A stretch of DNA of 40,690 bases, taken from assembly GCA_019313825.1 (NCBI GenBank), contig JAFDAM010000011.1, forward strand, positions 1 to 40,690, given 5' to 3'. Shown in pieces: positions 1 through 40,690 of this stretch. Numbering within the stretch: position 1 is the first letter of the stretch; the number at the start of each line of letters is the position of its first letter. The DNA comes from Deltaproteobacteria bacterium. Its GTDB lineage: Bacteria; Desulfobacterota; DSM-4660; Desulfatiglandales; HGW-15. Made by a program: the position numbers and the translations under genes. The notes under the pieces were generated by a model, which saw nothing but the letters and a program-made list of their open reading frames with translations, was not told the DNA's origin and ran no database searches.

Positions 1-174
1 CCCTTCACGCCGATAAAATATCACTCCAGAATCTTCCAGTTCTGGTCTCTTATAAAAAAACTTTCTTCGCGACCAGCCTAGTTTTGCCAATATACCAGGA
101 AGCGGGATAGCTATCTCTACCATAATATTCCTCGATCTTATCGTGCCTTCCAGCCTTTCTTCAATCGCTGCCAT
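1..174 (-). CDS. Partial small protein, possible helix-turn-helix, runs off the left edge
   Basis: On the minus strand an ATG at 174 is preceded by GGAGG at an 8-base distance and opens a frame that stays open for 58 codons to the window edge. The product begins MAAIEERLEG and contains the stretch LAKLGWSRRKFFYKRPEL. That stretch looks like the recognition part of a small helix-turn-helix protein of the kind seen in phages and integrative elements; this is an impression, not a family match. The gene sits about 400 bases from a truncated tRNA-Asp, and pairs of short direct repeats lie between, which fits an excisionase or regulator near the attachment end of an integrated element. The C-terminus is outside the window. 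The reading frame is well supported by its ribosome binding site; the function is not. Confidence 0.45.
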   Translation of the reverse strand, partial: MAAIEERLEGTIRSRNIMVEIAIPLPGILAKLGWSRRKFFYKRPELEDSGVIFYRREG

Positions 175-576
175 CTCATTTACCTCCAATCCCGCCGTTT
201 ACTCCAAAACAAACCGTGTACTAATCCGTGTACTAAAATATTTGCAAAATCAGCACCAAATCAGCACCAATGCTTTGTAACTATCTGATATTATAAAGTG
301 CCTAACGGGTTCGATCCCTGTTGGGATTAAAATATAGTGCGTAATCGTGCGCACCCCTATGTAACTTTTTGAAATCATTGGCTGGCTTAATAATGAAAAT
401 ATATCAAGCCAATACCTGACCCTGCATACTGCCCCGTGTAGTGTTATGTGGAACATTTTTTAAAAATATATGCAATATATGCAAAATTACACAAAATATA
501 CACGGAGCCATTTTTGTAAGTCCCTGATTTCCTTATATTCCAGCATATTACAAACCCCCTAATATTGGAACAGCAG
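175..576. other. Gene-free end of the putative integrated element
   Basis: No convincing gene is seen. An 11-base unit CCGTGTACTAA occurs twice (214-224 and 226-236), and ATCAGCACCAA occurs twice in tandem (249-259 and 260-270). Such paired direct repeats near an attachment site can be integrase or excisionase arm sites, which is inference. At 305-321 a 5-bp stem with a 7-base TTCGATC loop looks like an isolated tRNA T-arm, but nothing else of a tRNA surrounds it. Confidence 0.4.
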
Positions 577-622
577 CCTGTCACGCCGGAGGTCGCGAGC
601 TCGAGTCTCGTCGTCCCCGCCA
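577..622 (+). other. 3' half of a tRNA-Asp gene, probable attachment-site remnant
   Basis: The segment reads as the 3' half of tRNA-Asp. The anticodon loop CTGTCAC (578-584, anticodon GTC) is followed by the 3' anticodon stem strand, a 5-base variable loop, a T-stem GCGAG/CTCGT with the 7-base loop CTCGAGT (600-606), the acceptor strand CGTCCCC, discriminator G619 and an encoded CCA (620-622). The sequence upstream does not supply the acceptor 5' strand, a D-arm or a fully pairing 5' anticodon stem, so the 5' half is missing. Integrases commonly recombine at the 3' end of tRNA genes and leave such a half copy at the far end of the element. The element would then lie to the left. The T-loop has C where T54 is usual, consistent with decay. 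Confidence 0.7.
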
Positions 623-697
623 GTAAACAAAGGGCTAATGATTTACCAAAAGCCTTTTATATATTGCGTTTCAAGATTTACCGTCTTGAGCAATCAA

Positions 698-729
698 AAA
701 AGGAGTTGCAATGACCTGCAACTCCTTTT
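698..729 (+). terminator. Rho-independent terminator, probably bidirectional
   Basis: A perfect 13-bp stem (AAAAGGAGTTGCA at 698-710 with its complement at 717-729) closes a 6-base loop. It has A-rich sequence before and T-rich sequence after. It lies about 75 bases downstream of the tRNA-Asp 3' end, so it was probably the tRNA's own terminator before the insertion. Confidence 0.7.
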
Positions 730-910
730 CCATTTTTACAATGCTTTCCCCTCACTTTTCCCTCACACCAAAAAAGTGAATTGGTAATTTATCCCTCTTG
801 CAAGCTGTTCTCATTCAATCACAATTTCAATTCTCCTTAATTGACCAAAGCGCGCGAAATTTGATAAGGTTCTGATCGCATTATATAGTTTTAAGTGAAA
901 TCTAAAAAAA

Positions 911-1324
911 GCGAGTAATATTTTTAGAAAGGAGTAGCAACTTTTAATAGGCAGCAATCAATAAAACCCAGTAATGTCCGGTTAGGATTTTTCATTAATG
1001 ACATTTATATTCTAAAGATGGCCGGTGGGGGTCTCTTTTCAATGGCGAACGTGTTAGAAGTAAAACTATTATAAAAGGCGCCTGCCAGGCGGACGGAATG
1101 CTTCTCCGTTATTCAGACTCGTTCAGATCGGATAATATCCGAGGAAGCCCCCCGTCCGCCTCCTCCGGCTTCATGCGGATGCATTGCACATAATGCAGTT
1201 CGACCATGAAAAGAGACCCCCACAGGCCATTAACTTCCATATGCCGGCACTGCAAAATCCTAACCGGACATGACTGGATAAAAACGAAAATTCTAATGTA
1301 AGGAGTTGGTGTTTTATTACTCGC
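911..1324. repeat. Nested palindromic element, MITE-like
   Basis: Four sets of inverted repeats are nested around one centre. GCGAGTAATA (911-920) pairs with 1315-1324. An 18-bp perfect arm at 974-991 pairs with 1254-1271 and extends outward to about 23 bp with one mismatch. Bases 1018-1040 pair with 1208-1230 with one mismatch, and this arm continues inward through 1040-1050 with 1198-1208 apart from a one-base bulge. GGCGGACGG (1088-1096) pairs with 1152-1160. There is no reading frame for a transposase. The layout fits a non-autonomous transposable element or a large structured RNA. Confidence 0.6.
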
Positions 1325-1373
1325 GCCGGCCAGGTGCAGACTGAAAAATCTCTTTCAAAATGAAGGTGAAAAA

Positions 1374-2831
1374 ATGCCCAATATGTCCTGTAAAGAGTTA
1401 GTATCCGATTTTAATAGATATGGTGTAACTATAATTTCAGCGGAAATGGTTGCGGCTAGCAAAACTGTTCCCGGGCACTGTGATATTAGAGGAATGATGT
1501 TACCGGATATCAGTTTTACTGTAAAAATGCCCAGCAAGTGGAACAGAAGGTTTTACATGGTAGATGATACTGGTCCCCGGGGTAGTGTGAATCATAGGGG
1601 AATGGCATCGGTATTGGAAAAGGGTTACGCGACAGCAGCCTCTGACGGAGGGATAAAGAGTTATAGAAGCCTTGCATGTAATAATCGGCAAAAAAAGATC
1701 GATTTTGGTTTTAGGGCAGTTCATGAAACTGCTGTGACAGCCAAAGAGATCATTGAAGCCTACTATGGCAAGCCGCCTGCTTTTTCCTATTTTGTCGGCG
1801 CATCGTCCGGCGGGCGCCAGGCTTTAATGGAAGCGCAGCGATATCCAAAGGATTTCGATGGAATTGTCTGCGGGGCGCCTGTGCTGCACCTGACAGGTAT
1901 TCAGATGTGGGGAATATGGAAGGCCATGGCTTTATCAGGCGATGGTTTCATACCCCGTGAGAAGCTCCCTTTGCTGGCAAAGGCGGTCTATGAAAAATGT
2001 GATGGTATCGATGGCCTGGAGGATGGCCTTATTGATGATCCTCGTAAATGCGACTTTGATCCGGAGAAAGATCTCCCAAAGTGCCCTGGAGATGTGGATG
2101 GCCCGGATTGCTTTACCTCCGCCCAATTGGAAGCGTTGAAAAAGATTTACAGTGATTTAAGGAACTCCAAGGGGGAATTGCTTTTCCCGGGGCAATCCGT
2201 AGGCGCTGAGATCGAGGGGCAGCAACCAATGTGGATGGGGGTCGGTGAAGAGAGTAGTGGTTGGTACGGATGGATTGTTCCTTCTACTTCCCCCAGCCGG
2301 TATCTTGGGTTTGCACAGGATTTTTTAAAATATATGGCTTTTGAAGAGGACAATCCTGACTTTGACTGGAAATCCTTTGATTTTGATATTGATCCACCTA
2401 AAATGAAATATATTGCGTCGATTCTCAACGCCACCGACCCCGATTTATCTGCCTTTAAGGCTGCAGGTGGTAAGATGATCCATTATCATCATTGGGCAGA
2501 TACGGGTGTCCCTCCTCTTTTATCGATCAATTATTATGAGGAAGTTCTTGAATTAATGGGTAAAGAAACAATGGATTTTTATAGGCTGTATATGGTTCCC
2601 GGAGCGTTCCATGGTAGCCCAGGAGTTGGTTGTGGAAATGTGGATTGGTTTACTCCTTTAGTTAATTGGGTGGAGAAAGGCATCGCGCCAGAGGAAATTA
2701 TCGGCTCGCGCATTGTGAAAAGCAAGGTTGTCAGAACTCGGCCTCTATGCCCGTATCCGAAAGTTGCCGGATACGAAGGTAAGGGAAGTATTGATGATGC
2801 TAGTAATTTTAATTGCGTAGAACCTGATTAG
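1374..2831 (+). CDS. Tannase/feruloyl esterase family hydrolase, no signal peptide
   Basis: 485 residues with the features of the tannase/feruloyl esterase family, alpha/beta-hydrolases that cleave esters of hydroxycinnamic, gallic or related aromatic acids. The nucleophile motif is GASSGGRQAL near residue 143. The acid lies in HHWADTGVPP and the histidine in PGAFHGSPG near the C-terminus. A metal-binding-like stretch, CDGIDGLEDGLIDDPRKCDF, matches the family's calcium site. Family members normally carry Cys just before the nucleophile Ser and just after the catalytic His, joined by a disulfide. Here those positions are Ala and Gly. Most relatives are secreted, but this protein starts at what would be the mature N-terminus (MSCKEL) with no hydrophobic leader, so it is probably cytoplasmic. 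Start ATG 1374 has AAGGTG upstream; ATG 1383 is an alternative. The substrate cannot be told from sequence. Confidence 0.8.
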   Translation: MPNMSCKELVSDFNRYGVTIISAEMVAASKTVPGHCDIRGMMLPDISFTVKMPSKWNRRFYMVDDTGPRGSVNHRGMASVLEKGYATAASDGGIKSYRSLACNNRQKKIDFGFRAVHETAVTAKEIIEAYYGKPPAFSYFVGASSGGRQALMEAQRYPKDFDGIVCGAPVLHLTGIQMWGIWKAMALSGDGFIPREKLPLLAKAVYEKCDGIDGLEDGLIDDPRKCDFDPEKDLPKCPGDVDGPDCFTSAQLEALKKIYSDLRNSKGELLFPGQSVGAEIEGQQPMWMGVGEESSGWYGWIVPSTSPSRYLGFAQDFLKYMAFEEDNPDFDWKSFDFDIDPPKMKYIASILNATDPDLSAFKAAGGKMIHYHHWADTGVPPLLSINYYEEVLELMGKETMDFYRLYMVPGAFHGSPGVGCGNVDWFTPLVNWVEKGIAPEEIIGSRIVKSKVVRTRPLCPYPKVAGYEGKGSIDDASNFNCVEPD

Positions 2832-2880
2832 ATTTTAAAGGAAAGGCACTCTATGTGGGTCAATGATGTGTTGTTGGTCG

Positions 2881-3672
2881 TCAAACTTTGCAGACTATGA
2901 CACTGGTATTGTCTTTGCCGCCGACAGCTAATGCGGCGTCTACCAAAAGGTTTGCAATATCATCTACATCATTGCCGGCTTTTAATATATCTTCGACCTG
3001 TTCCTCCGTGATCATATCAGTGAGGCCATCACTGCAAAGGATAAATATGTCATCTTTTTGCCGTTTATCCCATTCAATATCCGCCTCCACTATCGGATTA
3101 ATACCAATAACTCTCGTAATAATGTTCTTTGGTGGTTCATTACCAGTGCGCCCGGCTTTTTCCCATTCCGCATGAAGAGAATGATCTGTTGTAATGCATT
3201 TTAAAGTAGAATCCCTCCAGCGGTACAAACGGCTATCGCCAATATGGAACCACAACACATGATCATCCTGAACCAGGACCAGCCCTACAATAGTTGTCCC
3301 CATATATCGCTCAAGCTTAAGTTCCTGGTTGCGCTCGCACAAGAAGTTAGCTGTCTGCCCCACAGCCCTGAATATTATCGTGTAGAGACTCCCGATTTCA
3401 GGCGGCACACCTATCAAGGCGGTAACATCTTGCATCTCCTCTTTTATCACCTCAGGTTTCAAATGTTCCTGAAAGACTTTTATAACGGTCTGGCTTGCTT
3501 CAGCGCCTCGTTCATGTCCTCCCATTCCATCGGCAAGCAGCAGGACAAGCCCCGACTTGTCGAGCCATATGGAGTCTTCGTTCTCAGACCTTACACGTCC
3601 AACGTCTGAAATGCCGGTTGCAACAATATGTGAAGCGTTTACCTGAAAATTAACGCGACTGTCTGTTTCCAT
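2881..3672 (-). CDS. PP2C-family serine/threonine protein phosphatase
   Basis: A single-domain PP2C (PPM) phosphatase of 263 residues, which removes phosphate from Ser/Thr with two metal ions. All family motifs are present in order: VGRVRSENEDS, LLADGMGGHERG, MGTT, HIGDSRLYRW, RVIG, LCSDGLTDM and GGKDNTSVIV, including the metal-binding aspartates. There is no membrane segment or signal peptide. The frame extends 14 codons upstream to 3714, but ATG 3672 has AGGAG about 9 bases before it and leaves the usual short N-terminal lead into the domain, so it is preferred. No matching Ser/Thr kinase gene is adjacent, so the substrate is unknown. It converges with the esterase gene and follows the transporter gene on the same strand after 182 bases. 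Confidence 0.85.
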   Translation of the reverse strand: METDSRVNFQVNASHIVATGISDVGRVRSENEDSIWLDKSGLVLLLADGMGGHERGAEASQTVIKVFQEHLKPEVIKEEMQDVTALIGVPPEIGSLYTIIFRAVGQTANFLCERNQELKLERYMGTTIVGLVLVQDDHVLWFHIGDSRLYRWRDSTLKCITTDHSLHAEWEKAGRTGNEPPKNIITRVIGINPIVEADIEWDKRQKDDIFILCSDGLTDMITEEQVEDILKAGNDVDDIANLLVDAALAVGGKDNTSVIVCKV

Positions 3673-3854
3673 TTCATGGACTCCTAAGAGGGCATGTTTA
3701 TGAGTACATGGCACTCATGCTTGGTATTTAAACCCTTTTCACGCGCTTTTGTCAAATCCGAAAAACAAAATACAATTCAAATGAACAAATTAAATGTATT
3801 AGAATTTTCTAAACTAAACCGGATTCAAAGCTGTTTATAAAAAGGATATTTACA

Positions 3855-5087
3855 TTAATGATCTACCACTATCTTTTTTCTGGGACTTTTCATTATAACG
3901 GGGATTGAAAGGACCGCTGCCAATAAGCTGCATATAGCCACAACAATCAATTGGATCTTGTAAGATCCGAATTTTATAAAGAGGTAACCGCTCAACCATC
4001 CTGAAATTAACCCGGCCCATGCCTTAGCCGTATAGGTGATGCCATAATTAGTTGCTGCATACCTTGCGCCGTAATAATCTCCTATGGTGACTGGATATAA
4101 TACAAAAGGTGCCCCGCCTAGCAATGCAGCAATAAAAACTATAACTATAAAAAGTATAGGCCGATGGCCAAATAATACAAAACAAAATATGGCTATACTT
4201 AATAGTGTATAGAAAGTCACCATTGTTTTTTCTCTTCCGATCCGGTCGGAAACGGTTCCTGCCAGCACCCTACTTAATCCGTTCCCTATGGGAAAAAGAA
4301 AAAGCGTCAGACTGAAATAGGCGGCAGGGACATTAAATTCTTTAGCAATGATTTTCATTTGAGCACCAAACATCAAAACAATAGATACAGTCGCAATAAA
4401 TGAAAAATATATCAAGAACCATTGATAACTCTTCAGCATTTCAAATGGATGATAATCTTGCGATTCTTCTTCGGCTTTCATAGGGGTATCAATATTGCGT
4501 AATGCGCTTTCCTGCGGATATTTGAAAAACAGAGATAGGGGTATTAATATAATTATCATGAAGATGCCGATGTACATGAATGTTGTACTAACGCCCTTGG
4601 CTTCCAATAATCCTTGAACAATAAAATTAAAAACCGCGGTTCCCGCGCCAAAACCGAACACTACAAAACCCGTTGCGAAACCTCTTTTATCAGGAAACCA
4701 TTTTATAGCGCATGCCGTGGATATTCCATAAAGCACTCCCACACCAAGACCGCCTAAACCGTAAAATAAATACAGTATTAAAGGAGAAGAGGCATAGGAA
4801 GAAAGGATAAAGCCAATGCCAACAAGTGAGGAAGCCAGGATTGCCACTTTTCTGGGTCCCTTAGACTCGGATATAAAGCCCGACAGAGGCTGAATGAATG
4901 TTGCGGTGTAGGTGAAAATGGTAAATGTTAAACCAATTGTGGCCAAATCCCATTTGAAATTTTCTTTAATGGCATATGCAAATAAAAACCATGAATACTG
5001 GTATACACTAATAATCATCATAATGATAAAAGCCGCAAAGACGATAATCCATCGATATTTAGAGGTATTAACTTGAGTATCTGACAT
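3855..5087 (-). CDS. MFS transporter, oxalate/formate antiporter (OFA) family
   Basis: 410 residues with about twelve hydrophobic segments, typical of the major facilitator superfamily. The sequence GLGGLGVGVLYG followed by KWFPDKRGFATGFVVFGFG is characteristic of the OFA family, whose members carry oxalate/formate or other small carboxylates across the inner membrane. The loop GTVSDRIGREK after the seventh helix matches the repeated MFS loop motif. A cytoplasmic loop between the two halves is rich in acidic residues. The start ATG at 5087 follows AAAGGA. A small hairpin (GTCCC 5123-5127 with GGGAC 5134-5138) lies in the leader. The family is clear; the actual substrate could be any monocarboxylate or dicarboxylate, since many OFA members are uncharacterised. 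Confidence 0.8.
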   Translation of the reverse strand: MSDTQVNTSKYRWIIVFAAFIIMMIISVYQYSWFLFAYAIKENFKWDLATIGLTFTIFTYTATFIQPLSGFISESKGPRKVAILASSLVGIGFILSSYASSPLILYLFYGLGGLGVGVLYGISTACAIKWFPDKRGFATGFVVFGFGAGTAVFNFIVQGLLEAKGVSTTFMYIGIFMIIILIPLSLFFKYPQESALRNIDTPMKAEEESQDYHPFEMLKSYQWFLIYFSFIATVSIVLMFGAQMKIIAKEFNVPAAYFSLTLFLFPIGNGLSRVLAGTVSDRIGREKTMVTFYTLLSIAIFCFVLFGHRPILFIVIVFIAALLGGAPFVLYPVTIGDYYGARYAATNYGITYTAKAWAGLISGWLSGYLFIKFGSYKIQLIVVAICSLLAAVLSIPVIMKSPRKKIVVDH

Positions 5088-5584
5088 AAGGATCCTTTAT
5101 CGATTAGTTTGGTTGCTAAGAAGTCCCTTTTTCGGGACCAACTTATATGGAAATTGCCATTGTGTGTCAATGTAAAATACAGCTTATGATGTTGTGGCTG
5201 TATGTTTTCCGCCAGTAGAGAACAATGGTGGAAAGATAAATGAGGTGGAATTAAGGTCCCCATAAGGCCGGGTTGCCAAATAGAAGCAAAAAATATTTTT
5301 CTTTCCCAGTGAAAAATATTTAATTGTATGATATCATTGAAGACAAAAATTCATTGACTTTGAAGATTATTCGAAAAAATCGAACCAATTTTGAGTTACA
5401 AAATAACTTACTTTACAACCATTAACCTCCTTAAGGGAGGATATCTTATGGGAAAACACTTCAAAATGTGTAAACTTTATTCCTGACAGGACCTTGTTTT
5501 TCTGTTGGGAGTATTTTTTTCGTAAAAGCCAAACCTATTATAAGATTGAGTGGGAGTTTTAATTGCCTTAGTTAATTAGTTTCC
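5088..5584. other. Intergenic, no clear gene
   Basis: AT-rich divergent spacer between the transporter and the substrate-binding protein gene. It holds a short symmetrical sequence CCTCCTTAAGGGAGG (about 5427-5441) followed by a 12-codon frame that begins ATGGGAAAACAC. I do not call that a gene. No clear promoter could be fixed. Confidence 0.4.
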
Positions 5585-5758
5585 ATTCAGAAATGGCCCT
5601 TTTTCTTAGCCGAGCTCAGTCCCATCTCTTCGAGATGGGTTCCCGGGTTTACAATCTCAGCGTCAATCTGCGGGGCTGGTTGTGCGACGTACCACATGCA
5701 CGTCTCCGCCCAACCCCTTGATTCTCTTGACCTTGTAAAAAATTGCTCATTTCTGAAT
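5585..5758. repeat. Nested inverted repeat upstream of the substrate-binding protein gene
   Basis: ATTCAGAAATG (5585-5595) pairs perfectly with 5748-5758, and TTTACAA (5648-5654) pairs with 5733-5739. Inside are an 8-bp hairpin CCCATCTC/GAGATGGG (5621-5639) and GGTTG/CAACC arms. The layout resembles the palindromic element at 911-1324 but the sequence differs. It ends about 75 bases before the gene start, so it could be transcribed as part of its leader. Confidence 0.45.
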
Positions 5759-5832
5759 TGGGATCTAAATAATGACCATTTTTAGTTTATGGATGGACAT
5801 TAATTAACAAACTTATAAAGGAGGGATTGACA

Positions 5833-7386
5833 ATGAGAAGTGTACGCTTAATAAAACGACTTGGTATTTACTTGCTGGTGTTGACAGTCGCAGTTATTTT
5901 TATGGCGGGTTTTGTCGGGCAGGCGCAGGCTGAAGAACCCCGGTATGGCGGCATATTGAAAATCATTGATTTGGGCGGTCCAAGGGCACCAGGCTGGCCT
6001 TCGAGTTCTTCAGGCATGGAGATGATTGACCTCTATCCATGCCTGGAGCCGCTTACAAAACTCGATGAAAAGGGGGACCCATTTCCGTATCTTCTAACAT
6101 CCTGGGAGTATAGCTCTGACCTGAAGAGTCTCACTCTTAATATTCGCAAGGGTGTTAAGTTCCACGATGGTTCTGACCTTAATGCAGAAGCGGTCAAGAT
6201 GAATCTCTGGGAGCGAAAGGACGGCGTTAACGGCTGGGAACTAGCATCGATAGCATCAATAGATGTCATTGACGAATATACAGTGCGAATAAATCTTTCA
6301 GTATATAAAAACGTTCTTTTAGAGAGCTTTGCGAATTTTAACGGCCTTATGATTTCGCCGAAAGTGATTGAAAAGGCCCAGACTAAAAAAGGTAAAAAAT
6401 GGGCCAAAAAGAATCCTGTAGGGACAGGTCCCTTCAAGTTTGTGAGTTTTGAGCGCGATGTTATGATGAAATTTGAGAAGTTTGATCAATACTGGCAAAA
6501 GGGGAAGCCCTATCTCGATGGTATTGAGGCCCATTACATCGCCAACAAATTAACCCAGATTATGTCTCTCAGGGGGGGTGAGGCACATGCACTGTGGGAT
6601 GCAGTTGTTGACAAAGCGGTCGAACTTGAAAAAGAAGGATTTATAATTATAGGTCAACCGGTGAGTATGAGGGCAATAGCAGGAGATTCCGGCCACCCTG
6701 AATCCATCTTTGCTAATAAAAAGGTAAGAGAGGCCGTAGAGTATGCCATTAACAGGAAGGAGCTAACACGTCTCGGACATGGATGGTGGGAACCGGTTAA
6801 CCAGTATGCTTCCAAAAAAGCCAACGGTTATAACCCTGACTTAATAGGCCGTCCCTATAATCCGGAGAGGGCAAGGCAACTGCTTAAAGAGGCGGGATAC
6901 CCCAACGGTTTTAAGACCAAACTTATTGCGAGCGTTTCTGATCCAAGGGATGCCTTGGCCACAATACAGCGGGATCTCTTGAAAGTGGGCATTGATGTCA
7001 AAATTGAGATGTATGATTCAGGAAAGTTTTTTTATACAATGATTAAGGGCTGGAAGGACGGACTTTGTTTGTTCGGCCAGATGTCGCCCGTTAACCTTAC
7101 CCAGGAACTGAACAGCCTGTATATAAAAGGCGCTGCGCGTTTTCCCAATCTGTACAGACCAACAGCATTGCAGGAAACCCTTAGAAAAGCTGAGACAGTG
7201 CCTGATCTTAAAGAGCAAAAGAGTCTTGTTCAAAAAGCGATCAGGATTATGTCTGATGAGGCCGTGGTGATTCCCCTTTGGTCAAGGTCCGAGCTTTATG
7301 TCCTGCATAAATCGTTCCACAATCCGGGTTTCAATGGAGGCCGCCGCGGGCAATGGGAACCTGCCGGGGCATGGTTAAGCGAGTGA
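5833..7386 (+). CDS. ABC transporter substrate-binding protein, family 5 (peptide/nickel type)
   Basis: 517 residues, the usual length for a family-5 extracellular solute-binding protein (DppA/OppA/NikA type). The N-terminus has two arginine/lysine-containing turns, a hydrophobic core (LGIYLLVLTVAVIFMAGFVG) and an AQA cleavage site before EEPRYGG, a clear Sec signal peptide without a lipobox Cys, so the protein is periplasmic. The body shows family landmarks such as ...LTSWEYSSDLKSLTLNIRKG followed by VKFHDGSDLNAEAV, GTGPFKF, and VREAVEYAINRKEL. A TTG at 5827 opens the frame, but ATG 5833 sits 7 bases after AAAGGAGGG and is the likely start. No permease or ATPase genes follow; a terminator closes the unit, so the protein must serve a transporter encoded elsewhere. 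The ligand is not evident. Confidence 0.85.
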   Translation: MRSVRLIKRLGIYLLVLTVAVIFMAGFVGQAQAEEPRYGGILKIIDLGGPRAPGWPSSSSGMEMIDLYPCLEPLTKLDEKGDPFPYLLTSWEYSSDLKSLTLNIRKGVKFHDGSDLNAEAVKMNLWERKDGVNGWELASIASIDVIDEYTVRINLSVYKNVLLESFANFNGLMISPKVIEKAQTKKGKKWAKKNPVGTGPFKFVSFERDVMMKFEKFDQYWQKGKPYLDGIEAHYIANKLTQIMSLRGGEAHALWDAVVDKAVELEKEGFIIIGQPVSMRAIAGDSGHPESIFANKKVREAVEYAINRKELTRLGHGWWEPVNQYASKKANGYNPDLIGRPYNPERARQLLKEAGYPNGFKTKLIASVSDPRDALATIQRDLLKVGIDVKIEMYDSGKFFYTMIKGWKDGLCLFGQMSPVNLTQELNSLYIKGAARFPNLYRPTALQETLRKAETVPDLKEQKSLVQKAIRIMSDEAVVIPLWSRSELYVLHKSFHNPGFNGGRRGQWEPAGAWLSE

Positions 7387-7406
7387 GATAGGGTGGATTT
7401 ATAAGG

Positions 7407-7432
7407 GCCGGCTATCATAGCCGGCACTTTGT
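7407..7432 (+). terminator. Rho-independent terminator after the substrate-binding protein gene
   Basis: A perfect 8-bp GC-rich stem, GCCGGCTA (7407-7414) with TAGCCGGC (7418-7425), closes a 3-base loop and is followed by a T-rich run. It lies 20 bases after the stop codon and shows that the gene is transcribed alone. Confidence 0.8.
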
Positions 7433-7466
7433 TTTTAATTTATTCAGAATAAAGGAGAAAAAAGCA

Positions 7467-7495
7467 TTGACATTATATGAATTTTTTGTCATGCT
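7467..7495 (+). promoter_or_regulatory. Candidate sigma-70 promoter of the leu operon
   Basis: A perfect TTGACA (7467-7472) lies 45 bases before the start of the leucine leader peptide. With a 17-base spacer the -10 position reads CATGCT, a weak match. The placement is right for a promoter that feeds the attenuator, but the -10 element is not decisive. Confidence 0.4.
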
Positions 7496-7539
7496 ATTTG
7501 GCACATTTATTTTAAGATAAAGTAAGGGTTTAAGAAAAG

Positions 7540-7656
7540 ATGATACGAATTCACCAAAATATTTATAGCATTACCAGTAATAGCAGGGTAGAGCTACTCC
7601 TCTTACTTAGCCTTTTGGTGGTAAAAGGCAAACCACCAGGCCTGATGATGGAGTAG
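7540..7656 (+). CDS. leuL: Leucine operon leader peptide
   Basis: A 38-codon frame begins at ATG 7540 and ends at TAG 7654-7656. Codons 19-23 (7594-7608) are CTA CTC CTC TTA CTT, five leucines in a row using four different codons. They are followed by Ser, Leu, Leu, Val, Val, so the peptide reads ELLLLLSLLVVKGKPPG. This closely resembles the enterobacterial leu leader, where a leucine run is followed by a hydrophobic pair and a basic RGRP-like tail. Translation stalls here when charged leucyl-tRNA is scarce and lets RNA polymerase read into leuA. The stop codon lies just before the terminator hairpin, as attenuation requires. The ribosome binding site (AGGG, about 12 bases upstream) is weak. 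The peptide is regulatory and has no expected function of its own. Confidence 0.85.
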   Translation: MIRIHQNIYSITSNSRVELLLLLSLLVVKGKPPGLMME

Positions 7657-7715
7657 TATAATAAAAAGAATTCATACAAATCCGTTATCAGGCCGGGCCT
7701 GATAACGGATTTTTT
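7616..7715 (+). promoter_or_regulatory. Leucine attenuator: pause hairpin, antiterminator, terminator
   Basis: Three mutually exclusive structures are visible. A pause hairpin pairs TGGTGGT (7616-7622) with ACCACCA (7632-7638). An antiterminator pairs GGCCTGAT (7639-7646) with ATCAGGCC (7687-7694). A terminator pairs the 14 bases 7679-7692 perfectly with 7698-7711 around a 5-base loop and runs into TTTTATT. The 5' arm of the terminator contains most of the antiterminator partner, so the two cannot coexist. The first hairpin overlaps codons just after the leucine run of the leader peptide, so a ribosome stalled on those codons would free the 7639-7646 strand. This is the layout of ribosome-mediated transcription attenuation. 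Confidence 0.85.
7679..7715 (+). terminator. Attenuator terminator upstream of leuA
   Basis: A perfect 14-bp stem (7679-7692 with 7698-7711), loop CCGGG, and a downstream T tract. It is the terminating arm of the leucine attenuator and sits between the leader peptide and leuA. Confidence 0.85.
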
Positions 7716-7738
7716 ATTAAATAGCATGGAGTGATACT

Positions 7739-7834
7739 ATGAATACAACATATGACGGTAAAGAGAGATGTGCCGCAGGTCCCCATGAATCATGGGGTCT
7801 GCGGAGAGTCCTTATGGGAATGGCTTCTTGTTAA
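7739..7834 (+). CDS. Possible 31-residue small protein between attenuator and leuA
   Basis: ATG 7739 follows GGAG at a 7-base distance and opens a 31-codon frame ending in TAA at 7832-7834. The product begins MNTTYDGKERCAAG and ends VLMGMASC. It has two cysteines and no evident domain. The frame overlaps a strong interrupted hairpin (CCGCAG and CCCCATGA arms, about 7772-7804), so the region could equally be an RNA structure in the leuA leader with a fortuitous frame. The ribosome binding site and its position downstream of the attenuator are the only support for coding. Confidence 0.3.
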   Translation: MNTTYDGKERCAAGPHESWGLRRVLMGMASC

Positions 7835-7887
7835 GGTATTTATTATCAGATTTCTTATTAACTAATATTTAAGGAGGAATACCCATT

Positions 7888-9429
7888 ATGGATCGTGTAA
7901 TAATTTTCGATACTACCCTGCGTGATGGAGAACAGTCCCCGGGCGCCAGCATGAACGCGGCTGAAAAACTTCGCCTCGCAACTCAATTGGAGAAGCTCGG
8001 TGCGGATGTTATTGAAGCGGGTTTTCCCGCTGCATCGCCCGGTGATTTTACGGCTGTTCAGGCCATAAGCAAGAAGATCAAGAAGATTCAGGTGGCAGGC
8101 CTTGCCAGGACCTCCAAAGAGGATATAGACAGCGCCTGGGGCGCTATCAAGGATGCAGCAAAGCCAAGGATTCATACCTTTATCGCAACTTCAGATATAC
8201 ATCTGAAACATAAGCTTAAGATGACCCGCGACGAGGTGATCCAGACTGCGGTTGAATCGGTCAAGTATGCCAAAGGACTTACGGAGAACGTGGAATTTTC
8301 GGCTGAAGACGCTTCACGCAGTGACAGGGACTTCTTATGCAAAGTAATTGAGGCTGCCATTGATTCAGGCGCAATAACCGTTAATATCCCGGATACCGTT
8401 GGCTACGCACTCCCGGATGAGTTCGGGGACTTGATTGCCTACATCAGGGATCATACCCCAAATATCCATAAGGCAGTAATTAGCGTTCACTGTCATAATG
8501 ACCTGGGCCTGGCCACGGCAAACAGCCTGGCCGGTGTAAGGGCAGGCGCTCGTCAGGTTGAAGTAACCATTAACGGTATTGGAGAGAGGGCAGGAAATAC
8601 ATCACTGGAAGAGATGGTGATGAGCCTTCATACCCGCGGGAGCATCCTTGATCTCTCTACTGCAATAAATACAGAGGAGATATACCCGACTAGCAGGCTG
8701 GTCTCCATGATTACTGGAATCGTTGTACAGCCCAACAAAGCGGTAGTCGGTGCAAATGCCTTTGCCCATGAGGCCGGAATTCACCAGGATGGGGTCCTCA
8801 AAAACAAGATGACCTATGAGATAATGGAACCTGAAACGATCGGTCTTGCGTCCAATAAGCTTGTCATGGGAAAACATTCCGGCAGGCACGCCTTTCGTGA
8901 GCGACTCAAAGATTTGGGGTATGACCTGAACAAAGAGGAGTTGGATCAGCTTTTTAAGAAGTTCAAGATACTGGCAGACAAGCGCAAGGAACTGGTGGAT
9001 GAGGATATTGAGGCCCTGATTGCGGAAGAGATCCTGCGTATACCGGATGTATATAAGCTTCTATACCTTAATGTGGTGAGTGGTACTGTAACTATTCCCA
9101 CTGCAATGGTAACACTCATGGTCGAAGGTCGTGAGATGCAGCTTTCCGGCTTCGGGATAGGACCGGTTGATGCAACGTATAATACCATTGCCAGAATAAC
9201 CGGGACACGTTCCAAGCTGCTCCGATTTGCCGTCACCTCCATAACCGGAGGCATGGATGCCCAGGGCGAGGTTACGGTACGTCTTCAGGAGAATGGTCTG
9301 GTTACCCTTGGCAGGGGGACAGACCCTGATATCATCACGGCAAGCGCCAAGGCCTATATTAACGGGCTCAATCGACTGGAATATTTGAAGCAGAATCCAT
9401 CTCTTACAGCAGATGAGAGAAGATTGTAA
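7888..9429 (+). CDS. leuA: 2-isopropylmalate synthase
   Basis: 513 residues, normal for bacterial LeuA. The enzyme condenses acetyl-CoA with 2-ketoisovalerate, the first committed step of leucine synthesis, in the cytoplasm. The N-terminal TIM barrel starts with FDTTLRDGEQSPGASM, carrying the metal and catalytic Arg-Asp pair. The second metal motif is SVHCHNDLGLATANS, and GNTSLEEMVM and the HEAGIHQDG loop follow. The C-terminal 130 residues (from about 380) form the leucine-binding regulatory domain, with a conserved-looking GIGPVDATYNTI. The start is set by AAGGAGGAA, 10 bases upstream. It is the first structural gene after the leucine attenuator and is followed closely by leuC, so it should be controlled both by attenuation and by leucine feedback. 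Confidence 0.95.
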   Translation: MDRVIIFDTTLRDGEQSPGASMNAAEKLRLATQLEKLGADVIEAGFPAASPGDFTAVQAISKKIKKIQVAGLARTSKEDIDSAWGAIKDAAKPRIHTFIATSDIHLKHKLKMTRDEVIQTAVESVKYAKGLTENVEFSAEDASRSDRDFLCKVIEAAIDSGAITVNIPDTVGYALPDEFGDLIAYIRDHTPNIHKAVISVHCHNDLGLATANSLAGVRAGARQVEVTINGIGERAGNTSLEEMVMSLHTRGSILDLSTAINTEEIYPTSRLVSMITGIVVQPNKAVVGANAFAHEAGIHQDGVLKNKMTYEIMEPETIGLASNKLVMGKHSGRHAFRERLKDLGYDLNKEELDQLFKKFKILADKRKELVDEDIEALIAEEILRIPDVYKLLYLNVVSGTVTIPTAMVTLMVEGREMQLSGFGIGPVDATYNTIARITGTRSKLLRFAVTSITGGMDAQGEVTVRLQENGLVTLGRGTDPDIITASAKAYINGLNRLEYLKQNPSLTADERRL

Positions 9430-9449
9430 TTAATAGAAGGATAAGATCA

Positions 9450-10709
9450 ATGGGAATGACTATTACGGAAAAGATATTGGCCGCACATGCGGAAATGGAT
9501 AATGTAAGACCGGGTGACTTTTTGCAGGCTCAGGTTGACATGGCCTTGGCCAATGATATCACAGCTCCTCTGGCTATCCAGGTCTTTGATGAGATAGGGA
9601 GAGAGCAGCTCTTTGATCGAGAGAAGGTTGCACTTGTTCCGGATCACTTTGTCCCCAATAAGGATATTCCTTCTGCTGAGCAGGCCAAGCTAATGAGAGA
9701 GTTTGCCCGAAAATATGATGTGAAAAATTATTTCGAGGTCGGGGAGATGGGGATCGAACATGTAATACTCCCTGAAAAAGGCCTTGTAATCCCGGGTGAT
9801 CTGGTTATTGGCGCTGACAGCCATACCTGCACATACGGCGCACTAGGGGCATTTGCTTCGGGTGTGGGGAGCACCGACCTGGGCGTGATCATGGCAACGG
9901 GCAAGATATGGCTCAAGGTGCCGCCAACAATAAAGGTTTGGTTCGAGAGTGAATTGTTACCATGGGTAGGTGGAAAGGATTTAATCCTCTATCTTCTGGG
10001 TGAACTCGGAGTAGAAGGCGCAAACTACCGTTCCATCGAGTTCACCGGGCCTGTAATTCAGAAACTCTCAATGGACTCCCGATTTACCATGGCAAATATG
10101 GCTGTTGAGGGAGGGGCCAAGAACGGTATCTTTGAGGCGGACGAGATTACCAAGGCATATGTGACGGAAAGGTCATCAAGGCAGCCCCAATACTGGAAGA
10201 GTGATCCGGATGCAGATTATGAAAGGGAGATAACCATCGATGTTGGTCAGATACAGCCGCAGGTGGCGTTTCCCCATTCACCGGACAATGTTCGGCCCGT
10301 ATCCGAGGCAACGGATATCAGGCCCGACCAGGTCTTCATAGGCTCGTGCACAAACGGCAGGATGGAAGATCTGCAACAGGCAGCAGAGGTCTTGAAGGGA
10401 AGGGCAGTTGCCAGGGGGCTCCGGTTGATAGTGATCCCCGGATCGCCTGATATATACAAAAAGGCCATCCGGGAAGGCATTATTGAGACGTTTCTTGAGG
10501 CCGGAGCCACAATAGGTCCCCCCTCATGCGGGCCATGCCTGGGCGGACACCTGGGCATTCTTGCGGAGGGCGAGAAGTGCGTCTCAACAAGCAACAGAAA
10601 TTTTATAGGAAGGATGGGACATCCCGAAAGCGAGGTCTATCTGGTAAATCCAGTTGTTGCCGCTGCATCAGCGGTGCTTGGAAGAATCGGGTTGCCGGAT
10701 GAGATGTAG
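9450..10709 (+). CDS. leuC: 3-isopropylmalate dehydratase large subunit
   Basis: 419 residues of the aconitase superfamily, the shorter LeuC/HacA type found in archaea and many anaerobic bacteria. With LeuD it isomerises 2-isopropylmalate to 3-isopropylmalate through a [4Fe-4S] cluster. Cluster cysteines are visible in GSCTNGRMEDL near residue 298 and in GPSCGPCLGGHLG near residue 360. The GADSHTCTYGALGAFASGVGS block and the DHFVPNKD motif are typical. ATG 9450 follows AAGGA at a suitable distance; ATG 9456 is an alternative. It lies 20 bases after leuA and 20 bases before leuD, within one operon. Confidence 0.95.
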   Translation: MGMTITEKILAAHAEMDNVRPGDFLQAQVDMALANDITAPLAIQVFDEIGREQLFDREKVALVPDHFVPNKDIPSAEQAKLMREFARKYDVKNYFEVGEMGIEHVILPEKGLVIPGDLVIGADSHTCTYGALGAFASGVGSTDLGVIMATGKIWLKVPPTIKVWFESELLPWVGGKDLILYLLGELGVEGANYRSIEFTGPVIQKLSMDSRFTMANMAVEGGAKNGIFEADEITKAYVTERSSRQPQYWKSDPDADYEREITIDVGQIQPQVAFPHSPDNVRPVSEATDIRPDQVFIGSCTNGRMEDLQQAAEVLKGRAVARGLRLIVIPGSPDIYKKAIREGIIETFLEAGATIGPPSCGPCLGGHLGILAEGEKCVSTSNRNFIGRMGHPESEVYLVNPVVAAASAVLGRIGLPDEM

Positions 10710-10729
10710 GACAGAGGAGATGAAATCAG

Positions 10730-11245
10730 ATGAATATTGAAGGAAAAGTCTGGAAATTCGGTGACAATATTGATACGGACGTGATAATACCGGCACGGTT
10801 TCTCAATGTCTCTGATAAAGGGGAACTGGTAAAAAACTGTTTTACTGATCTGAGGCCTGACTTCAGTAAAGGCGTGAGTCAGGGTGACATTATCGTTGGA
10901 GGAAACAATTTCGGATGCGGCTCTTCCAGAGAGCATGCACCATTGGCAATAAAGGAGTCAGGTATTGCCGCAATTGTTGCAAAAAGCTTTGCCAGGATCT
11001 TTTATAGAAACGCATTCAATATCGGTTTACCGATCCTGGAGTGTAGAGAAGCCGTTGATCCCGTTAAGGAGAATGATCAGATTTATCTTGATCTGTCCAC
11101 GGGGGAGATAGTAAACAGGGGTAGCGGGGAACGGTTTTCTGCGAAGCCGATCCCTGATTTTATGATGCAGATCATTCAGGCAGGCGGCCTTGTGGAATAT
11201 GTCAGGACACAAAGTATTAATAGTTCGAAGTCCGAAGTGAGCTAA
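10730..11245 (+). CDS. leuD: 3-isopropylmalate dehydratase small subunit
   Basis: 171 residues, the swivel domain that completes the LeuCD isomerase. The N-terminus ([21 protein letters not shown]) and the substrate-loop motif [16 protein letters not shown] are diagnostic. Family members of this type usually end at about 160-165 residues, shortly after a GGLVEYV-like motif, which here lies at about residues 152-158. The remaining tail, [10 protein letters not shown], is encoded by an AGTTCGAAGTCCGAAGTGAG repeat of the intergenic family found elsewhere in the window, which supplies the stop codon. The tail is therefore probably a recent, non-functional extension. GAGGAG lies about 11 bases before the start. 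It is followed by a spacer with tandem repeats before ilvB. Confidence 0.93.
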
Positions 11246-11258
11246 CGTGCCTAAAGTT
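11222..11258. repeat. Dispersed AAGTTCGAAGT-type repeat overlapping the end of leuD
   Basis: AGTTCGAAGTCCGAAGTGAGCT followed by CCTAAAGT belongs to a family that recurs in other spacers of the window (for example about 13600, 14930-15006, 17838-17900, 18018-18072, 19803-19838, 21052-21072 and 35622-35732). This copy encodes the last residues and stop codon of leuD. Confidence 0.6.
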
Positions 11259-11273
11259 GTAGATAAGTTAAAC

Positions 11274-13045
<1,772 letters not shown>

Positions 13046-13094
13046 TAAGCTGCTTAAACAAGAATAAGGATCGACAAAGCGAGGTGGAACAGCG

Positions 13095-13592
13095 ATGAAA
13101 AGTGAAGAGATAACAAAACGCATATATTCATTACAGGTAGATAATAAGCCTGGCGTGCTCTCCAGGATTGCCGGTCTTTTCAGCGGCCGCGGATTCAACA
13201 TAGAAAGCCTTTGCGTCGCTGAAACAACGGATCCCCTTGTCTCCCGTATCACTCTTGTAACAAACGGGGATAGGAATATCCTGGAGCAGATAAAGAAGCA
13301 TCTCAACAAACTTGTTGATGTAATAAAGGTGACGGACTTTAACGTCACTCCGTTTGTTCAGCGCGAGATGGCCTTGATCAAGATAAGGGCCAAGGCGGAA
13401 TATCGTGCCGAGATACTACGGATGGTAGATATCTTTCGTTCCAGGATCGTTGATGTCGGCGCGGAATACTATATCATAGAGGTTACCGGTGATGAGGGCA
13501 AGATTGCAGCATTTCTGGAACTTTTAAAGCCAATGGGCATAAAAGAGATTGCGAGGACCGGGGCGATTGCTCTTGCCCGTGAGAAGAAGTGA
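13095..13592 (+). CDS. ilvN: Acetolactate synthase small (regulatory) subunit
   Basis: 165 residues, the standard length for IlvN/IlvH. It activates IlvB and confers feedback inhibition by valine. The N-terminal ACT domain begins YSLQVDNKPGVLSRIAGLFS, continues GRGFNIESLCVAET and carries the valine-site glycine and asparagine region. A C-terminal ACT-like half starts at about residue 80 (EMALIKIRAKAEYRAEI). GAGGTGG precedes the start. It lies 49 bases after ilvB and should be cotranscribed with it. The spacer before ilvC is about 200 bases and contains dispersed repeats, so ilvC may have its own promoter. Confidence 0.95.
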   Translation: MKSEEITKRIYSLQVDNKPGVLSRIAGLFSGRGFNIESLCVAETTDPLVSRITLVTNGDRNILEQIKKHLNKLVDVIKVTDFNVTPFVQREMALIKIRAKAEYRAEILRMVDIFRSRIVDVGAEYYIIEVTGDEGKIAAFLELLKPMGIKEIARTGAIALAREKK

Positions 13593-13801
13593 GGAAGATA
13601 GGGAAGTTCGAAGTTTAGTGCGCGGAGTGCGGAGTAAGAAGTGGGATATGGTATGCTGGTGATTCATTTATCACCTGTCACATATAATAAATTGCAGAAA
13701 CCGCAGCATAAATCGCGAATCGCATGTGCTAGACAAAATTAAAATATTTACTGAATCAATAATTTTATACAACATGTAAAACCTGCTAAGGAGGAGATGT
13801 T

Positions 13802-14863
13802 ATGGCAAAGATAGACTTTGGTGGTACAATGGAAGAAGTCATTATATCTGATGAGTTCCCAATGGAAAAGGCAAAGGATATCCTGAAAAATGAAACCATC
13901 GCAATCATAGGCTATGGTGTTCAGGGACCGGGGCAGTCACAGAACATGAGGGATAACGGCTTCAGCGTAATAGTTGGTCAGTCAAAGGAGTTTAAAGGCG
14001 ATTGGGACCGCGCCGTAAATGATGGATGGGAGCCGGGTTCAACCCTGTTTGACATTGAAGAGGCTGCCCAGCGTGGAACTATTATCATGATGCTGGTCTC
14101 GGATGCCGCTCAGAAGATAATCTGGCCGACTATCAAGAAGTGCCTGAACCCGGGGGATGCACTTTATTTTTCCCATGGATTCTCCATTGTGTATAAGGAC
14201 CAGACCGAGATAATTCCGCCTGAAGACGTAGATGTTATCCTGGTTGCTCCCAAAGGCTCCGGGGCGAGCGTTCGCGCCAATTTTCTGGATGGAAGCGGGA
14301 TTAATTCCAGTTACGCTGTTTTTCAGGACTATACCGGCAGGGCAGAGGAGAGGACCCTTGCCGTTGGTATAGGCATAGGTTCCGGCTACCTTTTCCCGAC
14401 AACTTTTGAAAAGGAGGTCCACAGTGATCTCGTCGGCGAGAGGGGCGTACTCATGGGCTGCCTTGCAGGTGTGATGGAGGCGCAGTATAACATACTTAGA
14501 AAACACGGCCACAGTCCGAGCGAGGCCTTTAACGAGACAGTGGAAGAACTTACCCAGAGCCTTATACGCCTGGTGGCTGAGAACGGGATGGACTGGATGT
14601 ACGCTAATTGCAGCACAACAGCCCAGAGAGGGGCCCTTGACTGGCGGCACAAGTTCCGTGATGCGGTTGCCCCGGTATTTGATGACCTGTACGAGAGCGT
14701 TGTCTCGGGCAAGGAGACTGCGATCGTCCTGGAGGCAAACAGCGCACCTGATTATATGGTGAAACTGAAGGTGGAGCTCGATGAGATCAAGAATTCCGAG
14801 ATGTGGAAGACAGGGGCTGCTGTTAGGGAATTGAGGCCGGAGAACAGGGCAAAGAAAAAATAA
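13802..14863 (+). CDS. ilvC: Ketol-acid reductoisomerase
   Basis: 353 residues, a class I KARI that rearranges and reduces acetolactate to 2,3-dihydroxyisovalerate with NAD(P)H and magnesium. The Rossmann motif reads GYGVQGPGQSQNMRDNG instead of the common GYGSQGHAHALNLRDSG, a variant I associate with Bacteroidetes-type enzymes. FSHGFSIV, VAPKGSG, the metal-binding HSDLVGERG and the CSTTAQRGALDW loop near the C-terminus are present. There is an N-terminal lead of about 30 residues before the Rossmann fold. TAAGGAGGAG lies a few bases before the ATG. The gene is convergent with rfbB, and a bidirectional terminator separates them. Confidence 0.94.
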   Translation: MAKIDFGGTMEEVIISDEFPMEKAKDILKNETIAIIGYGVQGPGQSQNMRDNGFSVIVGQSKEFKGDWDRAVNDGWEPGSTLFDIEEAAQRGTIIMMLVSDAAQKIIWPTIKKCLNPGDALYFSHGFSIVYKDQTEIIPPEDVDVILVAPKGSGASVRANFLDGSGINSSYAVFQDYTGRAEERTLAVGIGIGSGYLFPTTFEKEVHSDLVGERGVLMGCLAGVMEAQYNILRKHGHSPSEAFNETVEELTQSLIRLVAENGMDWMYANCSTTAQRGALDWRHKFRDAVAPVFDDLYESVVSGKETAIVLEANSAPDYMVKLKVELDEIKNSEMWKTGAAVRELRPENRAKKK

Positions 14864-14904
14864 TAGGATCCTCTACAAATAAATACAATTGAAATATTGA
14901 CATG

Positions 14905-15006
14905 ATAAGTGAGTAAAGTGAACTAAAGTTCGAGGTCGGAAGTTCGAACTTCGAAGTGGGGTTCAGTTTTTCCAACTTCAAACTTTAGGCACTTCGAACT
15001 TGAAAT
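14905..15006. repeat. Dispersed AAAGTTCGAA-type repeat cluster
   Basis: Overlapping copies of AAGTTCGAACTTCGAAGT and the reversed form ACTTTAGGCACTTCGAACTT lie between ilvC and the terminator. They belong to the family listed at 11222. Confidence 0.6.
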
Positions 15007-15014
15007 ACTGTTGT

Positions 15015-15060
15015 AAAAGGCACAGGCAGTCCCGCCTTGGCGGAAAGGCCTGTGTCTTTT
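15015..15060. terminator. Bidirectional terminator between ilvC and rfbB
   Basis: AAAAGGCACAGGC (15015-15027) pairs with GCCTGTGTCTTTT (15048-15060) with one mismatch. An inner CCGCC/GGCGG stem and A and T runs lie on the two sides. It can stop transcription from both convergent genes. Confidence 0.7.
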
Positions 15061-15083
15061 AGGTGAGACAGAAAGGAGTAGGA

Positions 15084-16133
15084 CTATCCATAATGCTCCT
15101 CGATCCAGGATTTGTACTCCCCGCTTTTCACCCTATTCACCCATTCTGCGTTATCAAGATACCATTGGATAGTTTTTCGGAGGCCTGATTCAAGGGATTC
15201 CTTGGGAGTCCAGCCAAGCTGGTCTTTTATTTTATTGAAATCGATCGCGTATCTCCTGTCATGACCCGGTCGGTCTTTTACAAACGTGATCAATTCCCTG
15301 CGGGACTGATTGCCTTCGCCCTTTTTGTATTCATCCAGGATATCACATATCATCTCCACGATCCTGATATTCTCCATCTCCGTGTTACCACCGATATTAT
15401 ATGTCTCGCCCCGCTTTCCCTGCTTCATTATTGTCCAGATGGCGGTGCAGTGATCTCTGACAAAGAGCCAATCCCTCACATTCCGGCCGTCTCCGTAAAC
15501 GGGTAACGGTTTTCCTTCAACCGCATTGAGGATCATTAGGGGGATCAGTTTCTCCGGAAACTGGTAAGGACCGTAATTGTTGGAACAGTTGGAGATGGTT
15601 ACGGGCAGATCATAGGTTTTGTGATAGGCCCGCACCAGGTGGTCTGAAGAGGCCTTGGATGCAGAGTAAGGGCTGTTGGGGCTATAAGGGGTTTCTTCCG
15701 TGAAAAGTCCGTCCTTTCCCAGGCTGCCGAAAACCTCGTCTGTGCTGATATGATGAAAAAGCTCCAATTGATCCCGGGCTGTCCTTGTGCACTCTAAAAG
15801 ATTAAAGGTGCCGATGATATTTGTCCGGATAAACACGTCAGGTCTCACAATGGACCTGTCCACATGGGACTCGGCAGCCAAATGGCAGACACTGTCAATG
15901 GAATACTCCTTAAAGATGCGGTTTACCTCTTCCAGATGACATATATCGGACTTTACAAAGACGTAGCGACCAGGGAGATCTTTTTCGATATCCATAAGGT
16001 TCTCCGGATTTCCCGCATAGGTCAATTTGTCCACATTAATCACCCGACCTGAAAAATCGGATTCTTTCAGGAGATATTGGATAAAATTGCTCCCAATAAA
16101 ACCACAACCTCCTGTCACCAGCATGTTCAGCAT
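15084..16133 (-). CDS. rfbB: dTDP-glucose 4,6-dehydratase
   Basis: 349 residues of the extended short-chain dehydrogenase family. RmlB/RfbB converts dTDP-glucose to dTDP-4-keto-6-deoxyglucose, the branch point to rhamnose and other deoxysugars of surface polysaccharides. The NAD-binding motif [11 protein letters not shown] opens the protein. [11 protein letters not shown] carries the catalytic Thr-Asp-Glu, and [17 protein letters not shown] carries the Tyr-x-x-x-Lys pair. The C-terminal sugar-binding part includes [17 protein letters not shown] and [16 protein letters not shown] lies 7 bases before the ATG. It starts 20 bases after ilvD and is the last gene of this run. The other rml genes are not in the window, though a DegT-type aminotransferase upstream could use keto sugars. 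Confidence 0.93.
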
Positions 16134-16153
16134 CTCGCTACTCCTTTAATATC

Positions 16154-17815
16154 CTAATCCTTAAAGATCGCGCCAGTATTGGCGGAGGACACCTGCTTCG
16201 CGTAGCGGTACAGGTAGCCCTTCTTGACCTTGTAGTCAGGCTCAGTCCATTTGCTGAACCGCTTGTCCATCTCCTCCTGGCTCAGTTTTATGTTCAGAGA
16301 TCTTTCCGGGATATCTATCTCGATGAAATCACCCTCCCGGACTATGGCGATGGGACCTCTGTCCTTGGCTTCGGGCGAGACATGGCCGATTGCAGCCCCG
16401 CGTGTCCCCCCTGAAAATCTGCCGTCCGTGATCAGTGCAACGTCCTTGTCAAGACCTGCCCCTGCAAGGGCCGATGTGGGTGAGAGCATCTCACGCATCC
16501 CGGGTCCTCCCTTGGGTCCCTCATAGCGGATAACCACCACATCCCCTTTTTCTATCTTGCCTGCCATGATAGCCTCCATGGCGCTCTCTTCGGTCTCGAA
16601 AATCCGAGCGGGACCCGAGTGCGTGAGCATGGATGGATCGACCGCGGATTTTTTGACCACAGCCCCATCCGGCGCCAGATTGCCGAAGAGTATTGCGAGT
16701 CCTCCGTCCTCTGAATAGGGTGAGTCTATGGGCCGGATAATCTCCTTATCAAGGCTTTCTGCTGAACCGATGATCTCACCTATCTTTTTGCCGGAGACCG
16801 TGATCTGATCAAGGTAAAGGAGCCCCTTCTTATTCATCTCTCCCATGACTGCCGTGATGCCGCCTGCCCTGTCCAGGTCCTCCATATGCGCAGGGCCTGC
16901 AGGGGATATCTTGCACAGGTTGGGTGTCTCCGCGCTTATATTGTTAAAGAGCTTCAGGTCGAGTGTGATCCCTGCCTCATGGGCTATGGCAGGCAGGTGC
17001 AGGACCGTATTGGTGGAGCTTCCAAGGGCCATCTCCATGTGGATTGCGTTTTCAAAGGCCTTCTGGGTGGCGATATCCATGGGTTTGATATCCTTCTCCA
17101 CCAGGTCCATAACCCTTCTTCCAACCTCCTTGGCCAGCCTGATACGCGCTCCGGTGACAGCGGGGATGGTGCCGTTTCCGGGCATTGCCAGGCCAAGCGC
17201 CTCGCTAAGGCAGTTCATGGAGTTTGCGGTGTACATGCCGGAACAGGAGCCTGCTCCCGGACACGCCCTGTTCTCTATCTCAATTAGCTCCTCGTCGGTA
17301 ATCTTGCCTGCTGCCTTTGCTCCCACCCCTTCAAACACGTTGATAAGGTCTAAGGGTTTATCGCCCCTATTACCTGCGAGCATTGGACCGCCACTTACAA
17401 TGATCGCGGGTATGTTCAGCCGGAGCATGGACATGAGCATGCCGGGCACGATCTTGTCGCAATTGCAGATCAGGACCAGTCCGTCAAAGGGGTAGGCGGT
17501 TGCCATTATCTCTACCGAGTCCGCGATAAGTTCCCTGGAGATGAGGGAATACTTCATCCCTTCATGCCCCATGGCGATACCGTCGCATACACCTATGGTG
17601 GAGAACTCCATGGGTGTTCCTCCTGCCATGGCTACTCCCATCTTGACTGCTCTGGCTATATCATTCAAATGAATGTGCCCGGGGATCACCTCGTTGGCAG
17701 AGTTTGCTATCCCGATTATGGGCCGACTGATCTCCTCATCGGTATATCCCATGGACTTACAGAGGGATCGATGGGGGGCTCTCTCCACTCCCTTTTTCAT
17801 CAGATCTGAACGCAT
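16154..17815 (-). CDS. ilvD: Dihydroxy-acid dehydratase
   Basis: 553 residues, the usual IlvD length. The enzyme removes water from 2,3-dihydroxyisovalerate or its methyl homologue to give the keto acids that lead to valine, leucine and isoleucine. The iron-sulfur cysteines appear in [26 protein letters not shown] and [17 protein letters not shown]. The C-terminal motif [20 protein letters not shown] is diagnostic. An AGGAGG precedes the ATG. It lies on the strand opposite the other ilv and leu genes, between nadE and rfbB. It is separated from nadE by about 340 bases of repeats and so may have its own promoter. Confidence 0.95.
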
Positions 17816-18156
17816 GAATAAAATCCTCCTAATAAATAAAGTTCGAAGTTCGGAGTTCGAAATCCGAAGTTAAAACACCGAAAAAACGCAAAGTTCGAAG
17901 TACGGAGTTAAGTTCTCACTTCGCACTTTTCATTTCTGTTTCTTTTTCCCAATAGTTGTGAAAACAGCAAGAAGTTCACCGCATTCTTTATTGTCCATGA
18001 ATCAGCAAGAATTCCTTTAACTTCGAACTCCGCATTTCCCATTTTGAACTTTAGTTCACTTTAGACATTTTTATTATCATATGAAAATTTGATAATGCTT
18101 GCCAAGTATTATTTTGAGAGTATTTGCGGGTAAAGTCGGATTTGTGGATGTGATGA
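17816..18156. repeat. Spacer filled with dispersed repeats
   Basis: Repeat runs AAGTTCGAAGTTCGGAGTT (about 17838-17860), AAGTTCGAAGTACGGAGTT (about 17890-17910) and, reversed, AACTTCGAACTCCGCATTT to TTAGTTCACTTTAG (about 18018-18065) fill the spacer between nadE and ilvD. No gene is seen. A promoter for ilvD may be present but could not be placed. Confidence 0.55.
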
Positions 18157-19794
18157 TTAATATGGTTTGCCGCCACGGGCTATGGGGTAGCGGCGGCCGT
18201 ATCCGAAGGCCTTTGATGTGACCTTGAGGCCGGGAGGCGCCTGACGTCGCTTATATTCATTGGAGACAATACGCCTGAGAACATCCTTTACCACATCCGG
18301 GTCATGGCCCAATGATTTTATCTCTTCAAGGGAAAGGTTCTTTTCTACAGAAGCCTCAAGTATCTCGTCCAATACCTCATATGGCGGGAGTGTGTCCTGG
18401 TCGGTCTGGTTCGGCCTGAGCTCAGCCGATGGAGGTCTTGATATTACCTGTTCAGGAATGACTTCGCCGTCTCTGTTGATATGATCTGCCAGACGATAGC
18501 ATAGGGTCTTGGGAATATCGGATATCACCGCCAGGCCGCCGCTCATGTCTCCATAGAGGGTACAGTATCCTGTTGCTGTTTCGGATTTATTCCCTGTGGT
18601 AAGGAGAAGGGAATTGAATTTGTTGGAAAGCGCCATTAACAGGTTAGCGCGAATCCGGGCCTGGATATTCTCTTCTGTCTCATCCTCCTTAAGATCTTTA
18701 AAGCTCGAAGCAAGGGTGTCCCTATAGCGATCAAAGATATCGCTGATAGGTATCTCCCTGAAATCGATCTTTAGGTTCTCTGCGAGCGCCCTGGCACAAT
18801 CTTTGCTCAACTCCGAGGTGTATGGGGAAGGCATACTGACACCCATTACATTTTCCGGCCCCATGGCCATACTGGCTATCACGGCCACTATAGAGGAGTC
18901 GATTCCCCCGCTCAGCCCCACCAACATCTTGCTGAACCCGCATTTCATTGCGTAGTCCCGTGTCCCCATTGTGAGACCCTTTAAGACAGATTCCTCCTGA
19001 GCAAGCCAGGGACCCGTTATCTCCCGGTAGTATTTATCCGTGTCCCATATAACCATGTCAGGCTCGAATTCCCTGGCCAGTATAATCAGACGGCCCTGGT
19101 TATCCACAACCATACTGGAGCCGTCAAAGATCAGATCGTCGTTTCCCCCTACCTGGTTGCAGTAGATGGCGGGAACCTTATATCTCTCTGAAATATTTTT
19201 TAACACTTTCATCCGTAGAGGTGGCTTGTTAATGGTATAGGGAGAGGCGGATATATTTATCAGGATATCGATTCCCCTGGCGTTCAGCTCGGCTACCGGG
19301 TCCTGCTCGTAACTGGGAATTCTTTCGAGATCACCCACATTCCAGATATCCTCACAGATGGTGACCCCAAATCTTTTTCCTTCAAGCTCAAACATCAGGC
19401 TGTCTGCTGCCGGCTCAAAGTAACGGGTCTCGTCAAAGACGTCATAGCTGGGTAATAATCTTTTTCCGCCCTTATTGATAATCTTCCCGTTCTTTATAAG
19501 GGCTACACTGTTCACAAGACCCTTACCTCTTCCAGGATTCCTGTCAACGTATCCGCAAAGGACATGTATGCCGTTTATCTGTGATGAAAGGGTATTAAGG
19601 TATCCAAGGTTTTCATCAATAAAGGAGGGTTTTTCCAGGAGGTCCTTAGGGGGATAGCCCAATAGGGACAGTTCAGGGAATATGGCGAGGGAACAACCGG
19701 CACGCCTTGCCTCCTCGCATGCCTCTCTTATCAGAGAGGTGTTGTATTCAAAATCAGCGATAATAGGATTGATCTGTGCGATCGATATTTTCAT
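18157..19794 (-). CDS. nadE: Glutamine-dependent NAD+ synthetase
   Basis: 545 residues with two domains. Residues 1 to about 260 form a nitrilase-type glutaminase with the triad glutamate in FPELSLLGYPP (Glu41), the lysine in GKRLLPSYDVFDE and the cysteine in GVTICEDIWN. The C-terminal part is the ATP-dependent NAD synthase with the P-loop LVGLSGGIDSSIVA, the TGNKSETATGYCTLYGD motif and SAELRPNQTDQDTLPPY. It transfers ammonia from glutamine to adenylated nicotinate-adenine dinucleotide, the last step of NAD synthesis. The ribosome binding site is weak (GGACATTTAAT), and a dispersed repeat lies immediately upstream. The product could supply NAD for the neighbouring dehydrogenases, but that link is only positional. 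Confidence 0.94.
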   Translation of the reverse strand: MKISIAQINPIIADFEYNTSLIREACEEARRAGCSLAIFPELSLLGYPPKDLLEKPSFIDENLGYLNTLSSQINGIHVLCGYVDRNPGRGKGLVNSVALIKNGKIINKGGKRLLPSYDVFDETRYFEPAADSLMFELEGKRFGVTICEDIWNVGDLERIPSYEQDPVAELNARGIDILINISASPYTINKPPLRMKVLKNISERYKVPAIYCNQVGGNDDLIFDGSSMVVDNQGRLIILAREFEPDMVIWDTDKYYREITGPWLAQEESVLKGLTMGTRDYAMKCGFSKMLVGLSGGIDSSIVAVIASMAMGPENVMGVSMPSPYTSELSKDCARALAENLKIDFREIPISDIFDRYRDTLASSFKDLKEDETEENIQARIRANLLMALSNKFNSLLLTTGNKSETATGYCTLYGDMSGGLAVISDIPKTLCYRLADHINRDGEVIPEQVISRPPSAELRPNQTDQDTLPPYEVLDEILEASVEKNLSLEEIKSLGHDPDVVKDVLRRIVSNEYKRRQAPPGLKVTSKAFGYGRRYPIARGGKPY

Positions 19795-19802
19795 ATTAAA
19801 TG

Positions 19803-19838
19803 TCCAAAGTTCGAACTTTAGTTCACTTTAGATCACTT
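19803..19838. repeat. Dispersed AAAGTTCGAACTTT repeat between aminotransferase and nadE genes
   Basis: AAAGTTCGAACTTTAGTTCACTTTAGATCAC is a near-palindromic copy of the dispersed family. It reaches the last codons of the upstream aminotransferase gene (stop complement at 19828), as it does in leuD. Confidence 0.55.
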
Positions 19839-21033
19839 CTTTCCCGGCTTTTTCAATAGCATCCAGGATCTTGGGGAGCTGTTCATCCATATTAATATTG
19901 ATCTGTATGGTCAGGGCACGGGACAACAGTTCAGCAGTCTTGGGCAGGGATGATTTCTGATAGCTGCACCTGGTCTCACCAGCCTCATTTTTAAAGGGAT
20001 ATCCCGAAGGAAGCAGGCTCTTACCCTCCAAGAGATGCTCCCATCTTTCAAAATAGTGCCAGTCGTTCTCATACCAGTAAACGGCACCAACATCTTCCTC
20101 TGTCATAACCCTGTTGAACTCCTTTGCCTTTTCTGAGGTGGGTAGAAAAAATATCACAAAGCTGGCTGAGTCTCCGTCAGGATCGGGAATATTCCTGAAG
20201 GTTATCCGGCCTATCTTTGACAGGGCGTATTTGATACGACTCTTATTCTCCCTCTGGCGTTTCAATATGGTATTGTCCAATTTTCGCAGCTGGGCCAGCC
20301 CTAGGGCACCCTGGAGTTCCATCATCCGAAAGTTTAATCCGATAAAATTCCGTTTTTCAAGCCCTCTTCCGACATCTGGATCATGGTCGTGGCCGTGATC
20401 ATGATATTCAGAGGCACGAATATACAGCTCTTTATCATTGGTGATGACCATGCCCCCCTCACCCGTTGTCAAGGTCTTCACGGAATCAAAGGAGAAGGTT
20501 CCCACCTTGCCGAATGATCCCAATGCCTTTCCGTTAAACCTGCCTCCGCAGGACTGGGCAGTGTCTTCCAAGACAGGTATGCCATGGCTGTCGGCAACAG
20601 AGACGATCTCTTTGATTCGGGCCTGGGCTCCGCACATATGCACAGGGATAATTGCCCTGGTGCGTGATGAGATCTTGCCGGCAAGATCATCAGGATCAAG
20701 GCAGAGACTGTCGTCTATCTCCGCAAAGACAGGGATGGCACCGGTATCAAGTATGGCCTCCCATGTGGCCACGAAGGTGAATCCCTGGGTAATAACCTCA
20801 TCACCGGGTCCGACACCTAGGGCGGAAAGGGCGACTCTGAGGGCGGCAGCCCCTGATGATACTGCCAGGGCATGATTTACCCCGCAGTATTTCGCGAACT
20901 CCTTTTCAAACTCTTCCACCTTGTAGATTCCTTCTCTCTGCTCGTCGAACTCGTATCGGAAAAGCATCTTTCTTGAAAGGACATCCAGTATCTCGTTTTT
21001 TTCTTCCTCTCCTATAATCTCATATCCGGGCAT
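19828..21033 (-). CDS. DegT/DnrJ/EryC1/StrS family aminotransferase
   Basis: 401 residues of the PLP-dependent sugar-aminotransferase family. The motif GTFSFDSVKTLTTGEGGMVITND carries the PLP lysine (near residue 187) and matches the family signature. AVSSGAAALRVALSALGVGPGDEVI, FTFVATWEAI and EDTAQSCGG are the other landmarks. Members usually transfer an amino group to a keto sugar nucleotide such as the RfbB product, although some act on other keto substrates. The N-terminus is longer than in sugar enzymes (GYEIIGEEEKNEILDVL), and the C-terminal region contains unusual WYENDWHYFERWEHLL aromatic clusters. ACAGGAG precedes the ATG. The adjacent iron alcohol dehydrogenase could make or reduce its carbonyl substrate; this is inference. 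Confidence 0.85.
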   Translation of the reverse strand: MPGYEIIGEEEKNEILDVLSRKMLFRYEFDEQREGIYKVEEFEKEFAKYCGVNHALAVSSGAAALRVALSALGVGPGDEVITQGFTFVATWEAILDTGAIPVFAEIDDSLCLDPDDLAGKISSRTRAIIPVHMCGAQARIKEIVSVADSHGIPVLEDTAQSCGGRFNGKALGSFGKVGTFSFDSVKTLTTGEGGMVITNDKELYIRASEYHDHGHDHDPDVGRGLEKRNFIGLNFRMMELQGALGLAQLRKLDNTILKRQRENKSRIKYALSKIGRITFRNIPDPDGDSASFVIFFLPTSEKAKEFNRVMTEEDVGAVYWYENDWHYFERWEHLLEGKSLLPSGYPFKNEAGETRCSYQKSSLPKTAELLSRALTIQININMDEQLPKILDAIEKAGKEVI

Positions 21034-21075
21034 GGCTTACTCCTGTTCAATTAAGTGTCTAAAGTTCGAACTTCT

Positions 21076-22239
21076 TTATCCCTCAAAGGCCAGTCTGTAG
21101 ATCTCCTCTGCTACATCGGTGGTCATAGGCCGTGGGTTGTTCGCCATGACTCTCTCGAGCTTCATGGCGGATTTCGCCATCTCAGGGATGGCCTTTTCCG
21201 GTATACCTATTTCGTTAAGGGTGAGGGGAATGCCGATATCTCCGGCAAGATCAAAGGCAGCATCGGCAGCAAGAGATGCTATGTCCCGATCGGATAACCC
21301 ATCTCCTTCTTTGCCCATGATCATGGCGATCCGGTAGAATTTGTCAATATCTCCCGGATAATTGTATTCGAGCACATAGGGCAGCAGCAATGCATTTGCT
21401 ATCCCGTGAGGGATGTCGAACAAGGCGCCCAGGGGATATGCAAGGGCATGGACGGCACCAACGCCTGACATGGCCAGGCCAAGGCCGGCAAGGTAACTGC
21501 CCATCATCATGTTTTCACGAAATCTGATCTCTTTACCATTGAAGACCGCTCCCCTCAGATTGTCTGAAATAAGGTCTATGGCCTTTAAGGAGATAACTTC
21601 GCTCATCGAATGGGCCTGTATGGATGTATAGGATTCGATGGCATGTGTCAGGGCATCCATCCCAGTATAAGCGGTTATATAAGACGGAAGATTGATTGTG
21701 AGTTCAGGGTCTATAATGGCGATATGGGGATAGAGAAGCGGGCTGTTTATACCGCCTTTGGTCTTTGTCGCTCTCATGGTGAATACTGATGTGAGGGTAG
21801 TCTCACTGCCGGTACCCGCGGTGGTCGGGACCATTATCGTGGGGAGACCCGCATTTTTAACCAGGCCAACACCTATATAATCAAAGGCCTTACCACCATT
21901 CTTTGCCAGAACGGCTATTGCCTTGGCCACATCCATGCTGCTGCCTCCACCAACTCCGATAACACAACGGACTTTTTCTTTTCTCGCCAGTTTTGCGCCC
22001 ATATCGGCCAGCATGGGATCGGGTTCAGGTGTAATGTCCGGGTACAGAAAAGTCTTTACCCGGCTTTTCTTGAGCAGCTCTTGTATGCGCAGACAGGTAT
22101 CCGTTTTGGAGAGGGACTGATCAATCACTAGGAGTGCTCTGGAAGCACCCAATGCCTTGCATTCCAGACCGATCTGATCAATAGAACCCGTACCGAAGAC
22201 CGTCTTCTTCACTCCTTGGATGGTGATTAGGCTATTCAT
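21076..22239 (-). CDS. Iron-containing alcohol dehydrogenase
   Basis: 387 residues of the group III (iron-dependent) alcohol dehydrogenase family. The NAD-binding region has GVGGGSSMDVAKA, and PTTAGTGSETT follows. The iron ligands are in MDALTHAIESY (Asp and His) and in GAVHALAYPLGALFDIPHG (two His). It oxidises or reduces alcohols and aldehydes, with substrate not readable from sequence. An AAGGAG lies 6 bases before the ATG at 22239. It is the first gene of the minus-strand run with the aminotransferase, 42 bases ahead of it. A family repeat (about 21052-21072) reaches the stop region. The run could make an amino-alcohol or amino-sugar precursor, but this is only suggested by neighbourhood. 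Confidence 0.9.
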   Translation of the reverse strand: MNSLITIQGVKKTVFGTGSIDQIGLECKALGASRALLVIDQSLSKTDTCLRIQELLKKSRVKTFLYPDITPEPDPMLADMGAKLARKEKVRCVIGVGGGSSMDVAKAIAVLAKNGGKAFDYIGVGLVKNAGLPTIMVPTTAGTGSETTLTSVFTMRATKTKGGINSPLLYPHIAIIDPELTINLPSYITAYTGMDALTHAIESYTSIQAHSMSEVISLKAIDLISDNLRGAVFNGKEIRFRENMMMGSYLAGLGLAMSGVGAVHALAYPLGALFDIPHGIANALLLPYVLEYNYPGDIDKFYRIAMIMGKEGDGLSDRDIASLAADAAFDLAGDIGIPLTLNEIGIPEKAIPEMAKSAMKLERVMANNPRPMTTDVAEEIYRLAFEG

Positions 22240-22907
22240 ATGTAACTCCTTTTTTATAAGATATGGAAAAAAAGGTATTGTTAAAGGGCCCTGGAAAATT
22301 ATTTAACAGGCCATGTCATACCTCTTTGCAAGCTATCCGGCAATGCCAAAGTTGATTACCCCAAAAAGAGCAATATTTCAAGTTATTAAAGAGATATGAC
22401 CGGAACTAGGCCTCATGCCTACAATGCCTCCTTTGATAGGCACGCTTCCTTGGGGAATATACAATGCCATGCTCTTCCCCGCAATGGGCATGGACTCTTT
22501 ATTTTAAAGACGATACGTTCTCTAAAAGACTTGAAAAGGGCCCTCTGGAGTTATCTGAACTTAGCTCCGCTTCGCTCCGAGACGTTAATTATGCATGGGC
22601 GGTATTTCTCGGTATCGTCAAAAAAAACAACAAAAGATTGTCAATAATATGACTCCCTCACCTTCAACCTATTTCAGGCTGTTCCTTTGTTATGCTGAGA
22701 TTTCTCTTTTATCATAAACAGATATGGTGTGGCGGGAATCTGGCATGGATATAGCATGGATCTAAAAGGATAGCGCATTTCACTTTTCAAAAGATAGGTG
22801 CTCGAAGCTAAGTCGGCCAGGAAATCATATAGTTGAGTTGTTTCATGGGCAGAGAATCAAGTAGAGATACTTTATGGATGAAACAAAATAAAAGGAGGAG
22901 CTAAAAA
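22240..22907. other. Long intergenic region between divergent operons
   Basis: About 670 bases without a convincing gene separate the alcohol dehydrogenase from the signalling operon. The 14-mer TATCCGGCAATGCC (22334-22347) recurs at 29299-29312, and its 13-mer CTATCCGGCAATG also at 37341-37353. A candidate sigma-54 promoter lies at 22741-22756. Two overlapping short frames around 22396-22652 lack ribosome binding sites and recognisable content and are not called. Confidence 0.5.
22741..22756 (+). promoter_or_regulatory. Candidate sigma-54 promoter of the signalling/chemotaxis operon
   Basis: TGGCATGGATATAGCA matches the -24/-12 pattern TGGCAC-N5-TTGCA, with GG at 22742-22743 and GC at 22754-22755 at the required 12-base offset. 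Two positions deviate. It lies about 150 bases before the Hpt gene. No enhancer site was identified. Confidence 0.4.
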
Positions 22908-23231
22908 ATGGATTTTAAGGGATTGGCAGATAGATTAGGCCTGGAGAAAGAAGAGTTTATTGAACTGGCTGAACTCTTTGTAGAGACCGGTTCTTCTGAC
23001 CTCAGACAATTGCAATCAGCAGTTGAACAGGGGGATGTCCAGGAAGTGGTCAAAAAGTCTCATTCCATAAAAGGCGCATCCGGAAATCTGGGTTTTACAG
23101 AGATATTTGGGGTGGCTAAGGACGTTGAAGCGAATGCACGCGAGGATAACCTGGATGGTGCAGTCGGAGCAGTCGTGGTCATCAAAGAAAAAATTGATCA
23201 ATTAGCCCAGGCCATTAATGAAAAAGCGTAG
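22908..23231 (+). CDS. Histidine phosphotransfer (Hpt) protein
   Basis: 107 residues that are almost entirely an Hpt four-helix domain. The phosphoacceptor motif KKSHSIKGASGNLGF (His near residue 48) is clear. Such proteins relay phosphate between receivers and hybrid kinases. A GGAGGAG lies before the ATG. It is the first gene of a set that continues with a receiver-SpoIIE phosphatase, an RsbW-like kinase and a STAS protein, 41 bases ahead of the phosphatase gene. By that order it resembles HptB of Pseudomonas, which feeds the receiver of HsbR. A hybrid kinase that would charge it is not in the window. Confidence 0.85.
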   Translation: MDFKGLADRLGLEKEEFIELAELFVETGSSDLRQLQSAVEQGDVQEVVKKSHSIKGASGNLGFTEIFGVAKDVEANAREDNLDGAVGAVVVIKEKIDQLAQAINEKA

Positions 23232-23272
23232 ATGACTGACAGGTCATCAGTCTCAGGAAGAACTTATTACAG

Positions 23273-24394
23273 ATGAACGATAAACAGAATCTGACTATAC
23301 TACTGGTTGATGATGAACCTGTAGGCGTTAAGGTATTGGAAAAAACCCTGCAAAAGGAGGGGTACAGGACTATTTCTGCCGATAATGGTCCACTGGCACG
23401 AAGACTTGCCTCAAAAAAACAGCCCGATCTCATACTGCTTGACATTATGATGCCGGGCGAAGACGGTTTTGAAGTCGTAAAACTCCTCAAAAAGGATCCC
23501 AGCACAGCATACATCCCGGTCATTTTTCTTACAGGCAAAGACGAGTTGGCCTCCAAGATGATGGGCTTTGACCTTGAGGCTGTTGATTATATAACAAAAC
23601 CGTTCCATGGCCGGGAGGTCGTGGCCCGGGTGCGGCTCCATCTGAAATTGTCTCTGGCCACTAACTCTTTGATAGAAAGTCAGGCAGCGAGACTACGCCA
23701 GATCCAGGATGCACAAACATCCATGCTTGTCACACCTGAAGATCTCCCCGATGCCGGCTTCGGTGTATACTACATGGCATTATTGGAGGCTGGAGGTGAT
23801 TTCTATGATGTCTTACAGATCTCTGATGATATATACGGCTATTTTGTGGCCGATGTGTCAGGGCATGACATAGCCACCAGCTATATCACATCCGCGGTTA
23901 AGGCCCTGTTAAAACAGAACTGTATCCCTATCTATCAACCAGCTGAAAGCATGAAGATGATTAATAACGTCCTGAAGGAGATATTACCAGAAGATAAATA
24001 CCTGACTGCCTGCTATGCCAGGCTGAATCGTGATAAAAAATGTATGACCATCGTGAACGGGGGGCATCCACCTGTTGTTTATCTTCCAAAAGAAGGCCAG
24101 ACCAGGCTCATAGAGATCAAGGGAGATGTCCTAGGCATTTTTAGTGATGTCTATTTCGGAGTTCAGGATATCCGGGTTACTGAGGGTGACCGGTTTTATA
24201 TCTATTCAGACGGGCTTATTGAGAAGCCCGGGCAGAGAAAGGTTTGGACAGAGGGCCTTGACGATCTTTTAAAGGCATGCAGCGGGCTCAGGGAAATCCC
24301 CATCCGTAAGTCTGTGGAGAGATTAAAAGATATGCTGCTGGAAGATACAATCGGATTGGAGGATGACATCGTGGTACTTGGGATTGAGGCGTAA
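23273..24394 (+). CDS. Response regulator with SpoIIE-type PP2C phosphatase output
   Basis: 373 residues. Residues 5-125 are a receiver with LLVDDEP, the phospho-aspartate in ILLDIMMPGEDG, FLTGKD and ITKPF. Residues about 150-373 are a SpoIIE/RsbU-type phosphatase with GGDFYDV, VADVSGHDIATS, VNGGHPPVVYL, YSDGLIE and LEDDIVVLGI, so the metal-binding aspartates are kept. Such proteins dephosphorylate an anti-anti-sigma (STAS) protein when the receiver is activated. The matching kinase and STAS genes follow directly. It corresponds to the receiver and phosphatase parts of Pseudomonas HsbR, with the kinase part as a separate gene. The ATG at 23273 lacks a strong ribosome binding site (AGGAAG about 14 bases upstream), so translation may be coupled to the Hpt gene. 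Confidence 0.9.
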   Translation: MNDKQNLTILLVDDEPVGVKVLEKTLQKEGYRTISADNGPLARRLASKKQPDLILLDIMMPGEDGFEVVKLLKKDPSTAYIPVIFLTGKDELASKMMGFDLEAVDYITKPFHGREVVARVRLHLKLSLATNSLIESQAARLRQIQDAQTSMLVTPEDLPDAGFGVYYMALLEAGGDFYDVLQISDDIYGYFVADVSGHDIATSYITSAVKALLKQNCIPIYQPAESMKMINNVLKEILPEDKYLTACYARLNRDKKCMTIVNGGHPPVVYLPKEGQTRLIEIKGDVLGIFSDVYFGVQDIRVTEGDRFYIYSDGLIEKPGQRKVWTEGLDDLLKACSGLREIPIRKSVERLKDMLLEDTIGLEDDIVVLGIEA

Positions 24395-24483
24395 TAGACC
24401 CTTTGCCTTTTGTAACGATATTTTCCTGTTTCTGAATAGAATTTAAAAATACCGAATGATCAACTACTAACGGTATATTATTA

Positions 24484-24885
24484 ATGGCCAATGACGAGAT
24501 AGAGCTCAAACAATCCTTTTCTGCTACCCTGGAAAATGTTGATAGGGCAGCTGAAAAGATTCAACAGTTCTTGATTAAGACTGGTATAAAAGACCGGTCT
24601 TTTAATATTATCCTCGGGATGAGAGAAGCCCTTATAAATGCTGTTACTCACGGAAATGGAAGTGATAGCAAAAAGAAGGTTACCTTTCGCCTGCAGATGG
24701 AAGGCCATAATCTTATTATGGAAGTGGAGGATGAGGGTCGAGGGTTTGATTGGAATGCCTGTTTGATGAAGCCCCTGCCCTCAAGAGAAGAGTCAGGTCG
24801 TGGGTTGGCTATAATGAAAAGGACTTTTACAAGTATTGAATTCAATGAAAAAGGAAACAGACTTATCCTGGAAAAGATGATTTAA
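24484..24885 (+). CDS. RsbW-like anti-sigma factor / serine kinase
   Basis: 133 residues of the HATPase_c fold as in RsbW and SpoIIAB. The N box is REALINAVTHGNG, the G1 box VEDEGRGFDW and the G2 box ESGRGLAIMK, all intact, so ATP binding is expected. Family members phosphorylate a STAS partner on Ser or Thr and in some cases bind a sigma factor. The STAS gene follows after about 90 bases and the opposing phosphatase precedes it. This is the usual composition of a partner-switching module. No sigma factor gene is adjacent, so the final target is unknown; the nearby flagellar genes suggest a motility factor. Confidence 0.88.
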   Translation: MANDEIELKQSFSATLENVDRAAEKIQQFLIKTGIKDRSFNIILGMREALINAVTHGNGSDSKKKVTFRLQMEGHNLIMEVEDEGRGFDWNACLMKPLPSREESGRGLAIMKRTFTSIEFNEKGNRLILEKMI

Positions 24886-24972
24886 TTATAATAAACCAAG
24901 TAAAAAAATTAAAGCTACAATAATGAATATTGTTGTTTGTATATGAAACAGCATTAATAATTGGAGGAAATT

Positions 24973-25281
24973 ATGGCAACAGCACGGAAAAAATCCACCA
25001 AGAAGACCATCAAGCCAGGAAAAGATATCATAGCGTCCATGGCGGAAGATTTCAAGGCAAAACTACTCAAGCTGGTGGAGCAGGGGATTAAGAATCTCAC
25101 TATAGACTTTAAAGGCGTGAATATGGTGGATTCTGTGGGTCTAGGTGTCCTTATTGCTACCCATAATTCCCTGGACAGTGTCGGAGGAGAATTGACAATC
25201 AAAAATGTCTCCCATGATATCTACAATCTTTTCATGACCATGCGATTGGATCAACATTTTGAAGTGATAAAGGCTGGGTAA
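24973..25281 (+). CDS. STAS-domain anti-sigma factor antagonist
   Basis: 102 residues. A basic N-terminal tail (ATARKKSTKKTIKPGKDI) precedes a STAS domain with the phosphorylation-site motif MVDSVGLGVLIATHNSL, where the Ser after Asp is the residue expected to be phosphorylated by the RsbW-like kinase. The frame can be extended to a TTG at 24961, but ATG 24973 lies directly after TTGGAGGAAATT and is the start. It is the fourth gene of the module and corresponds in order to HsbA of Pseudomonas. The long lysine-rich N-terminal tail is unusual and could contact a nucleic acid or an acidic partner. Confidence 0.88.
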   Translation: MATARKKSTKKTIKPGKDIIASMAEDFKAKLLKLVEQGIKNLTIDFKGVNMVDSVGLGVLIATHNSLDSVGGELTIKNVSHDIYNLFMTMRLDQHFEVIKAG

Positions 25282-25438
25282 TGGGGAGGTCGAATTGAGG
25301 CTAGGCCGGTTGAGCGGGTTTGATATTAAACCATTCAAATTGGCAAACAGTAAAAAGAGTCAACAGTAAGTAAATAAAAAAATGAACAATATTCCGTATA
25401 GGCCTGAGAAAGAATAGAAAAATGAAATGGAGGAGATC

Positions 25439-28400
25439 ATGACCATTCAGGATGATGAAACTTTACGGCTTTATATTGAAGAATCTGAGGACCATTTAAC
25501 TGATATTGAGAATGACCTGCTGGCTATTGAATCGGCAGGGGCTGAAATAGACGAAGAGCTTGTCAATAAGGTCTTCAGGGCTGCACATTCGATTAAAGGA
25601 GGCGCAGGTTTTATGGGACTTAACAGTATCAAGGAGTTGTCCCATAAGATGGAAAATGTCCTGGGAATGATTCGAGAAAGGGAGATGATCCCAAATCCGG
25701 AAATTGTGAATATCCTGCTGTTGGCCTCGGACACCCTCAGAAATCTCATACAGAATGCCGAAAGCAGTAATGAGACGGACATATCGGAACATGTTGAGGC
25801 CCTGGCCGCACTCACTACCAGTTCATTACCTGATAATGAGAGAGATGATGTATCCACAATGATTGATATCTCTTTCCCCGATGGGAAAACGGTATTTAAT
25901 GTAGCTCAGTACGATATCTCCAATGCCGGGAAAAAAGGGAATTATATCTACCTAGTGGAATACGATCTGATACATGATGTTCATAAAAAGAATAGGACTC
26001 CCCTGGACCTCTTAAAGAAAATGGAGGAGAGCGGCAATATTATTGATTGCAAGATTGCTATAAAGGCAGTTGGCAATCTTGAGGACGATACTATCTCCAA
26101 TCGGATACCCTTCCTGGTCCTGTTTGCGACAATACTTGAACCGGAAATGGTTAACGCCCTTTTTGAAATAGACGAAAACAACGTTTTTGTACTAGCCGAA
26201 GACATGACTATCCTGCCAGTTGCACAATCATCCTCAGCTGAAACAATTGTAATCGATGAGCAAGAATCAGAGATCCTGGTAGAAGAGCCTTCACCCGAAA
26301 GGCCTGATATTGAAGCAGAGGAATCTATATCCGCTGTTGTGCCGGTCATGTTGGAAGATGAGAAGACCGAGGGTGTGCAAAAGGATAAGTCCGTGACTGG
26401 ATCAGTAGGATCAGATACAAGCCTCAGGGTACACGTCAGTCTGCTTGATTCCCTGATGACTCTGGCAGGTGAGCTTGTCCTGGGCAGAAATCAACTGCTT
26501 CAGGCGATAAATCATAAAGATCCCCGTGGGATAGAGGCCTCTGGTCAACATCTGGACCTTATTACTTCAGAGTTGCAGGAGGCCATAATGCTGACCCGCA
26601 TGCAGCCTATAGGGAATGTATTTAATAAATTTCCCCGTGTGGTAAGGGATCTTGCCAGGAATTTGGGGAAAGAGGTCATGCTGAAGATCCAAGGGGAAAG
26701 TGTTGAGCTGGATAAGACCATAATAGAGGCGATAAGTGATCCCCTCACCCACCTTGTTCGGAATTCAGTGGATCATGGTATAGAGACTCCCGCGGAAAGA
26801 CGCAAGGCCGGCAAGGATGCAACAGGGCAGGTTTTATTAAAGGCCTATCACGAAGCAGGGCAGGTAAATATTGAGATCCGTGATGACGGCAGGGGTATAG
26901 ACCACAATAAATTGGCATCAATAGCAGTGTCTAAAAACCTGATATCTGAAAAGCAGGTCATGTCTATGTCTGAAAAGGAGAAGGTCAATATGATCTTTCT
27001 CCCGGGCTTTTCTACTGCAGAAAAAGTCAGCGATGTCTCCGGACGAGGCGTTGGCATGGACGTGGTCAAGACAAACCTGGATAAGCTGGGTGGTGTGGTG
27101 AAAATAGATTCACAGCTCGGCGAGGGAACGACCCTCAGGATTAAACTTCCCCTTACATTGGCTATCATACCGAGTCAGATTATTTCCGTGGAGGGAGAGC
27201 GATACGCTATTCCGCAGGTTAACCTGGAGGAGCTTTTCAGGATTCCTGCAGCTCAGGTTAGGGATAGGATAGAGAAGGTCGGAGATGCGGAGGTTGTGAG
27301 GTTGCGCGGTAATCTTCTCCCTCTGATAAGGCTGGCCGATGTTATTGGAATTGAGCGCACCTATGCTGATCCCACTGATAAAAAAGTTAAAAAGGACCGC
27401 CGCAAGAATATCGTGGACAGAAGATCCAGACAGAATCCGTTGTTTAAAGAAGGCCCGCAAGAAGACGCGAATATCTCCACTGGCGATGCACAATTCAATG
27501 CCAGTGATTCACAACCTGAAGTTTCCGGCTCGGACTCCGCAACCCCATCGCCGGGTGACCGTCGCAAAGATTCTGACAGACGCTATCATGCATCTAGCGC
27601 CATCAATATCGTTGTCGTCTATACCGGCGCGTTAAAGTACGGGCTGGTTGTTGATGAACTACATGACTCAGAGGAGATTGTTGTTAAACCAATGGGCCGC
27701 CATATCAGTCAATGTAAAGGTTATGCGGGTGCGACAATTATGGGAGATGGACGCGTGGCGCTTATTCTGGATGTGGCAGGTCTTTCGCAAATGGCCAATC
27801 TGACCTCTGTAGAAGGGACCGATAGGGCCCTGGATGTGGCCCGGGAGCAGCATATGAAGACCGCGAAAGATGTTCAGTCTCTGCTGATATTCAGGAATGC
27901 GGAGGATGAGCAGTTCGCCGTGCCGTTAGGTCTGGTGGAACGTATTGAAAAGATCAAAAGATCTAGCATTGAAGAGGTTGGCGGAAAGAATGTCATTCAA
28001 TATCGAGGGGCGAGCCTCCCCTTGTTTGGGGTAGCGGAAGTAGTCAATGTTAAATCAATGGCGGAAACGGAAGAGCTTTTTGTGGTTATCTTTGTTGTTG
28101 CGGGGAAGGACATTGGACTTATGGCAACACCTCCCATAGACGCCATTGAAGAATCTTTGGTAATTGATGATACTACATTAAAGCAGACCGGAATTATGGG
28201 TTCCACGATTATAGGAGATCACACTACGTTAATAGTCGACATCTTTGGCCTGGTGAAGACATTGAACCCGGAATGGTTCGATGAGCGAGAGGCGGTTCAG
28301 ACACCGGACGGTAAGGTATCCACCATCCTTTATGTGGAGGACTCAAATTTTTTCAGCAACCAGGTCAAAAAATATATGGAGGATGACGGCTATAAAGTCA

Positions 28401-28690
28401 TCGAGGCAGAGGATGGGATGGTGGCATGGGATCTTATGCAGGAACACGGTGAAGAGATAGCTCTTGTGGTTACCGACATTGAGATGCCTAATCTCGATGG
28501 TTTTGGCTTTGTAAAACAATTAAAAGAAGATGATAGATTTTCCAGTTTGCCGGTCATAGCCTTGACCACTATGGCAAGCGAAGAAGATATAGCCAGAGGA
28601 AAAGAGGTTGGTATTAGTGACTATCAGATCAAGCTAGACAAGGAAAAGCTTATGGATAGTATTTACAATCACCTAAAGAAAGTCAATTAA
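25439..28690 (+). CDS. cheA: Chemotaxis histidine kinase CheA with two CheW-like domains and a receiver
   Basis: 1083 residues from ATG 25439, just after GGAGGAG; the frame extends upstream to ATG 25427. Hpt domain: His50 in RAAHSIKGGAGFMGL. The dimerisation domain starts about residue 328 (LMTLAGELVLGRNQLLQ). The kinase domain has HLVRNSVDHGIE (about 437), RDDGRGID and VSGRGVGMD. Two CheW-like domains follow, about 581-805 and 811-945. The first is interrupted by a charged linker of about 75 residues (640-715) with three DRR motifs. The C-terminal receiver (about 962-1083) has VVTDIEMPNLDG but Leu in place of the usual Pro after the conserved Lys. A region at about 135-260 between the Hpt and dimerisation domains looks like a further regulatory domain of unclear kind. 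It phosphorylates CheY and CheB. Hybrid CheA-receiver forms are known from alternative pathways such as FrzE. Confidence 0.95.
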   Translation: MTIQDDETLRLYIEESEDHLTDIENDLLAIESAGAEIDEELVNKVFRAAHSIKGGAGFMGLNSIKELSHKMENVLGMIREREMIPNPEIVNILLLASDTLRNLIQNAESSNETDISEHVEALAALTTSSLPDNERDDVSTMIDISFPDGKTVFNVAQYDISNAGKKGNYIYLVEYDLIHDVHKKNRTPLDLLKKMEESGNIIDCKIAIKAVGNLEDDTISNRIPFLVLFATILEPEMVNALFEIDENNVFVLAEDMTILPVAQSSSAETIVIDEQESEILVEEPSPERPDIEAEESISAVVPVMLEDEKTEGVQKDKSVTGSVGSDTSLRVHVSLLDSLMTLAGELVLGRNQLLQAINHKDPRGIEASGQHLDLITSELQEAIMLTRMQPIGNVFNKFPRVVRDLARNLGKEVMLKIQGESVELDKTIIEAISDPLTHLVRNSVDHGIETPAERRKAGKDATGQVLLKAYHEAGQVNIEIRDDGRGIDHNKLASIAVSKNLISEKQVMSMSEKEKVNMIFLPGFSTAEKVSDVSGRGVGMDVVKTNLDKLGGVVKIDSQLGEGTTLRIKLPLTLAIIPSQIISVEGERYAIPQVNLEELFRIPAAQVRDRIEKVGDAEVVRLRGNLLPLIRLADVIGIERTYADPTDKKVKKDRRKNIVDRRSRQNPLFKEGPQEDANISTGDAQFNASDSQPEVSGSDSATPSPGDRRKDSDRRYHASSAINIVVVYTGALKYGLVVDELHDSEEIVVKPMGRHISQCKGYAGATIMGDGRVALILDVAGLSQMANLTSVEGTDRALDVAREQHMKTAKDVQSLLIFRNAEDEQFAVPLGLVERIEKIKRSSIEEVGGKNVIQYRGASLPLFGVAEVVNVKSMAETEELFVVIFVVAGKDIGLMATPPIDAIEESLVIDDTTLKQTGIMGSTIIGDHTTLIVDIFGLVKTLNPEWFDEREAVQTPDGKVSTILYVEDSNFFSNQVKKYMEDDGYKVIEAEDGMVAWDLMQEHGEEIALVVTDIEMPNLDGFGFVKQLKEDDRFSSLPVIALTTMASEEDIARGKEVGISDYQIKLDKEKLMDSIYNHLKKVN

Positions 28691-28734
28691 TGAGATCAAT
28701 GAAACCGATATCCTTTTGTGTAATGGTAAACGGC

Positions 28735-28770
28735 AAATGACGGATGCTCAATGATAAATGACAAGGGAGA
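28735..28770. repeat. Degenerate CAATGAT/AAATGAC heptamer run before cheW
   Basis: CAAATGACGGATGCTCAATGATAAATGACAAG shows three near copies of the heptamer found at 11274-11343, just before the cheW ribosome binding site. Confidence 0.4.
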
Positions 28771-28779
28771 TAATAATTG

Positions 28780-29244
28780 ATGGGACAATCAGCAGAAAAA
28801 TATTCAGATCAAAGCATAGAAATGGCCACATTTTATGTGGGAGAGGCCCTCTGCGGCATGGATATCCTTAAGGTCCGGGAGGTTAATAAGATGTTGGAGA
28901 TGACAAATGTGCCGCAGGCACCGGATTATGTAAAGGGCATCCTGAACCTGAGGGGCCAGATCGTAACCGTCATTGACCTTGGAAAAAAGATGGGCCTTTC
29001 CGTGACTAATCTAAGTCATGATACAAGGAATATTATTGTCAACTCAAAAAATGAATATATCGGACTTCTGGTTGACAGCATTGGTGATGTGGAGAGAACT
29101 GATTGGGACAAGGTAGAACCGCCTCCTGCAAATATAGGAGGTGTTCAGGGAAAATATTTTGAAGGTGTTTTCAAGACCAAAAACAGTTTGATCGGAATCC
29201 TGGATGTGGAAGAGGTACTTAAGGAGGAAGTGGGGAAGGGTTAG
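28780..29244 (+). CDS. cheW: Chemotaxis coupling protein CheW
   Basis: 154 residues from ATG 28780; a TTG at 28777 opens the frame one codon earlier. The single CheW domain has FYVGEALCGMDILKVREVNK, a TNVPQAPDYVKGILNLRGQ segment, VIDLGKKMGL and LLVDSIGDV, all expected for a scaffold linking receptors to CheA. No receptor is encoded nearby. A degenerate AATGAT repeat lies in the spacer before it. The gene follows cheA and precedes cheB. Confidence 0.95.
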   Translation: MGQSAEKYSDQSIEMATFYVGEALCGMDILKVREVNKMLEMTNVPQAPDYVKGILNLRGQIVTVIDLGKKMGLSVTNLSHDTRNIIVNSKNEYIGLLVDSIGDVERTDWDKVEPPPANIGGVQGKYFEGVFKTKNSLIGILDVEEVLKEEVGKG

Positions 29245-29492
29245 TTGTTTATCATCGCCGAGGTCAGAGTCAACGGACTTAGTCTGAATGGAGTGTTTAT
29301 ATCCGGCAATGCCCGTTAATAAGGTTTACGGGTTAAGGTTAAAGGTTTAAGGTTCAGGCAAAGCCGAGTCTTTTTGGCACGGGTTCTTTACGTAATAAAC
29401 TTCCCTTATTCCTACAAGTCGATTCCCCGGGCGGACCGATGTCTGGCGGCTATGGATATTACAGAGAAACAATGAAGGGAGCGGAGTGATAA

Positions 29493-30620
29493 ATGAAGGA
29501 TGACAGACCTTTAAGGGTTCTTGTTGTTGATGATACTGTCGTCTATCGAAAGGCCGTAAGCGATATCCTGGCTGAACTGCCGGATGTGGAAGTGGTGGGC
29601 ACGGCCAACAATGGAAAGATTGCCATGTCCAAGATCGCGAATCTGAAACCTGATATCCTCACGCTTGACATTGAGATGCCGGAGATGAATGGACTCGATG
29701 TCCTGGCACGCATAAAGGAAGAAGAGCTTGATGTTGGCGCAATTGTGCTAAGCACGCTTACCCATAAAGGCGGGGAACTGACTATGCAGGCCATGGAATT
29801 AGGGGCCTTTGATTTTATCACAAAGCCGGAAACAGACAGTATGGAAGAGAGCAGAAAAGAGGTAATGAATGCCATCTCTCCCATGCTCAAGGCATTTGCT
29901 CGCCGTCGGGAAATCAAGAGTGTTTTAGGAAGAGGACCTAGTGTCCAAAAAGCAGGAAGAAAAGAAAAACCGACCAATGCCCTGGATGATACGGTCAGGC
30001 GGATGAGCGCAATCGTCGGCGAAAAAAGAATAAGGGCCGAGATCGTGGGGATAGGAATCTCCACAGGTGGTCCAAAGGCCCTGGCACGGATGATGCCTCA
30101 AATTCCAGCTGATATTAACGTCCCTATTCTGATCGTTCAGCATATGCCGGCTATATTCACAAAGTCCCTTGCGAACAACCTTAATTCAAAATGCGCCTTT
30201 GAAGTCAGGGAGGCGCTTGATGGGGAATCCATTTTGCCCAACATTGTCCTCATTGCTCCGGGAGGGAAACAGATGAAGGTAGTGGCCGGTGCGGATGGAA
30301 TAAACAGGATTATCAGAATCACTGATGATCCACCCGAGAACAGTTGTAAACCATCCGTGGATTATCTCTTTCGATCAATTGCCCAACATTATGTAAGGCG
30401 TGCAGCCGGCGTTATCATGACCGGTATGGGGTCAGACGGAACCCGGGGATTGGATCTGATGAAACGAAACGGGGCCTTCATTATTGCACAGGATGAGGAA
30501 ACCTGTGTTGTTTACGGCATGCCCAAGGAGCCTGTCGAGAGTGGAATCGTTGATGTGATCGCGCCGCTTGATCATATTGCAGAAGAGATCATCTGCACAG
30601 TAAGGGGATCAAGTTATTAA
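29493..30620 (+). CDS. cheB: Protein-glutamate methylesterase CheB
   Basis: 375 residues. The N-terminal receiver (VLVVDDTVVYRKAV, LTLDIEMPEMNGLD, FDFITKP) is joined by a basic linker to the methylesterase/deamidase domain, whose catalytic residues lie in GISTGGPKALARMM (Ser), QHMPAIFTKSLANNL (His) and GMGSDGTRGLDLM (Asp). It removes methyl groups from receptors and is activated by CheA. ATG 29493 follows GGGAGCGGAG. The upstream 250-base spacer has degenerate repeats (GGTTAAGGTTAAAGGTTTAAGG and the 14-mer TATCCGGCAATGCC) and no gene. Confidence 0.95.
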   Translation: MKDDRPLRVLVVDDTVVYRKAVSDILAELPDVEVVGTANNGKIAMSKIANLKPDILTLDIEMPEMNGLDVLARIKEEELDVGAIVLSTLTHKGGELTMQAMELGAFDFITKPETDSMEESRKEVMNAISPMLKAFARRREIKSVLGRGPSVQKAGRKEKPTNALDDTVRRMSAIVGEKRIRAEIVGIGISTGGPKALARMMPQIPADINVPILIVQHMPAIFTKSLANNLNSKCAFEVREALDGESILPNIVLIAPGGKQMKVVAGADGINRIIRITDDPPENSCKPSVDYLFRSIAQHYVRRAAGVIMTGMGSDGTRGLDLMKRNGAFIIAQDEETCVVYGMPKEPVESGIVDVIAPLDHIAEEIICTVRGSSY

Positions 30621-30711
30621 TGAAGATACGGTAACTGGTCGATTTGCAGAGTGATAGAGAGAATACCGAAAAATCAATCAGATAAAGCGATTTAACCGAG
30701 ACAAATAGCAG

Positions 30712-31551
30712 ATGATAAAAATCACCACCGATGAAATAAAGATTATGTCCCAATATATCCATAAGATGTCCGGGATCGCCCTTGATGATCAAAAGGCCTA
30801 TCTCCTAGAGGCCAGGCTAAACGGACTGGCCGAAGAACAGGGGTGCGCCTCTTATATGGAGTTATATCAAAAGGCCAAAACTGATGATAGTAAGTCTCTG
30901 GAACGAAAGATACTAGATGCCGTGACAACCAATGAAACCCTGTTCTTTCGCGATAAATCACCATTTGAGTTGGTTCGGCACAAGATTCTTCCTGAACTTA
31001 TTGACAGGAGGTCCGCCAAATCTTCCGGGAGTATGCCGCTAAGTGTTCGCATCTGGAGCGCAGCGTGCTCTACAGGACAGGAGGTATACAGTATCGCTAT
31101 CGTTTTGAAGGAGCTTTTGCCTGATCTAAAAAAATATAATATCAAACTATTAGGCACCGATATATCGGATGAAGCAGTTGCCCAGGCCAGCTACGGGCAA
31201 TACAATAAGTTTGCGATTGAGCGGGGTCTTGATGAGGGAAGTTTACGGAAATATTTTTCTCAGGTTGGCGGTAATTGGAAGATCAGGGACGATATCAGGG
31301 CCATGGTTCTTTTTAAAAAATTCAATCTGATGCTCCCGTTTACCGGCCTGGGTAAATACGATATCGTTTTTTGTCGAAATGTGGCTATCTACTTTAACCT
31401 GGAGGACAAGAAGAAGCTTTTTGATAAGATAGCCAATATTTTAGAGCCGGACGGTTATCTGATTATTGGTTCAACTGAAGCATTGACAGGCATCTGTCCC
31501 AGGTTCGTACCCCAAAGGCATTTACGGTCAATTTTTTATCAACTGAAGTAA
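30712..31551 (+). CDS. cheR: Chemotaxis protein methyltransferase CheR
   Basis: 279 residues, typical for CheR without extra TPR repeats. The N-terminal alpha-helical part contains VTTNETLFFRDKSPF, and the SAM-binding domain has WSAACSTGQEVYSIAI, LLGTDIS, MLPFTGLGKYDIVFCRNVAIYF and YLIIGSTEAL. It methylates glutamates of chemoreceptors, opposing CheB, which lies 91 bases upstream. The start at ATG 30712 has no strong ribosome binding site. Confidence 0.95.
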   Translation: MIKITTDEIKIMSQYIHKMSGIALDDQKAYLLEARLNGLAEEQGCASYMELYQKAKTDDSKSLERKILDAVTTNETLFFRDKSPFELVRHKILPELIDRRSAKSSGSMPLSVRIWSAACSTGQEVYSIAIVLKELLPDLKKYNIKLLGTDISDEAVAQASYGQYNKFAIERGLDEGSLRKYFSQVGGNWKIRDDIRAMVLFKKFNLMLPFTGLGKYDIVFCRNVAIYFNLEDKKKLFDKIANILEPDGYLIIGSTEALTGICPRFVPQRHLRSIFYQLK

Positions 31552-31601
31552 AGATACTGTGAAGTGAGTAATAAATTTCAGGCGCTTATTAGGAGTTAGT
31601 G

Positions 31602-32177
31602 ATGGGAAAGCTTAAAATATTGATAGTTGAGGATGATCCGGTTACGCGATCACTCCTGGAAAAGAAGTTAAAGAAAGCCGCGTATGAGGTTGCGACCGCT
31701 AAAAATGGTGAAGAGGCGGTCGGTCTTGTTTCAGGATCCTTTTTTGATGTAGTTCTTACAGACCTGATGATGCCCGGAGACGTGGATGGTGTCGGCGTAT
31801 TGGAACATGTGAAAGAGAGAAATGTAAAGACGGAGGTTATTCTTATTACAGCATACGCATCAATAGAAAATGCCGTGGAAGCCATGAAAAAGGGTGCGTC
31901 AGATTATCTGACTAAGCCAATAAATTTTGATGAACTTATGCTCCGCTTGGACAGGATCAATACAATGAAGTCACTAGCCAAGGAGTCTCTGGATCTCCGT
32001 GAGGCAATGGATGTGACCGAAAAGAATGCGGGGCAGACAATACAGGACCTGGAAATGGTGATTCATAGATTACAGCACGGACTTTCCGATATAAAAAGGG
32101 TATTAAATGAAGGGAGTATAGAAACACATGAGCGTATTGAACGTGCACTTGGGATATTGGATAGGTTGATTATTTAG
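31602..32177 (+). CDS. Response regulator with short uncharacterised C-terminal region
   Basis: 191 residues. Residues 1-122 are a receiver with ILIVEDDPVTRSLLEKKL, the phospho-Asp in VVLTDLMMPGDVDGVG, ITAYASIENAVEAM and YLTKPINF, a form closer to NtrC/AtoC receivers than to CheY. The remaining 70 residues are strongly helical and charged (QTIQDLEMVIHRLQHGLSDI) with no DNA-binding motif seen. AGGAG lies 6 bases before ATG 31602; GTG 31599 is possible. It sits at the end of the cheA-cheW-cheB-cheR run and may dock on the CheA complex. The output is unknown. Confidence 0.8.
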   Translation: MGKLKILIVEDDPVTRSLLEKKLKKAAYEVATAKNGEEAVGLVSGSFFDVVLTDLMMPGDVDGVGVLEHVKERNVKTEVILITAYASIENAVEAMKKGASDYLTKPINFDELMLRLDRINTMKSLAKESLDLREAMDVTEKNAGQTIQDLEMVIHRLQHGLSDIKRVLNEGSIETHERIERALGILDRLII

Positions 32178-32625
32178 CATTGATCATTGATCATTTATCA
32201 TTACTCGGGTTGCCGGGTTCACGGTTGATCAATCTCCAATTTTGATCTTTGAACCTTGAACCTGAGTGTGGAGATCGAATCAACATATCTCCTGACATAT
32301 AGAATTGAGTTTATTGTAACTTGAAAACCAAGTCCTTCTCCCTCCAAATTTGGTGGGAATATTCGAGGGGCGTGGGTTCTTTACTAATTCAGCTCTTAAG
32401 TCACCACTCGCAATAGTCAAAAAAATGACACTTTCCCTTTGATATTCTGTCCTATCATATCGCAAATAGTCCCGGATATCTCATCTTTCACATAAGGATA
32501 TTGTACGCTGACCTGATACCTTGCGGTAGTTGTGGCTTCGGACAGTTCTGCGCTCGCATGTTTTTGGTGCGTGAGACTAAATAGGCATAAAAATTGCTTA
32601 TAAATACTAATTGGTGGAAAAAGAG
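32178..32625. other. Intergenic region with two repeat types
   Basis: Right after the receiver gene an inverted run of the AATGATC heptamer repeat occurs (about 32178-32205), then GAACCTTGAACC (about 32253-32264). A 75-base unit at 32311-32385 begins TTATTGTAACTTGAAAACCA and ends TTCGAGGGGCGTGGGTTCTT; both ends recur at 37246-37625. A 71-codon minus-strand frame (32417-32632) is unrecognised and overlaps the following gene, so it is not called. Confidence 0.45.
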
Positions 32626-32907
32626 ATGCCACAACCCACAGCCTACATCAGTTCAGAGATGTCTGAGGGAGGTTGGAGATCAGTCAGAAAATTGTTGAAT
32701 TCCCTTGCAACCAAGAAATTGAATTCGGCAAAGAAGAGGGAATTGGAAGTAACCGTTGCGCTGAGACCTAAAGAGATTGATTATAGATTCCAGAAACGAA
32801 ATGTAGCCCATGAAGATATTGTTCTGCCGATCAGGTGCGTCATTTTTCACCCGGTCCGGGCTGAGGTTTTTGACGAAACCATGACGATTGAGACGGTATT
32901 TCATTAG
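32626..32907 (+). CDS. Hypothetical protein, 93 residues
   Basis: A frame from ATG 32626 (upstream GTG and TTG codons also possible) with GGTGGAAAAAGAG before it encodes 93 residues. The sequence is basic (about a dozen Lys and Arg in the first 60 residues) and contains RSVRKLLNSLATKKLNSAKK and an apparent beta-rich C-terminal half (VLPIRCVIFHPVRAEVF). I recognise no domain, signal peptide or membrane segment. It sits between the receiver protein and the CheZ-like gene on the same strand. Coding is moderately likely from length and the ribosome binding site. The repeats in the region upstream caution that it may be a degenerate remnant. Confidence 0.4.
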   Translation: MPQPTAYISSEMSEGGWRSVRKLLNSLATKKLNSAKKRELEVTVALRPKEIDYRFQKRNVAHEDIVLPIRCVIFHPVRAEVFDETMTIETVFH

Positions 32908-33056
32908 ATAACAAGGACCGTTATTTTCTGAATATACCTAACACATTGTTATTGTTGTCAAATAAAGTTATTCCAAGAAGATATCATTGAAAATATCATT
33001 GGTACGTATCTTGCTAAATAGGTAAAAAGAAATGATCGGATGATCATGGATCACGG

Positions 33057-33084
33057 TAAAATAGTGAGTTGTTAACGCCGTATG
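33057..33084 (+). promoter_or_regulatory. Candidate flagellar (sigma-28 type) promoter before the CheZ-like gene
   Basis: TAAA (33057-33060) and GCCGTATG (33077-33084) match the TAAA-N15-GCCGATAA pattern of flagellar sigma factors, with a 16-base gap. It lies 63 bases before the gene start. The match is partial. Confidence 0.3.
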
Positions 33085-33146
33085 GATAGATTTCCAATCA
33101 GAGTTCACTATAAAGAGCGATTGAATATCAAAAGGGGGTTTGCGTA

Positions 33147-34253
33147 ATGAGTAGTATGGTTATGGGTAATTTGGATGGAGACCTTGAGAAGATAGCCTTT
33201 CAAATGGGGGATATTGCACGGATTGTGACTCGTTATGATGCGAACCTTGTCACATCGACTGATGAACAGGGGTTATTTCTAGAGTTGAATGGTAATGTCT
33301 GCCCGGTTCAGGGTCCTGTTGATAAAGAAGATATCAGAGCATATTTCATTATTATTGTATCAGGGGTTTCTTTCAACGTGAGCGATTATCAGATACTCTT
33401 CAACGTGAAAGAGCTTGAAAATGATCTATTATCCGGGACAGATGTGACCGGACATCAACATCTGTGCCGGCGATATGGCACGGCGGATGTGAACAAAGAG
33501 CATGAAGAGACTGATATATCACTTGATGATATAGATGAAAAAATAAAAGCAGGTGAACTCTCTGGGAAAGATATAAAAGATTTGCAAGATGTGATTCATA
33601 AGCTTAGAGAAGGTGAATTTTTCGAACTGCTCACAATGGAATTCTCAAACAAGATAAAGGTCGTGGCAAAGGAACTGATCGACTTTAGAAAGGACATGCA
33701 GAAAAAGATAGAACCTGACATCGTGGAGATGGCAGCCAGAGATATTCCGGAGGCCAGTAATCATCTTGAAGGCATTAATAAAACTCTGGAAGAGAGCACA
33801 ATGAAGATCATGGATATCAATGAAGAGCAGATGGAGATGGCCAATAATCAACAAAAGGTCCTGGAATCGATTATCTCCGGAAACGGCGGTGGAGAAGGGG
33901 GTTTAGCAGACATTACTCTGGATGAGGCATTGAAAGTTATAGAGCAACAGAAGGAAGTATTAGAAAAGATAAGCAACCGGACTTTAACCATGATGGAACC
34001 GCTCAGTTTCCAGGATCTGGTTGGACAGCGCATTCAGAGGATTATCAAAATAGTGAGGTCGATGGAGCTTCGGGTTGAAGAGTTGATTGTCTCCTTTGGC
34101 ATCAAACTTAAAAAACACAGGGAAGATCCGGCAAAGACCTATGAGGATCTTAACCAGGATGTGGATAAATATATGACTGAATTAAAGGGACCTCAAAGAG
34201 AGGGAGAAGGGTTGGATCAGACAGGTATTGATAATCTGCTGGAAAGCCTATAG
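33147..34253 (+). CDS. cheZ: CheZ-like CheY phosphatase with long N-terminal region
   Basis: 368 residues, against about 210 in E. coli CheZ. The C-terminal third is recognisable: LSFQDLVGQRIQRIIKIV near residue 290 carries the Asp and Gln of the phosphatase site, and the final LDQTGIDNLLESL resembles the CheY-binding C-terminal helix. Before it, a long helical stretch (about residues 150-285) would form the coiled dimer. The first roughly 130 residues, with FLELNGNVCPVQGPVDKEDIRAYFIIIV, form an unrelated domain that is not identified. A glycine-rich hinge (NGGGEGGL) precedes the catalytic helix. It is directly followed by cheY, its substrate. GGGGG lies before the ATG. Confidence 0.75.
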   Translation: MSSMVMGNLDGDLEKIAFQMGDIARIVTRYDANLVTSTDEQGLFLELNGNVCPVQGPVDKEDIRAYFIIIVSGVSFNVSDYQILFNVKELENDLLSGTDVTGHQHLCRRYGTADVNKEHEETDISLDDIDEKIKAGELSGKDIKDLQDVIHKLREGEFFELLTMEFSNKIKVVAKELIDFRKDMQKKIEPDIVEMAARDIPEASNHLEGINKTLEESTMKIMDINEEQMEMANNQQKVLESIISGNGGGEGGLADITLDEALKVIEQQKEVLEKISNRTLTMMEPLSFQDLVGQRIQRIIKIVRSMELRVEELIVSFGIKLKKHREDPAKTYEDLNQDVDKYMTELKGPQREGEGLDQTGIDNLLESL

Positions 34254-34348
34254 GAAGGGATGCCGTTGCTGCCGGCTGGGACTTCTAATCATATAACATA
34301 ACATTTCATTTCAGCTTAATTAATGATGATTACAAGGGAGGATTAAAT

Positions 34349-34729
34349 ATGGCTATTGATAAATCGATCAGGGTGTTGGTTGTTGACGATTTTGCCACCA
34401 TGAGACGGATCCTTAAAGGAGTTCTAAAGCAGTTAGGATTCGGCAATATCGTTGAGGCGGATGATGGCGCTATCGCCCTCCAGGAACTCAAAAAAGAGAA
34501 GGTCGGATTGATTGTCTCAGACTGGAACATGCCCAATATGAACGGTCTGGATCTCCTAAAGGAGGTCAGGGGAGATGATAATTTAAAGGATATCCCCTTC
34601 CTGATGGTAACGGCTGAAGGACAGAAAGAGAATGTCGTGCGGGCTGTCCAGGCAGGAGTCAGCAACTATATCGTAAAACCCTTTACCCCTGAGACCTTTA
34701 GTGCAAAATTGGAAAAGGTTTTTGGATAG
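34349..34729 (+). CDS. cheY: Chemotaxis response regulator CheY
   Basis: 126 residues, a single receiver. The acid pocket VVDDF, phospho-Asp in IVSDWNMPNMNGLDLL, Thr in MVTAEG, Tyr and Lys in NYIVKPFTPETF correspond to Asp13, Asp57, Thr87, Tyr106 and Lys109 of E. coli CheY. It should carry the signal from CheA to the flagellar switch, and the CheZ-like protein encoded just upstream should terminate it. A TTTTGG-free short leader with GGGAGG lies before the ATG. The next gene downstream is a broken HDOD protein. Confidence 0.95.
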   Translation: MAIDKSIRVLVVDDFATMRRILKGVLKQLGFGNIVEADDGAIALQELKKEKVGLIVSDWNMPNMNGLDLLKEVRGDDNLKDIPFLMVTAEGQKENVVRAVQAGVSNYIVKPFTPETFSAKLEKVFG

Positions 34730-34752
34730 AAAGATAGTAATTGTATATCTGT

Positions 34753-34860
34753 ATGAAGAAAATCATTGAAGAGATAAAGAAACTAAAATCCGTACCCCAG
34801 GTGACACATAAGATCATGGCCCTTGCGGGAGATCCGACAAATTTCCCTCCGGATGATTGA
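34753..34860 (+). pseudogene. Truncated HDOD-domain protein, 35 residues
   Basis: Immediately after cheY an ATG opens a 35-codon frame reading MKKIIEEIKKLKSVPQVT followed by HKIMALAGDPTN and a stop. This matches the N-terminus of HDOD signalling proteins (a Lys/Glu-rich start, then a Pro-Gln-Val-rich helix and a stretch like DPxSS). Intact members are about 280 residues long. After the TGA the downstream bases show no clear continuation in any frame, so the gene has been cut off. In related bacteria HDOD genes commonly follow cheY, which supports this reading. Confidence 0.55.
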
Positions 34861-35143
34861 GTAGCCATTTTTTCCGCTTTGGCCGGAATATACTTCCCAA
34901 TAAAGACCTGAGAATGAATTGAATGGTCGAATATTGAGTACCGGATACTACAGCCGGAAAGAGTGATTGTATTGGTGAATTACTCCAACATTTTGATATT
35001 AAAGGGTATTTAATGCTGTTTATCGATTTTGCGTCTCCATTGCACCTTGACTTTATGGAGATCTTCGTGTGTCTGCCTTTTGGCAATAATTTTGCATGTA
35101 CAATAAGCAGTACAAAGATCTCATTTTCGGAAAGGAGAGAGAG
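34861..35143. other. Degenerate non-coding stretch after the broken HDOD gene
   Basis: No frame with family features could be joined to the HDOD start. The region is AT-rich and contains no clear terminator or promoter. It may be decayed coding sequence. Frames on the minus strand here overlap the next real gene and are not called. Confidence 0.4.
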
Positions 35144-35620
35144 ATGAAGATATATGAAGGCCAGGGCCTGATTCCCCCACAGACTAATAAAGGTAATCAT
35201 AAAACGGGTGCAAAGGAAAGCGATTTCAAGAAGATTATGGATCAGGTGAGCTCCCAGCCCGGACAGAAAGAAGCGATTGCCAACAAGGAGAATATAGGAC
35301 CGGTTGAAGGGGGTATCCGTATTCTTCAAGGGGTAGAGGAGATTCAAGGGCCATTAAACGTTGGAGAGAAAAATAAGGTGGTAAAGGTCTTACAGGAGAC
35401 ACTTGATCTTGTTGATTTTTATTCCGCCAGATTAGACGATAAATCATTGCCTGCCAAAGGGATGACTCCCTTGATCAGTCATCTGGAAGACAGACTGGAA
35501 ACCCTGAGGACCATGGAATCCGCCCCTGGAATGCCTGAAAAATTAAGGCCTATTTTATCGGATTTGACGATAACCATCGGAACGGAGATAGCAAAATTCA
35601 AGAGAGGGGATTATTATTAA
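35144..35620 (+). CDS. Conserved-looking hypothetical protein of flagellar neighbourhood
   Basis: 158 residues from ATG 35144, which follows GGAAAGGAGAG; the frame can be extended upstream to 35096 but without a ribosome binding site. It begins MKIYEGQGLIPPQ, has a polar low-complexity first 60 residues (DFKKIMDQVSSQPGQK), then a helical C-terminal domain with LQETLDLVDFYSARLDD and MTPLISHLEDRLETL, ending EIAKFKRGDYY. I recall similar proteins of unknown function beside flagellar genes in related anaerobes, but cannot name a family. It has no signal peptide or membrane segment. The disordered N-terminus and helical C-terminus would fit a small export chaperone or anti-sigma-like factor; this is speculation. 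Confidence 0.7.
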   Translation: MKIYEGQGLIPPQTNKGNHKTGAKESDFKKIMDQVSSQPGQKEAIANKENIGPVEGGIRILQGVEEIQGPLNVGEKNKVVKVLQETLDLVDFYSARLDDKSLPAKGMTPLISHLEDRLETLRTMESAPGMPEKLRPILSDLTITIGTEIAKFKRGDYY

Positions 35621-35621
35621 G

Positions 35622-35732
35622 GAAGTGACTAAAGTGAGCTAAAATAAAAAATATGTAGCCAAATAAAGTGAGAGCAATGAGTCTGCATTCCACAACTTTA
35701 GACACTTTAGGTCATTTTAGAGCGCTTTAGGT
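35622..35732. repeat. Dispersed repeat copy between convergent genes
   Basis: GTGACTAAAGTGAGCTAAAAT and, reversed, ACTTTAGACACTTTAGGTCATTTTAG lie between the hypothetical gene and the kinase-like gene. They belong to the family described at 11222. No terminator hairpin with a T run was found. Confidence 0.5.
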
Positions 35733-35758
35733 ACTTATATGACAAAGCACGGAATCGT

Positions 35759-36502
35759 CTAACCCTCTTTATTGATGGGGATAGTAAGGATAATCTGTGA
35801 ACCGGATGGCTCATCCTTACTCATGATTGAGACATTGCCCGCCTTAAATACCATCAGGACCAGCATCATCCTCACATCATTATCTTCGAGTTTGTGATTT
35901 GGAGAAGAGGATATGTCCTTATTCAACGACCCCATAAATTTTTCGGCCAGTTTCTCCTCTTCTGTGGATGTGATTAGCTCCACACATGAATCGTTAAGAG
36001 AAGTTTGCACAGTCAGGGAAGTTATCTCCCGGCTTTCCAACTCCTCAATGACGGACTGCAGAAACCAGCTTAGGGCCAGAACAAAATCTCCTGGAAGATC
36101 GACGAGTGGAGGTAGGTCGTCCTGAAATGACAGTTCTGTACGGACATTATGTTTGAAGTAGAGATTGGTCTGCAGAAAAAGCAGTTCCTGTTGTATGAAA
36201 TAATTCAGGTGCAGAGGTTTATGATAATCTTCATCCTGGATGGCTTTCATGGAAGATATTTTTATTATCTGATCTATCCGGTCAAATTCCTCTTCCATCC
36301 TATTTAAACGCTTGCTTATTTTATTAATCAGATCGTTATCTAACCCGGAGTCGCTTTTAAGGGAGTGATGCGCCATCTCTATATCCAAGCCGAGATTCTG
36401 CAAGGGCCCATTAAGATTATGTATTAGTCCGCCCATTAGCTTTCCAATAGAAGCCATTTTGAACAATCGGATTAAATTATGAATGGGTAATTCAATCAAC
36501 AT
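35759..36502 (-). CDS. Histidine-kinase-like protein with degenerate ATPase region
   Basis: 247 residues. Residues about 16-60 are a histidine-kinase dimerisation domain with the phospho-acceptor motif ASIGKLMGGLIHNLNGPL (His28). A linker and a long helical region follow. The C-terminal part looks like a HATPase_c fold, with an ALSWFLQSVIEELES helix where the N box should be. The asparagine of the N box is missing, and a typical G box (DxGxG) is not visible. It is therefore probably not an active kinase and may act as a phosphotransfer or docking protein. There is no sensor domain. The gene start overlaps the PilZ gene end by 11 bases, so the two are translationally coupled. Confidence 0.65.
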   Translation of the reverse strand: MLIELPIHNLIRLFKMASIGKLMGGLIHNLNGPLQNLGLDIEMAHHSLKSDSGLDNDLINKISKRLNRMEEEFDRIDQIIKISSMKAIQDEDYHKPLHLNYFIQQELLFLQTNLYFKHNVRTELSFQDDLPPLVDLPGDFVLALSWFLQSVIEELESREITSLTVQTSLNDSCVELITSTEEEKLAEKFMGSLNKDISSSPNHKLEDNDVRMMLVLMVFKAGNVSIMSKDEPSGSQIILTIPINKEG

Positions 36503-37076
36503 TGTTATCCTCCTGGCCTAACTTTTTTTTCCGTATATCATTTCTCTGTTTTTGAAAAACCACACTTACAATCGAGTCCCGCGCATCTTCATCAATCTGA
36601 ATGATTCTAGCGGCAATAACAAAGCCGTTATCCTTGTCCTCGACCCTTAAAACTTCAGCTATTAAATCCATCTGATACTGGAAAGTCCCTGGCATAATCA
36701 GGTTCATCTTGAGAAGAGTATTAGTGTCCAGATGTTCCTTGGTTATGAATTTCAGGCCTGATGCGCTAATCTCTATGATGTCATCCTGATTGGTCTGGGA
36801 TTCCATAGCCTTGGAGTGCAGCTGATCAATGATATAATCAAGTTTATTATTGATATATTGAAGAGACCGATAAAGGTGCTCTTCCTTTGAACCGGGGGAC
36901 GCCAGTTCTACGAATTCATTAATGGGACCCGGAAGATCGTCTTGTCTGCACAGGGTGCCGGCCATCCCTCCTTTCACCATTGCTGTCTCCTCCTTGTTAA
37001 GCACCTGCCATCTGACCGGAACTATCATCTCAACTCTAAAATGTCTGCGTTTGTTTATAGAACTCATTGTTTTCAC
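36492..37076 (-). CDS. PilZ-domain protein, probable c-di-GMP receptor
   Basis: 194 residues from GTG 37076; ATG 37067 is an alternative. Neither has a strong ribosome binding site. The protein carries the two PilZ motifs split by an insertion: KRRHFRVEM at about residues 9-17 (the RxxxR motif) and IEISASGLKF near residue 102 ([D/N]xSxxG-like). The C-terminal half is the beta-barrel (MDLIAEVLRVEDKDNGFVIAARI). The intervening 85 residues are predicted helical. Such proteins bind c-di-GMP and modulate flagellar or adhesion functions. It is followed by the kinase-like gene, which it overlaps, and lies near an HD-GYP phosphodiesterase gene, so the three probably share a pathway. Confidence 0.8.
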   Translation of the reverse strand: MKTMSSINKRRHFRVEMIVPVRWQVLNKEETAMVKGGMAGTLCRQDDLPGPINEFVELASPGSKEEHLYRSLQYINNKLDYIIDQLHSKAMESQTNQDDIIEISASGLKFITKEHLDTNTLLKMNLIMPGTFQYQMDLIAEVLRVEDKDNGFVIAARIIQIDEDARDSIVSVVFQKQRNDIRKKKLGQEDNNVD

Positions 37077-37245
37077 ACCATTAAATAATATAAAACATTA
37101 GGAACTCTATTAAAATGAAGAAATCGTATCAAAAAAGATCATTGGAAAAAGAACCACTCGGGATTCAACATCTTTCAAGGAGTTAAAGTTTTAAGAGAAA
37201 AGCATAAAAACACTTATTATGCAATAAAAATGCCAACCAATTTTT

Positions 37246-37625
37246 TATTGTAACTTGAAAACCACGTCCGTTGGACGTGTCGAAGATTCCCGCCTCTGGC
37301 TGGAGGTCAGGGGAAATTGGCTCTGCCTGAAAAGGGCAATCTATCCGGCAATGACTATCTCTTCAAGACGACCCCGCCCGGGCGGGGCTACCTTTTGAGG
37401 AAGTGGTCAAATATTCGGGCTTTACCAAGTCAGTTGCAGATTCCAAAGGATTCAGAGGCATAAAACCCAAATATTTGACCACTGTCCCGCCATGGCGGGA
37501 TGGAATTCTAAAAAGATATCGTCTTGAAGAGACAGCCATCGCCTCCTAGGGTCGTTTAGGGTGCAAACAAAGCCACGTCCTTCTTCCCGCTTTACGGGAG
37601 ATCTTCGAGGGGCGTGGATTCTTAA
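37246..37625. repeat. Palindromic repeat block, larger relative of the unit at 32311-32385
   Basis: The block begins TTATTGTAACTTGAAAACCA and ends TTCGAGGGGCGTGGATTCTT, as does the 75-base unit at 32311-32385, but is about 380 bases long. Inside it, CTCTTCAAGACGA (37359-37371) pairs with 37519-37531, and GTGGTCAAATATT (37393-37405) pairs with 37470-37482. It also has GC-rich palindromes at 37372-37387 and 37486-37500. The inner part looks like an inserted palindromic element. Confidence 0.5.
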
Positions 37626-37674
37626 CTCTATAGATCGAAGGTTTAAAATTGGGCCTGAGTTGGCGGATAAATAC

Positions 37675-39225
37675 TCAAGAGATAAAAACGGAAAGGGCTG
37701 CTTCGACCACCTCGGGATCAAACTGGGTGCAGCGATTATATTTTAATTCCTGAAGACATTTTGAAAAGGGAAGGGCCTTGCGATACGCCCTATCGGAGCT
37801 CATGGCATCAAAGGCATCTGCCACGGCAAGGATCCTGGAAAGAATGGGAATATTCTCCTCCTTGAGATTATCCGGGTATCCCCTGCCGTCCCATCTTTCA
37901 TGATGGTTCCTGATAATGGCCAATTCTTCAGGGTCCAAACCTAAGGGTGCGACTATATTTACTCCGATCAAGGGGTGGGATTTGATATGTTGGAATTCAT
38001 CTTCCGTCAAATTGCCGGGTTTGTTCAGGATACTGTCGTTAATACCGATCTTGCCTATATCGTGAATGGGACAGGTTGATTTGAGCCTTTGAAGATCATC
38101 ATGATTGCATCCCATTTTACGGGCGATCTTTAGAGATAATTCAGTAACCCTGGAGGAGTGCTGTTGTGTATAGGGGTCCTTGGCCTCAATGGCGCTTACA
38201 AGGGACATAAGGGTAGCCATGAGACTCTGATTGAGATTATCATAAAGGGCCATATTTTCGATGTTCAGGGCGGCTTTCTCCGCGAGGAACCTTAAAATGA
38301 ATTCATCCTCCTCATCAAATGAGTTTTGTCCCTTCTTTTGGGCGATAAAAAGCACGCCAAAAGGCTCATTTCTGATGTCAAAAGGCACTGATATCAAGCC
38401 ATTATTACGGGCGATCTTCTCCAGGGTTATTCCTTTTTCGGCTGATTCTCCGAGATGGGTATCGATAAATTCCCTGTCCAGTATCCTCTTGCCTTCAGTA
38501 TTGAAATGGAGATTAATCTTGATTCCCGGATCCATGCCTTCAAAACCCTTCTGAGCCAGAGTCAGAAGGTTAGAACGACCCTCATCGTAGATCATGAAGC
38601 AGGCCTTTTGGGCATAGCACGATTCAATGGCCTTATTGATCAGGTATGGATAAAGATCGGTCGAGCGGTTTATCCTCGATAAAGAGTCCACAATATTATA
38701 CATGATGGTCTGAAGCCTGATCTTTTTTTCCAGTTGATTGTTTAGCTTTTCTACCTCTTTTTTTTCTTCCAGTTCCTGATGGAGCAGCCAGTTTTTTTCC
38801 ATTAAGAGATGAAATCTCTGTATCCTCTCCAGAATTATCTTTATATCCTGAAGACGAAAGGGCTTTACCAGGAAATCCGAAGCCCCTTTATGCATCGCAT
38901 CTATAACAACATCCATTGAGGGATAGCCGGTCATAATGATGACACTTGTGATCTGATAATATTCGTGGATCTTTTGAAGGGTCTGTATACCGTTAATCCC
39001 GGGCATCATAAGGTCAATAAAGACATAATCATACCGGTTCCGTTCTGTCTCGTTCAGGGCATTTTCACCGCTATCAGCCGTTGTAACATTAACGATACCC
39101 AGATTCTCTAAAAAAAGCTTAAGGGTCTCACGGACCATGGGTTCGTCATCAACCACCAAGACCTGCAAAGACTGAAGGTTAGGACTGGTAGATGTTATAT
39201 GTTCTTGAAAAGCCTCGACTTGCAC
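37675..39225 (-). CDS. Response regulator with GAF and HD-GYP domains (c-di-GMP phosphodiesterase)
   Basis: 516 residues from GTG 39225. Residues 15-140: receiver with VLVVDDEPMVRETLK, YVFIDLMMPGINGIQ and FLVKPFRL. Residues about 170-320: a GAF-like domain. Residues about 330-516: HD-GYP domain with CPIHDIGKIGINDSIL, HHERWDGRGYPD and ILAVADAFDAMSSDRAYR, all metal and catalytic motifs intact. It should hydrolyse c-di-GMP when activated. GAGG lies 10 bases before GTG. The start overlaps the end of the upstream receiver-SHOCT gene by 31 bases, which suggests coupled translation. There is a helical linker between receiver and GAF. Confidence 0.9.
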   Translation of the reverse strand: MQVEAFQEHITSTSPNLQSLQVLVVDDEPMVRETLKLFLENLGIVNVTTADSGENALNETERNRYDYVFIDLMMPGINGIQTLQKIHEYYQITSVIIMTGYPSMDVVIDAMHKGASDFLVKPFRLQDIKIILERIQRFHLLMEKNWLLHQELEEKKEVEKLNNQLEKKIRLQTIMYNIVDSLSRINRSTDLYPYLINKAIESCYAQKACFMIYDEGRSNLLTLAQKGFEGMDPGIKINLHFNTEGKRILDREFIDTHLGESAEKGITLEKIARNNGLISVPFDIRNEPFGVLFIAQKKGQNSFDEEDEFILRFLAEKAALNIENMALYDNLNQSLMATLMSLVSAIEAKDPYTQQHSSRVTELSLKIARKMGCNHDDLQRLKSTCPIHDIGKIGINDSILNKPGNLTEDEFQHIKSHPLIGVNIVAPLGLDPEELAIIRNHHERWDGRGYPDNLKEENIPILSRILAVADAFDAMSSDRAYRKALPFSKCLQELKYNRCTQFDPEVVEAALSVFIS

Positions 39226-39860
39226 AGGTTAAATTCCTCTTCCGTTAAAAGACCCTTCTCTTTGAGGGTTGAAATACGTTCCAGGCCGGATAGGATAGGT
39301 GAACTAATAATCGCTCTGTTTTCCGTGTAATAAAGGGGTAACATGCTTCCGGCGATGAAAGGGTCTCTGCTCTCGTCTTCAACTGTAGATCTCTCCCCTT
39401 CCGAATTGTCCGCGCCTATGATCGTTTTCATCATATGGAGCTGTTTGTAAGCTTCCTGGAGTTCATGAAACAGCCTCTTGTTTTCACTGATCAGACGGAT
39501 CTTTTCCCGGGCATTGTTTACAAGGATCTTTATCTCCTCTAGCCTGAATGGTTTGGTGATATAGTCATACGCCCCTTCTCGTATGGCCTGGATGGCGGTC
39601 TCAAGGGAGGCAAAGCCGGTGATCAGGATAACGAGGATATCCGGATCAATTTTTCGTGTTTCCTTTAATACCTCCAGCCCATTGGCGCCGGGCATCATGA
39701 GGTCGGTTATTATCAGGTCAAACTTCTGTTCACGGCATATATTAATCGCTTCCAGCCCGTCACTGCACGCTGTTACTGCATAATCCTCTTCCGTGAAGAT
39801 GGTTTTCAGTACGGACAGGAGTTTCTTGTCGTCATCAACTAACAGGATATTCGGGTTCAT
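39195..39860 (-). CDS. Response regulator with C-terminal SHOCT-like tail
   Basis: 221 residues. Residues 1-120: receiver with ILLVDDDKKLLSVLKTIF, phospho-Asp in IITDLMMPGANGLEVL and YITKPFRLEEIK. A helical stretch (about 120-150) follows. The last 35 residues (SGLERISTLKEKGLLTEEEF) match a SHOCT-type motif, a short helical pair often found at the ends of bacterial proteins. The tail could dock a partner. The gene overlaps the HD-GYP gene by 31 bases, so both receivers are probably made together. Confidence 0.75.
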   Translation of the reverse strand: MNPNILLVDDDKKLLSVLKTIFTEEDYAVTACSDGLEAINICREQKFDLIITDLMMPGANGLEVLKETRKIDPDILVILITGFASLETAIQAIREGAYDYITKPFRLEEIKILVNNAREKIRLISENKRLFHELQEAYKQLHMMKTIIGADNSEGERSTVEDESRDPFIAGSMLPLYYTENRAIISSPILSGLERISTLKEKGLLTEEEFNLCKSRLFKNI

Positions 39861-39913
39861 CTGGTCCTGAAGGAAACGTTTAAAAGGGGCAGAGGCCGTA
39901 GATATAATAACGA

Positions 39914-40291
39914 TCAGGCATTCTCATTAACCAGGACACCAATCATCTCTTCCATCTTGGCTGCCAGATCAAGAAGTTCTTCAGGGGGGATCTCTCTGAT
40001 GATTTTTCCGTCTGACTTTGAGACAACCTTGACCATTATGTTTCCGGTTGCTTGATGTACCCCTATTTTAAGATCCCTCTGAATCGATTGCATATAACTG
40101 TCCAGGGCCTGGGCAATACGCTCTATCTTTTTCCTGGCGACTTTCCGAACTTCGGCCGCGACGTTGAGTTTCTTCTGAGGCGCTTTCAGATTTATTTCGC
40201 GATTCTGTCGCCCATCCGGCATATTCAGAACCGGAGCATTTCCTGAACCTTCTCTTGCGTTAGGTTTAGCGGCATCTACAGCTTCCAACAT
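39914..40291 (-). CDS. flaG: FlaG family flagellar protein
   Basis: 125 residues. The last 60 match FlaG: GNIMVKVVSKSDGKIIREIPPEELLDLAAKM contains the family's IVKVVD-like strand and the RxIPPEELL motif. The N-terminal half is polar and basic and probably disordered. FlaG proteins affect flagellar filament length and lie beside fliC/fliD genes, which may continue beyond the right edge. GGAGG precedes the ATG. It is first in the minus-strand order, followed by the receiver-SHOCT gene. Confidence 0.88.
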   Translation of the reverse strand: MLEAVDAAKPNAREGSGNAPVLNMPDGRQNREINLKAPQKKLNVAAEVRKVARKKIERIAQALDSYMQSIQRDLKIGVHQATGNIMVKVVSKSDGKIIREIPPEELLDLAAKMEEMIGVLVNENA

Positions 40292-40690
40292 TTCCTTTTA
40301 CCTCCTTACTCATTTTGCCTATTCTCCCATAAAAGGGCGAGGCTTGAGCGTGGATTCTTCATACACTTTCCCCTCTGTGTTATATCGGCATAAATCCTGA
40401 AATTCTTTAACTTGAATTCGCCGGAGGCGGACAGGGTTTGATTGCCCGCAGCCTGTCGAAGCACACCAAAGATATATCCACCTCGAAGAATAAAGATTTA
40501 TCGGGGCGGTGTTACAAAATATTTGGTTTTTGATAACTCCCGGCTTGTCGAAGCGTAGCGAAGATCCGAGTGCAACGAGGCTGTGTCATAATGTTGGTCT
40601 TAGCCCTATATGTCATTTCGAGCGAAGCGAGAAATCTTTTAATACTAACAAGTTGCAGATTCAAGATTCCTCGGCTATCACCTTGGAATG
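40292..40690. other. Right-edge intergenic region with repeats
   Basis: No gene is seen. A widespread intergenic repeat, TGTCATTTCGAGCGAAGCGA and GAAATCTTTT, lies at 40611-40640, and CCTGTCGAAGC-type motifs at about 40451 and 40543. The region may hold promoters for flaG and the next locus, but none could be fixed. Confidence 0.45.

Follow-up and report, generated by a model that had tools for sequence, protein, structure and literature searches.

A predicted phosphorelay-controlled partner switch encoded directly ahead of cheA, and its possible action on the chemotaxis kinase

Introduction

Sigma factors are the known targets of partner switches, joined in a few systems by c-di-GMP enzymes, which raises the question of what such a switch regulates when its genes stand immediately ahead of a chemotaxis operon. 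This is the situation in the window, as we call the whole 40,690-nucleotide stretch of deltaproteobacterial DNA that was analysed (contig JAFDAM010000011.1). Four same-strand genes at 22908–25281, identified from the list of open reading frames and from Pfam, encode an Hpt protein, a receiver-SpoIIE phosphatase, a serine kinase and a STAS protein, in that order. The reading we favor, which we regard as evenly poised between right and wrong, is that these make up a partner switch under phosphorelay control, with STAS as the output that acts on the adjacent CheA through a putative contact. If this is true, CheA would be an added direct target of partner switching.

Results

Gene cluster and conserved motifs

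All genes from the Hpt gene through cheY lie on the plus strand. The first (22908..23231; Pfam Hpt, 5.2e-14) encodes a stand-alone phosphotransfer protein of 107 aa with its phospho-His within SHSIKG; an Hpt gene likewise precedes that of the receiver-SpoIIE protein in loci L041–L045 and in the class-B loci. The receiver-SpoIIE (PP2C) phosphatase, of 373 aa (23273..24394; Pfam Response_reg 7e-27, SpoIIE 2.3e-31), has as its nearest full-length solved relative 3eq2, a 394-aa receiver-phosphatase response regulator, and matches NCBIfam RssB_Pseudo below the cut-off. As the initial annotation had it, the kinase is a separate gene (24484..24885; Pfam HATPase_c_2, 4.3e-19): its product, 133 aa of SpoIIAB/RsbW type, stands apart from the receiver-SpoIIE protein and matches NCBIfam spIIAB at 9e-10, which is below the cut-off. 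The proposed output is a STAS protein of 102 aa (24973..25281; Pfam STAS, 6.9e-14), with a predicted phospho-acceptor Ser in DSVGLG and with RsbV and SpoIIAA as its best solved relatives; the ATG at 24973, with GGAGG at 24963, is a likelier start than the TTG at 24961.

The end of the STAS gene is separated by 145 bp from cheA (25427..28690), for which the ATG at 25439 is a likelier start than 25427. CheA is made up of P1 (Hpt), P2-like, dimerisation, kinase, CheW-like and C-terminal receiver parts, with Pfam detecting Hpt, H-kinase_dim, HATPase_c, CheW and the C-terminal receiver; comparison of the P2-like part with solved sequences gave no match. Downstream follow cheW (28777..29244; Pfam CheW, 1.3e-34), cheB (29493..30620; CheB_methylest, 1.2e-64, plus a receiver), cheR (30712..31551; CheR, 3e-54), a receiver gene, a cheZ-like phosphatase gene (33147..34253; CheZ, 2.1e-11) and a cheY-like receiver gene (34349..34729), an open reading frame whose 82% identical orthologue adjoins CheZ in genomes G002 and G016. 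Open reading frames and Pfam agree on the four-gene order leading directly into cheA that the initial annotation described. The che cluster further encodes two small conserved proteins that Pfam does not recognize (32611–32907 and 35096–35620), and family members have their orthologues in the corresponding position. A promoter and terminator scan gave promoters in a number no higher than chance. The source assembly is fragmentary (65% complete, 158 contigs), so the absence of a gene elsewhere in this genome is little proof.

The catalytic motifs are all intact in the window, as had been claimed, and are conserved across relatives. They comprise SHSIKG in Hpt; LLVDDE, LLDIMMPG and TKPF in the receiver; GGDFYD, VADVSGHD, YSDGLIE and EDDIVVLG in the PP2C domain; MREALINAVTHG, EDEGRG and ESGRGL in the kinase; and DSVGLG in STAS. 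Counted over filled alignment cells, the PP2C Asp residues are kept in 80/80, 80/80 and 75/75 relatives, and the N-box Glu and Asn of the kinase in 71/71. The receiver Asp is present in 74 of 75 readable relatives, the Hpt His in all 75 Hpt matches, and the STAS Ser in all 51 switch-bearing loci. Loss of this Ser along with the enzymes, looked for as a test of cognate phosphorylation, was not seen: it is retained in 10 of 11 STAS proteins without the enzymes, with Ala in the remaining one (L237).

A His in a C-terminal MRLDxHF motif is found in 51 of 57 STAS proteins from switch-bearing genomes versus 0 of 11 from those without the switch (Fisher 8e-9), although for two of these 11 (L244 and L257) the upstream sequence is too short to establish the absence of the enzymes. 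On the tree, this reduces to five independent contrasts, approximately 3.6 of them in the same direction and none in the opposite one (sign test, p ~0.125). Because the independent contrasts are so few, a tie between this His and the presence of the switch is only suggestive.

Linkage in relatives

When species genomes were scanned with the phosphatase family, 76 loci were found; the scan was seeded from che-linked sequences and is biased to that extent. In 40 of these a STAS domain lies 3' of the phosphatase and kinase, and a CheA-type gene follows STAS after 9–214 bp in 38 of the 39 readable loci, the exception being L074 (L042, where the contig stops inside STAS, was left out). The linkage set takes in Desulfobacterales, Desulfobulbaceae, Desulfovibrionales, a member of the Bryobacterales (Acidobacteriota) and several Phycisphaerae (Planctomycetota). 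Where the order has been rearranged, STAS stays with CheA: in L047 and L056 kinase and STAS are 2.6–3.8 kb apart while STAS and CheA remain together, and in the acidobacterium Sulfidibacter corallicola (L062) STAS, cheA and further che genes come before the phosphatase and kinase. The gene order is thus strongly conserved in relatives, as the initial annotation needed it to be, which rules out chance and supports a functional tie of the switch to the chemotaxis operon.

The Sulfidibacter locus also encodes a HEAT-repeat/receiver protein, recognized by Pfam, right before the receiver-SpoIIE protein (L062:8346–9971), and a protein of similar size takes the same place in a member of the Neomarinimicrobiota (L085:3399–5021).

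Six genomes of Desulfoluna and its relatives have the Hpt-phosphatase-kinase triad and orthologues of STAS and CheA, all unlinked. The parts are retained together in these genomes even without linkage. STAS is here usually a single gene between those for an amidase and an apolipoprotein N-acyltransferase. Since it sits apart from cheA in this clade, STAS might also act on a protein other than CheA. The Desulfobacterales loci L147–L151 and L153, which have no che linkage, likewise share a synteny in which the STAS orthologue is a lone gene close to those for apolipoprotein N-acyltransferase and/or an amidase. A further chemotaxis link of the STAS family is found at L152:7094–8062, where a CheC/CheX-like phosphatase and a receiver come right before a STAS orthologue.

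The STAS-CheA pair in an independent genome sample

Because the phosphatase scan had been seeded with che-linked sequences, an independent sample of 297 genomes of the phylum was examined by separate CheA and STAS searches, with the window's own genome excluded from the counts. CheA was found in 29 other genomes and STAS in 27, with both present in 18, as compared with 2.6 expected (Fisher 4e-15). Counted per genus, which only partly removes kinship, co-occurrence is seen in 11 versus 1.8 expected (1e-8). In 21 of the 25 genomes with readable STAS flanks, STAS stands immediately before a CheA-type gene, and two more have one receiver gene between them. A STAS-receiver-CheA order occurs in L269 and L270 (genomes G259 and G099), where the Asp before the STAS Ser is replaced by Gly (GSAG). 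The matches to STAS on plasmids were distant ones only.

The enzymes are less constant. STAS lies directly upstream of CheA in 18 genomes (including G372, which falls below the STAS search cut-off); of these, eight have phosphatase and kinase at that place, eight clearly do not, and in two the contig ends. Two members of the window's own family, G009 and G016, carry a syntenic locus reading ADH<Hpt>STAS>CheA>CheW>CheB>CheR...CheZ, from which both enzyme genes are missing. As these and other genomes keep STAS and CheA without the enzymes alongside, gene order indicates that STAS and CheA are the tighter pair, and the kinase and phosphatase the detachable part. Most genomes without linked enzymes do encode other SpoIIE and HATPase_c_2 proteins. 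In 11 of the 29 genomes with an orthologous CheA no STAS was found adjoining, so CheA can function without it. On the CheA tree, STAS adjacency spans deep branches and requires six changes, versus 14.9 in shuffles.

Gene fusions and phosphorelay input

Kinase and STAS are joined within one open reading frame in 20 loci, mostly of Desulfovibrionales, with Pfam confirming the fusion in L075 and L043. AlphaFold gives a confident two-domain model of the fused protein (pLDDT 87, pTM 0.84), with SpoIIAB and SpoIIAA/RsbV as the nearest solved folds, and the fusion supports the predicted pairing of the kinase with its substrate. In these operons P1 and a P2-like domain, the N-terminal portion of CheA, form a separate protein. 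In Solidesulfovibrio a module of this kind, Hpt-P2-like and homologous to the N-terminus of the window's CheA, ends in a STAS_2 domain by Pfam. The model of this module matches CheA P1/P2 and STAS in fold, although its pTM of only 0.58 makes the domain arrangement unsure. This second fusion supports a contact of STAS with the phosphotransfer region of CheA by way of a second, divergent STAS_2 domain that is not an orthologue of the window's STAS.

The split of CheA in Desulfovibrionales can be seen at L075:11903–13078, where an Hpt-P2-like protein with a STAS_2 C-terminus precedes a second CheA with an Hpt of its own; homologues of this protein occur in L072, L076–L079, L084 and L089–L099.

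As for the input, a gene for a hybrid histidine kinase lies directly before the Hpt gene in the close relatives L041 and L043, and none lies beside the module in the window. One family (L035, L111, L112) has a degenerate receiver; this family also lacks Hpt, and a chemoreceptor precedes the genes. Such co-variation of receiver decay and Hpt loss, seen in a single clade, fits a transfer of phosphate from Hpt to the receiver.

Discussion

The adjacency of STAS and cheA across several phyla suggests that the chemotaxis machinery itself, and not solely a flagellar sigma factor, is what the switch tunes. In the mechanism we propose, a hybrid histidine kinase would pass phosphate to Hpt and from there to the receiver domain of the SpoIIE phosphatase. 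STAS would be phosphorylated by the serine kinase at the DSVGLG Ser, and the phosphatase would take the phosphate off again. One of these two forms of STAS would then dock on CheA, with the P1/P2-like N-terminal part as the probable site, and change either the kinase output of CheA or the flow of phosphate to CheY/CheB. We infer the direction of phosphate flow, which form of STAS binds, and that CheA is its physical target; CheA appears the most likely target because of its persistent pairing with STAS and because of the precedent of CheS, a STAS protein that binds CheA. A broader proposal, which we put forward tentatively and hold to be somewhat less than probable, is that of a cross-phylum chemosensory class in which a Ser-phosphorylated STAS, set by the phosphorelay through its kinase and PP2C phosphatase, directly gates CheA, adding a second, slower signal on the array.

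If the component types are taken as the guide, the switch would work as in Pseudomonas, where HsbA binds FlgM or HsbD according to its phosphorylation state (PMC6482189, PMC5085249): dephosphorylated STAS would bind FlgM and free sigma-28, and che linkage would reflect no more than shared motility regulation. FlgM is encoded by the window's genome and by eight of the ten others that were checked, and the Pseudomonas hptB cluster is itself near flagellar, cheW and cheR genes (PMC5085249). However, we consider this unlikely, as neither flgM nor fliA was recognized next to the module in any locus that was read, cheA being the neighbor that is kept; the fused kinase that defines HsbR is absent; and G122 and G125, which have the triad and STAS, gave no FlgM match, although the G122 assembly is small and probably incomplete. 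A related possibility, that STAS controls a c-di-GMP enzyme or sensor in the manner of HsbA-HsbD (PMC5085249) or SiaC-SiaD (PMC9239204), was part of the motile/sessile switch integrating chemotaxis and c-di-GMP that the initial annotation envisaged, with PilZ and HD-GYP genes beside the module. These genes are real: a PilZ-domain protein (36492..37076, minus strand; Pfam PilZ, 1.1e-7) and a receiver-GAF-HD-GYP protein (37675..39225, minus strand; Pfam HD_5 5e-34, Response_reg 7e-30) keep their positions in L301–L303, and together with FlaG form a block that is conserved in three other members of the window's family. However, the block is divergent, on the opposite strand and ~11 kb from the switch; it persists in G009 and G016 despite the missing enzymes; and outside the window's family the neighbors of the module vary while cheA is constant. 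The block marks a flagellar setting and gives no evidence of switch action through c-di-GMP. The chemotaxis half of the integrated switch is supported by conserved linkage; its c-di-GMP half depends on these distant genes, and we regard a c-di-GMP target as improbable.

We attach equally little probability to a classic sigma partner switch, in which the SpoIIAB/RsbW-like kinase would sequester a sigma factor encoded elsewhere until STAS releases it. The kinase and STAS are nearest to SpoIIAB/RsbW and SpoIIAA/RsbV by both fold and sequence, and several sigma-70-family genes are present in the window's genome. However, no sigma gene was recognized in the gene list of the cluster, whose open reading frames were partly scanned, or beside the modules of relatives, and the retention of STAS with CheA in the absence of the kinase is unexpected if a kinase-sigma pair is the output. 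It could also be argued that the linkage is only an ancestral operon, without direct functional coupling, given that operons may be inherited passively and that the Desulfoluna clade has split the parts. Such inheritance is hard to reconcile with linkage in several phyla, with independent rearrangements after which STAS is still beside CheA, and with the fusions, which makes this the explanation that we consider very improbable.

Should STAS act on CheA, a signal from the phosphorelay could reset taxis with no need for new transcription. The proposal offers a testable role for the STAS proteins that are frequent in che operons, and the culturable Desulfovibrionales, in which kinase and STAS are one polypeptide, are a ready system.

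Comparison with known systems

No description of a SpoIIE-kinase-STAS-cheA operon was found in the literature, which is weak evidence of absence, as subscription papers were thinly covered. The HptB-HsbR-HsbA pathway of Pseudomonas aeruginosa, to which the initial annotation likened the locus, shares with it a stand-alone Hpt, encoded next to the phosphatase in both, a receiver joined to PP2C, a serine kinase, a STAS protein with a conserved Ser (here the predicted acceptor) and a neighborhood of motility genes. The likeness holds for the types of component but not for the architecture: HsbR unites receiver, PP2C and kinase in one protein, while here a gene of its own encodes the kinase, relatives have it separate or fused to STAS, and the conserved neighbor is cheA. 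Strict membership in this family is ruled out by the lack of a kinase domain in the receiver-PP2C protein.

The RsbU/RsbW/RsbV and SpoIIE/SpoIIAB/SpoIIAA systems have in common with the window's switch the three types of enzyme and substrate (PP2C, SpoIIAB-like kinase and STAS) and provide the nearest solved folds, but the switch described here has receiver input via Hpt, and no sigma factor was recognized among the scanned genes of its operon. SiaABCD of P. aeruginosa shares PP2C, kinase and a STAS protein with a non-sigma target. That target is a diguanylate cyclase, phosphorylation is on threonine, and no receiver or Hpt input is known. In Campylobacterota, a 2022 survey predicted REC-PP2C-kinase/STAS systems near chemoreceptors and proposed that they feed a chemosensory component (PMC9239204); those consist of one bifunctional protein with a chemoreceptor, whereas in the window, from another phylum, separate proteins are fixed beside cheA. 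Similar to the output that we propose is CheS of Sinorhizobium meliloti and other alphaproteobacteria, likened here by domain content and position: it is small, consists of STAS only and has its gene in the che cluster close to cheA, and in S. meliloti it binds CheA and alters CheA-CheY binding (reviewed in PMC12654446). Compared with CheS, the window's STAS has a dedicated serine kinase, a PP2C phosphatase and phosphorelay input.
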